A stretch of 64,000 nucleotides of DNA from a virus: the IMG/VR virus record IMGVR_UViG_3300031952_000001, positions 124,001-188,000 of that record; one strand, written 5' to 3'. Positions 1 to 64,000 of this stretch are shown here, piece after piece. Each line of letters begins with the position of its first letter. The stretch's first letter is position 1. The notes under the pieces were generated by a model. The model did no database searches, was not told the DNA's origin, and was given only the letters and a program-made list of their open reading frames with translations. The translations under genes and the position numbers were made by a program.

Positions 1-51
1 GAGCCGACGAAGGAACTCGATCCCGGTTTCTTCCTGTTTCTTCTCGGTCAT
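1..51 (-). CDS. Partial hypothetical protein, N-terminus only
   Basis: The first 17 residues (MTEKKQEETGIEFLRRL) run off the left edge. An AGGAGGG ribosome site lies just upstream of the ATG and the gene follows the next minus-strand gene within 10 bases, so it is a member of the same leftward operon. Function cannot be judged. Confidence 0.6.
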   Translation of the reverse strand, partial: MTEKKQEETGIEFLRRL

Positions 52-60
52 GTTGCCCTC

Positions 61-276
61 CTAGTCGCCCTCGTCGGGGAGCGGAATGCCGCCGATCTCG
101 AAGTAGGACACGGCGAGCACCTTCCCGTTCCCGTTGTCGAACTCGGTGCACATCTTGGGGTTGTAGCCCTCGGGTGCGACGATGATCAGGTTCAGCCCAC
201 CTTCGTCGACTCCGATCACGTCGTCCCCGTCCCACCCGGACAAGTACATTCGAAGCTCTTTCACCGTGCACGCCAT
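61..276 (-). CDS. Hypothetical small acidic protein
   Basis: A 71-residue acidic protein starting MACTVKELRMYL. AGGAGGTCTG precedes the ATG. It belongs to the leftward operon driven from about 830 and is one base from its upstream neighbour. No motif recognised. Confidence 0.75.
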   Translation of the reverse strand: MACTVKELRMYLSGWDGDDVIGVDEGGLNLIIVAPEGYNPKMCTEFDNGNGKVLAVSYFEIGGIPLPDEGD

Positions 277-277
277 C

Positions 278-532
278 TCAGACCTCCTCGGTATCTTCGC
301 CGTTCTCGGTTATCTGGAAGAACTCGGGATCGGACCCCTGCGCGACCAGCTCTTTCGCCATTTTAGAGGCGGTCAGGATCTTTTCCCCTTCGTCGATGAC
401 GACCCCTGAACAGTGGCCCTCGCTCATCTCGTAAGCGATGGTTTCCAGGCTCAGATCGTCTCGAAGCGGCTCCTCACTCAGAAGCTCGATCTTGTAGGTC
501 CGCTTGTAGAACTTGCGTTTGCTCTTCGCCAT
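278..532 (-). CDS. Hypothetical small protein
   Basis: An 84-residue protein with a very basic N-terminus (MAKSKRKFYKRTYK) and an acidic C-terminus (ENGEDTEEV). AGGAGGAC precedes the ATG. It is the second gene of the leftward operon. Function unknown. Confidence 0.75.
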   Translation of the reverse strand: MAKSKRKFYKRTYKIELLSEEPLRDDLSLETIAYEMSEGHCSGVVIDEGEKILTASKMAKELVAQGSDPEFFQITENGEDTEEV

Positions 533-541
533 GTCGTCCTC

Positions 542-760
542 CTAGTCGTCCTCGTCGTCGAGGGGGGAGAGCTGACCGACGATCTCTGCGATCCAACGCA
601 GACCCCCATTATCCGCGAGATATTCGAATTGCCCCTCGGGGCCGCTGTTGTTGATCGTCGCAGCCTCTTCGTTTTTGAGATCGCGCACGTACTCGTCGAG
701 CGCGCCCTCGGATAGTTTCAGAGCCCGCTGTCGCAGAGCTTCTTTTCTGTCGTTGTTCAT
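542..760 (-). CDS. Hypothetical small protein, first gene of leftward operon
   Basis: A 72-residue protein, basic at the start (MNNDRKEALRQRALKLSEG) and acidic at the end (LDDEDD). AGGAGAAG lies before the ATG. It is the first gene after the minus-strand promoter at 806-833. Function unknown. Confidence 0.75.
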   Translation of the reverse strand: MNNDRKEALRQRALKLSEGALDEYVRDLKNEEAATINNSGPEGQFEYLADNGGLRWIAEIVGQLSPLDDEDD

Positions 761-805
761 CGTCTTCTCCTTGTTGTGAGTCGGGTAGTCATCCCGCCTT
801 GCCCC

Positions 806-833
806 AATGTAACACAGGCAAATCGGCGGTCAA
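806..833 (-). promoter_or_regulatory. Repeat-type promoter, leftward
   Basis: Read on the minus strand: TTGACC (833-828), 16 bases, TACATT (811-806), followed by GGGG as in the plus-strand copies. It is the only minus-strand member of the left-arm promoter family and is back to back with the promoter at 839. Confidence 0.75.
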
Positions 834-838
834 GGGGC

Positions 839-866
839 TTGACTCTCTTTTCCCGGTGGTTACATT
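839..866 (+). promoter_or_regulatory. Repeat-type promoter, rightward
   Basis: TTGACT, 16 bases ending CCGGTGGT, TACATT. First rightward copy of the repeat family; drives the gene at 906. Confidence 0.75.
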
Positions 867-905
867 TCCCGCTAGGCAGGGCAACGACCAAACGAGGAGG
901 ACGAC

Positions 906-1349
906 ATGGCGGTCAACTGGACAGCGAAACCGGTTCTCACGGACGAGATGGACGAGGGTTTCCGTGTGGTAACGGTGGACGGGGTCAAGCTCAAGTGGTC
1001 GGGCACGCTAGACGTCCCGGATCTAGGAGAGCAAATCCACGTCACGTTCAACGGGTTCGGTCGTGGGTTCGTGCGCGGCTACTGCTACATGGACGGGTTC
1101 GCCGCGCTGCTCGTCGAGCCGGAGAAGTTGCCCGATTGGTACGTCAAGCAGTCAAAGACAACGCACTACAAGCCGGAAATGCCCATGAAGATCATCACCG
1201 TCTTCGGAATCGAATTCAAGACCGTAGATGATCCCTTCCGGTGCCGGTACGACGACTGCTCGAAGGGATACCCGGTCGCCACGGACGACGAACACGTAAC
1301 TTGCCCCGCGTGTCGGAAGGATATGGGCCTGCCTCCCTTGACAGCCTGA
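906..1349 (+). CDS. Hypothetical protein with C-terminal zinc-finger-like cysteines
   Basis: 147 residues. Near the C-terminus a CxxxxC pair, a histidine and a CPAC pair (EHVTCPACRKD) suggest one bound zinc. GAGGAGG precedes the ATG. The last residues and the stop codon lie inside the next promoter repeat (the TGA is in its -35/-10 spacer), so the C-terminus is set by the repeat. Function unknown. Confidence 0.8.
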   Translation: MAVNWTAKPVLTDEMDEGFRVVTVDGVKLKWSGTLDVPDLGEQIHVTFNGFGRGFVRGYCYMDGFAALLVEPEKLPDWYVKQSKTTHYKPEMPMKIITVFGIEFKTVDDPFRCRYDDCSKGYPVATDDEHVTCPACRKDMGLPPLTA

Positions 1350-1365
1350 AACCGGTGGTTACATT
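1338..1365 (+). promoter_or_regulatory. Repeat-type promoter
   Basis: TTGACA, 16-base spacer (GCCTGAAACCGGTGGT), TACATT, followed by the shared leader GGGACAGCGAACAACGGGAGG. Its -35 lies inside the end of the preceding gene. Confidence 0.8.
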
Positions 1366-1399
1366 GGGTAGCAGGGACAGCGAACAACGGGAGGGCAAC

Positions 1400-1639
1400 A
1401 TGGCAACACAGGTCATCGTGAAGAAAAAGAAGTTGTCGGACGGTTCCGAGGTGTTCAACGTTGTGCTCGTGTTCCCCCTTGGTGGTCGTGTGACGTGCCA
1501 CATGGACAGCGAGAAGTCGGCGGAAGATCTGGAATTCCAGTTCAACCGGATTTTCGATCCTGAGAAGACCGGGATACCCACCTTCGGGAAGGCGAACGGG
1601 ATCATCGAAATTTGGGTCGACGGCGACGACTTCAAGTAG
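1400..1639 (+). CDS. Hypothetical small protein
   Basis: 79 residues from an ATG placed eight bases after GGGAGG. A longer in-frame extension upstream crosses the promoter repeat and is rejected. KKKK near the N-terminus, then a beta-rich pattern. No recognised family. Confidence 0.8.
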   Translation: MATQVIVKKKKLSDGSEVFNVVLVFPLGGRVTCHMDSEKSAEDLEFQFNRIFDPEKTGIPTFGKANGIIEIWVDGDDFK

Positions 1640-1645
1640 AAGCCC

Positions 1646-1673
1646 TTGACAGCCTGAAACCGGTAGTTACATT
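1646..1673 (+). promoter_or_regulatory. Repeat-type promoter
   Basis: TTGACA, 16 bases (spacer ends CCGGTAGT), TACATT. Followed by GGGGAAACGAACAACCGAGG. Confidence 0.8.
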
Positions 1674-1709
1674 CCCAGCCAGGGGAAACGAACAACCGAG
1701 GAGGACCGC

Positions 1710-2291
1710 ATGAGCATCGGGGAGAAGGGCACGCTTCCGGCCGAAGTCGTCAACGATATGAAGAAGTCGGCACTCATGGGCGGCATGGTGCCCAAGTCGT
1801 TCGTCGAGTACCACCTGGCGCTCGCCAAGCGGGCGCTTCCGGCCCTGGTGAGCCGGTTCAGGGTCGAGATCGTGACGACGTTCGTCAAGTCGGGCGGGTG
1901 GTTCGACGGCATGAACAACCTGCGCGCGATCCTTCGGAAGTCGGACAACACGCTTCTGGAGATCGTGTGGTACGCATCGGACGGATCGGGCTACTGGATG
2001 AAGGACACCGGGAACGGCCAGGTGATGCTCTTCCCGGAGGACGTAGGCACCCCGCTCAAGTACATGGTTTGCGGACTGGAAGGGGGGATGCTCACGTTCG
2101 ACGACGAATCCGCTTTCGTCATGGAGATGGAGCGGCGAGGGTTCAAAGAGACGTCCCGTAGCGACTCGGCCCCGTGCCACCATCCGAACCTGTGGGATCG
2201 TCCGCAATTCGATACGTTGTGCGGCCCGATGAAGCATGACGATTACATCCGTTATGATACGTGGGAGGAGAACGAGGCGCTTTCGCGCTAG
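1710..2291 (+). CDS. Hypothetical protein, 193 aa
   Basis: A soluble-looking protein with GAGGAGGACC before the ATG. It is under its own repeat-type promoter and followed by another, so it is probably a single-gene unit. No motif recognised. Confidence 0.8.
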   Translation: MSIGEKGTLPAEVVNDMKKSALMGGMVPKSFVEYHLALAKRALPALVSRFRVEIVTTFVKSGGWFDGMNNLRAILRKSDNTLLEIVWYASDGSGYWMKDTGNGQVMLFPEDVGTPLKYMVCGLEGGMLTFDDESAFVMEMERRGFKETSRSDSAPCHHPNLWDRPQFDTLCGPMKHDDYIRYDTWEENEALSR

Positions 2292-2295
2292 TCCC

Positions 2296-2323
2296 TTGAC
2301 ACCCCGCAACCGGTGGTTAGATT
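2296..2323 (+). promoter_or_regulatory. Repeat-type promoter
   Basis: TTGACA, 16 bases (spacer ends CCGGTGGT), TAGATT. Confidence 0.8.
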
Positions 2324-2368
2324 GGGGGTGTGGGAAAGAGAACGGCCGCAACCGAGGGAAGGTGGACC

Positions 2369-2683
2369 ATGGCGTATCCGGGGATCATAAATGTTTCCAG
2401 TAAGTACGGTGCTCCGATGGGTCGCGGGAACCGAATTCCCACGGAAGAGTACAAAGGTGCCACGTACTACAACGTCGGCCCCGCGTGCAAGCTCCACCTC
2501 CGCCGTCTCCGCTTCGTGGACGGTTGCTATGACACGGGCGGCGCGTATTGGGGAATGCCCGCCAATCTGTATCACGCGGTCAACGCGGATCGGACTGTCG
2601 AGGTGTTCGTTCGGGCGGACAGCCGCGAAGAGGCGAAAACAGCCGTGCGCGAGATTCTCCCCACGGTGGAATTCTTCAAGTAG
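2369..2683 (+). CDS. Hypothetical protein, 104 aa
   Basis: Start chosen at the ATG after GAGGGAAGGTGG. The protein contains aromatic and glycine-rich stretches (YYNVGPACKLHLRRLRF) and a helical C-terminus. It is followed after 10 bases by a 45-residue gene under the same promoter. Function unknown. Confidence 0.8.
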   Translation: MAYPGIINVSSKYGAPMGRGNRIPTEEYKGATYYNVGPACKLHLRRLRFVDGCYDTGGAYWGMPANLYHAVNADRTVEVFVRADSREEAKTAVREILPTVEFFK

Positions 2684-2693
2684 GAGAGGGACC

Positions 2694-2831
2694 ATGAAGA
2701 TCACAGTCGAGAAGATCAACGGGTATCTGGTTCTGTCCGCAATCGTCGGCGGGTATCTGGTGCGGCGCAAGTACATGTACTACACGGTCAAAGAGGCGAG
2801 GGCCATGTTCCGCGCCGAGTGCACCGGCTAG
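2694..2831 (+). CDS. Hypothetical 45-aa protein
   Basis: A short gene (MKITVEKINGYLVLSAIVGG...) with AGAGGG before the ATG, co-transcribed with the gene at 2369. The end (ACT/TKEARAMF-like helix, VKEARAMFRAE) resembles small single-domain proteins frequent in tailed phages; that likeness is from memory, not a search. Its stop lies just before the next promoter. Confidence 0.75.
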   Translation: MKITVEKINGYLVLSAIVGGYLVRRKYMYYTVKEARAMFRAECTG

Positions 2832-2834
2832 CAC

Positions 2835-2862
2835 TTGACAGCCCGCAACCGGTGGTTACATT
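2835..2862 (+). promoter_or_regulatory. Repeat-type promoter
   Basis: TTGACA, 16 bases (GCCCGCAACCGGTGGT), TACATT. The repeat from here to the ribosome site is almost identical to that at 4814. Confidence 0.85.
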
Positions 2863-2902
2863 GGGCGGGAGAGGCAACGACCGCAACCGGGGGAGGGACG
2901 CC

Positions 2903-3349
2903 ATGAAAGAGCCCAAGATCACAATGGAGACGCTTCGCACCGCGTTGACGATCATCGAGGAGTGCGGCGGAATTTCGAAGTTTTTGGGCGAAGATGCACC
3001 GTGCCGCCCTTCCCAGTCTTACACGAAACAGCCTACCCGGCTCGCGGTTCTCAACGCCGTCGAGGACACCGTCACGTTCGAAAGGATCGAGCGGGCGCTC
3101 CGCGCGATCTTCACCCGCCAGTGCAACGGCTACGTCCACGAGCGGACGGGGCGCGAGGACACGGAGGGGATGATCCGAGACGAGCGGCGCGAGGCCAAGC
3201 TCCGCGCCAAGGCCGAAGAGCTTGCCAAGCGGATCGGCCTGTCGATCCATTTCAACGGTGACCCACGCGGCGCGGCGATCAAGATCCACACCCCGCGCAC
3301 GGGTGCCTACAACTCTTTCGGAGGTGCCGAAGACGGATGGTGCGTTTAG
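2903..3349 (+). CDS. Hypothetical protein, 148 aa
   Basis: ATG follows GGGGGAGGGACGCC. The middle is strongly helical and charged (ERREAKLRAKAEELAKRIG). Own promoter upstream. Function unknown. Confidence 0.8.
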   Translation: MKEPKITMETLRTALTIIEECGGISKFLGEDAPCRPSQSYTKQPTRLAVLNAVEDTVTFERIERALRAIFTRQCNGYVHERTGREDTEGMIRDERREAKLRAKAEELAKRIGLSIHFNGDPRGAAIKIHTPRTGAYNSFGGAEDGWCV

Positions 3350-3352
3350 CAC

Positions 3353-3380
3353 TTGACAGCCGCTAGCCGGTGGTTACATT
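3353..3380 (+). promoter_or_regulatory. Repeat-type promoter
   Basis: TTGACA, 16 bases (GCCGCTAGCCGGTGGT), TACATT, then the shared leader GGGGCAAGGGACAGCGAACA. Confidence 0.8.
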
Positions 3381-3417
3381 GGGGCAAGGGACAGCGAACA
3401 ACCGGGAGGTGTGAGTC

Positions 3418-3699
3418 ATGGCGAACCGTCATCGGGAAGCACTGGAGATCCAAGAGGGCGCGTGCAACGTCCGGGCAATCGCCCGCGCGCTCGTCAAGGC
3501 GGCCGACGAGGCGGGTAACGAGGGCGGCCCGAATCCGCGCGAGGACGCGGCGGTTCGCCTCATAGCGCACCAGATCGCTTTCTTGTGCAACGTCGCGGAG
3601 ATCGACAACGGTTTCCTGGTGTACTCGAAGCTCGAAGACGAGTGCCGCGCGAAGCGTCCGCCGGTCCCCCCGTGCGAGCGCACCGGTTCCGAGGGCTGA
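3418..3699 (+). CDS. Hypothetical protein, 93 aa
   Basis: GGGAGGTGTGAGTC precedes the ATG. Helical, with a proline-rich end (RPPVPPCERTG). Single gene between two promoter repeats. Function unknown. Confidence 0.8.
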   Translation: MANRHREALEIQEGACNVRAIARALVKAADEAGNEGGPNPREDAAVRLIAHQIAFLCNVAEIDNGFLVYSKLEDECRAKRPPVPPCERTGSEG

Positions 3700-3718
3700 A
3701 AATCGACGCGGCTACCCC

Positions 3719-3746
3719 TTGACCGCCTGAAACCAGGCGTTACATT
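3719..3746 (+). promoter_or_regulatory. Repeat-type promoter
   Basis: TTGACC, 16 bases, TACATT. The spacer core here is AACCAGGCGT rather than AACCGGTGGT, so it is a divergent copy. Confidence 0.75.
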
Positions 3747-3781
3747 GGGGCAAGGCGGAAAGAACAACCGGGAGGCACGAC

Positions 3782-4231
3782 ATGAAGCGCACCGTTGAGA
3801 TCAACGACACCTTGGACGAAACGGTCAAGTCGGCTTGTGATAGCGTCAAAGACGAGGCGCTTTCGTACCTGGATAGCAACGGGGATGAGGACACGGACGA
3901 AGCCCCGGATCTGAACGATCTCGACGACAGGGGCGCGATCCACGAGATCATCGACGGCGCGACTCCGATCTACAACGGGGAGATTCGGGATCTGTGGTAT
4001 CTGTACGCTTCCGACTTCGAGGCGGCGCTCGACAACGCGGGTATGGAGACGACGGCGGACAACCGGCAACAAATCGCGATCTTTTGCTACCTGGAACAAA
4101 CGGTTCTGGGCTGGTACGAGGGCGAGAAGGGCGCGATCTTCGACGAGTGGCGGGAGAAGAACCCGATCCCGGAAGACGAGGACGACGACGAGGAGGAGGA
4201 AGACGAGGAGGAGGACAAGCCCGCCAAGTAG
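3782..4231 (+). CDS. Hypothetical protein with polyacidic tail
   Basis: 149 residues. The C-terminal 20 or so are almost all Asp/Glu (EDEDDDEEEEDEEEDKPAK). Such tails are found in DNA-mimic and nucleic-acid-binding-protein inhibitors, but no specific family is recognised. The body contains a WY-rich helix (IRDLWYLYASDFEAAL). GGGAGGCACGAC precedes the ATG. Confidence 0.8.
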   Translation: MKRTVEINDTLDETVKSACDSVKDEALSYLDSNGDEDTDEAPDLNDLDDRGAIHEIIDGATPIYNGEIRDLWYLYASDFEAALDNAGMETTADNRQQIAIFCYLEQTVLGWYEGEKGAIFDEWREKNPIPEDEDDDEEEEDEEEDKPAK

Positions 4232-4250
4232 GAAATCGACCGGCGACCCC

Positions 4251-4278
4251 TTGACCGTCCCGCCCCGGTGGTTACATT
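4251..4278 (+). promoter_or_regulatory. Repeat-type promoter
   Basis: TTGACC, 16 bases (GTCCCGCCCCGGTGGT), TACATT. Confidence 0.8.
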
Positions 4279-4313
4279 GGGGCAAGGCGAGACGAACAAC
4301 CGGGAGGTGCGGT

Positions 4314-4793
4314 ATGAGGTTCTACACGACTGACGAGATCCGCAAGGTCGCGAAGGGTCACTTTTTCGACCGCGATGCGATGCGGTTCTTCGACTCGCGC
4401 GTGTGCCTCGATGCGTTCGACGGTCCGGGCGGGTGCTACTTCGTGACCTCCGAGCGTATGCGGGGGATCTGCAACTACCCGGCGGGAAAGCGGCTGTACA
4501 CCGTTCGACGGTTCAACCGGAAGACGGGCGCGGTCACGACCCCGCAGTCGTTCCAGGGCTTCGCCAGCCGCACCGGGGCGCTCGCCGCCGCAAAGCGCGC
4601 CAGCGAGGACGCCAGTCCCCGGAGCGCCGCCGCGTGGAAAGCCGCACGCACCCGCGAGGACAACAAACGGCGGGCCGAGGCCGAGGCGTCCCACCAACGT
4701 TGGCTTGCCCATGTCGCGCCGATCCGCGCTCGCGAGATCGAGGAGGACAGGCAACGCAAGATCGAGCGGTACCCGGAGCTTGCGGCCGAGTAG
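4314..4793 (+). CDS. Hypothetical phage protein, 159 aa
   Basis: Start at the ATG after GGGAGGTGCGGT. The first half has an FFDSRVCLDAFDGPGGCYFV pattern and a YTVRRFNRKTG strand that I associate from memory with uncharacterised early proteins of other phages. The second half is a long charged helix, probably coiled coil. No catalytic motif. Confidence 0.8.
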   Translation: MRFYTTDEIRKVAKGHFFDRDAMRFFDSRVCLDAFDGPGGCYFVTSERMRGICNYPAGKRLYTVRRFNRKTGAVTTPQSFQGFASRTGALAAAKRASEDASPRSAAAWKAARTREDNKRRAEAEASHQRWLAHVAPIRAREIEEDRQRKIERYPELAAE

Positions 4794-4813
4794 GGAAACG
4801 GCACGCCCACCGC

Positions 4814-4841
4814 TTGACAGCCCGCAACCGGTGGTTACATT
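4814..4841 (+). promoter_or_regulatory. Repeat-type promoter
   Basis: TTGACA, 16 bases (GCCCGCAACCGGTGGT), TACATT, same spacer and leader as the copy at 2835. Confidence 0.85.
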
Positions 4842-4881
4842 GGGCGGGAGAGGCAACGACCGCAACCGGAAGGGGCGCGAC

Positions 4882-5181
4882 ATGGCGATCCGCGTATACG
4901 ACAACGGATCTCTCTACTCCATTTCTTTCGGGGAAGACGAGATCGAGAGGTTCATGGATTCGTGGCCGTGTTCCGGTTTTGATGGGTTGCGGAACGTGTG
5001 GGCACAATTCGAGAAGTCGAACGGCGATCTTGTCGACCTGGAGTGCAACCGGAGACACGGCGCGGGGAGGTTCGACGGCGCGGCTATGGTCGCCCTCGTC
5101 GATGATATGCAACGCGAGGCGATCCGCCGCAAGGGGAAAGCCTTGGGCGTCGAGTCGCACCTCGAAAGGTTCGCAAGCTAG
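4882..5181 (+). CDS. Hypothetical protein, 99 aa
   Basis: ATG after GGAAGGGGCGCGAC. It contains a FMDSWPCSGFDGL stretch loosely like the FFDSRVCLDAFDG segment of the gene at 4314, so the two may be distantly related. Function unknown. Confidence 0.8.
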   Translation: MAIRVYDNGSLYSISFGEDEIERFMDSWPCSGFDGLRNVWAQFEKSNGDLVDLECNRRHGAGRFDGAAMVALVDDMQREAIRRKGKALGVESHLERFAS

Positions 5182-5185
5182 GCAC

Positions 5186-5213
5186 TTGACAGCCCGGCCC
5201 CGGTGGTTACATT
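5186..5213 (+). promoter_or_regulatory. Repeat-type promoter
   Basis: TTGACA, 16 bases (GCCCGGCCCCGGTGGT), TACATT. Confidence 0.8.
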
Positions 5214-5250
5214 GGGGGATAGGCAAGCGAACAACCGAAAGGGGCGCAAC

Positions 5251-5523
5251 ATGGGAAAGCGGGACGTCGAAATGGTGCCGTTCGGCCGCTTGATGGACCT
5301 GTTGGACCGGCCGGACGCGGATCGTTTGGGGTTCAAACGGGGCAAGGGGATTTTCGACGATTGCCGGGTGGTTTGCTACGCTTCCCGGTCCATGCTCCGC
5401 GAGGTGTGCCGCTTGACGCTCGATCTCGACTTGGACCGACAGGTCGTTGCGCTCGTGAAAGACAAGGTCGCGCCGAACATGGTCGCGATCCCCACGTTCG
5501 AGGTTGAGACGGGCCGGGAGTAG
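5251..5523 (+). CDS. Hypothetical protein, 90 aa
   Basis: ATG after GAAAGGGGCGCAAC. First gene of a three-gene unit (5251, 5574, 5709) with no further promoter until 5902. No motif recognised. Confidence 0.8.
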   Translation: MGKRDVEMVPFGRLMDLLDRPDADRLGFKRGKGIFDDCRVVCYASRSMLREVCRLTLDLDLDRQVVALVKDKVAPNMVAIPTFEVETGRE

Positions 5524-5573
5524 AATCGAACCGGGCGGGCCGACTACCCACCCCACGACAAGGAGAATTTCAC

Positions 5574-5708
5574 ATGGCGAAGGATCACGCGGCGAAGCGT
5601 CTGGCGGTCGAGCTTGCCATGCTCGACGTGTACACGATTCTCGGAATCGACACGTCCCTGCAACGGGCGAGGGTCACGTTCGCCAAGGTCGAATACGAGG
5701 CGCTCTAA
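5574..5708 (+). CDS. Hypothetical 44-aa protein
   Basis: AAGGAG lies nine bases before the ATG. A single amphipathic helix is predicted by eye (AAKRLAVELAMLDVYTILG). Its stop codon abuts the ATG of the SEC-C gene, so the two are probably translated together. Confidence 0.7.
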   Translation: MAKDHAAKRLAVELAMLDVYTILGIDTSLQRARVTFAKVEYEAL

Positions 5709-5849
5709 ATGAAGACAGGGCGCAATGACCCCTGCCCTTGCGGTAGCGGGCGCAAGCTGAAACGGTGTTGCGAGGCCGCCACGCGCCCCACAGTGGGCGG
5801 AAAGCTCGCGGTGGCCCTCCGGTGGGTCCTCCGGGCGCTCGCCGGTTAG
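5709..5849 (+). CDS. SEC-C motif mini-protein
   Basis: A 46-residue protein that is little more than a SEC-C zinc motif: residues 4-21 read [18 protein letters not shown], the family pattern with all metal-binding Cys present. In SecA and other proteins this motif binds zinc and mediates partner or ribosome binding. Here it stands alone, followed by a short hydrophobic helix. GAGG lies eight bases before the ATG. Confidence 0.85.
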
Positions 5850-5901
5850 CGGGGCAACTAGAGCCCTCCGGCGAGATGGGCAGAATCGACCGGCCCACCC
5901 C

Positions 5902-5929
5902 TTGACCGTCGCTAGCCGGTGGTTAGATT
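5902..5929 (+). promoter_or_regulatory. Repeat-type promoter
   Basis: TTGACC, 16 bases (GTCGCTAGCCGGTGGT), TAGATT. The upstream AGAATCGACCGGCCCACCC is also shared with the copies at 6624, 6932, 7626 and 8045. Confidence 0.8.
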
Positions 5930-5967
5930 GGGGGTAGGCAAGCAACGCAACCGGGGAGGTGGGGATC

Positions 5968-6606
5968 ATGGCGTTCGACAACGGCAGGATCGCGGTGGAC
6001 GTGAAAGAGCTTCCGGCGGCGCTTCAAAGGGCGCTCGCTTCCGTGGGGTACGGGCGGAAAAGCATCGACGTCATGCCAGCCGAAACGGCGAGCCTGAGCG
6101 GCGCGGGCGGCGACGGATACCAGGCTTTCGCGACCGTCGTCAACCTGGAGACGGGCGAGTACCGGACCGAGTGGGGATCGTGGGGTGGTGCGAACATGTT
6201 TAACCCCCGCAACGCGGTAGACAATGACCGGAAGGATTACCCGATCCCTGAGAACGGGGCCGTGATCACGGGCCACAAAGGTGGCGGGCGTCCGGTGTAC
6301 GCCACGATCCGCGTAAACCCGGCGGCGCTCGCGCCCCTACTCCCGGCCAAGGCCGAGCTTTCCGAGCGTCAGAGGGTCATTCTCGGAACGGTCCGGGGTA
6401 CGAAGGGCGGCGCGTATCGCCTCGAAGCGTTGAAAGAGTATGGTGTCACGACGGAAGAACTCGACACCTTGATCTCGGGCGGTTTCATGAAGCGGAACAA
6501 GGCGGGCGCGATCTCCATGACGACGGCGGGCGAAAATGAGGCCATGACCGGCGGGCGGCGAGACTCCATCGTTTACGCATACCGGCAGGCCACTCGCGGG
6601 TGGTAA
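5968..6606 (+). CDS. Hypothetical protein, 212 aa, with C-terminal HTH-like segment
   Basis: ATG after GGGGAGGTGGGGATC; an in-frame GTG nine bases upstream overlaps the ribosome site and is rejected. The last third (AELSERQRVILGTVRGTKG ... EEYGV-like, TTEELDTLISGGFMKRNK) reads like a winged helix. The N-terminal part is unrecognised. Possibly a regulator, weakly supported. Confidence 0.8.
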   Translation: MAFDNGRIAVDVKELPAALQRALASVGYGRKSIDVMPAETASLSGAGGDGYQAFATVVNLETGEYRTEWGSWGGANMFNPRNAVDNDRKDYPIPENGAVITGHKGGGRPVYATIRVNPAALAPLLPAKAELSERQRVILGTVRGTKGGAYRLEALKEYGVTTEELDTLISGGFMKRNKAGAISMTTAGENEAMTGGRRDSIVYAYRQATRGW

Positions 6607-6623
6607 ATCGACCGCTCGACCCC

Positions 6624-6651
6624 TTGACCGCCGCTAGCCGGTGGTTAGATT
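6624..6651 (+). promoter_or_regulatory. Repeat-type promoter
   Basis: TTGACC, 16 bases (GCCGCTAGCCGGTGGT), TAGATT. Confidence 0.8.
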
Positions 6652-6689
6652 GGGTGGGAGAGGCAACGACCGCAACCGAGGGGGACCGA

Positions 6690-6935
6690 ATGAACGTCAA
6701 CGAGATCGAGCGCGGTATGGTTCAAGTCATCGTCCCGCCGTCGTTCGTCGCGGCCTTGATCGGAGTGTTGCAGGTTTCGATCCGGCGCTCCGGGACCGTT
6801 ACGGTTTGGTACGCAAACGGAACCACGGCCATGGCGCGGAATCTCTTGGGGCGGAAAGGGGCGATCCCGGACAGCGTTTTCGACCTGGATCGGATGGTTA
6901 AAGAGTCGCGGGGAATCGACCGGTCCACCCCTTGA
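6690..6935 (+). CDS. Hypothetical protein, 81 aa
   Basis: ATG after GAGGGGGACCGA. The final residues (GIDRSTP) and the TGA stop are encoded by the next promoter repeat; the stop is inside its TTGACC. This suggests the original 3' end was replaced by the repeat. Function unknown. Confidence 0.8.
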   Translation: MNVNEIERGMVQVIVPPSFVAALIGVLQVSIRRSGTVTVWYANGTTAMARNLLGRKGAIPDSVFDLDRMVKESRGIDRSTP

Positions 6936-6959
6936 CCGGCCGAAACCGATGGTTATATT
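6932..6959 (+). promoter_or_regulatory. Repeat-type promoter upstream of tRNA-like element
   Basis: TTGACC, 16 bases (GGCCGAAACCGATGGT), TATATT. The transcript would begin with the tRNA-like element at 7001-7062 before the gene at 7097. Confidence 0.8.
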
Positions 6960-7000
6960 GGAAGGGCAGGGGAAAGAGAACGGAAGCGAGATAGAGATAC

Positions 7001-7062
7001 GGCCCGATATATTCTAGTAGCCTAGATCACGGGTTAGCGAGGTTCGACTCCTCGCCGGGCCG
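7001..7062 (+). ncRNA. tRNA-like element, possibly a degenerate tRNA
   Basis: A T-arm is clear: CGAGG, loop TTCGACT, CCTCG (7038-7054). It is flanked by an acceptor-like stem pairing GGCCCG (7001-7006) with CGGGCC (7056-7061), plus an outer C-G pair, and T8/A9 positions are present. Between them only about 28 bases remain, with a TCTAG/CTAGA hairpin, so a normal D-arm and anticodon arm do not both fit. The total is 62 nt, about 11 short of a tRNA. It may be a tRNA remnant, an attachment-site-like sequence or a tRNA mimic. Confidence 0.5.
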
Positions 7063-7096
7063 CAAGGGGAAAACGAACAACACCGGGAGGTGTGAC

Positions 7097-7405
7097 ATGG
7101 CGAAGCTGATGGAGATCGCGAGGGTCAACGTGGACGGGAAGACGGCCAAGCGGATCAACGTCGCCAAGCAGAACGCCCGCGCCGTCGAGAAGGCCGAGGA
7201 CAGGATCGTGCGGATCTCCAGGTTCGCGCACGAGTGCATCGCGGCGGACAAGCCCGCCGTCGTCCGGGAGTCGTGGATCGTCCGGGCGCTCGTCGATCTC
7301 CTGTCGGGTGCGTCCTACTCGCCCCGCGAGCATGAGATCCTCGCCCGCGCCTTGGCGAACGTCCGCCGCGAGATCGCGGTACAGTCGGCCGGTTGCGCGG
7401 ACTAG
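7097..7405 (+). CDS. Hypothetical protein, 102 aa
   Basis: ATG after CGGGAGGTGTGAC. Helical and basic in the first half (AKQNARAVEKAEDRIVRISR); the rest reads like a helical domain (VVRESWIVRALVDLLSG), somewhat like RHH/CopG-type regulators. Follows the tRNA-like leader. Confidence 0.8.
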   Translation: MAKLMEIARVNVDGKTAKRINVAKQNARAVEKAEDRIVRISRFAHECIAADKPAVVRESWIVRALVDLLSGASYSPREHEILARALANVRREIAVQSAGCAD

Positions 7406-7416
7406 GAAGGCACCCG

Positions 7417-7605
7417 ATGAAAACCCTCATGGACGATCTCTTGTACGCTTGGGGAGAGTTGATCGATCTCAGGCGCAAGGTACGAGATAAAGGCGGGCCG
7501 TGGGGTGCGGCCGATCTGGCGGTACACGAAAGGCTCGTTTCTGAGATCGATACCCTCGTCGGGAGGTTGCCGGAGGGTTGGAAGGCGTGGAAGGAAGAGG
7601 GTTAG
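7417..7605 (+). CDS. Hypothetical 62-aa protein
   Basis: AGGAAGG precedes the ATG, 11 bases after the upstream stop, so it is in the same transcript as the gene at 7097. Helical, tryptophan-rich at the end (EGWKAWKEEG). Function unknown. Confidence 0.75.
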   Translation: MKTLMDDLLYAWGELIDLRRKVRDKGGPWGAADLAVHERLVSEIDTLVGRLPEGWKAWKEEG

Positions 7606-7625
7606 AGAATCGACCACCCCACCCC

Positions 7626-7653
7626 TTGACCGCCCGCCACGGGTGGTTATGTT
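7626..7653 (+). promoter_or_regulatory. Repeat-type promoter
   Basis: TTGACC, 16 bases (GCCCGCCACGGGTGGT), TATGTT; a weaker -10 than its relatives. Confidence 0.7.
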
Positions 7654-7690
7654 GTGAGGGTAGGGAACGAACAACGGAAAGGGGCGGAAC

Positions 7691-8026
7691 ATGGCGCGGG
7701 GATATCTGGTAACGTCGCGGAACGGCAGAAAAGCGGTGTTACTAGACGTTCGCACCCTGTCAACCGTCCCGGTGTCCATGTCGACGTGGGCGATCATTTC
7801 GGGATCGTCGCCGCCGGATCAAGACTACCGGATCGTGATCCATCGGTGGGAGATTCGCGACGGCAAAGCGATCTTGACGGTGGGTAACGTCGTCCTCGAA
7901 GACGTTGAGGCCGATCTGGAAGTAGACGAGGCCGATCTAAGCCCGCCCAAGGGTAAGGGGTGGCGATGGGATTTCGGGGAGTGGGTTAGGGACACCCGCA
8001 AGGGGCGCGAGGCGTGCCAGCCCTGA
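7691..8026 (+). CDS. Hypothetical protein, 111 aa
   Basis: ATG after GAAAGGGGCGGAAC. Beta-rich N-terminus, acidic middle (EDVEADLEVDEADL). Function unknown. Confidence 0.8.
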   Translation: MARGYLVTSRNGRKAVLLDVRTLSTVPVSMSTWAIISGSSPPDQDYRIVIHRWEIRDGKAILTVGNVVLEDVEADLEVDEADLSPPKGKGWRWDFGEWVRDTRKGREACQP

Positions 8027-8044
8027 GAATCGACCGGCGACCAC

Positions 8045-8072
8045 TTGCACGCCCAAAACCGATGGTTATATT
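8045..8072 (+). promoter_or_regulatory. Repeat-type promoter
   Basis: TTGCAC, 16 bases (GCCCAAAACCGATGGT), TATATT. Last copy of the left-arm series. Confidence 0.7.
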
Positions 8073-8109
8073 GGTAGGGTAGCAGAAAAACCCACGGGAG
8101 GTGCGAGAC

Positions 8110-8520
8110 ATGGCGACCAAGATCAACCCCCAGATCAAGATCATCGCGGACACCTACAACCGGAAGATCGACAAGGCCAAGAGCAATCTCGCGCTCGCGG
8201 TGCGGCAGTTGTCCACGGTAGACAAGACCGTCCGGCGCGTCGAGGTGGACCGGGCGACGGGGCAGATCAACGAAGTCGTGCGGCACCTGGCGCACCCGTT
8301 CGAGATCGCCCGCGCCGTCGCGGTCGTGGACCGGTGCAAGGCCGAGGTCGCGGCCCTGGTAGATGCGAGGGACCTGGCGATCATGGGAGTCGAGATCGAC
8401 GCCGAGGCCAAGGGTCGCCGCGAGGCCGCCCGCCGCGCTCGCGACTCGTACACCCTGGCGTGCATCGAGGACGGCACGGACCGCACCGTCGACATGGACG
8501 GGGAGGTGTGCGCCGCGTAA
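8110..8520 (+). CDS. Hypothetical helical protein, 136 aa
   Basis: ATG chosen over an in-frame GTG nine bases upstream because GGGAGGTG then has normal spacing. Mostly helical with many Arg/Ala (AKGRREAARRARDSY), likely coiled coil. Function unknown. Confidence 0.8.
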   Translation: MATKINPQIKIIADTYNRKIDKAKSNLALAVRQLSTVDKTVRRVEVDRATGQINEVVRHLAHPFEIARAVAVVDRCKAEVAALVDARDLAIMGVEIDAEAKGRREAARRARDSYTLACIEDGTDRTVDMDGEVCAA

Positions 8521-8576
8521 CTACACCGGACTACACCGGGGAGATCGGGGACCGCAAACAAGGGGAAGGTGAACCC

Positions 8577-8861
8577 ATGTCACTGGAAATCAGGAACGAG
8601 GAACACTACAACGCAGTCGTGGCCTTCGCCGAGGCGGAGGGGATCGGGGATAAGCTCCGCGAGGTGTTGGACTACCTCGACGGGTACGCCAATCACGACG
8701 CCCGCGAGAAGGGCGAGCCGGACGCCACGATCTGTAAGCTGTTCCCGGATTTCGCTCCGCAGTCGTTCAGTTTCGTCATGGAGAAGGGCGGCCGGTTCTG
8801 GTTCAACGGTGGGGCAATCTTCTACGGTGCCAGCGATCCGAGGTGGGGGGTGCACACGTAG
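8577..8861 (+). CDS. Hypothetical protein, 94 aa
   Basis: GGGGAAGGTGAACCC precedes the ATG. Last gene of the left arm, 57 bases after the gene at 8110 with no promoter between. Function unknown. Confidence 0.8.
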   Translation: MSLEIRNEEHYNAVVAFAEAEGIGDKLREVLDYLDGYANHDAREKGEPDATICKLFPDFAPQSFSFVMEKGGRFWFNGGAIFYGASDPRWGVHT

Positions 8862-9002
8862 GCCAACCCTCGCCCAACCTTCGACACCTACAGTCAACCA
8901 CTCCAGACTACCCCAACCTTCGACCCACTCAAAACAAAGATGAGGGGGGAGATCTCCAGGTTGCCAGCTAGGGGCAGGGGGGAAAGGTAGACTAGCTCTT
9001 TC

Positions 9003-9218
9003 CCTGGTAGTCAAGGGTCAACCTCTCCCCTGGTAGGTGTTCCCCTGGTAGGTAGCAAAGGCCGCTAGTTGTCCCACCAGGGGTTTCCGCAGGTCCATGG
9101 CAACCCTCGCCGAGCCCTCGCCCAAGGTCAACCGGAAACCTGAGATCCCGACAACCCTAGACAAGCCCCCTGGTAGGCTCGCCAGTCGCCTCGAACGAAA
9201 CCCTACCCCTACCAGGGG
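9003..9218. repeat. CCCCTGGTAGG repeats in both orientations
   Basis: CCTGGTAG at 9003, CCCCTGGTAGG at 9027 and 9042, CCACCAGGGG near 9074, CCCCCTGGTAGG near 9166 and CCTACCAGGGGGG near 9208. Two direct copies are 15 bases apart; the others are inverted or spread. Confidence 0.75.
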
Positions 9219-9318
9219 GGAAGGACAAGGGACCGGCCCACGGCGGCGCTCCGCGAGCCTCGACAAGCCTATAGGAGACGGGCCGGGATCTTGACTACTC
9301 GCCGAGGCTGGAGATATA

Positions 9319-9385
9319 TATGGTCACGGCGTGACCATACATTCCCGTGACCATACATGTATGGTCATGACCATATGTGACCATA
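9319..9385. repeat. Cluster of six GTGACCATA half-sites and palindromes
   Basis: TATGGTCAC, GGC, GTGACCATA (9319-9339) is one inverted repeat. TGACCATACATGTATGGTCA (9348-9367) is a perfect 20-bp palindrome. Two further direct half-sites start at 9367 and 9377. This looks like a multi-site protein-binding region, either operators or an initiator site. Confidence 0.8.
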
Positions 9386-10070
9386 CCGGGCCGGTGAATC
9401 TCGGCACGAGGGGGAGATCGGGGTGATAGGTAAGAGATCGGGATTATGGGGAAATCTCGGATCGTTTGGATCGGTTAGGGGTAGACGTAGGGGGAGGGGG
9501 GAGATGTAGGCATATAGGGGGGAGGTGGATTGGAGCAGCCCCACGATCACATCATCACCCGACAGAGATCGCGCAATCTTTGCGTACCTCGCAAAAAGGT
9601 CACAACACATGCCACATCCAACCCTCGATCCCGCGATCTCCATCGATCCCGCCTAGAGATCGCGCAACCATCCGTCAACCCTCGATGATCTCCCCCAATC
9701 TCCATCAAGAGTCGGCCGAGATCGGCCAATCTTGGCCTGGTACGGGCCGAGCTTGGCCCTTGTCGGGCCGCCCGGACCTTCGCCGATCTCCGCCCACCTT
9801 GAACCACAATCGATGGACCTGGACACGAGCCCGATGGATCGGCCGGCGCTCGCACATGTTGGTAGAGATTAGCTAATGATTACGGTATGTTAAAGGTGTA
9901 GGGCCAAGGTTGCGCCGAGCATGGGCGGGGATCGGCCGATGGATCGGGGAGGCCGGGGGAGATCGGGGAGGATTGCGGGGGGATTGGGCAATCTCTGCCC
10001 CTGATTGCGCGATCCCCATCGGATCGCGTGCTAGATCGCGCGATCTCGAAAGATCGGGGGCTGCCCCCAA
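9370..10070. repeat. GATC/GCGCAATC-rich repeats
   Basis: Many short related words (GATCGGG, GATCGCGCAA, GATTGCGCGATC) occur on both strands, with a perfect palindrome AGATCGCGCGATCT at 10033-10046 and GATTGGGCAATC near 9983. Function unknown. Confidence 0.55.
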
Positions 10071-10249
10071 TATACACCGACCCTCCCCAACATTCCCAAA
10101 ATCCCATCGGGTCCCATCCTATACCTTACAAATCCTTGAAATCATTGAATAATATTTCCCGAAAATTCCGGGTCCCCTTTTTCCCCTACAACCCTGCCCA
10201 AAAAGGAGCCTGGCTTCTAGATCCGGCCAAGGTTTGGGTCCCCTCCTAT

Positions 10250-10690
10250 GGTACAGGTAGGGTTGCCCGAGCCCGGCCGAACCCTGGGCCGCCAACCCTA
10301 GGCCAACCCTGCTGGAGGAACCCTGGACACCTCAGACGGAACCCCTTGCTGCCGGCGGCCCCTCAAGGTCGACCCCAACCTCCAACCCTTCCAACCTTCC
10401 CAACCCTTCCCAAGACTACCCCAACCCCAGGGCAAGGCAGGGTTGGACCTTCAGCAACCCTTCAGCTGAACCTTGAACCAAAGGTACCCGGGGTTGGGCC
10501 CCCAGGGGAAAATAGGGATCGCGATCTCGGTCTGGAGGGATCGGTGGAGGGTTGCCGAGTCGAACCCTACGTTGAGGTAACCTTACAAGGGTTGGAGGTA
10601 AGTATAGGTTCGAGGGTTGAAGGGAGGGTTGCCGAGGGTTGAGGAACCCGGGGACCTCAGGCCCCCTCAAGGTTGGAACCTTGGGATCGT
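10250..10690. repeat. AACCCT / AGGGTTG repeat block
   Basis: CCAACCCT, GAACCCT and their complements recur every 10-25 bases in both orientations. The same words dominate the non-coding block at 58861-59300. Confidence 0.65.
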
Positions 10691-10703
10691 GCGATCTACA
10701 GGG

Positions 10704-10733
10704 TTGACCTTGGGAAGGTGGCTGTGTTATATA
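10704..10733 (+). promoter_or_regulatory. Promoter for the 10.75-12.4 kb operon
   Basis: TTGACC, 18 bases, TATATA. A ribosome site (GGGAGGTG, 10743) follows within ten bases. Confidence 0.65.
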
Positions 10734-10755
10734 TTCAGCCACGGGAGGTGTTACC

Positions 10756-11181
10756 TTGAGACGCACTATGAAGCAAAAGCTGATCGGCTGCAAAGATGGA
10801 GCTGCAAAAGAGATCGAGAGGCTTCTGGCCCGCATGGAGGAGCTGAGGGCTTTGATAATCATGGTTGACGGAATCCTGGAGGGGGAGAAACCCCTGGAAG
10901 ACGACCCTCGTGCGCACCTCAGGGCGTCCAGGGGATCTGGGAGGATCAACGACCTGCTTCTGGCGGCGTGCGTTGATTGGAAGACGATCAACGAACTCAT
11001 GGAGGTGGTCCCTGAGCTGCAAGGGAGACACCCCGCGGGGATCAGCACGCGGTGCCGCCTTCTGTGGCTGGGTGGGCTCCTGGAGCGCCGATCCGCCGTT
11101 CCTTGTCCTCCCGGGAGGTACCCTCGCAAGGGGAGGGCGGGGTACACGTACAAAACGTTGAAGACCGCTCTCAGAGAATGA
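10756..11181 (+). CDS. Coiled-coil/winged-helix paralog, TTG start (copy 1)
   Basis: TTG start five bases after GGGAGGTG; the first ATG (10768) is too far away. The N-terminal half is a coiled coil (EIERLLARMEELRALI), followed by a conserved core: a C..WKT helix, an ISTRCR..LW recognition-like segment, a G.LERR wing and a terminal GYTYKT. The same modules recur in the genes ending at 12936 and 19729. Likely a DNA-binding protein of a phage-specific family; target unknown. Confidence 0.8.
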   Translation: MRRTMKQKLIGCKDGAAKEIERLLARMEELRALIIMVDGILEGEKPLEDDPRAHLRASRGSGRINDLLLAACVDWKTINELMEVVPELQGRHPAGISTRCRLLWLGGLLERRSAVPCPPGRYPRKGRAGYTYKTLKTALRE

Positions 11182-11204
11182 GGGCGTGTAGGAGGAGCAA
11201 GAGG

Positions 11205-11591
11205 ATGCAGGAGTTCGACCCATCGAAGATCGAAGATGTTCTCGATCCCGTTACGGGCGAGGTGGTGGCCCGATGTCGAGTTCTACGGTGTACCATTTGC
11301 GGCAGGAGGGAGTTTTACCCTCGTCGCATCCGGTGGGAGGGCTCTGTTGCTCACTGCCCGAACCCACGTTGTAGTGGTGCTGGAATAAACATTGATCTGC
11401 GTCCGAAGGCTACCCTGTACCACCGTGAACGTCCTCCGAAGCAGATCAAGAGGGTCGAGGTGAGGTGCACCAACTGCCTCAAGGTCTGGGGAGCCAACGC
11501 GAAAAAAGGAATCCCACTCCGATGTGATTTCTGTGGGGTCATGGGTGTAGTTGAGAAGGTCTCTCAAGAGCCCTCTGAGCAGGGCGCATAG
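11205..11591 (+). CDS. Zinc-ribbon protein, 128 aa
   Basis: Start at the ATG after GGAGGAGCAAGAGG; an ATG at 11178 overlapping the upstream stop is the alternative. Two metal sites are suggested: CTICG with a later CPNPRC, and CTNC with CDFC. Likely a nucleic-acid or protein adaptor. The same GAGGAGCAAGAGG leader precedes the next gene, a local duplication of the ribosome site. Confidence 0.8.
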   Translation: MQEFDPSKIEDVLDPVTGEVVARCRVLRCTICGRREFYPRRIRWEGSVAHCPNPRCSGAGINIDLRPKATLYHRERPPKQIKRVEVRCTNCLKVWGANAKKGIPLRCDFCGVMGVVEKVSQEPSEQGA

Positions 11592-11607
11592 AAAGAGGAG
11601 CAAGAGG

Positions 11608-11928
11608 ATGCCGAGCAAGAAGAGGAAGCTGATCAAGACGACCGGGGAGCCCCTGGAGCAGCCGAAGGTTCTCTCCCAAGAGGAGATCAATGCGTTGAAC
11701 CTGGAGACCCTGGACTACCTGGTGGCACGCCTGCACGAGTACCGGAGACGGGAGGACATGTCGAAGATCTCCGTGTCCGTGTCGGAGACCCGGCCGATCA
11801 AGCCGGTGTACCCTCAGGAGGGTGGAGACCACATCGGGTACGTCCAGAAGGGGCCGCGGGTCCTGACCATCGTGATCCAGGACTTCGAACACGACGGGCA
11901 CATCCGCGCCGCGGGGGAGGCCTGGTGA
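11608..11928 (+). CDS. Hypothetical protein, 106 aa
   Basis: Basic N-terminus (MPSKKRKLIKTTGEP), then a helix (LNLETLDYLVARLHEYRRRE). Ribosome site GAGGAG as in the upstream gene. Ends by overlapping the next gene's GTG. Function unknown. Confidence 0.8.
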   Translation: MPSKKRKLIKTTGEPLEQPKVLSQEEINALNLETLDYLVARLHEYRRREDMSKISVSVSETRPIKPVYPQEGGDHIGYVQKGPRVLTIVIQDFEHDGHIRAAGEAW

Positions 11929-12086
11929 GCGTCATGAACGACACGAACCCTGTGCTGACCATCATCGCGCCCCTGTTCGGAAACCCCTTCGCAACGAGCC
12001 TGGCGCTCGCTCGGGCATGGTTCGAGCGAGCCTACCCGACCGACACGCCCCAGCAGGTGTACGTCACCGTCCGGAGGATCCCATGA
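11925..12086 (+). CDS. Hypothetical 53-aa protein, GTG start
   Basis: The frame from GTG at 11925 (overlapping the upstream TGA) ends in an ATGA overlap with the next gene, the usual junction in this genome. GGGGGAGG lies five bases before the GTG; ATG at 11934 is an alternative. The protein (NDTNPVLTIIAPLFGNPF...) has no recognised motif. Confidence 0.65.
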   Translation: MSVMNDTNPVLTIIAPLFGNPFATSLALARAWFERAYPTDTPQQVYVTVRRIP

Positions 12087-12418
12087 AGAAGGTGAACTAC
12101 AGCGATCCTACCCCGTGGACCTGGGAGGAGATCGCGAAGCTGAACGGGCCGGCGTACTCGGAGTTCCTGGAGGTGTATGGGGACCGGGGCAAGGTCGCGA
12201 TGGTGATCGCCGAGACCATCGAGGACGGCAGGTACGCGATCTACGACAGGGACTACTGCAACTGGGGAGGATGCCACTTCTGCCCTCTGTGGGCCCCGGA
12301 AGGGAGTGAGTGGTTCTCCCGGGAAGAGCATCAGAAGTATGCCTTCGCATACTGCTTGGAGTTGTCCTTGATCGTCTACACCCGCATGGTCAAGAAGCTC
12401 GGTCGACTGCCCGCATGA
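12083..12418 (+). CDS. Hypothetical protein, paralog of the gene at 34292
   Basis: 111 residues. PWTWEEIAKLNGPAYSEFL, then EVYGDRGKVAMVIAE matches the order RWTWKELAHVN, SYEDFLVTYG and ALAIS of the 34292 protein. It carries a Cys cluster (DYCNWGGCHFCPLW) that the paralog lacks. CGGAGG precedes the ATG. Function unknown. Confidence 0.8.
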   Translation: MKKVNYSDPTPWTWEEIAKLNGPAYSEFLEVYGDRGKVAMVIAETIEDGRYAIYDRDYCNWGGCHFCPLWAPEGSEWFSREEHQKYAFAYCLELSLIVYTRMVKKLGRLPA

Positions 12419-12463
12419 GGCCGGGGTAGGGTTCAAGGGTAGACAGACAGGCGACTCGTAGGC

Positions 12464-12856
12464 CTATTCGAGATCTTTGAGGCTTACCCGGGCGGAGAAC
12501 TTCTCAAGGGTCTTTCCGTCGTCTCCGCACAGGTAGGCCTCCTCGTCGAAGTAGACGAAGCGGACCTGGCTGTCCTTCAGGGTCACGATCAGCTGCGCCA
12601 GGTTGATTTTGACTACCCCGCCCTCCTCAGCTTTCAGGTGTGTCCTCATGCTGAAGATCTTCACATGCTCGCTGGCAGGAGGGATACCGTCTGGGGCTGT
12701 TCGACCAAGGAGTTTCAAATCGAAGTTGCCGTTGAAGATCGCGACAGGGGTGAACCTGACTTCAGCCACATCTCCGAGGATGTAAGATCCTTGATCCGGT
12801 ACAAAGTCCGGATCTCCGAGCCTCTCTGTGGGGGTGTACATGACTTTTAGAAACAT
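12464..12856 (-). CDS. Hypothetical protein, 130 aa, last gene of long leftward operon
   Basis: AGAGAGG precedes the ATG. Beta-rich, with no Cys cluster and no recognised motif. It is convergent with the gene ending at 12418. Confidence 0.8.
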   Translation of the reverse strand: MFLKVMYTPTERLGDPDFVPDQGSYILGDVAEVRFTPVAIFNGNFDLKLLGRTAPDGIPPASEHVKIFSMRTHLKAEEGGVVKINLAQLIVTLKDSQVRFVYFDEEAYLCGDDGKTLEKFSARVSLKDLE

Positions 12857-12935
12857 TGGATGCCTCTCTTTCTGTCTTCTGTTTTCGAACTACCTGTCTG
12901 TCTGAGGAAGAGGATACCGCCGGCCTCGGGAGCTG

Positions 12936-13595
12936 TCAAGAGGGCTTGCGACGGTATCGGTGCTCTCGGGGGGCTCCCTGACGCTTCAAGGGGACGTCCT
13001 CCCGCTCCAGGAAGCCCTTGTCTAGGAGCCTTATGAGGTACGGTCTGAAGTTGGCGTGGCAGACCACCGAGAATCCCGGGATCAGCTTCTTCAGATCGTG
13101 GATAGTGTACCAGGTGTCGTGCTCTTCGAACCATTGGCGGAGGATCTTCTCGAAGTCGCCATAGCTTCGACGAGGTATCCTTCCGGACCAGAAGGCAGGC
13201 CCTGCGTTCAGGGATCGGTACTCGTACTCCTGGTGATTGAGAGGGTTGTGGGGCGGGAGGGCGACTTGGCGGCGTTCCAGGCACCCACGCACCCACAAGT
13301 CTCGGCACCTGGTGCTGATGTTCGATTTTGAGAGGTTCCCGAATTTCTGGAGGTCGGAGAGCTGGCGGACAGTCTTCCAGGATTGACAGGCGGTGAAGAT
13401 CTTCTGATCAGTACCTCTAGGTGCCGGCTTTTCGGAATTCTCTCCAAACGGTGCGTCCGTCTCCTTGGAAGGTGTCAGGATGTCGTCCAAGGTCTTGATC
13501 ACACCCCTCAAAACGGCGACCCGGAGTTCGAGTGCTTCCAGCTCCTGGAGGGTTTCGTCTCGGTACCTTCTGGTCTTGTCGTCCAGGGATTCCAA
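12936..13595 (-). CDS. Coiled-coil/winged-helix paralog, TTG start (copy 2)
   Basis: 219 residues from a TTG; no Met is available near the conserved N-terminus, and the paralog at 20334 aligns from the same place (LD.KTRRYRDETL.E.E.LE). After the coiled coil come ACQSWKT, SKSNISTRCRDLW and GCLERRQ. This copy has an extra C-terminal winged-helix-like unit (FEKILRQWFEEHDTWYTIHD ... RLLDKGFLERED). Likely DNA-binding. Confidence 0.8.
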   Translation of the reverse strand: MESLDDKTRRYRDETLQELEALELRVAVLRGVIKTLDDILTPSKETDAPFGENSEKPAPRGTDQKIFTACQSWKTVRQLSDLQKFGNLSKSNISTRCRDLWVRGCLERRQVALPPHNPLNHQEYEYRSLNAGPAFWSGRIPRRSYGDFEKILRQWFEEHDTWYTIHDLKKLIPGFSVVCHANFRPYLIRLLDKGFLEREDVPLKRQGAPREHRYRRKPS

Positions 13596-13598
13596 TGT

Positions 13599-14594
13599 TC
13601 AGCCCTTGGTCTCGGTGGGGTTCATGAGATCGCCGACGAATTCGTAGACAGCCCCGAACCCGTGTCGCTCGATGCAGAACTTCTGGACCTTGTCCGCGAA
13701 CGCCTGCACGGCCTCCTTGCTGGCGGCGGCGAGGAACGCTGCCTGCGCCACCCGCCACTGCTCGCACGCCTCCCCGTCCAGCTCCGCGAGGAGCTTCTCG
13801 GCCTGCTTGAGCGCTTCCTGTATCCACTCGGGGGAGATCTTCTCGGGCGTCGAGATCTTGCCGGCGAGGTAGACCATCGCAGCGCTCGCCCACCGTTCGG
13901 CGTGACGACCTTGGATGGCCTCGACCTCCGCGGCCTTGAGTTTCTCTTGGGTCTTCTCCAGCTCGGCGTGAAGCCTCGACCGGTCCTGCTGCAAGGTCTG
14001 CTCTATGCGGAACGAGGGGCAACCGTCGCAGCCGCCGTTCTCCATCTTCCTCACCTGCTCCCGAGCAGCGCAAGTCGGGTTGCCGTGGGCATCCCCGAGC
14101 AGGTGCTCGCAGATGCCGGCAGACAGCTTGGAGCACTCTTCTTCCAGCCTTCCGCACTCCTCCCCCAGGTTCCCGTTCTCGGCCTCGGAGTCGTCGAAGC
14201 GCTCGGTCAGCTTCTCCAGCTCGACGTCGAGCCGGGCGAGGTGTCCCTCGTGGTTCAGCACCAGCGCTCCGGCCTCCGCCAGTGCCAGGTCCTTGTCGCG
14301 GAGGGCTGCTTCGAGCTGGGAGATCCTCTCACGAGGACCCTCGAACTCGGCCCTGCGCCGCTCCAGCTCCTCCAGCGGGGCCGGCGAGTTGCGGACCTCC
14401 GGCTTGCTCCACGGAGAGTCCCTCCATTTCAGGCAGGAGAGCACGGCCAGAGCCTCGGCCGGGTCGAGGCCCCCGCGGCAGGCGAGGTCCTCCAGGGACT
14501 GGTCGTGGTTCGTCAGGGCCTGTCCCTCGTAGGGGGCGATCATCTCCCAAGGGATCGACGGACCGCTCATGATCGGGAATCTCTTCGGTGTCAC
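13599..14594 (-). CDS. Long coiled-coil protein, GTG start
   Basis: 331 residues from a GTG that overlaps the upstream TGA (GTGA), six bases after AAGGAGGT; an in-frame extension upstream is rejected. The middle is a long coiled coil (ERISQLEAALRDKDLALAEA onward) interrupted by a Cys segment (CEHLL..C..C..C). The C-terminus is helical. Function unknown. Confidence 0.8.
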   Translation of the reverse strand: MTPKRFPIMSGPSIPWEMIAPYEGQALTNHDQSLEDLACRGGLDPAEALAVLSCLKWRDSPWSKPEVRNSPAPLEELERRRAEFEGPRERISQLEAALRDKDLALAEAGALVLNHEGHLARLDVELEKLTERFDDSEAENGNLGEECGRLEEECSKLSAGICEHLLGDAHGNPTCAAREQVRKMENGGCDGCPSFRIEQTLQQDRSRLHAELEKTQEKLKAAEVEAIQGRHAERWASAAMVYLAGKISTPEKISPEWIQEALKQAEKLLAELDGEACEQWRVAQAAFLAAASKEAVQAFADKVQKFCIERHGFGAVYEFVGDLMNPTETKG

Positions 14595-14836
14595 TTCGGG
14601 ACCTCCTTCCAGTCTCTCCACTGCAACGACCAGCCCTGCTCGTGACCGAACTTCCCGTCCTTGAGCACGGTCCTCGCCAGGACCATCTCGACACCGATGG
14701 CGGTGATCTCGATGGTGTCCGTGTATCCCCAGCCGTCTGTCGACTCAGCTCCAACCAGCCGAGTCCCAACCACCCAGCCTTTCCGCCGGCAGATGTCGGC
14801 GTCGGTCTCGGTTCGTACCTTCATTGAGAAGCCCAT
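14591..14836 (-). CDS. Hypothetical protein, 81 aa
   Basis: AGGAAGGA precedes the ATG. Its stop codon overlaps the GTG of the next gene. Beta-rich; no recognised motif. Confidence 0.8.
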   Translation of the reverse strand: MGFSMKVRTETDADICRRKGWVVGTRLVGAESTDGWGYTDTIEITAIGVEMVLARTVLKDGKFGHEQGWSLQWRDWKEVPK

Positions 14837-14865
14837 CGTTCAGTCCTTCCTGGTCTCAGTGCGGT

Positions 14866-14976
14866 TCACAGAAACCCCATAAACCATGAGATCACCAGCC
14901 CCGCCAAACTCGCGCCCACACAGAGACCCGAAACGACGGCGATGGCGACTATCGTGTCTTTTGATTCCTGTTTCAC
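14866..14976 (-). CDS. Single-pass membrane mini-protein, 36 aa, GTG start
   Basis: A short gene in a stretch otherwise unassigned. GTG overlaps the upstream stop (GTGA) with GAGGATGAGG before it. After a charged N-terminus (MKQESKD) residues 8-36 are hydrophobic (TIVAIAVVSGLCVGASLAGL), one membrane helix. Could be a small holin-like or accessory membrane peptide; not proven. Confidence 0.65.
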   Translation of the reverse strand: MKQESKDTIVAIAVVSGLCVGASLAGLVISWFMGFL

Positions 14977-15344
14977 TGTGCCTCATCCTCCTCGTCCACG
15001 ATCTGCGCGGGAAGGGAGGCGCGCAGCCGCGTCTCAGGATTTATGAACATTTCCTCTTGCAACGCCGCGATCCAGCCGACCACAGCACCCATTTCACACC
15101 GGAGTCGGGCCGTGCGCGTAATCTCCTTTGCCTTCCGAGCTTTTCCGATGCAACGTTCCATCTCATCGTGTACCAGTCTCGTCATCTCCCTAGCGCCCGC
15201 TGCGAACGCCGCGTCCCGCTCTGCCAGCATCTCCTCGAAGTACGCGACCAGCGCGAGGCGGGCGGCATCTTCTGTTTCGTCGTCCTCCTCGAAACAGGTT
15301 CTCCGAAATTCATCCAGCAGCTCCTCGAACCGTGCGTCAGTCAT
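14973..15344 (-). CDS. Helical protein, 123 aa
   Basis: Start at the ATG overlapping the upstream TGA, after GAGGTG. Long charged helices (ARFEELLDEFRRTCFEEDDE) and an acidic end (DEEDEAQ). Function unknown. Confidence 0.8.
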   Translation of the reverse strand: MTDARFEELLDEFRRTCFEEDDETEDAARLALVAYFEEMLAERDAAFAAGAREMTRLVHDEMERCIGKARKAKEITRTARLRCEMGAVVGWIAALQEEMFINPETRLRASLPAQIVDEEDEAQ

Positions 15345-15541
15345 TTCGGCACCTCCTCGTTCGGAAAATCTCGGCGGCAGGCGGCGCAGCGGGTGGGCCA
15401 CGTCTGTGCGCTCTCTCGCCTCAGTCGCTTATCGTACCGGGAGCAATAGAACCCATGTGCCAGCTCCAGATGTCCGTGGTGCCACATGGTCAGCAGATGG
15501 CACCTCTCCCCATCGATGCACTTCGGGCGCTCGGCGGTCAT
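15341..15541 (-). CDS. Zinc-binding-like protein, 66 aa
   Basis: Start at the ATG overlapping the upstream stop, after AGGGAGG. His/Cys-rich (CIDGERCHLLTMWHHGHLE, later RCAAC). The upstream in-frame extension is rejected because it crosses the previous gene. Function unknown. Confidence 0.75.
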   Translation of the reverse strand: MTAERPKCIDGERCHLLTMWHHGHLELAHGFYCSRYDKRLRRESAQTWPTRCAACRRDFPNEEVPK

Positions 15542-15810
15542 CGGGGGCCTCCCTTGCGTCGTTCGATTTCGTAAAGCGTGCACGCGCTGGCATTCGCTCC
15601 GGTGCAGGTGATGAAGCAGTTCTTGGCGCAACTGCAACCACCCTTGTAGTGGCGACAATGAGAGCAGATGAAGAACTCCCAACCGCAGGCGGCCTGTATC
15701 TGCATCACTCCCTCGATTCCGGGTGATGGCATCGAACCTGTCATGTTGGGCTGCGCGTAGTAAATGCGGGAGCCGTATACAACGTGTGGACCGTACTGGA
15801 CGTCAGTCAT
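15538..15810 (-). CDS. Cysteine-rich protein, 90 aa
   Basis: Eight Cys in the second half (ACGWEFFICSHCRHYKGGCS, then CAKNCFITC), suggesting a compact metal-binding domain. Overlaps both neighbours by a few bases. Function unknown. Confidence 0.8.
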   Translation of the reverse strand: MTDVQYGPHVVYGSRIYYAQPNMTGSMPSPGIEGVMQIQAACGWEFFICSHCRHYKGGCSCAKNCFITCTGANASACTLYEIERRKGGPR

Positions 15811-16099
15811 CGCCCTCCCCCTTCGTCACCGGCGGCGCGATGAACAGGTGAAAAACGAGCGCGCCGTTTTCCATCATGAAAGTTCCGACGTGCCGATACT
15901 CGAAGACCTTGTCGTAAATCGGGTGTCCAGTTCCCGCGAGGTGAAACTTTCGAACCTCATCTACGGCGTTCGGATCAACGAGTGCCCAGATGCACGGCTG
16001 CCCGCGTTGCACGTCCACGTGCAGGATGCGTGCCCCTGTCGGTATGAGAATTTCAAAGTCGTCCAGAATCTGGAACGTGTACTTGTAAACGGTCTTCAC
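15803..16099 (-). CDS. Small conserved phage/bacterial protein (DUF7352-like)
   Basis: 98 residues from a GTG overlapping the upstream stop (GTGA) after GGAGGG. The order VYKYTFQI, LIPTGARILHVDVQRGQPC, WALVDP, GTGHPI and HVGTF matches a widespread uncharacterised family I know as DUF7352. The family name is from memory. Role unknown. Confidence 0.75.
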   Translation of the reverse strand: MKTVYKYTFQILDDFEILIPTGARILHVDVQRGQPCIWALVDPNAVDEVRKFHLAGTGHPIYDKVFEYRHVGTFMMENGALVFHLFIAPPVTKGEGDD

Positions 16100-16665
16100 T
16101 TCGTCCCTCCTCTCGGCGGCGCGGAGATCGGCACGGGCCACCACCGAGAGAATTCGTGAACGTGGTGCGGACGCTCGTCTCCCGACTTGAGCACAGTGTC
16201 GCTGGCGATGTAGAAAACGATCTGCGGTGTCAACGTCTCGATCTGAACCCACCACCACGTATCCGTCTCCTTCGGTGCCTCCGTCGTCCACTTCACCTCC
16301 GGTCCAGGCACGGCGTCGGCGGCGGCGAGCGCCTTGATAGCATCGCTCAATCCGAACATCGCCTCGATCATGGTGGGGTGTTTGTCGAACCAGATCTTGT
16401 CGCGGTCGATGTTGATGTCAACGTGCGCCATCGTGTCCCACGCGACCTTGAACGCCTTCCGAACCCGCTCCACCCTCTCCTCCTCCGTCCCCTGCCCGTG
16501 GCCGGGCGCGCGGAGGGTAATGTCCGTGCTGTTGACGCATTCGCCCGGCTGCGCCTCGCGCATCTGGTAACTAGACTCGAATTCCTCCGGGTGCGGCGTG
16601 CGTGCGCTCAACGCCATCTCGCTCATCGCTACGTCCACCGGGTGCGGCTTCTGTGTCGAGTTCAT
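16096..16665 (-). CDS. Hypothetical protein, 189 aa
   Basis: Start at the ATG after AGGAGGGTTG. C-terminal region contains TDTWWWVQIE and SRWWPVPISAPP, a short beta domain pattern seen in small phage proteins. Function unknown. Confidence 0.8.
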   Translation of the reverse strand: MNSTQKPHPVDVAMSEMALSARTPHPEEFESSYQMREAQPGECVNSTDITLRAPGHGQGTEEERVERVRKAFKVAWDTMAHVDINIDRDKIWFDKHPTMIEAMFGLSDAIKALAAADAVPGPEVKWTTEAPKETDTWWWVQIETLTPQIVFYIASDTVLKSGDERPHHVHEFSRWWPVPISAPPRGGTK

Positions 16666-16666
16666 C

Positions 16667-16882
16667 TCAACCCTCCTCTTTCTGTCCATCTCCCGTTGCA
16701 AGCACCGTGCCGGGCGCGAGCTTGAGTTCGGCGATCTGTTCCCTTAATTCGGTCACGACTTCCAGGTGCCTGAACGCCCGGTCGAAACTGCGCCCGATGA
16801 CGACGACGAGAACCGCCGCCATGATGCAGAATTCGGTTATGACTACGACCGCGAACGTGTCGAATGTTACGTACTCAGGCAT
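16667..16882 (-). CDS. Membrane-anchored small protein, 71 aa
   Basis: Residues 9-30 form one hydrophobic helix (FAVVVITEFCIMAAVLVVVI). A coiled-coil-like segment follows (EVVTELREQIAELKL). The C-terminal LAPGT is encoded by a short DNA repeat also present twice in the next gene. Function unknown. Confidence 0.8.
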   Translation of the reverse strand: MPEYVTFDTFAVVVITEFCIMAAVLVVVIGRSFDRAFRHLEVVTELREQIAELKLAPGTVLATGDGQKEEG

Positions 16883-16883
16883 C

Positions 16884-17348
16884 TCAGCCTCCCTTCGGTT
16901 CTTCCCCCGTGCCGGGCGCGAGGGAGGATTTCGCGAGTTCCTTGTCCGCGCACGGCAGACACGTCACGGCCCGCTTGTCGCAATCGCTGAATGCCTTGCC
17001 GCAGATGCAGCAAATGTTTTTGTAGTGTCCCGGTGCCCATCCGCAGTGGGGTTCCGGTGTCGGCGTGCCGGGCGCGAGGGAGGAGGCGAACTCGGAAAGA
17101 AATATTGGAACGCACCGCCTCACCGTGATGGAATCATACTGCTCTGCACCATCAGCCATCAGCCACTCCGCGAACCTCCGCGCGCCCTCCTCCACGCCCG
17201 CAGCGTGGCCGAGTAGGTAGCCAGCGACGAACACACCCGACGCCTGCAACACCCCGTCGTCGTCACGTGGGCAATCACCGGACACCTCTGATTCCGACAA
17301 TTCCCATTCCTTCGCCGCCGCAGCGGATTGAGCGCGTAGGTTAGTCAT
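16884..17348 (-). CDS. Zinc-ribbon protein, 154 aa
   Basis: Start at the ATG overlapping the upstream stop (ATGA) after GGAGG. C-terminal CCICGKAF..C....CLPC is a zinc-ribbon pattern. It is flanked by two SSLAPGT segments encoded by direct DNA repeats (GTGCCGGGCGCGAG on the plus strand). Function unknown. Confidence 0.8.
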   Translation of the reverse strand: MTNLRAQSAAAAKEWELSESEVSGDCPRDDDGVLQASGVFVAGYLLGHAAGVEEGARRFAEWLMADGAEQYDSITVRRCVPIFLSEFASSLAPGTPTPEPHCGWAPGHYKNICCICGKAFSDCDKRAVTCLPCADKELAKSSLAPGTGEEPKGG

Positions 17349-18673
17349 GGGGTCCTCCACACACCGCGCGGTGGCAATTCGTTGACATCGATGAAATCTT
17401 CGCAGTCGTCTTCGCACAGAGGCGGTGCAGAAAACCACGACTGCCACGAGGTGCTTTCGACAACGTAGCGATAGCACTTCTCCTTACGCGGACACCCGAT
17501 GCCGTCGCATTTCACAGAATCAGCGGGATTCACCTGCTGTCGCCAGTATTCCGCGAGATCACACGACCCGTCCGCAGGGTCGCGGCAGATGCAGATGAAC
17601 TCGGGTCCATCGGGGCAGATCTGCTTGTCGCAATGGCCGGTGGCGCAGTGAATCCAAGTACCCCCGCCCTCCCGCAGCCTATCCCGCTCGGCCTCCGCCT
17701 TCTCCGCCCGTGCCAGGGCGGCGTCTCGCTCGGATTCAACTGCCTCCAGTTTGTCGTACCATTCCCGGTCGGCTTTCTGTACCCATCGCTCCGCCTTCTC
17801 CGCGCGTGCCAGGGCGGCGGTGAGGGAAGTGCGAAGATTGATGCACTCCCGCACCACACGTTTTATCGCTACACAGTAGTCCTCAGTGTCGCCGAGATCG
17901 GGTATTTCACATACCGCACTTTCGAGATCATAATAGCTGTTTCGATTGCGTTCCAACTTGGCCACATTCTCCCGCAACTCCGCCTCGATCTTCTGTCCAT
18001 ACATCACATTGGCGGTCGCGATGTCCGCCCTCCCCCGCTCCGCTTCGAGAGCGGCTTCAAGCCTCTCTATCTCCGCCTGCGCTTCCAACTCGACCACGGT
18101 GTGCGACCGCGTGAGTTCCGCTAGCGCCGCGTCGTGCTCGGTGCGCTCCGCTTCGAGCGCAGCTTCCAGGCTCTCGATCTTGTCCAGCGCCACGTTCCCC
18201 ATCGCAAACGACTCCCGCTGGCGTAGGTGGGCGACCTCGGCTTCGATGGCGGCGATCCGCCTGCGTGCCAGGTCGTAAAAATCCAGTACCTCGGCGAGCC
18301 GTTTCCGCAAGGCGGCCTCGGTCGATTCGAGGGCGGCGATCCTCACCCGCCCCCCAGCGCAATCCGCGTGCAACGCGATCATCTCCGCGTGCAGCTCCGA
18401 TTTCTCTGCTTCAAGGGTGGTGATCCGCTTCTGCGCGGCATCCAGTATCTTGGCGGCGTGCGGCGGCAGAGGTAGGTAGGGAGAGTTATCAGGGTGACAG
18501 CCCCCGCGCGGCTCCGCGTCCAAGAGCTTGCACTCTTCGTCCGTCAGCTGGTCCCACAGCACGTCCAGCTGATCCAGGATCGCGTCTTCCTGCTCGGGGG
18601 TCACCTTGCAGGTGTCGAGCCCGTCGGAGAGGTAGTCTCGCAGCTCCTTGTACTTTTCGAGGGCTTCGCTCAT
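17345..18673 (-). CDS. Long coiled-coil protein with Cys-rich C-terminus, 442 aa
   Basis: Start at the ATG after GATGAGGAAGAA, overlapping the stop of a membrane mini-gene. N-terminal helices (MSEALEKYKELRDYLSDG), then about 270 residues of coiled coil with repeated ALE-ERA heptads, then a Cys-rich tail (CATGHCDKQICPDG; CICRDPADGSC; CDGIGCPRKEKC). Length and layout suggest a scaffold or adaptor. No known family. Confidence 0.8.
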   Translation of the reverse strand: MSEALEKYKELRDYLSDGLDTCKVTPEQEDAILDQLDVLWDQLTDEECKLLDAEPRGGCHPDNSPYLPLPPHAAKILDAAQKRITTLEAEKSELHAEMIALHADCAGGRVRIAALESTEAALRKRLAEVLDFYDLARRRIAAIEAEVAHLRQRESFAMGNVALDKIESLEAALEAERTEHDAALAELTRSHTVVELEAQAEIERLEAALEAERGRADIATANVMYGQKIEAELRENVAKLERNRNSYYDLESAVCEIPDLGDTEDYCVAIKRVVRECINLRTSLTAALARAEKAERWVQKADREWYDKLEAVESERDAALARAEKAEAERDRLREGGGTWIHCATGHCDKQICPDGPEFICICRDPADGSCDLAEYWRQQVNPADSVKCDGIGCPRKEKCYRYVVESTSWQSWFSAPPLCEDDCEDFIDVNELPPRGVWRTP

Positions 18674-18828
18674 TTCTTCCTCATCTCTTCCAGACTTCCA
18701 GGGATGGAGTCGAGGACAGCACGAAGGCATCGACTCCGCTCTGCGTCTCTGCCGGCGCTGTAACCGATACGGTAGAACGCGAACCCGATCACCCAGGCAA
18801 CCACGACGCAGGCCATCCACCCCCACAT
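18670..18828 (-). CDS. Single-pass membrane protein, 52 aa
   Basis: ATG at 18828 overlaps the upstream stop (TGATG) and the stop overlaps the next ATG, as elsewhere in this operon. Residues 3-22 are hydrophobic (GWMACVVVAWVIGFAFY). The rest is a charged helix (AGRDAERSRCLRAVLDSI). Possibly a phage membrane accessory protein. Confidence 0.7.
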   Translation of the reverse strand: MWGWMACVVVAWVIGFAFYRIGYSAGRDAERSRCLRAVLDSIPGSLEEMRKK

Positions 18829-19127
18829 CAGCTGCCGCCCTTCTTCAGTATCGAGGTCGAGGTCAGCTCACCCCGCGGGCCGGTAGGTAGAGACAAGGGC
18901 GGTGACAGATCCGGCAGAAACCCAAAAGCCTCGCTCATAGCTTCCCGGAAGGCTATGAGCCGAGCCTGGGGGTGCCCACAGAACCCCGCAGGAGTGCTCG
19001 CGTACTTGCACCACCGAGGGTACCCGGGTGTCACAGGGTCGTAGGTTACATAGAAGCTGCACACCCTGGCAGGGCCCTCCGGGCTCGTGCACCGCAGCGC
19101 TACTTCGCAGGCGACCGGCGTGCTCAT
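18828..19127 (-). CDS. Cysteine-containing hypothetical protein, 99 aa
   Basis: Start at the ATG after AAGGAGGG. Cys spread as CEVALRC, CSFYV, WCKY and FCGHP, resembling a small metal-binding domain. Function unknown. Confidence 0.75.
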   Translation of the reverse strand: MSTPVACEVALRCTSPEGPARVCSFYVTYDPVTPGYPRWCKYASTPAGFCGHPQARLIAFREAMSEAFGFLPDLSPPLSLPTGPRGELTSTSILKKGGS

Positions 19128-19405
19128 AGACCCTCCTTCTCGACGTCGACACCGCCCTCGGCCAACGACATGCGGCTTCCGGCGATGTTCTTGGCGTGCC
19201 GGAGCCCCAAGCTGGAGAGTTCCAGTACCCACCGCCGGTAGTGCTCCAGGAAATCGATCTTCCGATACAGCTGATGGATCTCCTCTTTGAGCTTCATGTT
19301 CTGGGCGTCGAGGTGGTCCCTCTCGTCCAGGATGTCCTGGACCTTGTTCTCCAGCTCGTGCTTCGTCAGCTTCCGTACCGCGAGCGGTGGCTTCTTCTTC
19401 GGCAT
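19124..19405 (-). CDS. Coiled-coil protein, 93 aa, first gene of operon
   Basis: GCAGGAGGACAC precedes the ATG. Basic start (MPKKKPPLAVRKL) then coiled coil (LENKVQDILDERDHLDAQN). First gene downstream of the minus-strand promoter at 19431-19458. Function unknown. Confidence 0.8.
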   Translation of the reverse strand: MPKKKPPLAVRKLTKHELENKVQDILDERDHLDAQNMKLKEEIHQLYRKIDFLEHYRRWVLELSSLGLRHAKNIAGSRMSLAEGGVDVEKEGL

Positions 19406-19429
19406 GTGTCCTCCTGCTACTGCTCTGGA

Positions 19430-19732
19430 CTATATAGTCATGCCTGTGGGAAAGTCAAGAGGCCAGAAGGGTTCCAGAACGTCGAGTGCCTTGAGGGTCG
19501 TCGAGACCAGGTTATGCTCGTGCATGTACCAGTCGATGTGTTGGTCAAGGAAGTTGTCGAGGTGCTCCTGCCGCTCCGCGAGCCAGACGTTCTTCTTGGT
19601 GATGAGCGCCACGAGGCTCCCGTACTTCCGTAGGTTGACCTCGATGGAGAACTCCAGGTTCTCGATGCTGGAGAGGCCTTCGCGATAGATGCTGTAGCAG
19701 GCCCCTTGCTCATTCACGAACCAGGTCTTCAT
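19430..19732 (-). CDS. Hypothetical protein, 100 aa
   Basis: ATG overlaps the upstream stop (ATGA); AAGGA precedes it. The stop lies within the next promoter. Mixed alpha/beta with an LAERQEHLDNFLDQHIDWY helix. Function unknown. Confidence 0.8.
   Translation of the reverse strand: MKTWFVNEQGACYSIYREGLSSIENLEFSIEVNLRKYGSLVALITKKNVWLAERQEHLDNFLDQHIDWYMHEHNLVSTTLKALDVLEPFWPLDFPTGMTI
19431..19458 (-). promoter_or_regulatory. Second-type promoter, leftward
   Basis: On the minus strand TTGACT, 16 bases ending GGCATGAC, TATATA. It lies inside the 3' end of the upstream gene and drives the 19405-12464 operon. Confidence 0.75.
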
Positions 19733-20334
19733 GTTTCAGAGTCCTTACCGTACTGGTACGTGTTCGGATCAAGATAAATGGAAGGACGTGGTGGGGGGTC
19801 CTTGGAACCCTTCCACCGTGCATTGGCTGCCTTGCTGGAGATTTCGGAACGGCGCTCGGGGGTCAGAGACGCGGCCCTCGCAGGACCGCCCTTCCGACCG
19901 CCGAGCTGACCCATAGACACAGCTGCGGGGTTCTTCCCATGGTCCGGGGTCTTGTACTCGTATCTCTTCGGGTGCTTGCGCGGGGGCCGAAAGGGGCGCT
20001 CTCGTCGTTCGAGAATCCCGTGCTCCCACATCCAGCGGCACTGGGTGCAGAGGTTCGACTGCGAGAGGCTTCGCAGGTCTTCGGCCGAGTCGGAAATCTC
20101 TCGTATGGTTTTCCAAGTGGTACACACGGCCTTGATGGTGTCTGCTATCAGGCTGCTCGCGCGCCCTTCAGCCTTCAGGGGTGGGTTGGTCTGCTCGGAT
20201 GAGAACTCCAGGACACTGTTCAAAGCCTTTACCACGATTCGGAGACTCGCGAGCTGCTGTTCAAGGCTCTCTATTTCTAGGAGGGTCTCGTCTCTGTACC
20301 TACGGGTCTTTTCATCGAGGGTTTCCAACTTCAA
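19729..20334 (-). CDS. Coiled-coil/winged-helix paralog, TTG start (copy 3)
   Basis: 201 residues from a TTG five bases after GGAGG. The N-terminus (LDEKTRRYRDETLLEIESLE) closely matches copy 2 at 13595. The core is CTTWKTIREI, LSQSNLCTQCRWMW, GILERRE and a terminal YEYKTPD. The C-terminus is different: GGRKGGPARAASLTPERRSE and SSKAANARWKG, a motif common in phage and plasmid DNA-associated proteins. Likely DNA-binding. Confidence 0.8.
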   Translation of the reverse strand: MKLETLDEKTRRYRDETLLEIESLEQQLASLRIVVKALNSVLEFSSEQTNPPLKAEGRASSLIADTIKAVCTTWKTIREISDSAEDLRSLSQSNLCTQCRWMWEHGILERRERPFRPPRKHPKRYEYKTPDHGKNPAAVSMGQLGGRKGGPARAASLTPERRSEISSKAANARWKGSKDPPPRPSIYLDPNTYQYGKDSET

Positions 20335-20598
20335 TTAGTCCTCCAGAGCTTCCTTGCAGTCCTCTTCGAGGAGGTCCCACATCCAGCCCCACCGGGGCCA
20401 GGTGCGCTTCTCGTAGAGCAGCTGCACCATCTTCTTCCTCGCCGCTCCGTAGTCCTCCGCGGAGACGTTGTCGATGTCGAACGGAAACTCGCTGAAGAGC
20501 GCCGTGATCGACTGGGCGGACTCGCTCGCCGTCTGGACGTGCGTGACCGTGCGGGTCTTCGGGTCGATGTACCCGACCAGGTAACAAGTGGTGTTCAT
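20335..20598 (-). CDS. Hypothetical protein, 87 aa
   Basis: GAGGAGATC precedes the ATG. Tryptophan-rich C-terminus (RTWPRWGWMWDLLEED). Its stop lies beside the TTG of the next gene. Function unknown. Confidence 0.8.
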   Translation of the reverse strand: MNTTCYLVGYIDPKTRTVTHVQTASESAQSITALFSEFPFDIDNVSAEDYGAARKKMVQLLYEKRTWPRWGWMWDLLEEDCKEALED

Positions 20599-20608
20599 GA
20601 TCTCCTCC

Positions 20609-20866
20609 TCACAGCGGCGCGTAGGACAGGTACCTGGCCGAGTGCCGGGAGGTCCTACCCGTGCTCAAGTTGCGGATGATGACTTCGTCGTTGTAGCCGA
20701 GACGGATCACCACGCCCGTCTGCCTGTAGCTCAAGGCGTTCCGAGTCGTCACCCAGGTCACCTCGGTGCCAACGGGGAAGGCCTTCTCGATCAGGTTATG
20801 AAGGCCTACCTCGGCGTTGTGTAATTTTATGTAGGCAGCCGCGACCTTCTGCGCCATATTCTTCAT
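20609..20866 (-). CDS. Hypothetical protein, 85 aa, SH3-like barrel suggested
   Basis: AAAGGACATCT precedes the ATG. After an N-terminal helix the sequence (GTEVTWVTTRNALSYRQTGV ... LGYNDEVIIRNLSTGR) has the strand pattern of a small SH3-like barrel. Fold guess only. Confidence 0.8.
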   Translation of the reverse strand: MKNMAQKVAAAYIKLHNAEVGLHNLIEKAFPVGTEVTWVTTRNALSYRQTGVVIRLGYNDEVIIRNLSTGRTSRHSARYLSYAPL

Positions 20867-20876
20867 AGATGTCCTT

Positions 20877-21068
20877 TCAGATGAGCAGGACCTCTCGGGA
20901 GATCCCGTCCTTGTCGATCACCTTCAGCTGTCCGCTCTGGACACGGTCCATCAGGAGCAGCGCCCTGCGGACCACCTCGGCGCGCGAGGAGGCCGTCAGC
21001 CTGGACTTCAGGTCTTCCAGCAGCTCTAGACCCTCGTCGTCGAAGTCGAACTGGATGCGCGTCTTCAT
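20877..21068 (-). CDS. Ribbon-helix-helix regulator, probably leaderless
   Basis: 63 residues. KTRIQFDFDD (beta strand), then GLELLEDLKSRLTASSRAEV and VRRALLLMD (two helices) is the RHH pattern. Members of this fold dimerise and bind operator DNA. The ATG lies six bases from the TATATA -10 box with no room for a ribosome site, so the transcript is probably leaderless. First gene of its operon. Confidence 0.8.
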   Translation of the reverse strand: MKTRIQFDFDDEGLELLEDLKSRLTASSRAEVVRRALLLMDRVQSGQLKVIDKDGISREVLLI

Positions 21069-21074
21069 TTGATC

Positions 21075-21103
21075 TATATAGACACTGCTGAGGGGAAAGT
21101 CAA
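21075..21103 (-). promoter_or_regulatory. Second-type promoter, leftward
   Basis: On the minus strand TTGACT, 17 bases (ending GCAGTGTC), TATATA. The start codon of the RHH gene is only six bases downstream. Confidence 0.75.
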
Positions 21104-21110
21104 GAGGCTC

Positions 21111-21641
21111 TCAGCCCAGCTGCCTGCCGCACCACTCGACCATCTCGCCCAGCTCTTCCAGGGAGGTTTCGGTGTAGACGAACCCGCGATCAGCGAAGAC
21201 TCCGACGCGGACGCTGGGGGTCTCGGGGCCCTCGTTCCAGCCGAACTCGACGGAGAGCTTGCCGTTGTCGAACTTGATGTCCCGCAGCCGGTCCTTCAGG
21301 GTGGCGACCCGCTGTTCTTGTTCGCCTAGCTGCTCATGGAGCTGGTTGATGTCCGTCAGCAGCTCCTCAACCCTCCCTACGAGGAGTACGGCGGGCTCTT
21401 CCGGGAGGTATCCATCTCCGGGCGACACCGCCCGGACGTTGTCTAACTGCTCGACGGGCGTCTTCCGCGCCTTCTTCTCGACGGGCTTCTTCTTGGTCTT
21501 CTTTTTGGGCATGGTGTCCCTCCTCTCGGCTTCCGGCAGCATCTTGCCGGAGCAGTGGTAATTTACGGGTCCGTTGAACTGGCAGGGCTTCCCCGACCCG
21601 CACTTCTCCAAGCTGTACTGCTCGCAGTTCCTCCAGGCCAT
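21111..21641 (-). CDS. Hypothetical protein with Cys-rich start and coiled coil, 176 aa
   Basis: The ATG at 21641 overlaps the upstream stop (TGATG), favouring this start. A second in-frame ATG at 21512 has the stronger ribosome site GAGGAGGGACACC, so two forms are possible. The N-terminus has four Cys (CEQYSLEKCGSGKPC, HCSG). A lysine-rich linker and coiled coil follow. Function unknown. Confidence 0.7.
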   Translation of the reverse strand: MAWRNCEQYSLEKCGSGKPCQFNGPVNYHCSGKMLPEAERRDTMPKKKTKKKPVEKKARKTPVEQLDNVRAVSPGDGYLPEEPAVLLVGRVEELLTDINQLHEQLGEQEQRVATLKDRLRDIKFDNGKLSVEFGWNEGPETPSVRVGVFADRGFVYTETSLEELGEMVEWCGRQLG

Positions 21642-21910
21642 CAGTCGCTCACTTCTCGCAGATCGGGCGGTGCGAGCCTGGTCGCCTTGTCGAACAGGAC
21701 GTGCCTCAAGATCAGAGGCTCGACCTTGCTCCAGGGGATCGGCTTGTCCAGCTTGGGCCGGCCGCGGTGGATCTTCTCAGCCTCTTCCTTCGTGTAGCGG
21801 CCGGCCTTGTCGATGTCTGTGGTATAGCCCCTGTGATCGGGCCCCCACCAAACCGCGCAGTCCCCCACGATGGTCCCGACGTGCAGGATCAGGTACGACT
21901 CCTCAGTCAT
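21641..21910 (-). CDS. Hypothetical protein, 89 aa
   Basis: GGAGGAGGGCTGCG precedes the ATG. WWGPDHRGYTTDIDKAGRYT then EEAEKI resembles small phage proteins that display a GYT..I..AG.YT pattern; recognition is from memory. Function unknown. Confidence 0.8.
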   Translation of the reverse strand: MTEESYLILHVGTIVGDCAVWWGPDHRGYTTDIDKAGRYTKEEAEKIHRGRPKLDKPIPWSKVEPLILRHVLFDKATRLAPPDLREVSD

Positions 21911-22127
21911 CGCAGCCCTCCTCCGCCACCAGGAACTCGTCCACGACGGTGAACCGGTTCATCATGATTTGCAGCTCGCCATCCTCGTCTTCCAGGACGA
22001 AGACGCCCCACTTCCCGAGGTCCTTGATCTTCATGATGTGGCCTCGGGTGTAGTAGCCCTTCTCCGTCCAGACACCCTCCGTCAGAGTGACCTTCATCCC
22101 GATCATTTTCTCGTTCGAGACAAACAT
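21903..22127 (-). CDS. Hypothetical protein, 74 aa, SH3-like strand pattern
   Basis: Start at the ATG after AGGAGGGCTG; an upstream in-frame extension is rejected. Alternating strands (MKVTLTEGVWTEKGYYTRGH, WGVFVLEDEDGELQIM) suggest a small barrel. Function unknown. Confidence 0.8.
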   Translation of the reverse strand: MFVSNEKMIGMKVTLTEGVWTEKGYYTRGHIMKIKDLGKWGVFVLEDEDGELQIMMNRFTVVDEFLVAEEGCDD

Positions 22128-22135
22128 CAGCCCTC

Positions 22136-22483
22136 CTAGTGGGTCTTCATGCCGGTGAGCTTCTCGCGTACCGCTTCGAATGCCTGCCTCGCGATCTCCT
22201 TCTGCCAGGGCGGACACCCTTCTGCGTTGATTAGGGTGTTCGCCATCAAAGACCAGGTTCTGAACATCTCCGTGTCCGGAATCGGCTCTCCCTTGTTCTG
22301 GCCGTCGTAGGAGATGATGGCGGTGTCCACTGCACCGTCATGCGCACTCTCGCCGTGGCGCAGGATGGAGACCAGCACGAACGCATCCGTTAGCCCGTGC
22401 GTCTCAGTGGTCACGTCTTCCTTGCGGAACTCACCATTCTCCAGAGTCAGCCCGTACTTGCAGTGGTAGATCTTGTTGCTCAT
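22136..22483 (-). CDS. Hypothetical protein, 115 aa
   Basis: Begins MSNKIYHCKYGLTLENGEF. Its ATG overlaps the stop of a 20-residue mini-gene. A C-terminal helix carries PPWQKEIARQAFEAV. Function unknown. Confidence 0.8.
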   Translation of the reverse strand: MSNKIYHCKYGLTLENGEFRKEDVTTETHGLTDAFVLVSILRHGESAHDGAVDTAIISYDGQNKGEPIPDTEMFRTWSLMANTLINAEGCPPWQKEIARQAFEAVREKLTGMKTH

Positions 22484-22542
22484 GGAACCTTCACTTCTTT
22501 CGTTCTTGACAATTTCCCATCTTCAGGTATCTTCTTTTTCAT
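22480..22542 (-). CDS. Possible 20-aa mini-gene or leader peptide
   Basis: The frame MKKKIPEDGKLSRTKEVKVP has an ATGA overlap with the upstream gene's stop and another ATGA overlap with the downstream start. This is the normal junction of this operon on both sides. No clear ribosome site. It may exist to couple translation of its neighbours. Confidence 0.45.
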   Translation of the reverse strand: MKKKIPEDGKLSRTKEVKVP

Positions 22543-23003
22543 ACCAGCGGAGAGGTTTGAATCTCCGACAGCGCCTTCTGCGCGATGTCGACGGTGTCGC
22601 CCTCGACGACGCTCTTGCACGAGGCGATCTTCCTCAGCGCCACCTTGGCGGTGTTCAGCTTCTTGTAGATCGCGCTGAGTTCGTGGGACCACTCCAGCGC
22701 GAGAGCTTTCTGCTTCGAGGCAGCACTCGGCCGGCGGTTCAGGCTCGGCTTCTTCGGTTTGAGCACTTCGCTGACCTTCGGACCGAGAGACCCGAATCCG
22801 GTGTACCCGGGGTGGCACTTTGGAGGATGCTCACAGTGTTTACAGAACGCTTCGTACAGGAACGGATGCGAGTTTGGGCGGCTCTCGTAGTGGTCGCAAG
22901 GAGGCTTGCGCCGGTTCTCTTCCTTCCGTTTCTCCGGGTCCATATCGCACCAGCCGCAAATGGACGGTATCCCCGCCAAGCCGAGTTTTTTCTTGTCCCC
23001 CAT
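22539..23003 (-). CDS. Cys/His-rich protein, 154 aa
   Basis: Start at the ATG after GAGGTAACG; an in-frame GTG 15 bases upstream is rejected. The N-terminal half has CGWCDMD, CDHYE, CKHCEHPPKCHP: several metal ligands. The C-terminal half is helical. Function unknown. Confidence 0.8.
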   Translation of the reverse strand: MGDKKKLGLAGIPSICGWCDMDPEKRKEENRRKPPCDHYESRPNSHPFLYEAFCKHCEHPPKCHPGYTGFGSLGPKVSEVLKPKKPSLNRRPSAASKQKALALEWSHELSAIYKKLNTAKVALRKIASCKSVVEGDTVDIAQKALSEIQTSPLV

Positions 23004-23005
23004 CG

Positions 23006-23224
23006 TTACCTCGTCCACAGCTTGTCGATGATCCCGCGGAACTGCTCTTGCAGCTCCAGCGCGAGCCGCGTCCGAGCAGTCGCCTCCGCGAAGGGCTCCG
23101 AGATCTCCGGAATGACGTTGGCGACGTTTCTCAGCTGCCGGATCGCCCGCACCAGGTCGTCCACGTCATCGGTGCGCATGTCATGGTCCAGGATCACCGT
23201 CAGAGCGCAGACCCTGTCCGTCAT
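23006..23224 (-). CDS. Small conserved phage protein, 72 aa
   Basis: MTDRVCALTVILDHDMRTDD followed by VRAIRQLRNVANVIPE has the layout of a small protein I have seen in many tailed phages (strand, RTDD, helix with ...I..I..V..V.P). Role unknown in all cases I know. Confidence 0.8.
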   Translation of the reverse strand: MTDRVCALTVILDHDMRTDDVDDLVRAIRQLRNVANVIPEISEPFAEATARTRLALELQEQFRGIIDKLWTR

Positions 23225-23466
23225 GGCAGCCTCCCGTCCGTCTCCAAGCAGAGATCGTACGCGGTGCGTGCCTCTATGGGGTGGATCTTCATTGCCTTCA
23301 CCTTGTCTTGGCAGAGAGTGCTGGTCTCTCGGTAGGAGGCCTTGTCTTCAGAGCACTTCTGAAAGGACACGACCAGCATCAGTACAATTGCACCGATGAG
23401 GAGTACCCAGAGGAGCACATGGCCCAGGGCCTTCCACGGAAAAATTCCTACAGGGTCGAACCACAT
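23221..23466 (-). CDS. Single-pass membrane protein, 81 aa
   Basis: Start at the ATG in a TGATG overlap, after AAGGAGG. Residues 15-36 are a hydrophobic helix (GHVLLWVLLIGAIVLMLVVS). The remainder is charged with two Cys. Could be a spanin-like or accessory membrane protein; unproven. Confidence 0.8.
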   Translation of the reverse strand: MWFDPVGIFPWKALGHVLLWVLLIGAIVLMLVVSFQKCSEDKASYRETSTLCQDKVKAMKIHPIEARTAYDLCLETDGRLP

Positions 23467-23723
23467 CAGGTCGCCTCCTTCTCCGGCTCGCTCAGCAGCG
23501 CTTCGAGCTGCTCCTTGGTCTCCCGGCACTCGAAGACCGTCTCGACGCCCTTGTCCGTCTCGCAGAACTTCACCAGGATGTAGATCTTCCCGTCCTCGAT
23601 GAGGTGGACCTTGTCGAAGTCGATCTTCGCCTGGTGCTCCACGAAGGGCCGCGGGGACTTCACGTACATGCCGTACCTTACGGTGCCCTGGCCGGTAACT
23701 GTCACTGTTCGAATGCGTGCCAC
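23466..23723 (-). CDS. Hypothetical protein, 85 aa, GTG start
   Basis: GTG follows CGGAGGTAGCA two bases after the upstream stop; the long upstream extension in this frame is an artefact of the neighbouring gene. Beta-rich with an acidic helix at the end. Function unknown. Confidence 0.8.
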   Translation of the reverse strand: MARIRTVTVTGQGTVRYGMYVKSPRPFVEHQAKIDFDKVHLIEDGKIYILVKFCETDKGVETVFECRETKEQLEALLSEPEKEAT

Positions 23724-23725
23724 TG

Positions 23726-24076
23726 CTACCTCCGGGTAATGGTCAACATCTTGAGCGTCCGCAAGCTGAGGTCCTTCGGGACGTGCCCTCGGGTCCAGGC
23801 GACGAGGGTCACCCTCCTGGTCGACTTGGGGGAGACCTCGATGGCCTTTGGCTGCGGCATCGGCTCGGCCCTGCGCGGAACGCTGGGCTTGTGGATGATG
23901 GTCGGGTAGCGCAGCTTGGGCCTTTTCAACCGGTAGGTGTACCGGACATATACAGGCCCACGGCGTCTCTTGGGGATGATGACCGTTCCCGACGAGGTGT
24001 CGTAGCACGAGTCGTACAGGGCTCCGCAGAACATGAGAGTTCCGACGCCTTGCGTTCCTCCGCCGTAAGGTACCAT
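23726..24076 (-). CDS. Hypothetical basic protein, 116 aa
   Basis: Many Arg/Lys/Pro/Tyr (PKRRRGPVYVRYTYRLKRPK), so it probably binds nucleic acid or a phosphorylated partner. ATG overlaps the upstream stop region. Function unknown. Confidence 0.75.
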   Translation of the reverse strand: MVPYGGGTQGVGTLMFCGALYDSCYDTSSGTVIIPKRRRGPVYVRYTYRLKRPKLRYPTIIHKPSVPRRAEPMPQPKAIEVSPKSTRRVTLVAWTRGHVPKDLSLRTLKMLTITRR

Positions 24077-24077
24077 C

Positions 24078-24371
24078 TCAGTTCTTGTCCTTTCCCGGGA
24101 ACTCGATCAGCTTCCCTTCCGAGGGTTTCTCTTTGTGAGGGACCAGTTCACCGATGATGTTGCTGTCCTCCATGACCCGGCAGCGGATCACAGGGACGTC
24201 CTCCCCTTCGAGATCTATGTGCGAGATTGCGAACGCCACGCAGTTGGGCTGACAAGGCTTCCCTTGCCTCCAGCAGCCCAAGAAGGCGTTCAGCCGACCG
24301 TCGAGAAGGCCGAGACCAAGGCCGACATTCCCAGGGTCGGGGATCTTTTCGATGCTCAGCTTACGGAACAT
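24078..24371 (-). CDS. Hypothetical protein, 97 aa
   Basis: ATG immediately follows the exonuclease gene's TAG. A CWRQGKPCQPNC cluster resembles the GKPCQ segment of the protein starting at 21641. Function unknown. Confidence 0.75.
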   Translation of the reverse strand: MFRKLSIEKIPDPGNVGLGLGLLDGRLNAFLGCWRQGKPCQPNCVAFAISHIDLEGEDVPVIRCRVMEDSNIIGELVPHKEKPSEGKLIEFPGKDKN

Positions 24372-24905
24372 CTACTTCCCCTCCAGGTTGATCTTCAGGC
24401 CCATCTTCTGCATCTCCAGGATCGCCTCGGCGTTGCCCTTGGCGTCGTCGACCGGGTGGTGCGTGTGCACGGTCTTCCGAAGGCGCTTCTTCCACTCGTG
24501 GTTCCTGCCGGCGTCCTTCACCAGCCCGCAGTACAGATCTCCGATCCTGCGGGCGGAGTGCCCGAACGGGTTCTTCCCGAGGAACTTGTGGAAGTAGTAG
24601 TTGATGAACGACCAGTCGAACGCCGGGTTGTCGGAGATGAACACCGGCTTGTTTGGAGAGACCCACACCACCCAGTTCAGGAATTCCAGCATCGTTCTCT
24701 TGGGCTCCTGGAACTTCAGGTGCATCTCTCTGGTGGTGCTGCTGACCGAGAGCGCTTCCGGGATCCACAGGTCCGAGATCGGAGCCGTCTGGCCGTAGAA
24801 GGTCCTGCTCAGCTCGGGCTCGACGACGACGGCACCGAAGCTCACCATCGAGTACAGACCAGGGCACGGCCCATCCGACTCAACATCCATCGAGATGAAG
24901 CTCAT
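24372..24905 (-). CDS. DEDDh 3'-5' exonuclease
   Basis: 177 residues with all three Exo motifs of the DnaQ/RNase T superfamily: ExoI MDVESDGP (D7, E9), ExoII SDNPAFDWSFIN (D97), ExoIII HTHHPVDDAKGNAEA (H149/D154, DEDDh type). These enzymes remove 3' nucleotides from DNA or RNA with two metal ions. As a stand-alone protein it may trim DNA during phage replication or degrade host RNA. Substrate cannot be told from sequence. Confidence 0.88.
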   Translation of the reverse strand: MSFISMDVESDGPCPGLYSMVSFGAVVVEPELSRTFYGQTAPISDLWIPEALSVSSTTREMHLKFQEPKRTMLEFLNWVVWVSPNKPVFISDNPAFDWSFINYYFHKFLGKNPFGHSARRIGDLYCGLVKDAGRNHEWKKRLRKTVHTHHPVDDAKGNAEAILEMQKMGLKINLEGK

Positions 24906-25186
24906 GTCCTCAGGTCCCTCCCGCAGTAGGGGCAGAAGCTGTAATTCCCCTTGGCGTGCATGTCACTGTGGAGGACCTCCTCCACGCAAGGGAAAGCCGC
25001 TTCTGCGCGTTCCTGCATCGCCGTTCGACCCAAGGCGAGCCACTCCCGCAGGCCGTCCACCAGCTCCTTGTCGTTCTCGACGACCTTGCCGTGGACTAGG
25101 ATGTCCCCGCACTCCTTGAGTTCCAAGATCGGCTCGGCGCTCTTGTCGGGGAAGTGAAAGGTGATGCTGCGACCCATTTCTCTCAT
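24902..25186 (-). CDS. Hypothetical protein with C-terminal zinc knuckle, 94 aa
   Basis: Start at the ATG overlapping the upstream stop (ATGA); a second ATG lies three codons on. C-terminal SFCPYCGRDLR is a typical half zinc ribbon. Overlaps the exonuclease start by four bases, so the two are translationally coupled. Confidence 0.8.
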   Translation of the reverse strand: MREMGRSITFHFPDKSAEPILELKECGDILVHGKVVENDKELVDGLREWLALGRTAMQERAEAAFPCVEEVLHSDMHAKGNYSFCPYCGRDLRT

Positions 25187-25530
25187 GATGGCTTCACTTT
25201 CTTTTTCAAGGCCTCGATGCCGGCGTGGACGAGCTTCTCCAGAGCCTTCCACTCCTCCTTGCAGTAGTCTGCGGTGCCGACGGCCTTGGTCCACAGCCTG
25301 TGTAGGATCGCGTCTCCATAATCGTGGGGTTTGGGTCCGGCCCACTTGCACTCCGGGCACTCATCGAGCTTCTCCGGATCGAGATCCGCGAGGCGGATTC
25401 GGAACCCACACTTTCCGCAGACGTAGTGCCAAGGTCCTACCCGGAACCCACTGCCGAAGAAGTCCCGGTCGATGACATCCCGGATCATGCAGCTGACCCA
25501 CGGAGGCGGTGTCTGGCTCGGGTCAACCAT
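25183..25530 (-). CDS. Zinc-ribbon protein, 115 aa
   Basis: YVCGKCGFRIRL then ECPECKWAGPK is a clear four-Cys ribbon. The C-terminus is helical and lysine-rich. Overlaps both neighbours. Likely nucleic-acid or protein binding. Confidence 0.85.
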   Translation of the reverse strand: MVDPSQTPPPWVSCMIRDVIDRDFFGSGFRVGPWHYVCGKCGFRIRLADLDPEKLDECPECKWAGPKPHDYGDAILHRLWTKAVGTADYCKEEWKALEKLVHAGIEALKKKVKPS

Positions 25531-25786
25531 GTGATACCTCGTCGTATGCGCAGTCGTTGCAGTAGTCGGTGCTGCCCATCCCGAGGCAGGCTCCGAAGAC
25601 GTGCCGGCAGCCAGGGCATTGAAACACGATCCCGCAGTTGCCGTCGCACCCTTCGTCGTGGCGTACCTTGAGACCGCTCGGAGCCCAGTCGAGGCAGTTG
25701 ACCTTCCCTGCGCAGCGCTCCAGCTGAGGGTCTTCCTGCATGCAGTGGGCGCGGTTGGCGCACCTTCCTGTACCGAACTTCTTCAT
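25523..25786 (-). CDS. Cysteine-rich protein, 87 aa
   Basis: About 13 Cys including CDGNCG, FQCPGCRHVFGAC and CNDCAY, suggesting two or three zinc sites. Function unknown. Confidence 0.8.
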   Translation of the reverse strand: MKKFGTGRCANRAHCMQEDPQLERCAGKVNCLDWAPSGLKVRHDEGCDGNCGIVFQCPGCRHVFGACLGMGSTDYCNDCAYDEVSHG

Positions 25787-25789
25787 GGC

Positions 25790-27058
25790 CTACCAGAGCA
25801 CCGAGAGGGTCGGCAGCGCGTTCGTGTAGGAGTTCTCCACGACGGCCTTCTCCTTGAAGTGCCGCAGCTCGACGAGGTACGAGAAGCGCTCCTCGAAGGG
25901 GCTGACGCGCTCGGTCTGGGACACGATCCGGGCCATGTCCTTGATCCAGCACCGTCCCGCCTCATGGACGACAGGGTAGACCTTTCCCTCGTTGCCGGGT
26001 TGATTGATCCCGCTGAGTGGGGTGATCAGTATCTTCTTGATCGGCAGATCCTTCTTGGTCTCGACCAGCTCCCACTTCTCGGGGTTCGGATCCGGGATCG
26101 AGACCTCTCTGCCGGAGGCGAGCACAATGGTCGCGCTCCAGGTCTCCTTGAGGGAGGACTTCGATATGTCCCGGTCCCACTCGACCACGTCGAAGGAGAA
26201 CTTGGGAAATATATTCATATTCATGCCCAGATTCTTGGTCATCTCCGCGGCTCGCTGTATTCGTATGTCGGCCAGCTTCCCCTCCATGTCGAGCCGGTAC
26301 TCCTCCCCCACCTCGTCCACCAGGGACTTGTACTCGGCCATGTGTTCTTTCGGGATGCGGAGGCCTCGGTCCAGGATGTCCTTCATCTCTCTCAGACGGA
26401 TCTTCATGGCCTCCCTCCGTGCTGCATCCCCGGGGATCTTAACCGTGAATTCGCTACCATCACCGAAGACTTCCTTCGACATGCCGTACGACTCGGCGAA
26501 CAGCGCGAGCTTCTCGGCCGTGGAACGCTTCTGCACCTCGGGGTTCGGCTTCTCGAACCCGTGAGCCACGGCCTCTTGCTTTTCGAAGTGATCTCGATCC
26601 ACCTGGAGAAGCTCCTTCTTCACCCCGAGAGCTGCAAACATGCGCCTTTCGGCATACGCGAGGTCCGCGTTGAAGTAGCCCTCCTTGAACAGGGATGCTG
26701 CGAGAGGGATCTTCTCGATTCTCTCCCGCGTGATGGGGGTGTTCGGGAGGATCGGCCCCGAAACCAGGTCTTCGAACTTCGTTCGAGGAACGTCCTTCAC
26801 CGAAAGATCCTTCTCCTTCGGTGTCAGATGGCTCAGCTCCAAGGACTTGGTGGTCTTCCTGTGTTTCAGAAGGAGGTCATCCTCCGCAAACCACCGGGCC
26901 ACTCCGGAGTACGCATCCATGTCGAGTACCACCCCCACGAGGTTCATGGGGTCGTCGGTGCACTGGATACGGGGGATTTTTACGATCCCCATGGCACCGT
27001 GATACTCCTTACCTTCCGCGTTGACCCGTACCGCGTCACCTTCTTGGAACTTCGACAT
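25790..27058 (-). CDS. Hypothetical protein, 422 aa
   Basis: Start at the ATG one base after the upstream stop, with AAAGGTGGGAAG before it. Residues 1-65 (FQEGDAVRVNAEGKEYHGAM ... GVVLDMD) look like a KOW/SH3-like barrel. The rest is mixed helical with no recognised motif. It is the largest gene of the 21-28 kb operon. Confidence 0.8.
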   Translation of the reverse strand: MSKFQEGDAVRVNAEGKEYHGAMGIVKIPRIQCTDDPMNLVGVVLDMDAYSGVARWFAEDDLLLKHRKTTKSLELSHLTPKEKDLSVKDVPRTKFEDLVSGPILPNTPITRERIEKIPLAASLFKEGYFNADLAYAERRMFAALGVKKELLQVDRDHFEKQEAVAHGFEKPNPEVQKRSTAEKLALFAESYGMSKEVFGDGSEFTVKIPGDAARREAMKIRLREMKDILDRGLRIPKEHMAEYKSLVDEVGEEYRLDMEGKLADIRIQRAAEMTKNLGMNMNIFPKFSFDVVEWDRDISKSSLKETWSATIVLASGREVSIPDPNPEKWELVETKKDLPIKKILITPLSGINQPGNEGKVYPVVHEAGRCWIKDMARIVSQTERVSPFEERFSYLVELRHFKEKAVVENSYTNALPTLSVLW

Positions 27059-27059
27059 C

Positions 27060-27233
27060 CTACTTCCCACCTTTCAGCTTCTCGGCTTCCTGGTCGATCA
27101 GCTCTCGGGTCACGTTCGGGTTGTGGAGGCTCACGTTGCCGTGGGCGAAGCTGCGGCGCTGCTCCTCGCGCTCCTCGTCCGACATCTCGTACCCGTCGGC
27201 CCGCTTGAGGATCTTCCTCATCTTCTCATCCAT
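27060..27233 (-). CDS. Small phage protein, 57 aa
   Basis: Short gene filling the gap between two larger ones; its start overlaps the upstream gene by eight bases. RRSFAHGNVSLHNPNVTREL matches a short motif recurring in small phage proteins (SFAYGN.KLHNP.VTRE), from memory. Function unknown. Confidence 0.75.
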   Translation of the reverse strand: MDEKMRKILKRADGYEMSDEEREEQRRSFAHGNVSLHNPNVTRELIDQEAEKLKGGK

Positions 27234-27732
27234 TGCTGTCCCCCGGGTCCACCCCGAGCCAAGCCTTGCGAAGGTGCTTCTCCAGATCGGGGTTCAGTTC
27301 CTCCTCGGCCAGCTTGCAGGTCTCGCAGGGAATCGTCTGCCGGTGAGGGCAGTCGTCGCAGGCCCTCTTGATGATGTCGATCATCTGCTTCCCGAGCTTG
27401 TCGACGTTCTCGCAGATCGTTTTGGTCGCCTGGATGAAGGTCTTCGCTGCCTTCTCGGAGATGACGTCCTTGTTCATCTCGATGACCGCCTTCGCATCGG
27501 CCAGCTTCTCCTCCAGAGAAGCGATCTTCTCGGCCGCGGTCTTGACGTCGCCCTCGCAGTCGGAGAGGTCGAAGGCGGTCTCGTCGTAGAGCTGCTCGTG
27601 CTCGTCCTGCATGTTGCTCAGCTCCAAGCCGCTTAGATCACCAATCGGCGGGTCCCCGATGAACAGGGCTCCGCGGAGGGTACGGATCATGTTGAGCAGC
27701 TCTTCCCGGGTGATGTCCTTCGACTCACGCAT
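27226..27732 (-). CDS. Hypothetical helical protein with zinc knuckle, 168 aa
   Basis: Start at the ATG overlapping the previous gene, after GGAAGG; a long upstream extension is rejected. Coiled coil (AEKIASLEEKLADAKAVIEM), then CDDCPHRQTIPCETC, a probable zinc site. Function unknown. Confidence 0.8.
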   Translation of the reverse strand: MRESKDITREELLNMIRTLRGALFIGDPPIGDLSGLELSNMQDEHEQLYDETAFDLSDCEGDVKTAAEKIASLEEKLADAKAVIEMNKDVISEKAAKTFIQATKTICENVDKLGKQMIDIIKRACDDCPHRQTIPCETCKLAEEELNPDLEKHLRKAWLGVDPGDSNG

Positions 27733-28207
27733 TCGAGGCCTGACCTTCCTGCTGCTCCTCGGCGAGAACTTTGTCGTTGAGGCCTTCAGCCGCCCCATGG
27801 GCACTGTGTTCCTCCGCAAGAACTTTATCGAAAATGCCGATGACCCGGGGAGCCTGCTTCCGGGCATACTCCCGCTCGGCGGCATTCAGGCCTCTGTACA
27901 CCTCGAAGGCGGCCCTGAGGGACTTCTCCTCGGGTGTGAGGCTGTCCTTCTTCTTCTGGCGTTCGGAGTAGAAGTCCCGACGTTTCTGGAAGTAGGCCTT
28001 CTCCTGGCTCTCGAACTCCAGCATGGCTGCGAGTACCTTCTCTCCGACGGCCTTGGCGTTCTCGATGCTGTCGAAGGCCTGTCCCTCCTCCCAGGCACCC
28101 CCGGGGAGCCTCCAGGACAGCCAGAACTGCCCCTCGCGCTCCTGGATGCGAGCCTGGGCGTTGCCCTCACCGCACCGCAGGCAACCGTCTTTCCGCTTCC
28201 ACTTCAC
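27725..28207 (-). CDS. Hypothetical protein, 160 aa, first gene of operon, GTG start
   Basis: GTG follows AAAGGTGGTCCA. Begins MKWKRKDGCLRCGEGNAQAR, with a single CxxC. A long helix follows, and the C-terminus holds two VLAEE repeats (KVLAEEHSAHG, KVLAEEQQEG). First gene after the promoter at 28239-28267. Confidence 0.8.
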   Translation of the reverse strand: MKWKRKDGCLRCGEGNAQARIQEREGQFWLSWRLPGGAWEEGQAFDSIENAKAVGEKVLAAMLEFESQEKAYFQKRRDFYSERQKKKDSLTPEEKSLRAAFEVYRGLNAAEREYARKQAPRVIGIFDKVLAEEHSAHGAAEGLNDKVLAEEQQEGQASNA

Positions 28208-28238
28208 TGGACCACCTTTCGCAATGCCGGACCTGGCA

Positions 28239-28267
28239 ACTATAAGTATGCCTGCTGCGGAAGTCAA
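28239..28267 (-). promoter_or_regulatory. Second-type promoter, leftward
   Basis: On the minus strand TTGACT, 17 bases (with GGCATAC before the -10), TATAGT. Drives the 28.2-21.1 kb operon; divergent from the promoter at 28294. Confidence 0.8.
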
Positions 28268-28293
28268 GACCCTCTTTTGGAGATTTTCTGCCC

Positions 28294-28322
28294 TTGACTT
28301 CCTGATGGGGCATGATTATAGT
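28294..28322 (+). promoter_or_regulatory. Second-type promoter, rightward
   Basis: TTGACT, 17 bases (ending GGCATGAT), TATAGT. Back to back with the leftward promoter at 28239. Confidence 0.8.
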
Positions 28323-28381
28323 TCCCTGGTGGGGAAGGCAGGTGTGTAGTGAGCAACAACTCGAAGACCAAGGAGCACAAG

Positions 28382-28594
28382 ATGCCGGCAAACAAGGCGG
28401 GGAAGGGTTTGGTTCTGAAAGCCTATGACCCCAAGACGGGGTGGCTCGCACAGGGGATCACGACGGAGGACCTGTCAAAGGTTATGAGGGGCCTGCGCAA
28501 GGCCTTGACCGAAGCAGGGTTCGCCCCCGAGGAGACAAGTGAAATCCTGGTCTCTTGGTTCCAGGCGCAGAACTTCTTCGCTCTCCCCAAGTAG
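28382..28594 (+). CDS. Hypothetical protein, 70 aa
   Basis: ATG chosen because AAGGAG lies six bases upstream; an in-frame GTG at 28349 would add 11 residues. Contains a helical region (TTEDLSKVMRGLRKALTEAG). Function unknown. Confidence 0.75.
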   Translation: MPANKAGKGLVLKAYDPKTGWLAQGITTEDLSKVMRGLRKALTEAGFAPEETSEILVSWFQAQNFFALPK

Positions 28595-28603
28595 GATCGG
28601 GAC

Positions 28604-28897
28604 ATGTCGAAATCCACCCCCATGATGTTCTCGACGTTCGGGTCCATGCGTAGCCCGGACGCCTCTCATGAGGTGAGGGTTCTCGAAAAAGTCCTCTTCG
28701 GAGCCAAAGTGAGGATCATCATCGATCCGGGGATGCCGCCCGATGAGCTGCGGTTGACCTCTCCTGCGGATGACAGCGTACTTTCCGAAATCAATGACAT
28801 CAAGGTCCTGGAGGACGGCTCCGTCACCTACAAGGCCTCCTTGAAGATGCCTTTGAAGTACATCACCGTCGATCTCAGGGATCCGGAGGGAAAATGA
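28604..28897 (+). CDS. Hypothetical protein, 97 aa
   Basis: AGGATCGGGAC precedes the ATG. Beta-rich, with an IIIDPGMPPDEL segment. Overlaps the next gene by ATGA. Function unknown. Confidence 0.8.
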   Translation: MSKSTPMMFSTFGSMRSPDASHEVRVLEKVLFGAKVRIIIDPGMPPDELRLTSPADDSVLSEINDIKVLEDGSVTYKASLKMPLKYITVDLRDPEGK

Positions 28898-29250
28898 GCG
28901 AGTGCGACCGACCGTTCACCTTGGAGGACTACCAACGCGACTGCGGGTACGGGCCCATCGATAAGATGGACTTCAAGGAGACCTACGAGTTCCTCGACTG
29001 GATGAAGGTCGACGCGGAGGGGTTCCTGCGTGACGACAACCAGTGGCAGGTGGTCGCTCTCCTCCGGCAGAGGGGCAGGGTGCCCTTCCTTTCGGAGATG
29101 CCGGATCGTGAAGAGTTCGCTCCGCAGGACCTACCGTTCATCCGGCCGGGAGTGAAGCTGACGCAGTACCGCGGCCGGACGCACATGCCTGGAGGCACGC
29201 GGATGAAGGGGTCGTTCTGGATCGTAGAGCTGGAGGAGGGACAAGGATGA
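28894..29250 (+). CDS. Hypothetical protein, 118 aa
   Basis: GGAGGGAAA precedes the ATG, which overlaps the upstream stop. No recognised motif; ends by overlapping the next start. Confidence 0.8.
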   Translation: MSECDRPFTLEDYQRDCGYGPIDKMDFKETYEFLDWMKVDAEGFLRDDNQWQVVALLRQRGRVPFLSEMPDREEFAPQDLPFIRPGVKLTQYRGRTHMPGGTRMKGSFWIVELEEGQG

Positions 29251-29603
29251 GCAGGTACGAGAATAGCTGGACCACCGAGTCCGACGGCAACGAAGTTCGA
29301 TTCGGTCCGGTACGCATCGAGGTGAAAATCCGCAGGAAGCATGACCTCCGGGCAGGGAAGGACCTCGGGAACGTGGTCGACATCTGTATCGGTCTGACCT
29401 CGGCGGAGTCCTCGCACATCGATGTGCCTCTCCAGCCGCCCGGAGAGCCTCTGGACGAAGAGCGCGCCAAGGAAATCGAGACGGGGATCGCGTTCCTCTT
29501 GGAACCGGTCTGCGCCCGTTTCCTGGGTGAGCTGCGAGAGGCCCTCACTCTGGGGGCTCAGGTGTCGGCGGACAGGCTCCGCGAGCGCAAGGAGCACCCA
29601 TGA
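29247..29603 (+). CDS. Hypothetical protein, 118 aa
   Basis: GGAGGAGGGACAAGG precedes the ATG. N-terminal strands and two helices (ERAKEIETGIAFLLEPVCAR). Overlaps both neighbours by ATGA. Function unknown. Confidence 0.8.
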   Translation: MSRYENSWTTESDGNEVRFGPVRIEVKIRRKHDLRAGKDLGNVVDICIGLTSAESSHIDVPLQPPGEPLDEERAKEIETGIAFLLEPVCARFLGELREALTLGAQVSADRLRERKEHP

Positions 29604-29902
29604 GGTGCTTCCTGATCGCCCTGGTGGTGTTCTGCTCTGGGTGCTTGGACCGGGCTAATTGTGACGACAACGCCCGGCAGCTCTATCCGGGTAGAAAGGT
29701 TGAAGTCCTTGAGGCGTCCTCTGAGCAGATCTACATCATCGACGGGAAGTACGCCGTTGGGTGTTCGGGAAGCGACTCTAGTGACTTCATCAGGATGAGC
29801 TGGAGGCCTTGGAAGGACTCTTGGTGCGATCACCATTGGTCGGGGCATGAGAACTACCAGAAGTGGTGTGTCCCCCCGAAAACCCCCGAAAAGGCCCCTT
29901 GA
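29600..29902 (+). CDS. Secreted or lipoprotein-like Cys-rich protein, 100 aa
   Basis: N-terminus MRCFLIALVVFCSGC looks like a signal peptide ending in a lipobox-like CSG|C (C15); the -3 residue is Cys rather than Leu, so lipidation is uncertain. The mature part has Cys and Trp pairs. Perhaps an envelope-acting accessory protein. Confidence 0.75.
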   Translation: MRCFLIALVVFCSGCLDRANCDDNARQLYPGRKVEVLEASSEQIYIIDGKYAVGCSGSDSSDFIRMSWRPWKDSWCDHHWSGHENYQKWCVPPKTPEKAP

Positions 29903-29926
29903 CTTCTTGTTAAGGCTGACTATAGT
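29899..29926 (+). promoter_or_regulatory. Second-type promoter
   Basis: TTGACT, 16 bases (ending GGCTGAC), TATAGT. Its -35 overlaps the preceding stop codon. Confidence 0.8.
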
Positions 29927-29946
29927 ATCCAGCTAGGAGGTGAAAG

Positions 29947-30159
29947 ATGTTCGAGCAATCACTTTTCTGGGAATCCTTCGAGCGCTACTTTCTCGATAAG
30001 TGGGATCTCTACTTCTCGAAGCAGGCCGACGGGGTGCTGGTTCGGTTGTGGGTCCGTGCGTGGGACAGAACCTTCCGAATCACACATGACGACAAGGTCG
30101 TTTACGAAGGCATCTCTCAAACGACGGTCGAGAAGTATCTGTTAGGTGGTGTGCCGTGA
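29947..30159 (+). CDS. Hypothetical protein, 70 aa
   Basis: AGGAGGTGAAAG precedes the ATG. Aromatic-rich (FWESFERYFLDKWDLYFS). Overlaps the next GTG start. Function unknown. Confidence 0.8.
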   Translation: MFEQSLFWESFERYFLDKWDLYFSKQADGVLVRLWVRAWDRTFRITHDDKVVYEGISQTTVEKYLLGGVP

Positions 30160-30491
30160 GCGAGGAAGACCTTCAGCTCTGCTCGGAGTGCCACACGGCC
30201 AAGCTGGGTCTCTTCAAAGATCCGTATTCCGGAAGGTCTTGCTGCTCGCGCTGCTGGACACAACGGGCTCTCGACGCCGAGAGGGCGCTGCGTGAGCAGA
30301 AGAGGATCTACGTGGTCCTGTCCTTGACGAACACGCAGAACGGCATGGCTATCGGGCCGGTCAACCCGGGAGCCTTCTGGACCAAGGAAGAGGCAGCTCG
30401 CCAGGTCGAGAACCTCATGAAGATGGGGGAAGCGGCGTGGGCGGAGACCGTGGCTTTAGGTCACTTCGACTTGGAGGAGGAGCCCGAGTGA
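30156..30491 (+). CDS. Zinc-finger protein, 111 aa, GTG start
   Basis: GTG overlaps the upstream TGA. LCSECHTAKLG ... CCSRCW is a four-Cys ribbon near the N-terminus; a helix and beta strands follow. Overlaps the next gene by GTGA. Confidence 0.8.
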   Translation: MSEEDLQLCSECHTAKLGLFKDPYSGRSCCSRCWTQRALDAERALREQKRIYVVLSLTNTQNGMAIGPVNPGAFWTKEEAARQVENLMKMGEAAWAETVALGHFDLEEEPE

Positions 30492-30679
30492 ACGGAGTCC
30501 TCTTCACGCTTACTCCTCAACCGGACTGGACCGGCCAGGTGAGCTGTTCCTGCGGGAACCTGATCCCGCACCCGCCGAACCCGGAGAACGGAACTCGGAT
30601 CGGGTGCATAGTCTGCAACGCGGTCTACATGTACGCGATGGACAAGCAGTGGGTGCCCGTAAAAGACGACGAGGGCTGA
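30488..30679 (+). CDS. Zinc-ribbon mini-protein, 63 aa, GTG start
   Basis: GTG after GGAGGAGGAGCCCGA, overlapping the upstream TGA. VSCSCGNLI ... GCIVCNAVY gives one zinc site. Function unknown. Confidence 0.8.
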   Translation: MNGVLFTLTPQPDWTGQVSCSCGNLIPHPPNPENGTRIGCIVCNAVYMYAMDKQWVPVKDDEG

Positions 30680-30692
30680 AAGGAAGGTCTCG

Positions 30693-31190
30693 ATGAAGCA
30701 AGTGATGATGTACGTTTCGGACGAGTTCCACGAGATGCTCGCCACGCACATGATCGGCGACGAGGTCTTGATCTACGGCATGGACTTCTACTTCGACAGC
30801 TTCAGGACGGAACCTCTCTACTCCGAGTCCGAAGGTGAGGACATCCCGGTGCTCACCTGCAACGCGGCCTTCCGTGCGATGACGGTGGGCAAGGGTCGCA
30901 CCGCGACCGAGCACATCAAGGAGAATGATCGCCTGTCCGCTGCCTTGAAGGACTCGATGCAGGAGCGCGCGGAGCGTGTCGCTGAGGCGCAGGGTTGGAG
31001 CTTCTGCGAGGGTGTCGGGCTCGCTCTTCGGAACATCAACGGCGAGATCGTTCCGTGCAACGAGGAGACCCGAAGGATCCTCCGAACCACGACGGTGTCC
31101 GAGCTGCTCGATGGGGAGAAGCGCGGGATCACGCAGAAGGACTACGACGACGTCGAGGAGTGCTTCGAGCTTAGAGTGGAGAAGAAGTGA
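30693..31190 (+). CDS. Hypothetical protein, 165 aa
   Basis: GAAAGGAAGGTCTCG precedes the ATG. Mixed alpha/beta. It contains EGVGLALRNINGEIVPCNEE but no known family motif. Overlaps the next GTG. Confidence 0.8.
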   Translation: MKQVMMYVSDEFHEMLATHMIGDEVLIYGMDFYFDSFRTEPLYSESEGEDIPVLTCNAAFRAMTVGKGRTATEHIKENDRLSAALKDSMQERAERVAEAQGWSFCEGVGLALRNINGEIVPCNEETRRILRTTTVSELLDGEKRGITQKDYDDVEECFELRVEKK

Positions 31191-31366
31191 AGCTCCAGAC
31201 CCTCAAGAAGAAGGCTAAGTGGGCCCTGAAGCACCGGCCGCTCTCTCTGGAGACCAAGCGGATGCTCGAAGAGCTACTCACGAACCCTCACCCCGAGAGC
31301 CTCCCGCCGGAAGCTCTGGAGCTGATCCGCCAGAAAGTGCAACCCGAGCTTTCCCCGACCCCTTGA
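31187..31366 (+). CDS. Hypothetical 59-aa protein, GTG start
   Basis: GTG overlaps the upstream TGA (GTGA). Lys/Leu-rich helices (KKKAKWALKHRPLSLETKRM). Its TGA stop is inside the TTGACA of the next promoter, like genes in the left arm. Function unknown. Confidence 0.7.
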   Translation: MKLQTLKKKAKWALKHRPLSLETKRMLEELLTNPHPESLPPEALELIRQKVQPELSPTP

Positions 31367-31390
31367 CACACCAAAATTGATGGTTACATT
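31363..31390 (+). promoter_or_regulatory. Left-arm-type repeat promoter, isolated copy
   Basis: CCCCTTGACA, 16 bases (ending TTGATGGT), TACATT. It matches the 0.8-8.1 kb family in -35, spacer length, GATGGT and -10, not the second-type promoters of its surroundings. It drives the GHKL/HExxH gene. Confidence 0.8.
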
Positions 31391-31420
31391 AGTAGGCAGG
31401 GAAGAACAAGGAGGTTCGGG

Positions 31421-32851
31421 ATGCAGTGGTTCGAAGTCGACCGAAAGGGGCTGGGGAAGCTGCTGGAGCGCCGCGGCTTCGGGTTCGTACTCTTCGAGTT
31501 GGTACAGAACGCCTTGGACACCGCGGCGAAGGTGATCACGGTCGACTTCCATAAGGTCCCGCGCTCGCCGTACGCCACCATCTCCGTGGAGGACGACGAT
31601 CCCACAGGGTTCAAGCGCCTGACGGACGCCTGGACGTTGTTCGCCGAGTCGGACAAGAAGGTCGACCCGACGCTGCGTGGCCGGTGGAACCTCGGTGAGA
31701 AGCTCGTTCTCGCCCTGTGCAAGACCGCCCGCATCGAGAGCACGACCGGTACCGTGGTATTCGATGAGAAGGGACGCCACCGAAACCGGTGCGCACCCCG
31801 TACGGCCGGCTCCAGGTTCTACGGCGAGTTGCGATGCTCGCAGGAGGACTACGAAGCCGCGTGCGAGGACTTCAAGGCGCTCATCGTTCCGAAGGGTGTC
31901 GACTTGAGGTTCAACGGAGACACCCTGTCGTGGCGTGAGCCGGTCACGACTTTCAAGGCTCCCCTGGTCACCTTGATCGCGAACTCCGAAGGGGCCCTGA
32001 TGAAGACGACCCGTCAGGCTCTCGTGGATGTCTACGAGCCCCGGAGTGGCGAGGTCGGGACTTTGTACGAGCTGGGGATCCCGGTCATGGAAACGCAGGA
32101 CAAGTTCCACTACGACGTCCGCCAGAAGATCCCCCTCGGGTTCGAGCGGGACAACGTGCCTCCGGTGTACCTGGCGGATCTCCGTGCCCATGTGCTCAAC
32201 GAGACGGCCGAGCTGCTGGACAAGGAGGAGGCGACCCATGAATGGGTGTCCGAGGCCCTGGGGCGCAAGAACGTGGAGCCCGACGCCGTCGACCGAGTGC
32301 TTGACCTCCGCTTCGGGAAGAAGCACGCCATCTGGGATCCGACGGACAAGGAGGCAAACAACCGCCTCATAGCCGAGGGGTACACTGTCATTCATGGCCG
32401 GACGTTTTCGAGAGCTGTCTGGGAGAACATCCGGCTGGGGAAGACCAAACCCTCCGGGAAGATCTCCCCGACGCCGAAGCCCTACAGCAACGATCCGAAC
32501 GCGCCCGAGGTGCACGTCCTTAGCGACGAGGAGATGACCCAGGAGATGCGTGAGTTCCGGGACTGGGCGGAGCACGTCTCCTACCTGGGCATCGACATGC
32601 TCGTGCGAATTCGCCTGGTGAACACCACGAACAACTTCGCCGCATGCTTCGGTCACGGGTGCCCGCTAGACATCAACGTACGCAAGACCAAGAACCTGTT
32701 CCAGAACTGGAGTCACCACAAGATGGCGTGGCTCCAGCTCCTCATCCACGAGCTGGCGCACTACTACGCGGACAACCACCTCTCGGACGACTACCACCAG
32801 GCGTGCTGCAAGGTCGGAGCGCGGCTCGCGCTGTGCAAGGAGAAGCTCTAG
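31421..32851 (+). CDS. GHKL ATPase with C-terminal HExxH metal-site domain
   Basis: 476 residues. N-terminal GHKL (Hsp90/MutL/kinase-type) ATP site: N-box ELVQNALD (E26, N30, D33), a DDDPTGF box (D58-G63) and a GRWNLGEKLVLAL lid (87-99). A transducer-like middle follows (GIPVMETQDK, QKIPLGFERDNVPP). The C-terminus has HELAH (443-447), a zincin HExxH, with a further downstream H. The N-terminal two-thirds resemble uncharacterised phage ATP-binding proteins known to me from memory. An ATP-controlled protease-like role is inferred. GGAGGTTCGGG precedes the ATG. Confidence 0.85.
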   Translation: MQWFEVDRKGLGKLLERRGFGFVLFELVQNALDTAAKVITVDFHKVPRSPYATISVEDDDPTGFKRLTDAWTLFAESDKKVDPTLRGRWNLGEKLVLALCKTARIESTTGTVVFDEKGRHRNRCAPRTAGSRFYGELRCSQEDYEAACEDFKALIVPKGVDLRFNGDTLSWREPVTTFKAPLVTLIANSEGALMKTTRQALVDVYEPRSGEVGTLYELGIPVMETQDKFHYDVRQKIPLGFERDNVPPVYLADLRAHVLNETAELLDKEEATHEWVSEALGRKNVEPDAVDRVLDLRFGKKHAIWDPTDKEANNRLIAEGYTVIHGRTFSRAVWENIRLGKTKPSGKISPTPKPYSNDPNAPEVHVLSDEEMTQEMREFRDWAEHVSYLGIDMLVRIRLVNTTNNFAACFGHGCPLDINVRKTKNLFQNWSHHKMAWLQLLIHELAHYYADNHLSDDYHQACCKVGARLALCKEKL

Positions 32852-32853
32852 CC

Positions 32854-33096
32854 TCACTCGATGGGTTCGGTCCCTTCCGGCATCGTGATCAGATCGAAGT
32901 CGGCCTTGAGGACCTCGACGAGCCTCTCCACCTCCAGCATCCGGCACCTCGTTCGTCCCTGGATGCGGGCGTTCATCGTCATCTTGGAGATCGACAAGGC
33001 CTTCGCCAGGTCCGTAGGGGTCAGGTCCTGTCGAATCATCGCGATCTTGATCTCCTTGCGGTTCAAAACGCGACCCTGAATCTTCCTTGCCGCCAT
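32854..33096 (-). CDS. XRE-like helix-turn-helix regulator, 80 aa
   Basis: LTPTDLAKALSISKMTMNAR is a standard HTH (helix, ALSIS turn, recognition helix), preceded by a basic N-terminus. The operator-like repeat at 33112-33131 lies in its own leader, suggesting autoregulation. Leftward, convergent with the ATPase gene. Confidence 0.85.
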   Translation of the reverse strand: MAARKIQGRVLNRKEIKIAMIRQDLTPTDLAKALSISKMTMNARIQGRTRCRMLEVERLVEVLKADFDLITMPEGTEPIE

Positions 33097-33111
33097 TGAT
33101 GCGCTCCTTTG

Positions 33112-33131
33112 GTTTACAAACCCTTGTAAAC
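33112..33131. promoter_or_regulatory. Operator-like inverted repeat
   Basis: GTTTACAA, ACCC, TTGTAAAC: perfect 8-bp arms, about 16 bases upstream of the XRE gene start. Probable binding site of that regulator. Confidence 0.7.
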
Positions 33132-33172
33132 TGATACCATAAATTCTTAAACTGGGGGAGCGGTTTTTAAGA

Positions 33173-33517
33173 CTACGCGGATGGGCTTCTGCCGTAGGCC
33201 GAGCCGTACCATGAAATCGTGAGGATTCCGCCGTTACCTGTCGGAGGGTCTACCGCTACGTTGAAGACGGGAGTGATCGAGAAGGTGTAGCTCAGGGCCG
33301 TCAGCCACTCGCTGAATGGGGCGCTTTTGAAGAGCCCGATTTCCACCTCGGTAAGGTCCAGAGCGGTCGACAAAAGCTCCTCGCTGATCGCGGTGGTGAC
33401 GGCGGTCTCGATCTTCGTCTTCACGGCCGCGGTGCTGGGCTCTTCGTCGATCTCCCCCTCCAGCCGGGCTGCGATGACTTCGAGAACCTGTGCCTGGGCT
33501 TCCTGCGCGGTGATCAT
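33173..33517 (-). CDS. Hypothetical protein, 114 aa, probably late
   Basis: Start at the ATG after GAGGAGGATACC. Helical N-terminus (MITAQEAQAQVLEVIAARLE) and a beta-rich C-terminus. Its promoter (33541-33572) is of the late type, so a structural role is possible. Confidence 0.8.
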   Translation of the reverse strand: MITAQEAQAQVLEVIAARLEGEIDEEPSTAAVKTKIETAVTTAISEELLSTALDLTEVEIGLFKSAPFSEWLTALSYTFSITPVFNVAVDPPTGNGGILTISWYGSAYGRSPSA

Positions 33518-33540
33518 GGTATCCTCCTCTGTGACGCCTC

Positions 33541-33572
33541 GCAGTGTACCACAGCCTGTTTGCATTTTTAGA
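33541..33572 (-). promoter_or_regulatory. Late-type promoter, leftward
   Basis: On the minus strand CTAAAAATGC, then GTGGTACACT. It matches the right-arm late promoters (TTTAAAAATTC ... GTAGTACGCT) though on the opposite strand and in the middle of the window. Confidence 0.65.
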
Positions 33573-33575
33573 TCT

Positions 33576-33595
33576 CATAACACTTTCGTGTTATG
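33576..33595. promoter_or_regulatory. Operator-like inverted repeat
   Basis: CATAACAC, TTTC, GTGTTATG: perfect 8-bp arms between the late-type leftward promoter and the start of the rightward ParB-like gene, overlapping its first codon. Confidence 0.7.
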
Positions 33596-33961
33596 TTTTG
33601 CACCATGCGCTTGGCCCTGTCAGATCGATCCCTTCTCAAGATTTCCGAGGCTCAGGTGGAGCCTTGGTTCGAGGATGTTCCCATCGATAGCCTGTCTCCG
33701 ACCGAGGACCTCGCCACAAAGGACCCCCGAGAAGTTGCTGACATGGCGGAGATGATGCGCCTCTCCGAGGGCTGGCCTGAAGGCATGCCTGAGATCTCCG
33801 TCCTCTACAACGGGGGTGGGGAGTACCTCATCGTCGATGGGCACCATCGGTGGCTCGCCGCCCAGGCCGCAGGGCTCGACTACCTGCCGGCCAAGGTCTA
33901 CCCCGAGGACTGGAACGATCTCTTCGATTACTCGAAAGAGTACGATTTCCGGCAGAAGTAG
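33593..33961 (+). CDS. ParB-like domain protein, 122 aa
   Basis: YLIVDGHHRWLAAQAAG (about 81-98) is the DGHHR motif of the ParB/sulfiredoxin fold, and DVPIDSLSP is the strand before it. Such domains bind or cleave nucleotides or DNA. Start is the first of two ATGs (33593, 33605); the inverted repeat overlaps it. No HTH domain follows, so it is not a full partition ParB. Confidence 0.8.
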   Translation: MFCTMRLALSDRSLLKISEAQVEPWFEDVPIDSLSPTEDLATKDPREVADMAEMMRLSEGWPEGMPEISVLYNGGGEYLIVDGHHRWLAAQAAGLDYLPAKVYPEDWNDLFDYSKEYDFRQK

Positions 33962-33965
33962 CCTC

Positions 33966-33993
33966 TTGACTTCTTACCGAAGCTCCCTATATT
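33966..33993 (+). promoter_or_regulatory. Second-type promoter
   Basis: TTGACT, 16 bases, TATATT. Confidence 0.8.
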
Positions 33994-34019
33994 ATCAAGC
34001 AGGTTAGAAGGGAGCACGC

Positions 34020-34295
34020 ATGTCCAAGCAAACCATCAAAGAGCAGATCGCAGAAATCGACGATGGGATCCTCCTCGCGGACGGCTTCGAGGAGGCCCTG
34101 ATTGGGGTCTCTACCCAGTTCACCCGCGGGACTATCGCGCTGTACGACTGGGACAAGTGTGTGAAGATCCTGATGGAGCGTGACAAGATGGACTACGACG
34201 AGGCCGTCGAGTTCATGGACTTCAACGTCACCGGATCCTGGGTCGGGGAGAAGACGCCGGCTTTCGCTCGGCTGATGGTCGAGGAGCCCGAATGA
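34020..34295 (+). CDS. Small conserved phage protein, 91 aa
   Basis: DGILLADGFEEALIGV ... ALYDWDKCVKILMERD ... YDEAVEFMDFNVTGSWVGE has the order (GFD.A..G, YD..K....L, DEA.E.F.FN..GA..G) of a protein I know from many phages, always uncharacterised. AGAAGGGAGCACGC precedes the ATG. Confidence 0.85.
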   Translation: MSKQTIKEQIAEIDDGILLADGFEEALIGVSTQFTRGTIALYDWDKCVKILMERDKMDYDEAVEFMDFNVTGSWVGEKTPAFARLMVEEPE

Positions 34296-34567
34296 CGCGC
34301 TGGACCTGGAAAGAGCTGGCCCACGTCAATTCCTACGGGGTGGGAAAGGACCAGCAGGCTTGGCGAGACAAGTCCTACGAGGACTTCCTCGTCACCTACG
34401 GCTACATGGGGATCCTGGCCCTGGCGATCTCCAGGAAGATGTCGCCGGCCTCGAAGAGGTCCCAGCAGAGACCTACCATTTTCGACAACCGTCCTCTCGA
34501 TGCGCTTCTGGGCCTCTACCGGAGGATGTACTGGAGGACGTACGGCAAGAAGGAGTGCGAGCCATGA
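34292..34567 (+). CDS. Hypothetical protein, paralog of the gene at 12083
   Basis: TRWTWKELAHVN, SYEDFLVTYG and ALAISRK align with the 12083 protein in order. ATG overlaps the upstream stop and the stop overlaps the next ATG. Function unknown. Confidence 0.8.
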   Translation: MTRWTWKELAHVNSYGVGKDQQAWRDKSYEDFLVTYGYMGILALAISRKMSPASKRSQQRPTIFDNRPLDALLGLYRRMYWRTYGKKECEP

Positions 34568-34779
34568 CCGAGGAGCGCGTTCCCGTCCTCCCCATCACCT
34601 GCCCGATATATCACGGCAGGGATCGCTGCAACGGCGTCCTCAACTACAAAGGCACCTTCCACACGGACATGGGCACCGCGAACGGGGTGGACCTGAACTA
34701 CTTCACGGAATACTTCGTCTGCGCGGACTGCAAGACCGAGGTGCAACGCACCTACATATGGATGGTCACTCCTCGATGA
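34564..34779 (+). CDS. Zinc-binding-like protein, 71 aa
   Basis: Start at the ATG overlapping the upstream TGA; a longer upstream frame is rejected. TCPIYHGRDRCNG and FVCADCK suggest one zinc. Function unknown. Confidence 0.8.
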   Translation: MTEERVPVLPITCPIYHGRDRCNGVLNYKGTFHTDMGTANGVDLNYFTEYFVCADCKTEVQRTYIWMVTPR

Positions 34780-34798
34780 CAATCTTTCCCTCCAGGTC

Positions 34799-34827
34799 TT
34801 GACTTCACCTCCAGGCATGACTATATT
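34799..34827 (+). promoter_or_regulatory. Second-type promoter
   Basis: TTGACT, 17 bases (ending GGCATGAC), TATATT. Confidence 0.8.
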
Positions 34828-34852
34828 ACCAGCAGGGAAGCTAGGAGGTTCA

Positions 34853-35395
34853 ATGATCCAGATGATGCAGTCGGAAGCAGTTGTGGTGAAGATTCGGAAG
34901 GCGTTCATCGCCGGAGAGACCCAGACCGCGCTCGCGGCCAAGTACGGGTTCTCAAAAGAAGCGATTCGACAAGCCGTGCGGTACATCACCTACAAGGACG
35001 TCGCCCCCGAGCTGATGAAGGCCTGCCTCGCTTCCGAGGCCCGGGGGAACAAGGCGCTCGATGGGAAGATCGTTGGGGAGATGCGCAAGCTCTATCGTAA
35101 GGGTGCGACGGCCACCGAGCTGGCGGCCAAGTACGACTGTACGGTGTCGACCGTCCGGTCCGCTCTTCTGGGGAAGAGCCAATATCCCACGAAGGTGCCA
35201 CCTCTGGAAGAGCTGCGAGCGAACACTGTTCACGGGGAGCACCACCCACATGTCAAGCTCACCTCGAAACAGGTTTCCGAGATTCGGAGACGGCGAGGTG
35301 AGGGTGAGCCCTACGCGAGTCTCATGAAGAAGTTCAAAGTCTCCTCCATGCAGATCCGGAGGATCGTGACGGGGGAGGCGAGGGCCAATGGTTGA
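34853..35395 (+). CDS. Protein with three tandem helix-turn-helix units, 180 aa
   Basis: Start at the ATG after AGGAGGTTCA. Three similar units: QTALAAKYGFSKEAIRQAVR (about 24-43), ATELAAKYDCTVSTVRSALL (about 91-110) and YASLMKKFKVSSMQIRRIVT (about 154-173). Each is a homeodomain-like HTH. It probably binds a repeated DNA site. Unit 1 to 2 spacing is longer than unit 2 to 3. Confidence 0.85.
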   Translation: MIQMMQSEAVVVKIRKAFIAGETQTALAAKYGFSKEAIRQAVRYITYKDVAPELMKACLASEARGNKALDGKIVGEMRKLYRKGATATELAAKYDCTVSTVRSALLGKSQYPTKVPPLEELRANTVHGEHHPHVKLTSKQVSEIRRRRGEGEPYASLMKKFKVSSMQIRRIVTGEARANG

Positions 35396-35744
35396 CCTGG
35401 ACGCCTTCGCGGAGGAGCTGGCGGCGCGGGTAGAGCTTCCGCTGGATAGTCCCTCCAGCCTGACGTGGCCTTGGATCCTTTTCACGATTCTCAGTATCGT
35501 CCTGGTGAACCTCTTCGGGGCCACTGCGGCTGTGGTCGGTGGCTGCTGCGGAATGTACCTCTTTTCTTTACTCGGGTGGGCCTGGAAGAGGGTCAAGGTG
35601 CGAAGGCTATTCGTGGGCCTGGCGGTCAAGTCCCGAGCGGCGTTTCCTGATGCCGGCAAGGAGGAGGTCATCATCGGTACCCTCCTGGCGTGGAAGAACA
35701 ACGGGCTCCCCCCGATCAAGGTTCGCCTGCCCGAGCACTACTAA
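35388..35744 (+). CDS. Two-helix membrane protein, 118 aa
   Basis: Residues about 27-66 form a hydrophobic hairpin (WPWILFTILSIVLVNLFGAT, then VVGGCCGMYLF). A basic helix follows (WKRVKVRR). Holin-like topology is possible, but there is no lysin nearby. Confidence 0.8.
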   Translation: MVDLDAFAEELAARVELPLDSPSSLTWPWILFTILSIVLVNLFGATAAVVGGCCGMYLFSLLGWAWKRVKVRRLFVGLAVKSRAAFPDAGKEEVIIGTLLAWKNNGLPPIKVRLPEHY

Positions 35745-36466
35745 TCGAACTTGATCTTCGGGAACCTGGTCTTCTTGGCGGGGACGGGGACCTGCAAGGC
35801 CGTGCTCCCGCGGGTAGGTGCGATACCTTCGACACGCCCCCACATCTCCAGGTGCCGGCGGTTGCGTATCCGCTCGATGATCCTGGAGACCGCGGTCCCC
35901 GCGACCCCGCTGAAGCACTCCTTGCAGATGTAGGTCCGCTCTTCGGAGCGCCCTTCCAGCTTCCGCAACTCCATGTCGTCCAGGGGCAGATCGACCGTGA
36001 TCTTGACGACCACATGGTCGATAGTGATGTTGATGGCGGTCGGGAAGAACTCACAGGTCAACGGGAGGACGTCCTCCTCGGTGAAGGTGTCCTTGCAGCA
36101 GACGCACTGGAAGGTGCCCTTCAAGGACTCCTTCTTGAGCTGGGCCACCTGCCTCTTCAGCTCGTCGTTCTCCTCGCGGGTCTTGTTCAGCTCTACCTGG
36201 AGATCCTCACAGAACTGCTGGCTGAGTTCGCACTGGGCGTGCTGGGCCGCCTCCGTGGGCTGGAGCTTGCCCAAGACCTGGGCCTCGGCGAACGCGCCCC
36301 AGCCGGCCCTGTAGACGTTCCAGTCGCGCATCTTGGGATCGGAGTCCTTCAGCGTTCTGTACCTCGGGCTCATCACGAGGTCGAGGAACCTCCGAGCGAC
36401 CTCGTTGTCCGGATGCCGGGGGTCCAGCGCGATCTCGTCCCAGTTGTGCTTCTTGTTTTTGAACAT
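35741..36466 (-). CDS. Zinc-containing coiled-coil protein, 241 aa, probably leaderless
   Basis: First ATG of the frame (MFKNKKHNWDEIALD) lies nine bases after a TATATA box with no ribosome site; an in-frame TTG extension upstream is rejected. A coiled coil (ELNKTREENDELKRQVAQLK) is followed by CVCCKDTF, LPLTC and YICKEC, a probable zinc domain. Function unknown. Confidence 0.75.
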   Translation of the reverse strand: MFKNKKHNWDEIALDPRHPDNEVARRFLDLVMSPRYRTLKDSDPKMRDWNVYRAGWGAFAEAQVLGKLQPTEAAQHAQCELSQQFCEDLQVELNKTREENDELKRQVAQLKKESLKGTFQCVCCKDTFTEEDVLPLTCEFFPTAINITIDHVVVKITVDLPLDDMELRKLEGRSEERTYICKECFSGVAGTAVSRIIERIRNRRHLEMWGRVEGIAPTRGSTALQVPVPAKKTRFPKIKFD

Positions 36467-36475
36467 GGTCTGGAG

Positions 36476-36481
36476 TATATA
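36476..36481 (-). promoter_or_regulatory. Putative -10 box, leftward
   Basis: TATATA on the minus strand nine bases before the ATG of the 36466 gene; the -35 is unclear. Implies a very short or absent leader. Confidence 0.45.
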
Positions 36482-36525
36482 AGACAGGCCTCCCAAGCTC
36501 CACAAAAAAAGTTTGTTCAGGTATC

Positions 36526-36554
36526 TTGACAACCCATCCAAGCTGACCTATATA
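36526..36554 (+). promoter_or_regulatory. Second-type promoter
   Basis: TTGACA, 17 bases (ending GCTGACC), TATATA. Divergent from the leftward gene at 36466; drives the 36.6-41.3 kb operon. Confidence 0.8.
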
Positions 36555-36580
36555 TGCTCAGTCACACAGTGGAGGGACGG

Positions 36581-36865
36581 ATGCCCAACTGCTTCAAGCA
36601 CGCGAAGGACGGTATCACCATCGAGTGGGAAGTCGGAATCGACTGCCCCCTTTGTTCAGCACTGGACGAGCGCGCAATCCTGCAAGAGAGGCTCGACCAG
36701 GCTCTCGAAGAGCTGAAGACCATCCATGAGCGCTTCCAGGACATCATGGAAGAGGCCGCGGCGAGTGCACCTTCCATCCCCGCGAACAAGCGGCGCAGAG
36801 GCCCACAGGCTCCTGCCTCTCGGGACGTCTACGAAGACCTGGCGGACCTGGACGAGGGCGACTGA
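36581..36865 (+). CDS. Hypothetical coiled-coil protein, 94 aa
   Basis: Start at the ATG after GGAGGGACGG. CPLCSALDERAILQERLDQA: one CxxC, then a coiled coil, then a basic segment (NKRRRGP). Function unknown. Confidence 0.75.
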   Translation: MPNCFKHAKDGITIEWEVGIDCPLCSALDERAILQERLDQALEELKTIHERFQDIMEEAAASAPSIPANKRRRGPQAPASRDVYEDLADLDEGD

Positions 36866-36867
36866 AC

Positions 36868-37383
36868 GTGGCCCCACATCTCATCGATACCGTGGTCACG
36901 CAGCTCCCCGAGTTCGTCGAGGGCTCCGATCCCGATGCCTACGCCCCGAGCGTGGTGCAGGCCATCGAGATGCTGAAGCCCTGGATGCACCAACTCTGCC
37001 GAATTTGGATCCGCGCCAAGGACGCCTACAGGCTGGTCGAGAACTCTGCGAACCCCGAGTACAAGCACCCTGAACTGCTGGGCCTCCCGTGGAGGGTTGC
37101 CCTGGCGCTCAAGTTCCGCGGGTTCCACCTGTACACTTGTATAGCTCTGAAATCGAAGGACTGGATGCTCGACCACGAGTACCTGTTCCTGCTCCGTGCA
37201 ACGACGTTGCCGCACTCCGTGGAGTCGCATCACCGGAAGGAATGGCCCCAGGAAGGCGAGGACTGGCTCCGGTGGATCGTGGACTCCAGCCAGGTGATGA
37301 CGTGTTTCTACGATCCTTACCAGAACCCCAAGATCAAAGAGTTCGTAAAGAAGAACGGCCGGCGCTGGCTGGGTGAGGAGTAG
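36868..37383 (+). CDS. Hypothetical protein, 171 aa, GTG start
   Basis: GTG two bases after the upstream stop. Trp/Tyr-rich helical protein (LKPWMHQLCRIWIRAKDAY). Function unknown. Confidence 0.8.
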   Translation: MAPHLIDTVVTQLPEFVEGSDPDAYAPSVVQAIEMLKPWMHQLCRIWIRAKDAYRLVENSANPEYKHPELLGLPWRVALALKFRGFHLYTCIALKSKDWMLDHEYLFLLRATTLPHSVESHHRKEWPQEGEDWLRWIVDSSQVMTCFYDPYQNPKIKEFVKKNGRRWLGEE

Positions 37384-37384
37384 C

Positions 37385-37567
37385 GTGGAAAATCGAGACA
37401 TCGAGACGGTAGGCGACCTGCGGTCCGAGCTGGAGGGTATCGAGGACTCGGCCCCCTTCTATCTTTTCGAACAGATCAGCGCAGCTTCGATGGGTAAAAA
37501 GCTCGTCGTCCGGATAGAGATGTTGGACAAAGCGGTCGTGATGAACTGCGCGACCGAGAAGGAGTAG
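37385..37567 (+). CDS. Hypothetical 60-aa protein, GTG start
   Basis: GTG follows GGTGAGGAGTAGC, which also carries the upstream stop. Acidic, with a central strand-helix. Function unknown. Confidence 0.75.
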   Translation: MENRDIETVGDLRSELEGIEDSAPFYLFEQISAASMGKKLVVRIEMLDKAVVMNCATEKE

Positions 37568-37569
37568 CC

Positions 37570-38352
37570 ATGTTCAAGAAGCTCATCGACAAGATCTTCG
37601 GACGGAAGAAGCCGACGGTTCGAGACGAGATCCTGAAGGACCTGGAGAAGTTCGTTTCGATGGGCATCACCCAGACCTCCAGGTGGATCGCACCAACGAA
37701 TATCACCGTCACCAACAGCACCTCGTCGATAACGAGCGGGCCAATGCTCTTCTTGAACACTGGCGGCATCATGGACTCCGGAACTCCGGTCGGGGATCCC
37801 GAATCCTCGGACCAGCGCGTCGAGGTGACGCCCAAGGACATCGTCGCAGAGTTCGAGCAGCCGGTGGACATCAACCTGGAAGACCTCGAACGGAAGCTGG
37901 GCCTGCTCTACGAGCGCGCCGAGCTGTACAAGACGACGATCCGGCAGCCCATCCCTCCGGACATCCGGCACGCGATCAGCATCTTGGAGGCGCGGAAGAA
38001 CTACCCGAAGCTCGCGGAGTGGATTCCCTGGAAGACCACGACGCAGGAGAAGATCAACGATCTGTGCAAGAAGTACAAGCTCTCGCACCAGGGCACCGAG
38101 GACTTCATCCCCGAGCTTCCCCAGGAAGCCGTGGACGAGATCACCGCCTACCGGAAGGTGCACGAGGCGGCGTTCTCCCACGAGCCCAAGATCACCCCTC
38201 CGGTGGTGCTCTCCATCATCGCCCCGACGAGCATGTTCAAGACTCGGAAGGGCGATCCCATCCTCCTGGCGAAGTCGCCCTTCGGCGATTTCTTCTACGT
38301 GCTCTGCGCGTGGGACGAGGAAGTCGCGTTCGTGAAAGATTTACTTGCGTAG
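37570..38352 (+). CDS. Hypothetical protein, 260 aa
   Basis: Short basic N-terminus (MFKKLIDKIFGRKKPT), a Thr/Ser-rich stretch, then two long helical regions and a beta-rich end. It ends EVAFVKDLLA; the VKDLLA coding sequence is nearly repeated 56 bases later outside the gene. Function unknown. Confidence 0.8.
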   Translation: MFKKLIDKIFGRKKPTVRDEILKDLEKFVSMGITQTSRWIAPTNITVTNSTSSITSGPMLFLNTGGIMDSGTPVGDPESSDQRVEVTPKDIVAEFEQPVDINLEDLERKLGLLYERAELYKTTIRQPIPPDIRHAISILEARKNYPKLAEWIPWKTTTQEKINDLCKKYKLSHQGTEDFIPELPQEAVDEITAYRKVHEAAFSHEPKITPPVVLSIIAPTSMFKTRKGDPILLAKSPFGDFFYVLCAWDEEVAFVKDLLA

Positions 38353-38430
38353 TTGGTAGGCCTGCGAGGCGGCTTAGAGACCTCGACGTGAAGGACCTGC
38401 TCGCGTATCTCGAAAAACAGGAGGCCCGAG

Positions 38431-38772
38431 ATGGATGCTCTGCTGGTGAAAGACCTGCGCTTGATGAGAAAGACTACATTCGAAAACGCTGCTCCAGCTA
38501 TCTTGGAGACCCACAGGATCTGCAAAAAAGTGGATCTGCCCGGCATTCCCCCGGACGGACTGGCCCTTCAAGATGCACACATGACCATGTTGATCGACGG
38601 GGCCGTGTACGATCTCGTGAACAAGTCTCTCCTTGTGCGCATCAAGTCGGAGGCTTTCTACGAAGCGGGCATGGTGGAGCGCTCGCTGCTGGCGCACCAG
38701 GCGCTCGGCTGGGCGATGTTCCAACCCCCAGAAAACAAGGAGAGGTCCGATGACAGAAGCAAAGAGGACTAG
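38431..38772 (+). CDS. Hypothetical protein, 113 aa
   Basis: AGGAGGCCCGAG precedes the ATG. Helical. It overlaps the next gene by 23 bases. The 78-base gap before it holds no gene. Confidence 0.8.
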   Translation: MDALLVKDLRLMRKTTFENAAPAILETHRICKKVDLPGIPPDGLALQDAHMTMLIDGAVYDLVNKSLLVRIKSEAFYEAGMVERSLLAHQALGWAMFQPPENKERSDDRSKED

Positions 38773-39037
38773 CAAGAACGTTCTGGAGGCTCGAAAGATC
38801 CTCGAAGGTGACTGCGCTTCCTTGATGCCGGACAGCGGCGGGTTCTGTACCTGCCCGGCGACAAGTGATGGCGTGATCCTGTCGACGTACGGCTCGCGCG
38901 GCATCTTTCTCTCGGTGAAGAACCTCTACAATATCGTGGAGCACATTCTGGAGGGTAAGGCCCACTCCACACTCGTACTCGACGAGTTTGACATTCCGGA
39001 AGTATCGGCCGTGGTAGAAGGAGAAGAGCCAAAATGA
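38750..39037 (+). CDS. Hypothetical protein, 95 aa
   Basis: Start at the ATG after GGAGAGGTCCG, inside the end of the previous gene. Contains two CxC/Cys segments (DCASLMPDSGGFCTCP). Ends in an ATGA overlap with the thymidylate kinase gene. Confidence 0.75.
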   Translation: MTEAKRTSKNVLEARKILEGDCASLMPDSGGFCTCPATSDGVILSTYGSRGIFLSVKNLYNIVEHILEGKAHSTLVLDEFDIPEVSAVVEGEEPK

Positions 39038-39744
39038 CACTCGGGAAGTTCATCGTCTTCGAGGGCGCGGACGGTGCCGGCACGACGACGCAGTCGAAGC
39101 TCCTGATGGAGGCTCTCCTAGCTCTCGGGCTGCCGGTGATTCAAACCTTCGAGCCCTCGAACAACGTGATCGGAAGGACACTGCGCGAAATCCTGTCAGG
39201 AAAGCATGGAGGTCTTGAAGTCTGGGGCTGGCGTGAGCTGTCGTACCTCTTCATGGCGGACAGGATCCACCATGTGAAGACCGTGATCGCCCCGGCCCTC
39301 AAGGCGGGGACGCACGTCATCTGCGACAGGTATTACGCGAGCACGCTCGTCTACCAGAGCACCAGCGCGCCTTCGCACAACGAGCAGCTCGACAGGATCT
39401 TTTCTCTCTTGAAAGAGATGCAGGGCCAGCCGGACTTCCTGGAACCCCACCTCTGGCTCTACCTGCGGGTCTTGGATGTCGGTGTTCTCGAAGCGCGCAG
39501 GTCGTCTCGGGGCAGCGAAGAAATCTATGAGAAGACCGAGCTTCAGCGGAAGGTTGTCGATCTCTATGAAACCTGGAGCGCCCGCACTGTGCGTCCACAG
39601 CACAGCACTGTCCGCCGGGTGGACGCAACCCGGGAGATCCGGGAGGTCTTCACCGATTGTCTTCGGAGCACCTTGCTCCTTGTCGCAGCGGAGAAGCTCG
39701 ACCTGGTCGATGAGACCGTGGCGAAAGTCCTGGAGAAGATCTGA
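39034..39744 (+). CDS. tmk: Thymidylate kinase-like protein (altered P-loop)
   Basis: 236 residues, near the usual dTMP kinase length. FIVFEGADGAGTTTQSKLL (6-24) is the Tmk P-loop region, but the Walker A lysine position is Thr (GADGAGTTT, not GADGAGKTT). ICDRYYASTLVYQ (96-108) is the DRY substrate/LID motif. dTMP kinase converts dTMP to dTDP for DNA synthesis. Variants with GAGTTTQ exist elsewhere to my knowledge, so it may still be active. Confidence 0.88.
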   Translation: MTLGKFIVFEGADGAGTTTQSKLLMEALLALGLPVIQTFEPSNNVIGRTLREILSGKHGGLEVWGWRELSYLFMADRIHHVKTVIAPALKAGTHVICDRYYASTLVYQSTSAPSHNEQLDRIFSLLKEMQGQPDFLEPHLWLYLRVLDVGVLEARRSSRGSEEIYEKTELQRKVVDLYETWSARTVRPQHSTVRRVDATREIREVFTDCLRSTLLLVAAEKLDLVDETVAKVLEKI

Positions 39745-40247
39745 TGGCCGAAGAAGAAGTCTCCATCGGGGAGCTGTACAAGCTCTCGATCTACATGCAG
39801 GGCGTCTGGTGGTACGCAGACGATGACGACAACCCCTTCGACGTCGCCATGCTCGTCTGTCCGGACGGAGACAAGATGACGTACCTGTACACGCTGCGGG
39901 GTGCCCAGATCCAGTTCGTCAGGACCGAGAAGACACCTTCGAAGCTCTGGGCCGCGCCGAGCAAGAAGAACCCCATCATGGACAAGTTCGGGTGGAGGAT
40001 CTGGAAGGACGATGCACCCATAAACTACATGCTGCCCCCGCGGCTCTATAATGACGCTGTGAGGGACCTGCTCCAGCAGACGCAAGAGTTCCGGCAGTCG
40101 CTCTCTGAGGCTCGAAAAGTGGTCACCGCTTTCGATACCAAGATCAAAAAATCCGCCGCGCTGAAGAAGTCGCGAGCGGAGTGGGCCGCGTGGGTTGCAG
40201 AACGAAGACCGGGAGGGACAAATGGCAGCAGAGGATCTGATCGATGA
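39744..40247 (+). CDS. Hypothetical protein, 167 aa
   Basis: ATG overlaps the kinase stop. Beta-rich first half (GVWWYADDDDNPFDVAMLVC), helical second half. It overlaps the LexA-like gene by 26 bases. Function unknown. Confidence 0.8.
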   Translation: MAEEEVSIGELYKLSIYMQGVWWYADDDDNPFDVAMLVCPDGDKMTYLYTLRGAQIQFVRTEKTPSKLWAAPSKKNPIMDKFGWRIWKDDAPINYMLPPRLYNDAVRDLLQQTQEFRQSLSEARKVVTAFDTKIKKSAALKKSRAEWAAWVAERRPGGTNGSRGSDR

Positions 40248-40698
40248 CACTGAGGGCAGAGACCTCATTGATGACTTCCTGAAGAGGCAAAAACCCTTAC
40301 TGGAAGATCTGACCGCTCGACAGAAGGAGATCCTGAGCATCATCTCCAGCCACATGGTTCGGGAAGGAGTCTCTCCCTCTCTAAGAGAGATCGGTCGCGA
40401 TGCCGGCATCGCTTCTCTCAATGGAGTGGTTGACCACCTGAAGGCCTTGATCCGCAAAGGGTGGCTCCGGAACTCGGGGAAGGGGCGTGCCCGCGGGTAC
40501 GTTTTGAGCGCCGCAGCTACAGGGGTTGTTCCCGGGGTGTCCAAGAATGTGAACCACATCACCTTGAGGAAGCTGAACGACTTCATTCGAGACTTTCCGG
40601 ACAACGTCCTGGCTGATCTGGCATCTTGCGAAACCCCGCAGGACGGGGCCTTGCTTATCGTCAATCTCGTGGACGACATCCTGTCGGGCAACTACTAG
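40222..40698 (+). CDS. LexA-type DNA-binding protein lacking the protease domain
   Basis: Start at the ATG after GGGAGGGACAA. Residues about 30-95 (LTARQKEILSIISSHMVREG, SPSLREIGRDAGIAS, VVDHLKALIRKGWLR) match the LexA winged helix nearly throughout. The remaining residues lack the S24 Ala-Gly cleavage site and Ser/Lys dyad. It may block SOS-type or phage promoters without being self-cleavable. Confidence 0.88.
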   Translation: MAAEDLIDDTEGRDLIDDFLKRQKPLLEDLTARQKEILSIISSHMVREGVSPSLREIGRDAGIASLNGVVDHLKALIRKGWLRNSGKGRARGYVLSAAATGVVPGVSKNVNHITLRKLNDFIRDFPDNVLADLASCETPQDGALLIVNLVDDILSGNY

Positions 40699-41289
40699 AT
40701 GGTCACCTCGGTCCGGTTCCTCCAGAAGTTCTGTTGCTTCGAGCCGGGCGACACCTTCGAGTTCCGTCCTGGGGTGAACCTGCTCGTCGGCGACCAGGGC
40801 TGCGGGAAAAGCTCCTTGATGAACGCGATCCGTCTCTCGGATCGAAAGAACCCTGTCGTCGAGGTCGTGCTGGGGCAGCGGGGTGCGAAGGTGTTCGCCT
40901 TCGACTTCGAGCGGGACAACCCGCGGATGCGCTCCATGTCGTCCGAAGGTGACCTGTCCTACCAGATGAAGGCGGCCTGGGGCTCCCATGGGGAGTCCGT
41001 GAAGAGCATCCTCTCGGGGCTCCTGCCGGCCGTGCAGGGGCAGCTGCGGAAGCACCCTGATCTGACCCCGCTGGTCCTGCTCGACGAGCCCGACATCGGG
41101 CTGAGCATCCGCAGCTGCTACCGGGTGATCGGGGTCCTCCTGAAGCTGGAAGCGTTGGGTGCCCAGATCCTCTGCGCGGTCCACAACCCTACGGTGATCG
41201 AGGCCTTTCCTCAGGTCCTGAGCCTGGAAGATCGGGAGTGGCTGGCATCCGAGGTGTTCATCGAACGTCAACGTCGTCACGAGCTTTAG
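40699..41289 (+). CDS. ABC/AAA-type ATPase (RecF/SMC-like, short)
   Basis: 196 residues with every ATP-site element: Walker A GDQGCGKSS (31-39), signature-like SHGES (96-100), Walker B LVLLDEPD (125-132) and H-loop AVHNP (160-164). The compact form matches bacterial AAA ATPases of unknown partner. Follows the LexA-like gene with no gap, so it is in the same operon. Possibly DNA repair or anti-host; undecided. Confidence 0.88.
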   Translation: MVTSVRFLQKFCCFEPGDTFEFRPGVNLLVGDQGCGKSSLMNAIRLSDRKNPVVEVVLGQRGAKVFAFDFERDNPRMRSMSSEGDLSYQMKAAWGSHGESVKSILSGLLPAVQGQLRKHPDLTPLVLLDEPDIGLSIRSCYRVIGVLLKLEALGAQILCAVHNPTVIEAFPQVLSLEDREWLASEVFIERQRRHEL

Positions 41290-41316
41290 AACCTGTTCAG
41301 ACCTCCGTGGTACACT
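41285..41316 (+). promoter_or_regulatory. Late-type promoter
   Basis: TTTAGAACC, then GTGGTACACT. It overlaps the end of the ATPase gene and is the first rightward member of the late family. Confidence 0.65.
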
Positions 41317-41340
41317 GCTCGGTGCCACAAGGAGGCACCG

Positions 41341-43032
41341 ATGACGCCGACCAAGATCCTCATCATCACTGTCGTGGGCAACGCGCATCTCTCCATCGAA
41401 GGGATCCACGTCCGGGTGAAGGTGGATCCTCTCCATCCAGACTCGGTGTTTCTGCACGAAGTTCAGGAGGACTTTGAATTCCTGTACAACCTGGCGAGCT
41501 TCGTGGAGTCCGGCAAGGCCATCGTCACGATGGACGGAGACGTACTGACCGCGGATGTAGTGCGGTCCTTGGCGGAGCGTGACACCTCCGAGATCGTGGG
41601 TGGTGGCGAGTTCACCAAGCTGACCGACGTTCCTCAGTCCTACGCCGGCCAGGCCGGAAAGGTCGTCAAGGTCAACCCGACTGCGACCGGCCTGGAGTTC
41701 GGGGTCGGGGGCGGCGGCGCGGGGGCCTTCACGGACCTCTCGGATGTCCCGGGTACCTACGTGGGTCAGTCCTTGAAGCTGGTTCGAGTCAACGTGGCTG
41801 AAGGCGGGTTGGAGTTCGTGGTGCCCCCCGCCACCCTGCCAGACCTCTCGGTGGTCCTGGGGAAGATCGATGCAGCGCTGGCGGCTCCCGCGACCGTGAT
41901 CGTGTCAGGAGTCGGGGCCGGCGACCTCCAGACGGCCATCGCCGCCGCGGCGGACGGAGACGTGATCGAGGTCCGGACGAACGCGACCTACAGCCCGATC
42001 ACCCTGCCGTCGACCATGGTGCTCACCATCAGGGCCGGCATCGGCTACGGCCCCATGCTGACCGGGCTCAAGTGCATCCAGATCCTGGATGGGGCGCATG
42101 ATCACATCGTCAGCGGGTTCGGCTTTACGGCCTACACGACCGACGACAACAACGCCCAAGGTGCAGGGATCACGTTCCGCGATCAAGGTTCAAAGTGCCA
42201 GGATCTCATCTTCCACAACCTGCACTTCGAGGAGGTCACCGCCGGCTCTGCGGTGCTCATGTCCTTCCATCGGAGCGTCGGCCCAGACGACTACGCCAAC
42301 CCGCCACAGCCCGCGGAGATGTCGGACGGCATCTCGTTCGTCTCCTGCTCGTTCTACAAGGCGTGCAAGGACGGCACCGAGGGCGCGGCACTCCTTTTGC
42401 GAGGGTTCAACAAACCGATCTTCTACGGCTGCTACGTGGATGGTGCGGCTCTGAACTCCCGGGGGTTCATGCTCCAGAACTGCACGAACTTCCGGGTGGA
42501 AGGGAATCGGATCCAGTCGTTCACTGGGAACGGCGAGGGGCTCAAGATCGACTCCATTGGGCTCCCGGTCGCTGTCCGGAACACAGGGTACGTCATCGAC
42601 AACGACGCCTACAAGTGCATCGAGGGGATCGACTGTGACGACGACTGCGACGTGGTCGTGCTCAACAACCGCTGTGTCGAGTGCACCGACGAAGGCATCT
42701 CCATCGACGGGGGTGCCGCGCCGGCCATCGCTCGGGTCTTGGCGGTCGGGAACATCTGCACTCTTGGGACCCGAGGCATCTACGCCGAGGCGGGCTCTAT
42801 CTGCGAGCTGTCGGGGAACTCGTGCTTCGGGAACACGACCGACTACTCCATCCTGAACGGCTACGTGCTCCCAGGCTCGAACCTCACCACGCTCGGACCT
42901 GCCCGCAGGTACGTTCCGGCTCAAGGGGTTCCGTACATTCCCGCGGCCCCCGGCAACTGGGTGGGACCGGTCCCGACGACCGTGGCGGCTGCCCTCGACC
43001 GGATCGCAGCGGCAATCGGTCCCATCCCGTAG
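41341..43032 (+). CDS. Tail fibre or receptor-binding protein with beta-helix, 563 aa
   Basis: Residues 1-90 form a virion-anchor-like domain. Two copies of the fibre motif FT.L.DVP..Y.GQ...VV.VN....GLEF follow at 91-120 and 130-160. Residues about 190-510 have the spacing of a right-handed parallel beta-helix (pectate-lyase-like: GDVIEVRTNATY, ITFRDQG, LIFHNLHFEEVT). C-terminal VPYIPAAPGNWVGP. Attachment or polysaccharide degradation is likely. AAGGAGGCACCG precedes the ATG. Confidence 0.85.
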   Translation: MTPTKILIITVVGNAHLSIEGIHVRVKVDPLHPDSVFLHEVQEDFEFLYNLASFVESGKAIVTMDGDVLTADVVRSLAERDTSEIVGGGEFTKLTDVPQSYAGQAGKVVKVNPTATGLEFGVGGGGAGAFTDLSDVPGTYVGQSLKLVRVNVAEGGLEFVVPPATLPDLSVVLGKIDAALAAPATVIVSGVGAGDLQTAIAAAADGDVIEVRTNATYSPITLPSTMVLTIRAGIGYGPMLTGLKCIQILDGAHDHIVSGFGFTAYTTDDNNAQGAGITFRDQGSKCQDLIFHNLHFEEVTAGSAVLMSFHRSVGPDDYANPPQPAEMSDGISFVSCSFYKACKDGTEGAALLLRGFNKPIFYGCYVDGAALNSRGFMLQNCTNFRVEGNRIQSFTGNGEGLKIDSIGLPVAVRNTGYVIDNDAYKCIEGIDCDDDCDVVVLNNRCVECTDEGISIDGGAAPAIARVLAVGNICTLGTRGIYAEAGSICELSGNSCFGNTTDYSILNGYVLPGSNLTTLGPARRYVPAQGVPYIPAAPGNWVGPVPTTVAAALDRIAAAIGPIP

Positions 43033-43037
43033 GCCTC

Positions 43038-43069
43038 TTTTAAAAATCCAGAGAGACCTGTAGTATAGT
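43038..43069 (+). promoter_or_regulatory. Late-type promoter
   Basis: TTTTAAAAATCC, 14 bases, TATAGT (43064-43069). One of the clearest members of the family. Confidence 0.75.
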
Positions 43070-43088
43070 TCGAGCACGGAGGACCTCC

Positions 43089-43964
43089 ATGAAGACGATA
43101 CGAATCGCAGAGTCCGGGGCCGTCGACCGCTTGGTCAAGTTCTTCAACGCGCGCCAGGCGGCGCTTGCGGACAGGCTCCAGCAAGTCCTGGACATGTACA
43201 CGCCGACGAATTCAAGGTCGCCTGCGGGCAACCCCTACGTCGGTGAGGGTCTCGAAGGGCAGAAGTTCACCGTGACCCCAGCCCCCACCCAGGATCCCAG
43301 CCAGGAGCTGGCCTACGTCAAGGACAACACCGGCATGGAGGTCATCGTGGACCCCATGATCGCCATCCAGTACCTCCAGAACGCTCCTCCGGAGGGTGTC
43401 TCCTTGGAGTCCATCTGGAACACCCTCAATCAGGTGAGCGCCGAGAGCCAGACCAGCGCGCTGACGTTCTCCGGACAGGATGAGGCCGCGGAGTCCGCTT
43501 GGGACCAGGCGATCACGGCTGCCCAGAGGAAGAGGGCCGTAAGCGAAGTCGAGGAGGCCATCAAGGAGCAGGTTGAGTTCTACAAGAGCCAGCTCGACGA
43601 GGACACGAAGCGCAAGATTCAGATGCTGAACGAGGACCTGTACAACGGCCCTCTCTACGTGAATCCCGAGGATCCCGACGAGTGGTCCTACGCCAGCGCT
43701 GAGGAGGGCTACGTTGCCTTCGATTTCCAGGCTGCCAGCCGAGAGGTTATGGGCATCCTTCAAGACGTCGTCCAGGGCTTCTACGTCGACGAGTACGGAG
43801 GTACCTACAGCTCCGAAAACGAAGCCTATCAGATGGCGAACTTGGGGTCGGATCGCGATCCTGAAGACGAAGACGACCCCTGGCTGCCCATGCTTTGGGA
43901 GGTAGAATCCGGTCAGATCATCGAGAAGATCCTCGGCAAAGAGCTGTACAACACGATCAGGTAG
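43089..43964 (+). CDS. Hypothetical late protein, 291 aa
   Basis: GGAGGACCTCC precedes the ATG. Helical, acidic, with a coiled-coil middle (SEVEEAIKEQVEFYKSQLDE) and DPEDEDDPWLP near the end. Under a late promoter; virion or assembly protein is possible. Confidence 0.8.
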   Translation: MKTIRIAESGAVDRLVKFFNARQAALADRLQQVLDMYTPTNSRSPAGNPYVGEGLEGQKFTVTPAPTQDPSQELAYVKDNTGMEVIVDPMIAIQYLQNAPPEGVSLESIWNTLNQVSAESQTSALTFSGQDEAAESAWDQAITAAQRKRAVSEVEEAIKEQVEFYKSQLDEDTKRKIQMLNEDLYNGPLYVNPEDPDEWSYASAEEGYVAFDFQAASREVMGILQDVVQGFYVDEYGGTYSSENEAYQMANLGSDRDPEDEDDPWLPMLWEVESGQIIEKILGKELYNTIR

Positions 43965-43973
43965 TCCCACCTC

Positions 43974-44002
43974 TTGACATCTCGCACAGGCTGATCTATA
44001 GT
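43974..44002 (+). promoter_or_regulatory. Second-type promoter
   Basis: TTGACA, 17 bases (ending GGCTGATC), TATAGT. It lies between late genes, so the 44-45.3 kb pair may be transcribed earlier than its neighbours. Confidence 0.75.
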
Positions 44003-44044
44003 ATCACAGTACGGCAGTGGGGGCGAACGCCCTTCGGAGGTGCT

Positions 44045-44767
44045 ATGAGCCAAGTCGACGAGCTGACCGGCCTCTTCTCTGGGTTCCGAAAGACCATGCC
44101 CACCATCCCGCATCCTGCGAAAGTGCAGTACCGGAACTACTGGGTGCAGGAGGCTGCGCACAGCCTTCCGATACCGGCATCCGTACGCTTCGCGAATGGC
44201 AACCCTGATGGGGTCATGATCTTGGGCGTCCAAGGGTCCTACTTCCCGACCATGATCTTCTCCTGGGGACCCCAGGTGGTGTACACCGAACTCGACGCGA
44301 GCTTCGACGATGTGGCCCTGGCTCATGCCCGTCGGAGGGTGTTCGATGGGCAGGACGAGAAGGACAACTTCTGCCCGATCTGCGAGCAGCGGGTGAAGCT
44401 CTACCGGCGCAAGCTCCACACGGAGATGGCACTGTTCCTGATCAAGCTGGTCAAGGCGTACCAGAAGGAGCCGCGGTGGTACTCCACGCGCGAGCTGCTG
44501 CCGGCGACGTCCAAGGCGGCTACCGACGGTGCCTACTTGACACGGTGGGGCCTGGTGGAGAAGATGCCTTCCATGAACTCCGCGGGCGGCAAGGCCGGCA
44601 TGTACCAGCCGACTCAGAAGGGCATCGACTTTGCCCAAGGGAAGAGCATGGTCGCGTCCCACGTCCACATCATCTGTGGGAAAACTGTGGGGTTCTCGGA
44701 AACCCCTGTTTTCATTGAGAATTGTCTGTGCAAAAAATTCAATTACGCCGAGCTGATGTTCGGCTGA
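44045..44767 (+). CDS. Hypothetical protein with zinc site and winged-helix-like region, 240 aa
   Basis: Start at the ATG after CGGAGGTGCT. FCPICEQRVK is one half of a zinc site. A helix and wing follow (ALFLIKLVKAYQKEPRWYST ... AYLTRWGLVE, GMYQPTQKGIDFA). Resembles small phage proteins with this tail (from memory). Function unknown. Confidence 0.8.
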   Translation: MSQVDELTGLFSGFRKTMPTIPHPAKVQYRNYWVQEAAHSLPIPASVRFANGNPDGVMILGVQGSYFPTMIFSWGPQVVYTELDASFDDVALAHARRRVFDGQDEKDNFCPICEQRVKLYRRKLHTEMALFLIKLVKAYQKEPRWYSTRELLPATSKAATDGAYLTRWGLVEKMPSMNSAGGKAGMYQPTQKGIDFAQGKSMVASHVHIICGKTVGFSETPVFIENCLCKKFNYAELMFG

Positions 44768-44779
44768 GAGGAGGCCTCG

Positions 44780-45298
44780 ATGGCGCAGAAGACCAAGGTG
44801 AAGATCACAACCATGACCCCGAAGACGAGAAAGAAGCTCGTGGCGAAGGCCAGGCCGTTCTCCGTGGTGAACCCCTTGGAGAAGGCGAAAGTTCTGGAGG
44901 AAGACCCCACCCTCGCGTACTTCATGGGGTCCGCGGAGCGGAAGGAGCATCTGAAGATCATCGAGAGCCTGAAGGCCCAGCTCGAAGAGGCTCGTAAGAG
45001 CTGCACCTCTAAGGAGGATCAGCAGTTCTTCTCGAACTACGCCGGCACGAGCGAGTTCCTGTACAACTCCGAGAGCGTCAGGGCGACCACGAGCTACGAA
45101 GCCCTCCAGAAGATGATCCACCTCTGGGAGGCCGAGGTCGTCCACCGCAAGGTGCTCGCCAAGGCCCTCAACAACTTCAGGATGCTGCACGCCGACAGGC
45201 CGGTCCAGGTCTGCCCGTCTTGCGGGCTGGTCACGTCCTCCAAGATCCAGCAGACCATGCTTTGCCCCGACTGCAAGAGGACCTTTAAGAAAAACTAG
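44780..45298 (+). CDS. Helical protein with C-terminal zinc ribbon, 172 aa
   Basis: GAGAGGAGGCCTCG precedes the ATG. Basic N-terminus (TKVKITTMTPKTRKKLVAK), coiled coil, then VCPSCGLVTSSK ... LCPDCKRTFKK, a complete zinc ribbon. Nucleic-acid binding is plausible. Confidence 0.85.
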   Translation: MAQKTKVKITTMTPKTRKKLVAKARPFSVVNPLEKAKVLEEDPTLAYFMGSAERKEHLKIIESLKAQLEEARKSCTSKEDQQFFSNYAGTSEFLYNSESVRATTSYEALQKMIHLWEAEVVHRKVLAKALNNFRMLHADRPVQVCPSCGLVTSSKIQQTMLCPDCKRTFKKN

Positions 45299-45308
45299 CG
45301 AGATAGGG

Positions 45309-45349
45309 TAAAATCTCGACAAGAAACCGGCGTGGTACTGTGATATAGT
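45309..45349 (+). promoter_or_regulatory. Late-type promoter, weaker match
   Basis: GTAAAATCTC, then GTGGTACTGT and a further TGATATAGT (TATAGT at 45344). Spacing differs from other late promoters, depending on which -10 is used. Confidence 0.5.
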
Positions 45350-45370
45350 GGCCGGGCTAAGGAGGACCTC

Positions 45371-45850
45371 ATGAAAGGACGCCCCGGATTCTGGATGCCC
45401 CCGGTTGAAAAACCGGAGGACGTGGGCATTTCGAGTGAAGACTCGTTGAACCGCATCGCGAACTCCCTCCCGGAGGCCGCCTTCCAGCTCGCGGCTCAGC
45501 GGGCTGCGCAGATGGGTCTGGAGTACGGGAACAGCGAGGTCTTCGACGGCGACCCGGGCTACCCCGACGAGAGGGGCTATGGTGGGGGCGGAGGCGGTGG
45601 TGGCCGGCAGGTCGAGGCGAACTTCGACGGCATCGCGGACGACGACCTGTACCGGGTCGCTCGCGCGCTGTACAAGTCCGGCCAGCCCGAGCAAAGCGTC
45701 GAGATGGACGACGGCTCCATCGTCGAGCTGCACCCTGATGACCTGGCGATCCTCATCGTCCGCCAGGGACGCTCCATGAACCACGTCGACATCCGCTCGG
45801 CCCGCTCGATCCGGCATCTGGACCAGATGTGGTCGGAAATCGTCGGCTGA
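45371..45850 (+). CDS. Hypothetical late protein with Gly linker, 159 aa
   Basis: AAGGAGGACCTC precedes the ATG. A GGGGGGGG linker (about 71-78) separates two domains. Under a late promoter. Structural role is possible. Confidence 0.8.
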   Translation: MKGRPGFWMPPVEKPEDVGISSEDSLNRIANSLPEAAFQLAAQRAAQMGLEYGNSEVFDGDPGYPDERGYGGGGGGGGRQVEANFDGIADDDLYRVARALYKSGQPEQSVEMDDGSIVELHPDDLAILIVRQGRSMNHVDIRSARSIRHLDQMWSEIVG

Positions 45851-45856
45851 CCTCGG

Positions 45857-45888
45857 TTTAAAGATTCGACATCCGCGCGTGGTATAGT
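45857..45888 (+). promoter_or_regulatory. Late-type promoter
   Basis: GTTTAAAGATTC, then GTGGTATAGT (TATAGT 45883-45888). Confidence 0.7.
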
Positions 45889-45912
45889 GTCCCCTGTCCA
45901 AGGAGGACCTCT

Positions 45913-46692
45913 ATGCGTAAATCCGGGCTGACTAGCGGCACTAGGGATCATCTTCGCCGGCTCACGGCCGAGAAGGTGGGCGGGATGAACCTGGACGAGG
46001 TGGTCGCGTCCCTGCCGAAGCCGCAGCCGGTTCGCCAGAAGCCTCGGCAAGCTCAGGTCCAGAAGGCCCCTCCGGTTCCCGCCCGCCAGGCCTGGGAGTA
46101 CAAGGAGCCCGACTCCGACCGGGACATCTTCATGACCGTCCTCAACGAGGAGGCCAAGGATCCCATGGCGGAGCAGAGCAGCAAGCTCCTGGACGACACC
46201 CTCAAGGACATGCGGAAGGGCCCAGGGATCACCCCCGGGCTGTCCCCGAAGCGCCCGAAGGGCATGCCGAAGAGCCCCCTGAAGAAGGACTGGACTCTCC
46301 GGTCCGCTCAGAGGTTTCTTGCCCTCCTGAAGAGGGCCTACGACATCCGGAACTTCTACGTCGAGGACTCCGAGGGCCCCCAGGCCCCGGTGTCGATCTC
46401 GGCGTCCTTGAACATCCCGATGGCCGGGAGCGAGCGGGGTGTCAACGACCTCGAAGAGTACGTCTCCGACGTCATCACCCAGGCCTTGAACCTCGGCGGG
46501 GAGCACCAGCTGATCGTCACCGCGAAGAACGGATCGGTCGCTTCGGTCAGTGGCGCAACCCCGCCGCCGGTCTCGGTGAACCTCGAAGGCTTCGATCCGA
46601 CCAAGGAGGCCGAGCTTCGCACCTTGATCGAGGGCCTGGTCGTGGAGGCCGTGGCGCAGTTCGCGGACAGCAGAGGTAGGACCCGAGCGTAG
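45913..46692 (+). CDS. Hypothetical late protein, 259 aa
   Basis: AAGGAGGACCTCT precedes the ATG. A Pro/Lys/Gln-rich disordered segment (about 34-62) leads into a helical and then a beta-rich part. It is co-oriented one base before the large tail gene. Function unknown. Confidence 0.8.
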   Translation: MRKSGLTSGTRDHLRRLTAEKVGGMNLDEVVASLPKPQPVRQKPRQAQVQKAPPVPARQAWEYKEPDSDRDIFMTVLNEEAKDPMAEQSSKLLDDTLKDMRKGPGITPGLSPKRPKGMPKSPLKKDWTLRSAQRFLALLKRAYDIRNFYVEDSEGPQAPVSISASLNIPMAGSERGVNDLEEYVSDVITQALNLGGEHQLIVTAKNGSVASVSGATPPPVSVNLEGFDPTKEAELRTLIEGLVVEAVAQFADSRGRTRA

Positions 46693-46693
46693 A

Positions 46694-48826
46694 ATGCCGC
46701 AGGTCAGGCACACACTCAAGATCTCTAACTTGACCCACCTTACGGGTCAGGGACACCCCTTGTCTCTCGTCGGCGGAGACATCACAGGTGGTGCGCGGAA
46801 GACCGTGAAGCTCACGGTCCCGGTTCAGTCGTACATCGTGCTGGACCTCCACGAAGTCCAATTCGATGCCGACTTTGCGAACACCTTGAGCGAGTGGATC
46901 GATCAAGGCATGGTCGAGGTGCGCCTCGATGGGTTCCTCCAGACCTCGGCCCAGGTGAGCACCTACAAGTACGGAGGGGCCAGTGTCCCGGGGGCGAACT
47001 TCTTCACAGATCTCCAGGACGTCCCTGCCGACTATTCCAGCCATGCAGGGGAGCAGGTCATAGTCAACCCGACCGAAGACGGCTTGGAGTTTGGCCCCGC
47101 GGCAGGTTCCATCAACATCTTGTTCAACGGTGCCCCTCTCGGACCTGGGGTCACGAAGCTGAACTTCGTCAACGGACAGGATCCGGCTGCGTACGACGGT
47201 GTGCTCGCGCAGCTGGACTCCGATCCGACCCAGGTCAACGCCTTCATCCACCCGCCGGCCTTCGTGTCGCACTTCAACACGATGGACGGGACGACGAACG
47301 CCCTGGTGCCGGCGTATGCGACCTTCAACAGGTACCTCTCGAACCCGGGCGCGTTCGACATCACCGGTTGGGTGGCCGGAAACACCTACGCCGGCTTCCA
47401 TCAGACACCTCCGGGCGTCGGCGGCCCGATCCCCTACACCCTGGCGGGGAACTTCTCGATCCTGCTGAACGACGGCAGCTCGACGTTCCGCGTCTTCGTG
47501 ACGAGTGCGAGCGGAGCGATCCTTGCGGACCACGGCCCGGTCGGCATCCCCGCGGTCGGCTACAGCGCGACGGTCAACAACATCACGATCAACATCGGCG
47601 CGCTGGCGGGGGACTCGTACAAGTTCCAGGCGAGCCTGTCCGTGTCGGTCCTCATCGACAACATCATCCCCCTGGGCGGCAAGTACAGCATCACCCTGGT
47701 GCACGACGATGGGGCCGAGGGCATCTTCACCTACAGCAGCGGCAACCTGTTCCACGATCCGAACACGAACCCCGCGGTGATCTCGGGTGGCCCTCCCCCG
47801 ATCACCATCGTCGACAACGTCATCGTCGGGAAGTGGCTGAGCGGCATCCGCTACTACATCCGGAACGACACGTTCACCATCGGCATCACCGGGATCGACA
47901 ACATCAACTGCGAGTCCTACCCGCAGCCGTTCGTGACGCTCAACGCCACGGACTGGGGGATCGGGAGCGGTGGTGGTCTCGGCTGGCTCACGCTGAACAG
48001 CGCGGACCTGATCGGCTGGACAACCGCCTGGAACAACACGGGCGCGTCCCACTCGGCGACCTACACGATCACCCGGGTGAACTACCGCTTCATCAGCCCG
48101 GCGAACGCCTTCGTCTACTCCCGTCCCGAGGACTGGGTTTCTGGCGCGTGGGTGAACGACGGCGGGAACGCGGTCTGCATCGACACGTTCCTGCCCGACA
48201 GTGACGGGCTGAACGAATACTACACGGACGAGGCTCGCCGCCGGACCGCGTTCAACCTGGTCGGTGCGTACAACCCGGGCGTGGCTTGGGTCAGCACCCA
48301 GGACATGCAGGCCTACGACGACAACGCCGGGGCCATGGTGCAGTCAGGACAGCTCCAGAGGCGCGTCACGAACTGGACGGGTCACCGACCGGGCCTGGGG
48401 GCGAACGCGGACTACAGTGGCGCTCAGCCCGCCACGCAGACGTTCTACCGCCGCTACCAGGCCAGCGACGGGACCTACCATGGGAGCTGCCGGTTCACGT
48501 TCAACAACGCAGCCGTCGTGGCGGACTTGCTCGCGAGCCGAACCCGCCTCTGGGTCTTCATCCCGAACGGCGTCTGGCGCATCCGCGGCCGGGCCCACAG
48601 CGGAGTGCTGTGGGCGGCGACCTTCAACCTGGTCGTTCAGAATGGTGGCGTGTACGACAACGTACTCGACGTGCCGATCTACACGGCGAGCGCCGGCAAC
48701 ACCTTGGACGTGTCGTTCGGATCCTTCGGTCTGGGCGGCGCGTACATGCCGATCAACTATTTCGAAATGCACCTGGAGCTGACCGCACTGTCGACGGCCG
48801 TCAGTTCCATTCAGGTCAGCTGGTAG
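46694..48826 (+). CDS. Large tail fibre protein, 710 aa
   Basis: No promoter and only one base after the previous gene. N-terminal anchor domain similar in layout to the 41341 protein, and one FTDLQDVPADY...GLEF motif at 104-133. The remaining 570 residues are beta-rich with many Asn/Gly/Thr (fibre-like). Likely a receptor-binding or tail-tip component. Confidence 0.85.
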   Translation: MPQVRHTLKISNLTHLTGQGHPLSLVGGDITGGARKTVKLTVPVQSYIVLDLHEVQFDADFANTLSEWIDQGMVEVRLDGFLQTSAQVSTYKYGGASVPGANFFTDLQDVPADYSSHAGEQVIVNPTEDGLEFGPAAGSINILFNGAPLGPGVTKLNFVNGQDPAAYDGVLAQLDSDPTQVNAFIHPPAFVSHFNTMDGTTNALVPAYATFNRYLSNPGAFDITGWVAGNTYAGFHQTPPGVGGPIPYTLAGNFSILLNDGSSTFRVFVTSASGAILADHGPVGIPAVGYSATVNNITINIGALAGDSYKFQASLSVSVLIDNIIPLGGKYSITLVHDDGAEGIFTYSSGNLFHDPNTNPAVISGGPPPITIVDNVIVGKWLSGIRYYIRNDTFTIGITGIDNINCESYPQPFVTLNATDWGIGSGGGLGWLTLNSADLIGWTTAWNNTGASHSATYTITRVNYRFISPANAFVYSRPEDWVSGAWVNDGGNAVCIDTFLPDSDGLNEYYTDEARRRTAFNLVGAYNPGVAWVSTQDMQAYDDNAGAMVQSGQLQRRVTNWTGHRPGLGANADYSGAQPATQTFYRRYQASDGTYHGSCRFTFNNAAVVADLLASRTRLWVFIPNGVWRIRGRAHSGVLWAATFNLVVQNGGVYDNVLDVPIYTASAGNTLDVSFGSFGLGGAYMPINYFEMHLELTALSTAVSSIQVSW

Positions 48827-48835
48827 GAGGAGAAC

Positions 48836-50137
48836 ATGTCGCTCGAAGGACGGTTGGAAAGCATTGTGCAGGATGGGGACGAGGTCATCTTGACCTATCG
48901 CGAGAGCGATACCACCTCGACGGTCCGCCGGCTTCAGCTGTCGGAGTTCGAGCGGCAGTTCGGCATGCTCTCCCTGTTCAACAAGAACAAGGAGTCCATC
49001 TCCGTCGACCCGGCGAAGGACGATCCGGAGATCGACACGCTCCAGGAGCTGGCGAACTTCCGGCAGGAGGTCCTGGAGGACCTGAAGAAGCGCGGCTCAC
49101 TCTTGCAGGCGAGTTACGACTCCCTGAAGGACTTCATCACGACGACCCTCGTCCAGCGTGAGAAGCTCGCTTCGGGCCTGAACGACAGTACAGGCAAGAG
49201 CCTCGCCTCTGTCGCCATGCTGCTGGAGCAGTCCAAGGAAGCCCAGAACAAGGCCTTGGACACCATCATCGGCCGCGACCAGACGATCCGGGCCATCATG
49301 TCCGACCTGGAGACCCGGAAGGAGTGGACCTGGGACAACGCCCGCCGCGTGCAGCGCGAGGTCGAGCTGAGCAACGCGGCTCTGGCCGAGTTCAAGGCCA
49401 AGACCGAGAAGCAGCTCACCGACATGAACGTTGCGTTGACGGCGAAGATGAACTCCTTCGACGGCATGTTGCAGAGGCTCCAGACCGACAAGGACATCAT
49501 GATCAAGGGTGTCGTCTCGGACGCCGAGCGCCTCATCGCGCAGCACCGGGCCGCCCTGGACGACAAGACCGAGATGCTGCGGATGCAGCAGATCGACATG
49601 TACAAGAATTCGTACCTGGAGAACGAGCTGATCCGCCGCACCGCGGTCGAAGCCGAGAAGGCCGGCATCGCGCAGCGGCAGTTCGACTCCTTCCAGAAGA
49701 AGATCGAGGAGAAGCTCGGGGCCATCAAAGAGACCCTCGCCGTGCAGAAGGCACGCCTGGGTGAGGGCTTCCAGCTGCCGGCCGAGCTGGTCGAGAGTCT
49801 CCTGAAGGAGGACCACTTCTCCGACCTCCAGAAGGCCATCGACCGGGAGTCCGTGGAGGTCGAGGAGCTGAAGGCCAAGCTGAACATCTGCGAGAGCCAG
49901 GCGGTCAAGGTCCGGGAGCTGTTGACCACCCTCATGAAGGCCTTGCAGGACGCTCCTGCGGAGGTCTTCGAGCTGGTGACGCAGCTGGACGAGAAGGCGA
50001 AGTCCTGGACCGAGAAGGTCGGCCTGCTGGAGACCGAACTGAAGAAGCGCGGTGCTCTGAAGGAGCTGACGAAGGTCGAGGTCGTGGAGAAGACCGAGGA
50101 GAAGAAGGGGTTCTTCAAGAGGTTGATCGGGAAGTAG
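48836..50137 (+). CDS. Long coiled-coil protein, 433 aa
   Basis: AGGAGGAGAAC precedes the ATG. Almost entirely alpha-helical with heptads (about 80-400), ending in a basic amphipathic helix (EKKGFFKRLIGK). Could be a fibre-associated, scaffolding or tape-like protein; too short for a typical tape measure. Undecided. Confidence 0.8.
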   Translation: MSLEGRLESIVQDGDEVILTYRESDTTSTVRRLQLSEFERQFGMLSLFNKNKESISVDPAKDDPEIDTLQELANFRQEVLEDLKKRGSLLQASYDSLKDFITTTLVQREKLASGLNDSTGKSLASVAMLLEQSKEAQNKALDTIIGRDQTIRAIMSDLETRKEWTWDNARRVQREVELSNAALAEFKAKTEKQLTDMNVALTAKMNSFDGMLQRLQTDKDIMIKGVVSDAERLIAQHRAALDDKTEMLRMQQIDMYKNSYLENELIRRTAVEAEKAGIAQRQFDSFQKKIEEKLGAIKETLAVQKARLGEGFQLPAELVESLLKEDHFSDLQKAIDRESVEVEELKAKLNICESQAVKVRELLTTLMKALQDAPAEVFELVTQLDEKAKSWTEKVGLLETELKKRGALKELTKVEVVEKTEEKKGFFKRLIGK

Positions 50138-50181
50138 GGACGAATAGGTATGCACGAATCTTGCAAATCTATGCAGTCTGA

Positions 50182-50201
50182 AAACCTCAAGAAAGAGGTT
50201 T
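50182..50201 (+). promoter_or_regulatory. Hairpin masking a ribosome site
   Basis: AAACCTC, AAGAAA, GAGGTTT: perfect 7-bp stem. The 3' arm contains GAGG, the probable ribosome site of the next gene (ATG at 50209). It may control translation. There is no U-tract, so it is not an obvious terminator. Confidence 0.5.
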
Positions 50202-50208
50202 CATAGTC

Positions 50209-51459
50209 ATGGCTTTCCTCTCGGAAGAATTAGTTAATTTCTCATTTAAGGGGTGGAACGCCCTTCTGGGCACGGCTAATAGAAATACATCGCCCAACAA
50301 TCTAGCGTGGTACGAAGAATTCTACCCTGCCGACGTCGAGGTGAAGCCCCTTCAGATCCTCGTCGAGTTCGACCAGATCCCGATTGCCCCGGATCTCGTG
50401 ACCGCGCAGGCGAACGCCGCGGCGGCCCCATCGAGGATCGCGGACTACTCCCTGGCGACAACCGCTATTCGGCTCACGCCAACGGTCAACCAGACTGCGT
50501 TCTTCGCTCTGAGCACCTTCGGTGACTGGACGACAAGAATGCAAAACTGGTTGCTCCCCCAGCACTACCCCTTGGCGGACGGAACCCCCTCGTTCGGGTA
50601 CCAGGTGCGGCTGTGGAACGGTGATCCGAATGCCGGTGGTGTCGAGATCTTTCCAACTACTGGAAAAATCGATGCTTTTACCGCTTGGACCTTCTCGTAC
50701 GGTGCCGGCGCTATCGTCATCGCCTCGAACGCAGTGGCGGCACTCATCACCGACGTCAACCAGGTATATATTCAAGGATTTCAATACGTTGGCCCCACGG
50801 GTGTCGTCGCCAGCACGGCGAAGATCTTCACGTACCCCTTCACGGCGCAGATGGCGATCACGGTGCCCCACAACCTGGGGACGAAGCGGCTGCTGTCCTA
50901 CATCCACGACGACGGCACCAACGATTTCGAGATCACCGGGGTGGCGGCGACCTGGCGGTACACGGACGACAACAACATCGACATCACCTTCGCGACCCCG
51001 ACCTCGGGGGTGGTCGTCGTGGGCAGCTTCGACGGCGAGACGTTCTACGGGGACTACGCCTCCGCGGTGAACCTGGTGCACGAGCATGCGTTCAACCAGA
51101 ACCACGGGTACAACACGTACGACCCGGTGACCTTCGACGACTACAGGTACGCCCTGTCGGCGTACACCTTCAACGGGGCCTACCAGGACCTGTCGAGCTG
51201 GGTGGCGGCTCGGGATGCGGAGTTCTGGCTGGTCGCAGGGATGCCGCGCCGGTACATGCAGACGTTCCCCAGCTCGACGACCTGGGTCGTGCAGCACAAC
51301 CTCGGCCGGCGGGAGGTGTTCCTGAGCGTCCAGGGCATCGGGGCCCTCGTCGGCGTGGACATGTACTCCATGGCGGCTACCGTGCAGAGAAATCTGAACA
51401 ATGTGACAATAACATGGGCTACTGCGAAGGCTGGCCGTGTTATGGTAGGGACAATCTGA
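50209..51459 (+). CDS. Tail structural protein, 416 aa
   Basis: Beta-rich with repeated strand pairs in the second half (ITVPHNLGTKRLLSYIHDDG; WVVQHNLGRREVFLSVQGIG): an HNLG-R motif occurring twice, typical of phage fibre or appendage domains. Unknown precise role. Confidence 0.8.
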   Translation: MAFLSEELVNFSFKGWNALLGTANRNTSPNNLAWYEEFYPADVEVKPLQILVEFDQIPIAPDLVTAQANAAAAPSRIADYSLATTAIRLTPTVNQTAFFALSTFGDWTTRMQNWLLPQHYPLADGTPSFGYQVRLWNGDPNAGGVEIFPTTGKIDAFTAWTFSYGAGAIVIASNAVAALITDVNQVYIQGFQYVGPTGVVASTAKIFTYPFTAQMAITVPHNLGTKRLLSYIHDDGTNDFEITGVAATWRYTDDNNIDITFATPTSGVVVVGSFDGETFYGDYASAVNLVHEHAFNQNHGYNTYDPVTFDDYRYALSAYTFNGAYQDLSSWVAARDAEFWLVAGMPRRYMQTFPSSTTWVVQHNLGRREVFLSVQGIGALVGVDMYSMAATVQRNLNNVTITWATAKAGRVMVGTI

Positions 51460-51468
51460 GGTGCATCG

Positions 51469-52908
51469 ATGAAGCAGCCATACGGAAACGCGCTACCGGC
51501 AGCCCCCACCAGGGGGGACTCCTGCTTCCGTGACGATGGGACTCTGCACTTCTGCTACACAGATGGAGTCTGGACTCAGATCAGCGGCGGGGCCTCTGCG
51601 TTCACGGACCTCACGGATGCTCCGGCGTCCTACGTCGGACAAGCGGGGAACGTCGTTTCGGTCAACCCGGGCGAGACCGGGTTGCAGTTCAGTCCCGCGG
51701 GCGGGACTTCTCGGCTGGAGTATGGCACTGCGGTTGTAGTCCAGGGGGATTCTACCAATTGTATAAGAATTGATTTCCCCCCTGAAGTGAACAGGCACGC
51801 GGCCGACATGTACAATCATCCGGGTGAGTATTTCGGTAAATGTAAGTTTGATGTCTTTGAAATTACAGGGGGGACACCAGCTAGCATTGTAAACTCCTGG
51901 CTCGGTCAAAGTTTTGCCAATATTGCAGCTCTGTATGCCTTCATACTCGCTAACTTTATTCCGGGGAGTGGTCCAGGAAGGGTAGCGAACTGGGCCCTCA
52001 TCAAGTGGTACGATGAAATCGACGACACCTATACACAGATTTCCAAGATCTGGGGGATCAACAAGTTCTACTCCATGCTGCGCGGCCGGGAGCACTACCG
52101 GGATTCCATTTACTGCCTCACCCCGGAGTGCATCCGCTGGAATAGGCTTGCTCTCTGGTTCGAGGACCTCTGTAACCAGAACGTAGGGTTCGGACCGGGA
52201 CACACATACAACCCTAATGATGAAAAAGCGATCTGGGTGTCCCGTAACGAAAAGAAGATGTACGGCCTGCCTCGTGCAGGGTTCACTTCATTTATAACCT
52301 CCGCTGGAGATCGGCGCATCTGGGACTGGGGTTCCTCTAGTTTTGACCCGCTTCCGGTACCGGTTGCTTATGTAAATACACCCTCTTGGGGGCTACCGCT
52401 CATGTACTGCCACCTCGACGTCAACACCGTTAGTTGGAGGTGGGATCCTGTTACCAATTATCTGTTCATGTATAATACCTCCCGTACTACATCGAGCACG
52501 GTGGTCTTATATGCCATGGAGTCTTCAGCTGACCCCAACCATCGGTCTTTGTTCTTGAAACCGCTCGGAATAGACCGCCTTGGTTTTAATTGGTTCGACT
52601 GCAGTATTTACGATCTGTACGGCCTCTATACCAGAAAAAATACGTCTCCTATCATACGGCAGCTTGCTGGCATTGCCCAGGAGACCGCCTCTCGTGACTT
52701 CGTGTGGGTCAACCGTCCCGGCTGGGACGTGGTTGCCCTCGGCCCTCAGGCTCGCTTATCGAAAAACATGGTGGGCTTGCAGCCCTGGACTACACAGTTT
52801 TTCCTGAGGGACAAAACGACCAAAAAAATATCTCGCGTCTCTGTAGCTCGCGTTGTTCGTTCTCAGAGGCACTACAACGCGCCCTTCAAGTACGAGGTGC
52901 GAAGATGA
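51469..52908 (+). CDS. Tail fibre protein, mosaic, 479 aa, AT-richer
   Basis: N-terminus (about 1-43) is shared with the 53054 gene: K.P.G..LPAAPT..D ... DDGTLHFCYTDGVWT ..GGAS. An FTDLTDAP..Y.GQ motif follows (45-74). The C-terminal 250 residues are paralogous to the 54941 gene (KWYDEIDD..Y..I.KIWGIN, then LGIDR and FFLRDKT ends). From about 51740 the DNA is clearly less GC-rich than its surroundings, so the module was probably acquired. Confidence 0.85.
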   Translation: MKQPYGNALPAAPTRGDSCFRDDGTLHFCYTDGVWTQISGGASAFTDLTDAPASYVGQAGNVVSVNPGETGLQFSPAGGTSRLEYGTAVVVQGDSTNCIRIDFPPEVNRHAADMYNHPGEYFGKCKFDVFEITGGTPASIVNSWLGQSFANIAALYAFILANFIPGSGPGRVANWALIKWYDEIDDTYTQISKIWGINKFYSMLRGREHYRDSIYCLTPECIRWNRLALWFEDLCNQNVGFGPGHTYNPNDEKAIWVSRNEKKMYGLPRAGFTSFITSAGDRRIWDWGSSSFDPLPVPVAYVNTPSWGLPLMYCHLDVNTVSWRWDPVTNYLFMYNTSRTTSSTVVLYAMESSADPNHRSLFLKPLGIDRLGFNWFDCSIYDLYGLYTRKNTSPIIRQLAGIAQETASRDFVWVNRPGWDVVALGPQARLSKNMVGLQPWTTQFFLRDKTTKKISRVSVARVVRSQRHYNAPFKYEVRR

Positions 52909-52920
52909 CAAGTTTATGCA

Positions 52921-53032
52921 GGTCCGCGAAGCGTCAGTCGGACCACCTAAGGTCTGCGAAGTGTCAGTCAGACCACAATAGGCCCGCGAAGCGTCAGTCG
53001 GGCCACTCAACGGATGCCCTCGTGATGAGGGC
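52921..53032 (+). repeat. Three tandem 24-nt hairpins with covarying stems, plus one more hairpin
   Basis: Hairpins at 52921-52944, 52951-52974 and 52981-53004: 6-bp stem, 12-nt loop (CGAAG(C/T)GTCAGT), 6-bp stem, 30-base period. Stems change but still pair: GGTCCG/CGGACC, GGTCTG/CAGACC, GGCCCG/CGGGCC. A fourth, GCCCTC/GAGGGC, lies at 53016-53032. They follow a tail gene and precede the next tail gene. Confidence 0.85.
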
Positions 53033-53053
53033 TTCACATAGGCAGTAGTCGCT

Positions 53054-54481
53054 ATGAAGTTCCCGTGCGGCGCAACTCTACTTCCGGCCCCAACGCAGGA
53101 CGACATCCAGGTCCGCACGACGGATGACACTGTGCACTACTGCAAGACCCCAGGGGTGTGGACCCCGCTCGCCGGGGGTGCCTCGGCTGCCTACCGCCTG
53201 TACGATGCGGTGGTGAGCGCCATAGGCACTCCCGGCGTAGATTGCGATTTCAACGACGTCCAGTCGGCTGTCAGCTCGGGCGCGAAGACGATCTACATCC
53301 GCAAGGGCACCTACCTCAACGTCGGAGCAGCGCTCACTTTCAACGGCTTGAACAACGTCCGTCTCATCGGAGAGGAGTGGTCGTCGACCATCATTCAGTC
53401 CGATGACTCCTTGAACCATGTCGTCGAGATGTTCAGTTGCAGTGACATGTCCTTCGAGAACATTAAGTTCGAGTTCGCTCTTCCACTGACTGGTGGGAAG
53501 GACGCCATCGTCTACACCGTAGGTGCATGCCACCGCATCAACTTCCGCCGCTGCTGGTTCTCTGGGGACAGCCCCCGCGCGGCTCCGGGTTTCGTAGAGC
53601 GCGGGATCTATTCTATGAACGGTGCGAAGACCTATTGGAATATTGACTGGTGCAGGTTCGACCGGTTGGCTTACTCGGGGATGACGCTGTATGACGGCTC
53701 CCCGGCGCGGGCTTGCAACTACATCAAGATCATCAACAACACGTTTACGGACGGAAGTGGGAACTTCGGTCTCGACACGTACGTTGGCTGCAAGTTCTGG
53801 GTCATCTCCTTCAACCACTTCGAGAACCTGAACTCGCCGGTTGCCAGTATTAGCGGGGCGCTGTTTTTTAACGGCCAGGCCGGCAGCTCGCTCAACCTCA
53901 AGCACGCGGTGTCGTTCAATGTCTTCAAGAATGTCCCCCTTGCCTGTCAGTTCGATCATAACTGCCACGAGATCATCATCAACGGGAACGTCTTTGACGG
54001 TACCGACGTGAACATCCGGTTCTGTCGCAACGACAACACACGGCATCATGTGAGTAACAACTACAACCATGGTGCTACCGCACTTAACGTGGACATCGAC
54101 TATACCAGCTTGGATGTGGACGCCGTCTTCTACCTCGGAGGAAACTGGCAGAACGAGCTGTGGAGGATCGTAGGAGATCCCAACCAGCCGGCGTACCTGA
54201 ACTCTTGGACGTTCGTAACGGCGTCTGCGAACGGCGCTGCGTTCGTCGTGGATGACAGCCACGAGGTCCTCCTCAGAGGGAACGTGACGGGTGGCTCCAT
54301 CGGTACGGTGATCTTCACGTTGCCTCCCAACCACAGACCCCCGGACTACCCCAGGCGCTTCGTCGTTGAGAGCAACGGCGGCTACGGGCTCGTGGAGGTC
54401 AACACGGCTGGGCAGGTGACCGCGCTGGCGGGCGACCCCACTCGGATCTGCTTGGACGGGATCCGGTTCAGAGTGAACTGA
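53054..54481 (+). CDS. Tail fibre protein with beta-helix, 475 aa
   Basis: N-terminus shares K.PCG..LLPAPT and DDTVHYCKTPGVWTPLAGGAS with the 51469 gene. Residues about 70-400 look like a right-handed parallel beta-helix (KTIYIRKGTY, VRLIGEEWSSTIIQ, MSFENIKFEFAL), the fold of many phage depolymerases. There is no clear ribosome site before the ATG, so translation may depend on the upstream RNA. Confidence 0.85.
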   Translation: MKFPCGATLLPAPTQDDIQVRTTDDTVHYCKTPGVWTPLAGGASAAYRLYDAVVSAIGTPGVDCDFNDVQSAVSSGAKTIYIRKGTYLNVGAALTFNGLNNVRLIGEEWSSTIIQSDDSLNHVVEMFSCSDMSFENIKFEFALPLTGGKDAIVYTVGACHRINFRRCWFSGDSPRAAPGFVERGIYSMNGAKTYWNIDWCRFDRLAYSGMTLYDGSPARACNYIKIINNTFTDGSGNFGLDTYVGCKFWVISFNHFENLNSPVASISGALFFNGQAGSSLNLKHAVSFNVFKNVPLACQFDHNCHEIIINGNVFDGTDVNIRFCRNDNTRHHVSNNYNHGATALNVDIDYTSLDVDAVFYLGGNWQNELWRIVGDPNQPAYLNSWTFVTASANGAAFVVDDSHEVLLRGNVTGGSIGTVIFTLPPNHRPPDYPRRFVVESNGGYGLVEVNTAGQVTALAGDPTRICLDGIRFRVN

Positions 54482-54933
54482 TGGCACGCGGCATAGAAAA
54501 ATGGGTCACCGGGCAGCAGTACAAGATGGGCGATTTTGTGATCGCCGAAAATCAAGAGCTGTTTGTCTGCATGTTCAACAACACCGCAGGGGCCAACTTC
54601 CTGACGGACCTCATCACGAACCACTACTGGGAGTACGTTTCCGCGCGCCAGACCATTCAGCCGGTGAACAGCAACATCGCCATCACTCCCGTCCGGCCGT
54701 ACCTTTACCTCGTGGACTGCTGGAACAACCCGGTCACGATCACCATCGACAGTAGCTTTTCTCCCGAGGGCTTGGAAATCTGCTTCAAGAAGGTCCGGGG
54801 CACGTACCCATTGACGCTGGTGAATGGAGGTGGGACCTTGATCGACGGGCAGGCGTCTTATCCGATCACGCCTCTCATGGAAACCCTTCGCATGGTCTAC
54901 GACACGAACCTGTCGTACTGGTGGATAGTGTGA
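54481..54933 (+). CDS. Small tail-associated protein, 150 aa
   Basis: ATG overlaps the upstream stop (TGATGG). WVTGQQYKMGDFVIAENQEL then FVCMFNNT follows the W.....Y..GD.V layout of carbohydrate-binding (CBM5/12-like) modules. A likely polysaccharide or fibre accessory. Inference from layout only. Confidence 0.7.
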   Translation: MARGIEKWVTGQQYKMGDFVIAENQELFVCMFNNTAGANFLTDLITNHYWEYVSARQTIQPVNSNIAITPVRPYLYLVDCWNNPVTITIDSSFSPEGLEICFKKVRGTYPLTLVNGGGTLIDGQASYPITPLMETLRMVYDTNLSYWWIV

Positions 54934-54940
54934 GGACACC

Positions 54941-56128
54941 ATGAGCTTCAAAGACAAATCGTACAAGAAGGTCATGTACGACTCCTTCCTCTGCGTTGCA
55001 GTGGATGATCCTGTCGGCGCAGCTCTTTGGTACGGCAGGATGCGACGAACTGCTCCGACTCTCGAAGATGATGAGACGCGCCTTTTCGGTCATGCGTTCT
55101 ACGACATCACCTTCCGCATCGGAGGCGCTGTTCTGAACCAGATAGAAGGGCTCACCCTTCCGGCGAACCTCGGGGCTCTGGCAGCCGCCGTGATGGCAGT
55201 GACGCCGAACGGCGGTGGTGTTTACACCCAAAACGCTGTCGTCACCGTGTACGACAAGGTCGACTACTCGATTCCGCGGATCGAGAAGGTCTACGGTATC
55301 AACACCCCCATGTACCAGATTCGGGGGCGGCGGCACGGCCGCGACCATAGGACCGCCGTTGCGCGTCCCTACTCCGCAGGAGGCCAGCGGTGGCCTGCCC
55401 TCTATGATTTCATCCCCGCAGCGTTCCAGGCGTGCTGGGGTATGATCCCAACCACCGTCCCTTCGGACGCCAACGGTGGTTTCCGAACCCTGTGGACGGG
55501 TTCTGATAGTCGGAAGCGCTTTGGTGCTCCGAAGGCCGGAATGGTCACCCAAGGGTATCTTCCCGGGGAGCGTTACTACTACGACGATATTGCGAATACC
55601 TACAACGACTGCTTTGGTATTGAGATGACCATCGGATCCCCAGTCATCTGTTCCTGGGTGTCTTATGATACGTGGTGGTGGTACCTCTACTACCAGCAGG
55701 AAAATACAAGAATGGCCTTTATCTATCCGCAGTGCCTTGTATACCCTCTGTACGATTTTGCTAATCCGAACCGCAAGGCCTTGTTGGTAAAGGCCCTTGG
55801 GATCGACAGTGTCCATGTGGACCGTTACGACACCTCACGCTACATGCTGGAGGTCGTTGGGGTTCGCAAGGACCGCACTCCGAAGCTGTTGAAGCAGTTC
55901 AGTGGCTCCCCTGGCGACTACAGTGAGTGGAGGAATGCTTTCAGGATCCCGAAGGCTAGCTGGCTGCCGAAGCAGGGGAGCCTGATGGGTGCGGGAAGCA
56001 TCGAAGCCTGGAGGTTGAAGTTCCGTCTTCGTGACACCCTCACGAACCGGGTGGGGGCTTTCTCGAACGCGAGCATCGTACCGGTCATGAACACCCGGTA
56101 CCGGAGGTTGTTCTTCATGGTGAAATAA
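54941..56128 (+). CDS. Tail protein, paralog of the 51469 C-terminal module, 395 aa
   Basis: GAGGACACC precedes the ATG. DKVDYSIPRIEKVYGIN ... RGRRHGRD and LGIDSVHVDRYDTSRY ... FRLRDTLTNRVGAFS line up with the 51469 C-terminal half. It lacks the fibre N-terminus, so it is a stand-alone version of that module. Followed by a hairpin array of the same architecture. Confidence 0.8.
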   Translation: MSFKDKSYKKVMYDSFLCVAVDDPVGAALWYGRMRRTAPTLEDDETRLFGHAFYDITFRIGGAVLNQIEGLTLPANLGALAAAVMAVTPNGGGVYTQNAVVTVYDKVDYSIPRIEKVYGINTPMYQIRGRRHGRDHRTAVARPYSAGGQRWPALYDFIPAAFQACWGMIPTTVPSDANGGFRTLWTGSDSRKRFGAPKAGMVTQGYLPGERYYYDDIANTYNDCFGIEMTIGSPVICSWVSYDTWWWYLYYQQENTRMAFIYPQCLVYPLYDFANPNRKALLVKALGIDSVHVDRYDTSRYMLEVVGVRKDRTPKLLKQFSGSPGDYSEWRNAFRIPKASWLPKQGSLMGAGSIEAWRLKFRLRDTLTNRVGAFSNASIVPVMNTRYRRLFFMVK

Positions 56129-56147
56129 CCATGTTGACATTCAAGTA

Positions 56148-56234
56148 GGTCGCCTGGCTTAAAGTGCGACCGACTGAAGGCCGCCTGGATTCGAGTGCGG
56201 CCGATGGGGAGGCCGCCTGGATTAAAGTGCGGCC
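56148..56234 (+). repeat. Three tandem 24-nt hairpins with covarying stems
   Basis: Hairpins at 56148-56171, 56179-56202 and 56211-56234: stem GGTCGC/GCGACC then GGCCGC/GCGGCC twice, loops CTGGCTTAAAGT, CTGGATTCGAGT and CTGGATTAAAGT. Same 6 + 12 + 6 architecture and C...AGT loop ends as the array at 52921. Period 31-32 bases. Confidence 0.85.
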
Positions 56235-56278
56235 GATGAGAGAAAGGGTTCTGATCTTGCGCCCGGCGGGGCCCGGTG

Positions 56279-56310
56279 TTTTAGAAATCCGAAACCCGCC
56301 ATAGTATACT
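56279..56310 (+). promoter_or_regulatory. Late-type promoter
   Basis: TTTTAGAAATCC, then ATAGTATACT (TATACT 56305-56310). Drives the 56374 gene. Confidence 0.75.
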
Positions 56311-56373
56311 GGGCGCAACCGAGAACATTCGGAGGGCTGGTCCCTTCGTCACAAGTTTGCAAGGAGAAGCAAC

Positions 56374-57033
56374 ATGTACCTGTACCTCAGATGTCTGGGC
56401 TCCACGAACGTGACGGTCACGGGCGACAACAACGTCCCGAACGTCTCTCTCACCAAGGGCGAGACGGAGACGGTGCTGGCGTCCCAGGCCATGGGCAACG
56501 TCGTGTTCTGCGACTCGTGCGCGAGCCTCATCACGAAGGCCCACCTCGAAGTCCGCGTCGGCACGGCCACCGGCCGCATCCTGACGGCGGCGGAGATGGA
56601 AGCCGTGAAGAACGGCACGCTGTTCGATCTCGACGAGGACGGCATGGTCGACGAGGCCGAGCACCTCGCGGGCGTCGAGTTCACCATCGATCTGGTGGAC
56701 GGCGTGACCGAGTGGTCGATGGTCCTCCCGGGCGACGGCTCCAAGCGGTTCATCCCGAAGCGCGCCCTCGTGCTGTGCACCGAGGACGACACCCTGGCGG
56801 CGGACGCGACCCTGAGCATCGGCACGGCTCCGGCCGGCACCCAGTACCTCAACGGCGTGGCGCTCACCGGCCTCAACAACACGAACATGGCTATCGAGAA
56901 GGTCATCGACGCCACGACGACGGCGATTCCGGCGGTCGCGGACAACGCGACCCTCTACTGCCGTCTCGCAGCGGCGGACACCGGCACGTCCGGCACCGCG
57001 AAGGTCGTGGTCGAGGGCACTTTCGTCGGCTAG
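56374..57033 (+). CDS. Structural protein with EF-hand-like calcium loop, 219 aa
   Basis: AAGGAGAAGCAAC precedes the ATG. Residues 85-96 (DLDEDGMVDEAE) fit the EF-hand 12-residue loop perfectly (D1, D3, D5, G6, E12). The rest is beta-rich with alanine/threonine (TIDLVDGVTEWSMVLPGDGS). A virion decoration or tail protein bound to calcium is likely. The DNA is very GC-rich. Confidence 0.8.
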   Translation: MYLYLRCLGSTNVTVTGDNNVPNVSLTKGETETVLASQAMGNVVFCDSCASLITKAHLEVRVGTATGRILTAAEMEAVKNGTLFDLDEDGMVDEAEHLAGVEFTIDLVDGVTEWSMVLPGDGSKRFIPKRALVLCTEDDTLAADATLSIGTAPAGTQYLNGVALTGLNNTNMAIEKVIDATTTAIPAVADNATLYCRLAAADTGTSGTAKVVVEGTFVG

Positions 57034-57111
57034 GACCCACTTCGCGCTAGCATCCAGGTACCCTTTGTTGTATGGTAGGGCCTCGTCTGTCCTACACAAC
57101 GAGGTGCCAAC

Positions 57112-57450
57112 ATGCCCGAACTGAAAAACGCCGCTGAGACCGAGGAGGTCATCGGCGGGGACGTTCTTCGGAACTCCATCGACATCGTCACGAAGCCCGT
57201 CCTGGACCACCTGGAGGCGTCCGTCCTCCGGGCCATGGGGCTCATCACCGAGCAGGCTCCGAACCTGACGGAGCAGGAGAAGCTCCACTCCGAGGCCATC
57301 ATGTACGAGACCGCGGCCCTGACCTGCATCGGCCGGGTTCTCCAGATCGCCAACCAGGTCGACGCGGGCCGGCAGCTCGCCCTCCGGGATTCGCTCTGGA
57401 GCCAGCTGGACCTGATGAGGAGCCCTGCCGGTGAGCCAAAAGCGGATTAA
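57112..57450 (+). CDS. Hypothetical protein, 112 aa
   Basis: GAGGTGCCAAC precedes the ATG. Helical. A degraded late-type promoter (TTGTTGTATGGT) may lie at about 57065-57076. Overlaps the next gene by 20 bases. Confidence 0.75.
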   Translation: MPELKNAAETEEVIGGDVLRNSIDIVTKPVLDHLEASVLRAMGLITEQAPNLTEQEKLHSEAIMYETAALTCIGRVLQIANQVDAGRQLALRDSLWSQLDLMRSPAGEPKAD

Positions 57451-57688
57451 GGACAAGCTGAAGCGCAAGGACGCCGTCCAGGCGCTCCGCGGGCTCGACT
57501 CTGTGAAGCAGCTCCCCGAGCTGCTGAAGCAGGCCTTGGAGGTCAACCAGGCCCTCGTCGAGGAGAACGCCCGGCTCAACGCCGAGGTCAGCAACATCCT
57601 CGAAGAGCACGACCAGCGCTTGACCACCCTGGAGAACGTCCTCGTGAAGAACTTCGCCGCCGCCACAGGAGGGTCTCATGACGGGTAA
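57431..57688 (+). CDS. Coiled-coil protein, 85 aa, GTG start
   Basis: GTG inside the end of the previous gene, with GAGGAG upstream. Basic N-terminus (MSQKRIKDKLKRKD), then coiled coil (LVEENARLNAEVSNILEEHD). Function unknown. Confidence 0.7.
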   Translation: MSQKRIKDKLKRKDAVQALRGLDSVKQLPELLKQALEVNQALVEENARLNAEVSNILEEHDQRLTTLENVLVKNFAAATGGSHDG

Positions 57689-58055
57689 CTACATCCACGT
57701 CCTACTGGACAAAAATCCAGGTGGTACCGAGGGCCAAGAGATCTGCGGCGGCTGCAAGCTCACCCTTCCGGATGACCTGGTGGGTTGGGAGGAGTTCCTC
57801 AACGGCGAATACGTGCCCGAGCCCCCGAACGCCGAGGGTTACTACCCGGTGCTCATCCTTCCGAAAGGGTATCGAAGGGGTGAGGTGGTGCTCGTCGAGC
57901 ATGAAGTCCTTTACGCCCGGCCGGCGCTCCGACGAAGGGACCTCTTCGTGTGGAGCGACCCCAAGCAAGGTGCCCGGATCGAGAAGCGCTGGAGCGTTCC
58001 TCTGCCCAAGATGACCTGCTCCCTGAACAACCCACTTTGGAGGAAGGTGCTATGA
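57678..58055 (+). CDS. Hypothetical protein, 125 aa
   Basis: AGGAGGGTCTC precedes the ATG, which overlaps the upstream gene. CGGCKL early on and a basic tyrosine-rich middle. Function unknown. Confidence 0.75.
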   Translation: MTGNYIHVLLDKNPGGTEGQEICGGCKLTLPDDLVGWEEFLNGEYVPEPPNAEGYYPVLILPKGYRRGEVVLVEHEVLYARPALRRRDLFVWSDPKQGARIEKRWSVPLPKMTCSLNNPLWRKVL

Positions 58056-58294
58056 ACCCAGACCGCGTCATCGTCGAGATCAAGACCAGCGAGCAGCACG
58101 GCAAGGCGTTCTGCGACGAGGGGTGCGACCACTTCGTGCTCTTCGTGAACTTCCCTCCGCAGGGCATCTGCAAGGTCTGCGGACCGCTCGCCGAGCCGGA
58201 CTCCTTGAACCGCTTCCCGCGTCACCTCGCCTGCAAGTACATCTGCGGCGAGGAGGTCCCCGAGCGCTTCTGGAGCCCGATGAGGGACGGCTGA
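58052..58294 (+). CDS. Cys-rich protein, 80 aa
   Basis: Start at the ATG after GGAGGAAGGTGCT. FCDEGCDHF, ICKVCG and CKYICG indicate a metal-binding domain. Function unknown. Confidence 0.8.
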   Translation: MNPDRVIVEIKTSEQHGKAFCDEGCDHFVLFVNFPPQGICKVCGPLAEPDSLNRFPRHLACKYICGEEVPERFWSPMRDG

Positions 58295-58719
58295 TGTCCC
58301 GCCTCTCCGAGGTCCTCGCGAAGCTCCAGAGGGAGTGCCCGGTCGGCGAGGACGGCCAGCCCGTCGGCGTCACCTACGAGGCCATCGTCGAGGCCCTCCG
58401 GCTCCACAAGATCGGGGAGGACTGGATCCTCCAGCAGCTCAGAGACATCGTCATCGCGGAGCTTGCGGCCGGCGTGGCTGCCTACCAAGGCACATGCGGG
58501 CCCGAGATCCGCTCTGCAACCCTGCACATCGCCGATGGCCGGCAGCTGGTCGCCTTGCTGAACGGCATCGTGGATGTCCAGGAGAAGCTCCGAAAGGAGC
58601 AGGAGGACTCATGGAAGAGACCAGAGCCACCTGGGTCTGGGTCCGATTCCCCGGACTCGGGAGAATCGAAGCCCAGATCCCCATCCCCGCCGACTGCTTC
58701 AGCTCCTCAGGAGAGCTGA
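58294..58719 (+). CDS. Hypothetical protein with low-complexity tail, 141 aa
   Basis: ATG in a TGATG overlap. N-terminal 100 residues are helical. The last 36 are Ser/Pro-rich (GSGSDSPDSGESK) and overlap the next gene in another frame, so the tail may be a by-product of that overlap. Confidence 0.7.
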   Translation: MSRLSEVLAKLQRECPVGEDGQPVGVTYEAIVEALRLHKIGEDWILQQLRDIVIAELAAGVAAYQGTCGPEIRSATLHIADGRQLVALLNGIVDVQEKLRKEQEDSWKRPEPPGSGSDSPDSGESKPRSPSPPTASAPQES

Positions 58720-58859
58720 TCAAGGAAGACGCCATCGAGTACGTCGAGCGGTGGATGACCGACGACCTCAAGATGGAGTACGGCTGCTGCGAGACCCGGG
58801 AAGAGATCCCTGAGGTCTCCCCCGGCGAGCACTACTTCGGCATCTCGACCTCCACCTAG
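58611..58859 (+). CDS. Hypothetical protein, 82 aa
   Basis: AGGAGCAGGAGGACTC precedes the ATG; overlaps the previous gene by 109 bases. Trp/Val-rich start (EETRATWVWVRFPGLG). Last gene before the non-coding block. Confidence 0.75.
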   Translation: MEETRATWVWVRFPGLGRIEAQIPIPADCFSSSGELIKEDAIEYVERWMTDDLKMEYGCCETREEIPEVSPGEHYFGISTST

Positions 58860-58860
58860 A

Positions 58861-59000
58861 GTTCAACCCTACCTTTAAGACCTTCAAGGTACCTTCAACC
58901 CTACCTTACCCTAGCCTTCAACCCTACTTTGAAAACCTTCAACCCTACCTTGAACCTTTGTTTTAACCACCACCAAGGTATAGTCAAGACCCCCTTGGTA
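58861..59000. repeat. CCTTCAACCCTAC repeats
   Basis: TTCAACCCTAC recurs at about 58862, 58898, 58918 and 58938, mixed with ACCTT variants. The AACCCT words are shared with the 10250-10690 block at the other side of the genome segment. Confidence 0.7.
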
Positions 59001-59472
59001 CCCCTTCTGGGAGCTGAAAATACCATAGGTTTGAACCCTTCAAAGAGGTCTTGACTATACCTTCCTGGCGGTTGCATCGATGGTTACTATTTTATTAGAA
59101 GTTATACGTTTCATAACCCGAAATACTGTCAAAATTATTCAATGATTTATAGCGAACTAGCCTCTTGACTATACCTTGCCGACGGTTAGTGGCATACCTT
59201 CATAGGGTTGGAAGTCAAGGGGAAGATGGGCCTCAAATTCAACCCTCCCGGGAAGGGTCTTGGGTTGCAACCGCTGGTAAACAAGATGTCAAGGCCTTTT
59301 GAAGGGTGTTAGAAGGCCTAGCCGCTCAAGGCCGCGCGCCGTGCGCCACTGGTATTCTTGCGCTTTTCAACTGGGTATTGCAGCTGGTGTCCGTTTTTAC
59401 AGTATTTCTATCTTTCTAACTCGGTTTTCAACCTTTTCAACCCTGTTTTTGCGTTTTTTGCCGAGGGTATTC

Positions 59473-59524
59473 CTCAGATCCTTCAGAACTCTTCAGTTCC
59501 TTCAGAGTTCTTCAGGATCTTCAG
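59473..59524 (+). repeat. TTCAG iterons
   Basis: TTCAG starts at 59482, 59492, 59501, 59511 and 59520, with a CTCAG at 59473. Steps are 10, 9, 10 and 9 bases, close to one helical turn, as in initiator-protein binding sites. Confidence 0.65.
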
Positions 59525-59711
59525 AATACCCCCAGATGATCTACAGGAACTCTATAGCTATGTACAAGAACCACTTGGGATCAGGATCGTCCGATCCTAT
59601 TGATCCAGCTTTGTAAGTTTATTCATCAAAATTAGACTGGGATCGTCTGTACGACTTACCTTTAAGGGGCTCGAAGAGCATTCAACTTGGGAAAACCCCC
59701 GGGGCGATTTT

Positions 59712-59730
59712 TACATCATTTGGTGATGTA
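59712..59730. repeat. Inverted repeat before late promoter
   Basis: TACATCA, TTTGG, TGATGTA: perfect 7-bp arms, 30 bases before the late promoter at 59759. May be an operator or a terminator stem. Confidence 0.55.
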
Positions 59731-59758
59731 TTGGCAAGGTATGCCTACAACCCGTAGG

Positions 59759-59790
59759 GTTTAAAAATTCAACAGGTCTTGTAGTACGCT
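59759..59790 (+). promoter_or_regulatory. Late-type promoter
   Basis: GTTTAAAAATTC, then GTAGTACGCT (TACGCT 59785-59790). Confidence 0.7.
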
Positions 59791-59829
59791 GCGGTTGTGG
59801 GCAGAATACTGGATTCAGGAGACTCAACA

Positions 59830-60294
59830 ATGACCAAAGCCACAACCCCTTCGGACTCTCCCGTCGAGCTGGCCCCAGAAGGACTCAAGATTCGAGTTCG
59901 CTGGAAGTTCATCGTCTCTGTTCTCGGCTTCCTGCTGTGCGGGGGCAGCTTTGCCGGCGTGGCTGCGATGTTCAACGTCGGCACCAGCGTTGCCGACGAC
60001 TTCAGCACTTTCAAGTCCGAGCAGGGCTCTGCGCACCTGCACATCGACTCGGCTCTCGATTCTCAAGACTCGCGTGCGAAAGCGCAGGACGACAGGATCG
60101 AGGGTATCAGCAAGGTGGTCTCCTCCGTCCAGACGACGCAGCAGAGGGACGTTGCCCGTACAGAAGCTCGCCGGCTCACCGAAAAAATACAAAATCGAAT
60201 TGAGCGTGAAGAATCGTACGACCGCCTCTACGAGCTAAATCTCAAGCATTTACAACGTGGTGAGGACCCTTGCGGCACCGTGAGCTGTGATTAG
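59830..60294 (+). CDS. Membrane-anchored coiled-coil protein, 154 aa
   Basis: Start at the ATG after CAGGAGAC. Residues about 27-49 form one membrane helix (FIVSVLGFLLCGGSFAGVAA). The rest is a long helix with coiled-coil pattern (LDSQDSRAKAQDDRIEGISK). N-in topology with an outer coiled coil would suit a spanin-like or lysis accessory. Not proven. Confidence 0.75.
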   Translation: MTKATTPSDSPVELAPEGLKIRVRWKFIVSVLGFLLCGGSFAGVAAMFNVGTSVADDFSTFKSEQGSAHLHIDSALDSQDSRAKAQDDRIEGISKVVSSVQTTQQRDVARTEARRLTEKIQNRIEREESYDRLYELNLKHLQRGEDPCGTVSCD

Positions 60295-60374
60295 CACCTT
60301 CGTTTTTGCCGATCATCTCCAGAGCAATCTCGTAACTTAAGATAGAGGGCATTTTTCGCCCAAAGGGAGGATCC

Positions 60375-61163
60375 GTGGAACTGACCACTCTCCAGCCGGC
60401 TTGCAAGATTTGCATCCTGATGCGGTTGGACAGCAACCTGTGGAAGGAGCTGCACCGCAAGGTCATCATCGAGCGGGTCAGCCGGGCGAAGGCGCTGACG
60501 TGGCTCAACCAGCGGGCGGAGATCCTGAACATCACCCGGGAGGAGAACAACTGGGAGCTGTTGCCGACGTTTTCCACCAACGGCATCGTCAAGCACTTCA
60601 AGATGCACATCACGGACTTCACCCAGGTCGAGGCGTACATCGCGGCTCAGAACATGTTCTCTCCCGAGGCTCGGGCGAACCCCGCGAAGATGGCGCTCCA
60701 GGCCTCGGCGGCATCGGAGATGGACGACTATCTCCGCCTGGAGTCCCTGATCTCCGCCTCGGTGGTGCAGCTCGAAAGCTACGAGAAGACCTTGTCCGCG
60801 GCGGCCAGGAAGAACCAGGGTGACGGCAAGTCGCCGCCCATCGTGAACCTGGAGGAGGTGAAGATTTTCCAGAAGCTGATCCGGGAGCAGATGGCGATGA
60901 AGAAGGAGCTGGCGGTCCTTCAGGCCAAGCAGGCGGTCGCCGGCACCGCCCTCCGGGACGCTCTGGAGCGGGTCGTTGAAGTTGTTATGAACGCAATTCA
61001 GGATTCCATGGTAGAATTGCGGTCGAACCTGCACCAGCAGTACGCGAACCCGGAGTGGGGCGAGAAGCTGGCGAGGATGGTGGCCTACAAGATCGGGGAG
61101 CCCTTGAAGGCGTCGATCCCCTCGATTTTGGACGAGGTCTACAAGAAGTACAAAATACGATGA
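60375..61163 (+). CDS. Helical protein next to terminase, possible small terminase-like
   Basis: GTG start after GGAGGATCC; 262 residues, almost all helix. It lies just upstream of the large terminase with one small gene between, the usual place of the small subunit. The N-terminal CKICILMRLDSNL ... LNQRAEILNITREENNWELL has a HTH-compatible layout, but no family match is visible. Weak inference. Confidence 0.6.
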   Translation: MELTTLQPACKICILMRLDSNLWKELHRKVIIERVSRAKALTWLNQRAEILNITREENNWELLPTFSTNGIVKHFKMHITDFTQVEAYIAAQNMFSPEARANPAKMALQASAASEMDDYLRLESLISASVVQLESYEKTLSAAARKNQGDGKSPPIVNLEEVKIFQKLIREQMAMKKELAVLQAKQAVAGTALRDALERVVEVVMNAIQDSMVELRSNLHQQYANPEWGEKLARMVAYKIGEPLKASIPSILDEVYKKYKIR

Positions 61164-61450
61164 GCCCAGTCACAAAGACCTTCACCCATGATCACGTCGT
61201 CCGCGACCCTGCGGGGAAACCGGTCGGCCGCGCGATCCTACTCAACGACAAGGGCTACACCGAGGGAGCCCCGCTTCCGGTGGCGGTCCTGCTCGTCCCG
61301 GTGACCGCGACGAAGAACATCCGGAGCTTCGTGTTCTACATCGACGGCATCGCGTACAGGATCCCGCAGGACACGCCTCAAGGGCGGATACTGCTCTCAG
61401 AGGGCATGCACAAGGTCAACCACGTTGTGCTCCAGAAAGTGAACCCGTAA
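61160..61450 (+). CDS. Hypothetical protein, 96 aa
   Basis: ATG overlaps the upstream stop (ATGAGC); the stop overlaps the terminase start. Beta-rich (GAPLPVAVLLVPVTATK). Packaging or head-completion role possible by position only. Confidence 0.7.
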   Translation: MSPVTKTFTHDHVVRDPAGKPVGRAILLNDKGYTEGAPLPVAVLLVPVTATKNIRSFVFYIDGIAYRIPQDTPQGRILLSEGMHKVNHVVLQKVNP

Positions 61451-63705
61451 TGGAGACCGGTTTTCTCGACAACATCGGCAAGAGGATCGACACTGCGCTG
61501 GAGTCGAGGACGTCGAGCGGCTTGACCGGTCCCGAGGTCGAGTACCTCCGCCGGCCGGCTCCGAACATCTGCGAGTGGGTGACCGGGCTCGACTACTGGA
61601 ACGTGCCCACGACGTTCGACCACACCCGCCAGTACCAGATCATGCGCGACCTGTTCGGGGTGCGCTGTCCGATCTGCAACTCGATGAAGCCCGAGGCGGT
61701 CGACTGCTGGGGCAAGAGCCGGATGTACCTGGAGTCCGAGGTGCTGCTCTGCTGGGTCGAGAGCGAGCAGGACTTCGTGTGCCCGCGGTGCGGCAGCACG
61801 CAGCGCGAGCTGCTCCACGACGGCATCCTCCAGGCCTACAACGAGACGATCATCCTGGCCGGCATGCGCTCGGGGAAATCGTACCTGGGCGCTCACATCG
61901 GAGGGTACTTCGAGAACTTCATATCGAGCCGGGCGATGTTCGGCCAGGGCCACCTCCAGAGGATGCTGAAGCAGGAGAAGAGCGAGTGGTTCGAGGTCAC
62001 CTTCTCCGCGTCGACCGCGACCCAGGCGCAGCAGACCATCTACGCCAAGTACCGCGAGATGCGGAAGAACTCTCCGTGGATTCAGCGCTACTCCTCGTGG
62101 GTCCAGGCCTTCGAGTCTCAGCAACCCTCGGAAGTCGACCGCTGGATGTACAACACCAACGCCGACGCCATCCTGGATGGCTGGGCGCGCGTGCGCTACA
62201 ACCGCATCGCTAGCGACTCGGCCGGTGTCGCCGGCAAGACGCGCATCATGGCGTCCATCGACGAGTGGGCTCGTCTCGCGGACACCGAGGGCAGCCGCTC
62301 CGCGAAGGAGCTGTACCGCGTGCTGAACCAGTCCCTCGCCACGGTCCGCGCCGCGGTGATGCAGAACGAGCTTCCGTCTTTCCTGGGGATGATGCTGAAC
62401 GTGACCTCGCCGATCTCGCAGGACGACCCGGCGATGGAGCACTACAACAAGGCGGCCGAGGGGATCCTGCCGAGGACGTACTACTGGAAGGGCGCGACCT
62501 GGGACTTCAACCCGCAGATGCCGCGGCACGTCTTCGACGACGACTACGTGAAGGACGCCATGGGCGCGGAGCGTGACTTCGGGGCGAACCCGCCGAACGC
62601 CGAGAGCCCCTACGTGGACGACCCGAAGCGTTTCTGGAAGAGCATCGACTTCGACCGCGACCCCATCGCCCGCTTCCGGCCCTCGTTCTTCGAGGACACG
62701 ACGGGCAAGAAGTACATCGGCATGGAGGTCGAGGAGTGCAAGCTGAACCACGTCAACCCCTACTACCTGTTCGGTGACGCCGGGCTCAACTGGGACTCGT
62801 TCGGGCTCGTCATGGCGCACTCCGAGTGGCTCAACGTGGACGACTTCGAGTCCGACGAGACTGGCCCCGACGGAGAGCCCCTCATTCGCCAGAGGGCTCC
62901 TGTGGGCCGCGGCAGGATGGAGCCTGTCGACGAGTACGGGGTCGTCTTCTCCGAGGACCTGGGGACGTTCCTCGGCGCGAACATGCCGGTCGGTGCCGAC
63001 GGCGACATGATCATGGAGGCTCAGAAGAACCGCCGCCGCATGGCGAACTACTTCACCGCCTCGAACAAGGCCGGCGCTCGTCCGTTCGATCACATGAACG
63101 AGATGCTGTGCACGGTGATCGACTTCTCCGTGCGCATCGTTCCGACCCGGGAGCGGGACATCTGGTTCAACTCGGTCGTGAACATCATCGCCGAGGTCCA
63201 GAAGAAGGTCCGGATCGCCGGGGTGGCGTTCGACCACTGGAACGCCGAGTCCACGATCCAGCAGCTCCGGACGATGGGCATCATCACGACGAAGGTCCAG
63301 CTCGGGCCGGTCCACTTCATGAACTTCCTGCGGATGACCTACAACGGCCGGGTGAAGCTCCTTCCGCCACATGCGGAGGACACCGTGGGCATCACGGACA
63401 CGGGGGCCCTCGTGATCGCGACCCCGCAGGAGCAGATGCAAGGGCAGTCCGTCGCGCTGGTCGAGCTGCTCAAGCTCACGCGGTCTCCGGACCTGAAGAA
63501 GTTCTTCAACCCGAAGAAGGGGACCGTCCGGGGTCGAGACTCGGACGATCTCGCGCGCTGCTACGTCGGCGTCCACCATCTCATCCAGGATTCTATTGTG
63601 GATTCTCAGGCAAATATGAAGAGAAAGATGAATATACGAAAGAGAATGGCTGCCACGGATACAAGCGCTCTAGGCTCTGTTGTCTCGGGGAGAGGTTCCT
63701 GGTAG
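61450..63705 (+). CDS. terL: Terminase large subunit (ATPase-nuclease)
   Basis: 751 residues. A zinc ribbon (C73/C76 and C111/C114) precedes Walker A AGMRSGKS (137-144). Walker B is RIMASIDEW (D271/E272). The nuclease half has FGDAGLNWDSFGL (D443, D449) and a C-terminal DSDDLARCYVG (D699/D700), as in RNaseH-like packaging nucleases. It cuts concatemers and pumps DNA into the capsid. The last 40 residues are encoded by AT-richer DNA directly before a TnpB gene. Confidence 0.93.
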   Translation: METGFLDNIGKRIDTALESRTSSGLTGPEVEYLRRPAPNICEWVTGLDYWNVPTTFDHTRQYQIMRDLFGVRCPICNSMKPEAVDCWGKSRMYLESEVLLCWVESEQDFVCPRCGSTQRELLHDGILQAYNETIILAGMRSGKSYLGAHIGGYFENFISSRAMFGQGHLQRMLKQEKSEWFEVTFSASTATQAQQTIYAKYREMRKNSPWIQRYSSWVQAFESQQPSEVDRWMYNTNADAILDGWARVRYNRIASDSAGVAGKTRIMASIDEWARLADTEGSRSAKELYRVLNQSLATVRAAVMQNELPSFLGMMLNVTSPISQDDPAMEHYNKAAEGILPRTYYWKGATWDFNPQMPRHVFDDDYVKDAMGAERDFGANPPNAESPYVDDPKRFWKSIDFDRDPIARFRPSFFEDTTGKKYIGMEVEECKLNHVNPYYLFGDAGLNWDSFGLVMAHSEWLNVDDFESDETGPDGEPLIRQRAPVGRGRMEPVDEYGVVFSEDLGTFLGANMPVGADGDMIMEAQKNRRRMANYFTASNKAGARPFDHMNEMLCTVIDFSVRIVPTRERDIWFNSVVNIIAEVQKKVRIAGVAFDHWNAESTIQQLRTMGIITTKVQLGPVHFMNFLRMTYNGRVKLLPPHAEDTVGITDTGALVIATPQEQMQGQSVALVELLKLTRSPDLKKFFNPKKGTVRGRDSDDLARCYVGVHHLIQDSIVDSQANMKRKMNIRKRMAATDTSALGSVVSGRGSW

Positions 63706-63708
63706 TAA

Positions 63709-64000
63709 ATGCACCGTGCCTTCAAATTCCGACTCTTTACGAACTCCAATCAAGAGCGCGAACTCGGCGTCATGCTCGAAACGCACCGCCGACTCTACAA
63801 CCTCTGTTTGGAGCAACGGCGTGACCTCTACCGCCAGCACGGACATTCCGTCCGGTACATCGACCAGTCTGCGGAGTTCAAAGACCTGCGCAGCGACAAC
63901 GCCTACTTCGCGCGGATCAACTTCTCTTCGGCTCAGGCCACGATGCGCCGTCTCGACAAGTCGTTCGTCGCGTTTTTCCGTCGCGTGAAGGCCGGACAGA
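63709..64000 (+). mobile_element. tnpB: TnpB/OrfB-like gene (IS200/IS605 family), 5' part only
   Basis: ATG three bases after the terminase stop. The 97 visible residues (FKFRLFTNSNQERELGVMLE, then THRRLYNLCLEQRRDLY) match the OrfB/TnpB N-terminal domain, including the R-LYN-L pattern and AQATMRRLDKSF. TnpB proteins are RNA-guided nucleases of IS200/IS605-type elements and Cas12 ancestors. The rest, and any omega-RNA or right end, lies beyond the window. Confidence 0.85.

Follow-up and report, generated by a model that had tools for sequence, protein, structure and literature searches.

A recurrent half-site array, proposed to be a cooperative operator, in the largest noncoding gap of a tailed phage genome

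Six exact copies of an 8-bp half-site (TGACCATA/TATGGTCA, counting both strands) are packed into 67 bases of a tailed phage genome, and the same half-site, with common spacings and flanking bases, recurs in many unrelated environmental phages. The best explanation, and one that carries about half of our confidence, is that this 67-bp element is a double-stranded DNA operator, occupied cooperatively and belonging to a recurrent family of TATGGTCA arrays. The element lies in a 64,000-nucleotide stretch of DNA, referred to here as the window, that comprises bases 124001-188000 of a 211,982-base IMG/VR virus record. The source is a tailed phage, its TerL matching PHROG terminase families, and the nearest named relative is Virus Rctr197k (KX853510.1), with a TerL identity of 36% over 85% of the query. 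The array is absent from Virus Rctr197k, in which two CRISPR repeat regions (110803-112317 and 119281-119535) are annotated near transposase-like genes.

Organization and setting of the array

A preliminary description of this DNA had reported six half-sites between 9319 and 9385, and all six proved to be exact copies of TGACCATA, starting at 9319 (-), 9332 (+), 9348 (+), 9360 (-), 9368 (+) and 9378 (+). A longer word, GTGACCATA, is present in four exact copies (9319-, 9331+, 9347+ and 9377+) and a variant, ATGACCATA, in two (9360- and 9367+). Of the two inverted repeats reported, the perfect 20-bp palindrome stood, but the count had to be raised to three, a 21-mer, a 20-mer and a 16-mer, which overlap or adjoin one another (Table 1). 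In 60 dinucleotide shuffles of the window, in which any 8-mer was counted on both strands, the top cluster within 67 bp contained three copies, versus the six observed. Half-sites scattered frequently through the genome, which had been named beforehand as telling against a real site, were not seen: across all 211,982 bases of the record, GTGACCATA, the exact 9-mer, has one copy outside the cluster, and its one-mismatch copies are dispersed singles. Judged by its sequence, the cluster looks like a genuine protein-binding site. The fold of the + strand RNA was not unusually stable (z -0.29), which favours action of the array as DNA, and a structured RNA or riboswitch was rejected on this value and on the absence of even a near-threshold match in Rfam.

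Table 1. Features in and around the half-site array (window coordinates)
Feature	Position	Strand	Basis or remark
Half-site array, six TATGGTCA/TGACCATA	9319..9385		exact word search and shuffles
Inverted repeat 1, head-to-head, 21 bp, one unpaired central base, TATGGTCACG-G-CGTGACCATA	9319..9339		sequence
Direct half-site pair, 16-bp offset (TGACCATACATTCCCGTGACCATA)	9332..9355	+	equal offset in G003 and L016
Perfect 20-bp palindrome TGACCATACATGTATGGTCA, tail-to-tail, offset 12	9348..9367		palindrome search
Perfect 16-bp palindrome TATGGTCATGACCATA, head-to-head	9360..9375		palindrome search
Direct pair in 10-bp phase, TGACCATATGTGACCATA (= TATGGTCACATATGGTCA), recurrent core	9368..9385	+	33 IMG/VR contigs
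Largest noncoding gap in the record, containing the array	8862..10767		hexamer-based gene caller
Promoter-like TTGACT-N18-TATATA	9291..9320	+	phage-type match; -10 overlaps first half-site
AT-rich 15-mer AAATCATTGAATAAT	10139..10153	+	one other copy in the record, 59134-59148 (-)
Promoter-like TTGACC-N18-TATATA	10704..10733	+	35 nt 5' of next gene
Predicted winged-helix-like protein, first gene downstream	10768..11181	+	paralogues at 12936-13595 (-) and 19729-20334 (-)

The noncoding gap that contains the array is flanked by + strand genes, and gene orientation switches to the - strand from 12464. The earlier statement that no gene adjoins the array was borne out, the nearest predicted genes ending at 8861 and beginning at 10768. 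No relatives of the flanking genes were found in IMG/VR. Other repeats were noted in the same gap: CCCTGGTAG words are repeated in direct and inverted orientation at 8990-9220, just 5' of the array, and CCTGGTAG is about 30-fold enriched in the gap. Elsewhere, tandem repeats with 30- and 32-bp units, about three copies each, occur at 52920-53006 and 56147-56238, the latter between two structural-region genes.

Recurrence and placement in other phages

The 10-bp-phased pair TATGGTCAYATATGGTCA was found in 33 IMG/VR contigs, several of which are near-duplicates, leaving about 28 distinct ones; the reversed pattern, searched as a control, was found in none. Bases outside the search pattern were also conserved (29 rows used), with A in 23/28, a pyrimidine (Y) in 27/28 and a purine (R) in 27/28 before the first unit and Y in 27/29 after the second, and further units were present at +20, +30 and -20. 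The GC content of the array contigs ranged from 0.38 to 0.68, with 0.69 for the whole G012 record. As defined in this analysis, the array family is recognized by two or more TATGGTCA units set in 10-bp phase and joined by a pyrimidine-A/purine linker, an arrangement present at 9368-9385 (reverse complement TATGGTCACATATGGTCA), and by tail-to-tail TGACCATAYATGTATGGTCA with an offset of 12, present at 9348-9367. The set of offsets is small (direct 10, 20, 30 and 16; tail-to-tail 12; head-to-head 13). The tail-to-tail offset of 12 was seen in five phages (the window, G008, G009, G020 and G025), the direct offset of 16 in three (the window, G003 and L016), and the head-to-head offset of 13 in two, the window and G012, the latter with one mismatch. 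When GACCATAYATGTATGGTC, the core of the 20-bp palindrome, was used as the search pattern, two contigs matched (L036 and L071), both with 10-bp arrays. Most of 24 larger records, read piecewise, contained one array each. The preliminary description had proposed a cooperative operator or an initiator site at an origin; because of the helical-phase spacing and the recurrence of the half-site and its spacings in unrelated phages, a dense cooperative protein site is well supported, while the origin was not established (see below).

In 20 comparison records the array was intergenic, and in 10 of these it lay in the largest gap of the genome, whereas noncoding bases picked at random would give 4.6 (P ~0.006, or 0.012 with one of a related pair dropped), figures that derive from approximate per-genome gene calls and from records of which several are fragments. 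The phage studied here is an additional case of largest-gap placement. Divergent genes flanked 10 of the 20 intergenic arrays.

Searches of isolate phages and plasmids for similar DNA gave no match, and a literature search for the sequence found no use of it apart from an unrelated Dictyostelium paper. Triple half-site matches in bacteria were set aside; among the matches listed, most were coding repeats with spacings in multiples of three, and none had the Y-R linker. A protein site built from repeats is of a known kind, and we could not match the TATGGTCA array family to anything known in this analysis. The operator of a phage usually evolves together with the repressor encoded beside it and varies between phages; here, about 28 unrelated environmental phages, with GC contents of 38-69%, retain one exact 8-bp word and its 10-, 12- and 16-bp spacings without a detectable common regulator. 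This recurrence makes the finding more interesting than was first noted and, if real, would point to a widespread, unrecognized family of phage regulators or to a host factor that many phages need.

Two other repeat-rich regions were encountered among these records. In a different phage, TGACCATAGGGT is repeated about every 22 bp (L013:7934-8035), apparently within a winged-helix-like gene, which may represent iterons lying within an initiator gene, as in lambda O. A 166-kb phage (L019) has a 3.1-kb noncoding region (G003:382-3490) dense in CCCTATGTGACC-type repeats, which also contains TGACCATA arrays with 10- and 16-bp steps.

Candidate binding proteins and alternative functions

Protein families encoded within 2.5 kb of 29 arrays were mixed, with only a serine recombinase recurring, and genome-wide blastp clusters of the array phages consisted of ordinary phage genes with no universal family. 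That no protein family is common to the array phages, either near the arrays or genome-wide, counts against an operator. It is the point in favour of another explanation, that the array is the binding site of a conserved host protein exploited by many phages, as the array is common to these phages yet no phage protein was common to them in any search. We nevertheless give this explanation little credence, since the core was found in none of 586 whole bacterial genomes from two phyla; a host regulon would be expected to show the core in its own hosts, although those need not belong to these two phyla.

In the phage studied here, the first gene downstream of the array (10768-11181) is one of three winged-helix-like paralogues, all no more than 11 kb from the array, and its product may be a regulator. 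AlphaFold modelling of this protein alone was too poor to use (mean pLDDT 40.6), whereas modelling with its paralogues gave a mean pLDDT of 58.5, with about 75 for the helices at 54-101 and a moderately confident three-helix core. No relative of the family was found among the other array phages, so the paralogues are candidates for this phage only, and a search of isolate phages with 12936-13595 found no relative either.

The serine recombinase was encoded in 5 of 25 comparison array records, in this phage and in L013, versus none of 24 controls; the resulting tally of 6 of 26 array records includes this phage and two related phages. It begins 0.5-0.8 kb from the array in three phages (G002, G015 and G016) and lies 39 kb from it in this phage. 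For this enzyme as the binder, the association is no more than suggestive, and most array phages lack it. The array might also serve recombination, its half-sites being arm-type sites for a tyrosine integrase or, for a small serine recombinase, accessory sites, which we regard as highly improbable: the half-site resembles lambda arm-type sites, and the recombinase tally is in favour, but tyrosine integrases were found in 3 of 25 comparison array records versus 5 of 24 controls, and most array phages have neither kind. The arm-type sites of lambda integrase are, like the array, tandem copies of a 10-bp word of similar sequence; unlike them, the array occurs in phages that mostly lack a tyrosine integrase, and an attP of such an enzyme was rejected for this phage, from which PF00589 is absent. 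In this phage, an HTH_7 protein is followed directly by the small serine recombinase (L005:9989-10708), with a Resolvase and part of a Recombinase domain, the two spanning L005:9702-10708, and homologues are found near arrays in L206, L218 and L219.

The main rival to the operator is a replication origin, in which the half-sites would be initiator-binding iterons and the GATC-rich gap and the 15-mer at 10139 would form the rest. We consider it unlikely, although several observations are consistent with it: arrays number about one per genome and often sit in the largest noncoding gap; a primase gene is about 400 bp from the array in two phages (G001 and G010); and the gap in this phage holds the densest GATC kilobase of the genome, a 41-fold enrichment of AGGGTTG repeats (19 of the 51 genome copies) and, 0.8 kb from the array, an AT-rich patch of 28% GC. 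The 15-mer may be linked to the array; its second copy lies in another large AT-rich noncoding gap (58.7-59.8 kb), and the two gaps also have AACCCT repeats in common. However, the GC-skew analysis that had been proposed as a check revealed no minus-to-plus switch at the array, the skew following gene orientation, and AT-rich patches near the arrays were inconsistent across phages (random-window fractions 0.02-0.57). No initiator gene adjoins the array and none is common to the array phages; a P4-type D5_N domain was found in one of 26 array records, which is not this phage, and this phage encodes a DnaB-type helicase. The half-site spacing is irregular, unlike that of classical iterons. The type I iterons of P4, decamers bound by the alpha primase-helicase, are also 10-bp repeats in a noncoding region, with words that somewhat resemble those of the array, but the array is of mixed orientation, and neither this phage nor 24 of the 25 comparison array records have the D5_N-type helicase. 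An origin of the P4 alpha type was rejected for this phage because PF08706 is absent.

Direct repeats in 10-bp phase resemble parC-type sites and sites wrapped by terminase, and the array could accordingly be imagined as a ParR- or ParB-like centromere or as a small-terminase (pac) site wrapped in 10-bp phase. Packaging would fit five records in which a terminase gene, read in the direction away from the array, follows 2-5 kb downstream of it, but the terminase of this phage is 52 kb from the array. For partition, ParA was found in 3 of 27 records and ParB_N in 3 of 27 (one strong match and two weak ones, including this phage), and we think either function quite improbable. Plasmid centromeres of the ParR/StbA type, with direct repeats of 10-11 bp, share with the arrays the helical phase and the occurrence of about one array per genome; they differ in that the array phages have no partition genes in common and that palindromic offsets of 12 and 13 belong to the element. 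A parABS or parMRC centromere was not supported in this phage, in which searches for PF13614 and ParB_N gave, respectively, no match and only a weak match 24 kb away.

Promoter overlap and the proposed operator

The promoters of this phage are of the type TTGAC[AT]-N16/17-TATA[GT]T, usually located 20-50 nt 5' of genes and also before the tmRNA gene. A predicted promoter resembling this type (9291-9320) overlaps the array, as would be expected of an operator. The preliminary description had favoured an origin or long-range control, whereas this overlap with the first half-site favours local control of transcription. A stricter generic consensus promoter scan did not list 9291-9320, so its activity as a promoter is presumptive, and there is an appreciable probability that a promoter-like match would fall close to a noncoding site of this phage by chance. 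No common promoter was seen at the arrays of the comparison phages, and the overlap is thus not general.

According to the operator reading, the half-sites, extended to R-TGACCATA-Y-R, would be bound next to one another by several copies of a single sequence-specific protein. Occupancy of the first half-site, which overlaps the -10 and transcription start region of the promoter-like sequence, would block or gate rightward transcription, which would otherwise enter the 1.4-kb noncoding stretch towards 10768. The array, its rarity in this genome, the half-site, spacings and flanks common to the phages, the placement and the overlap with a promoter-like sequence were observed; protein binding, cooperativity, repression and a single protein family for all arrays are what we infer. 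A point against this scheme is that the transcript would have to cross about 1.4 kb before reaching the next gene, and that gene has a promoter-like sequence of its own. Operators of the lambda OR/OL type similarly have several similar half-sites, inverted repeats and promoter overlap in the main noncoding region; unlike them, the array also has half-sites placed head-to-tail, some in 10-bp phase and some at 16-bp steps, lacks an adjacent repressor gene of a known family, and shares its half-site with unrelated phages. More generally, TATGGTCA arrays would stand, usually singly in each genome, in the main noncoding region or a divergent control region of many unrelated environmental phages. 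It is conceivable, though we hold this more tentatively than the operator itself, that they represent an undescribed control element of dsDNA phages, either spread by horizontal transfer or maintained through convergence, at about one per genome in the main noncoding region, and read by one phage- or host-encoded DNA-binding protein that would set a central decision, for example the early-late switch or the start of replication.

Two further observations concern the promoters of this phage. The tmRNA gene (L005:17345-17713; record 101,345-101,713), for which ARAGORN gave the tag ADADVIPFPKMAVPSLQREAA with an unusual end, is preceded by a phage-type promoter and has tRNA-Met and tRNA-Pro genes nearby. 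In addition, a second promoter class, TTGAC[ACT]-N16-TACATT, with GGTGGT just 5' of the -10 and often GGGG just after it, precedes many short early genes on both strands (window 839-7653 and L004).
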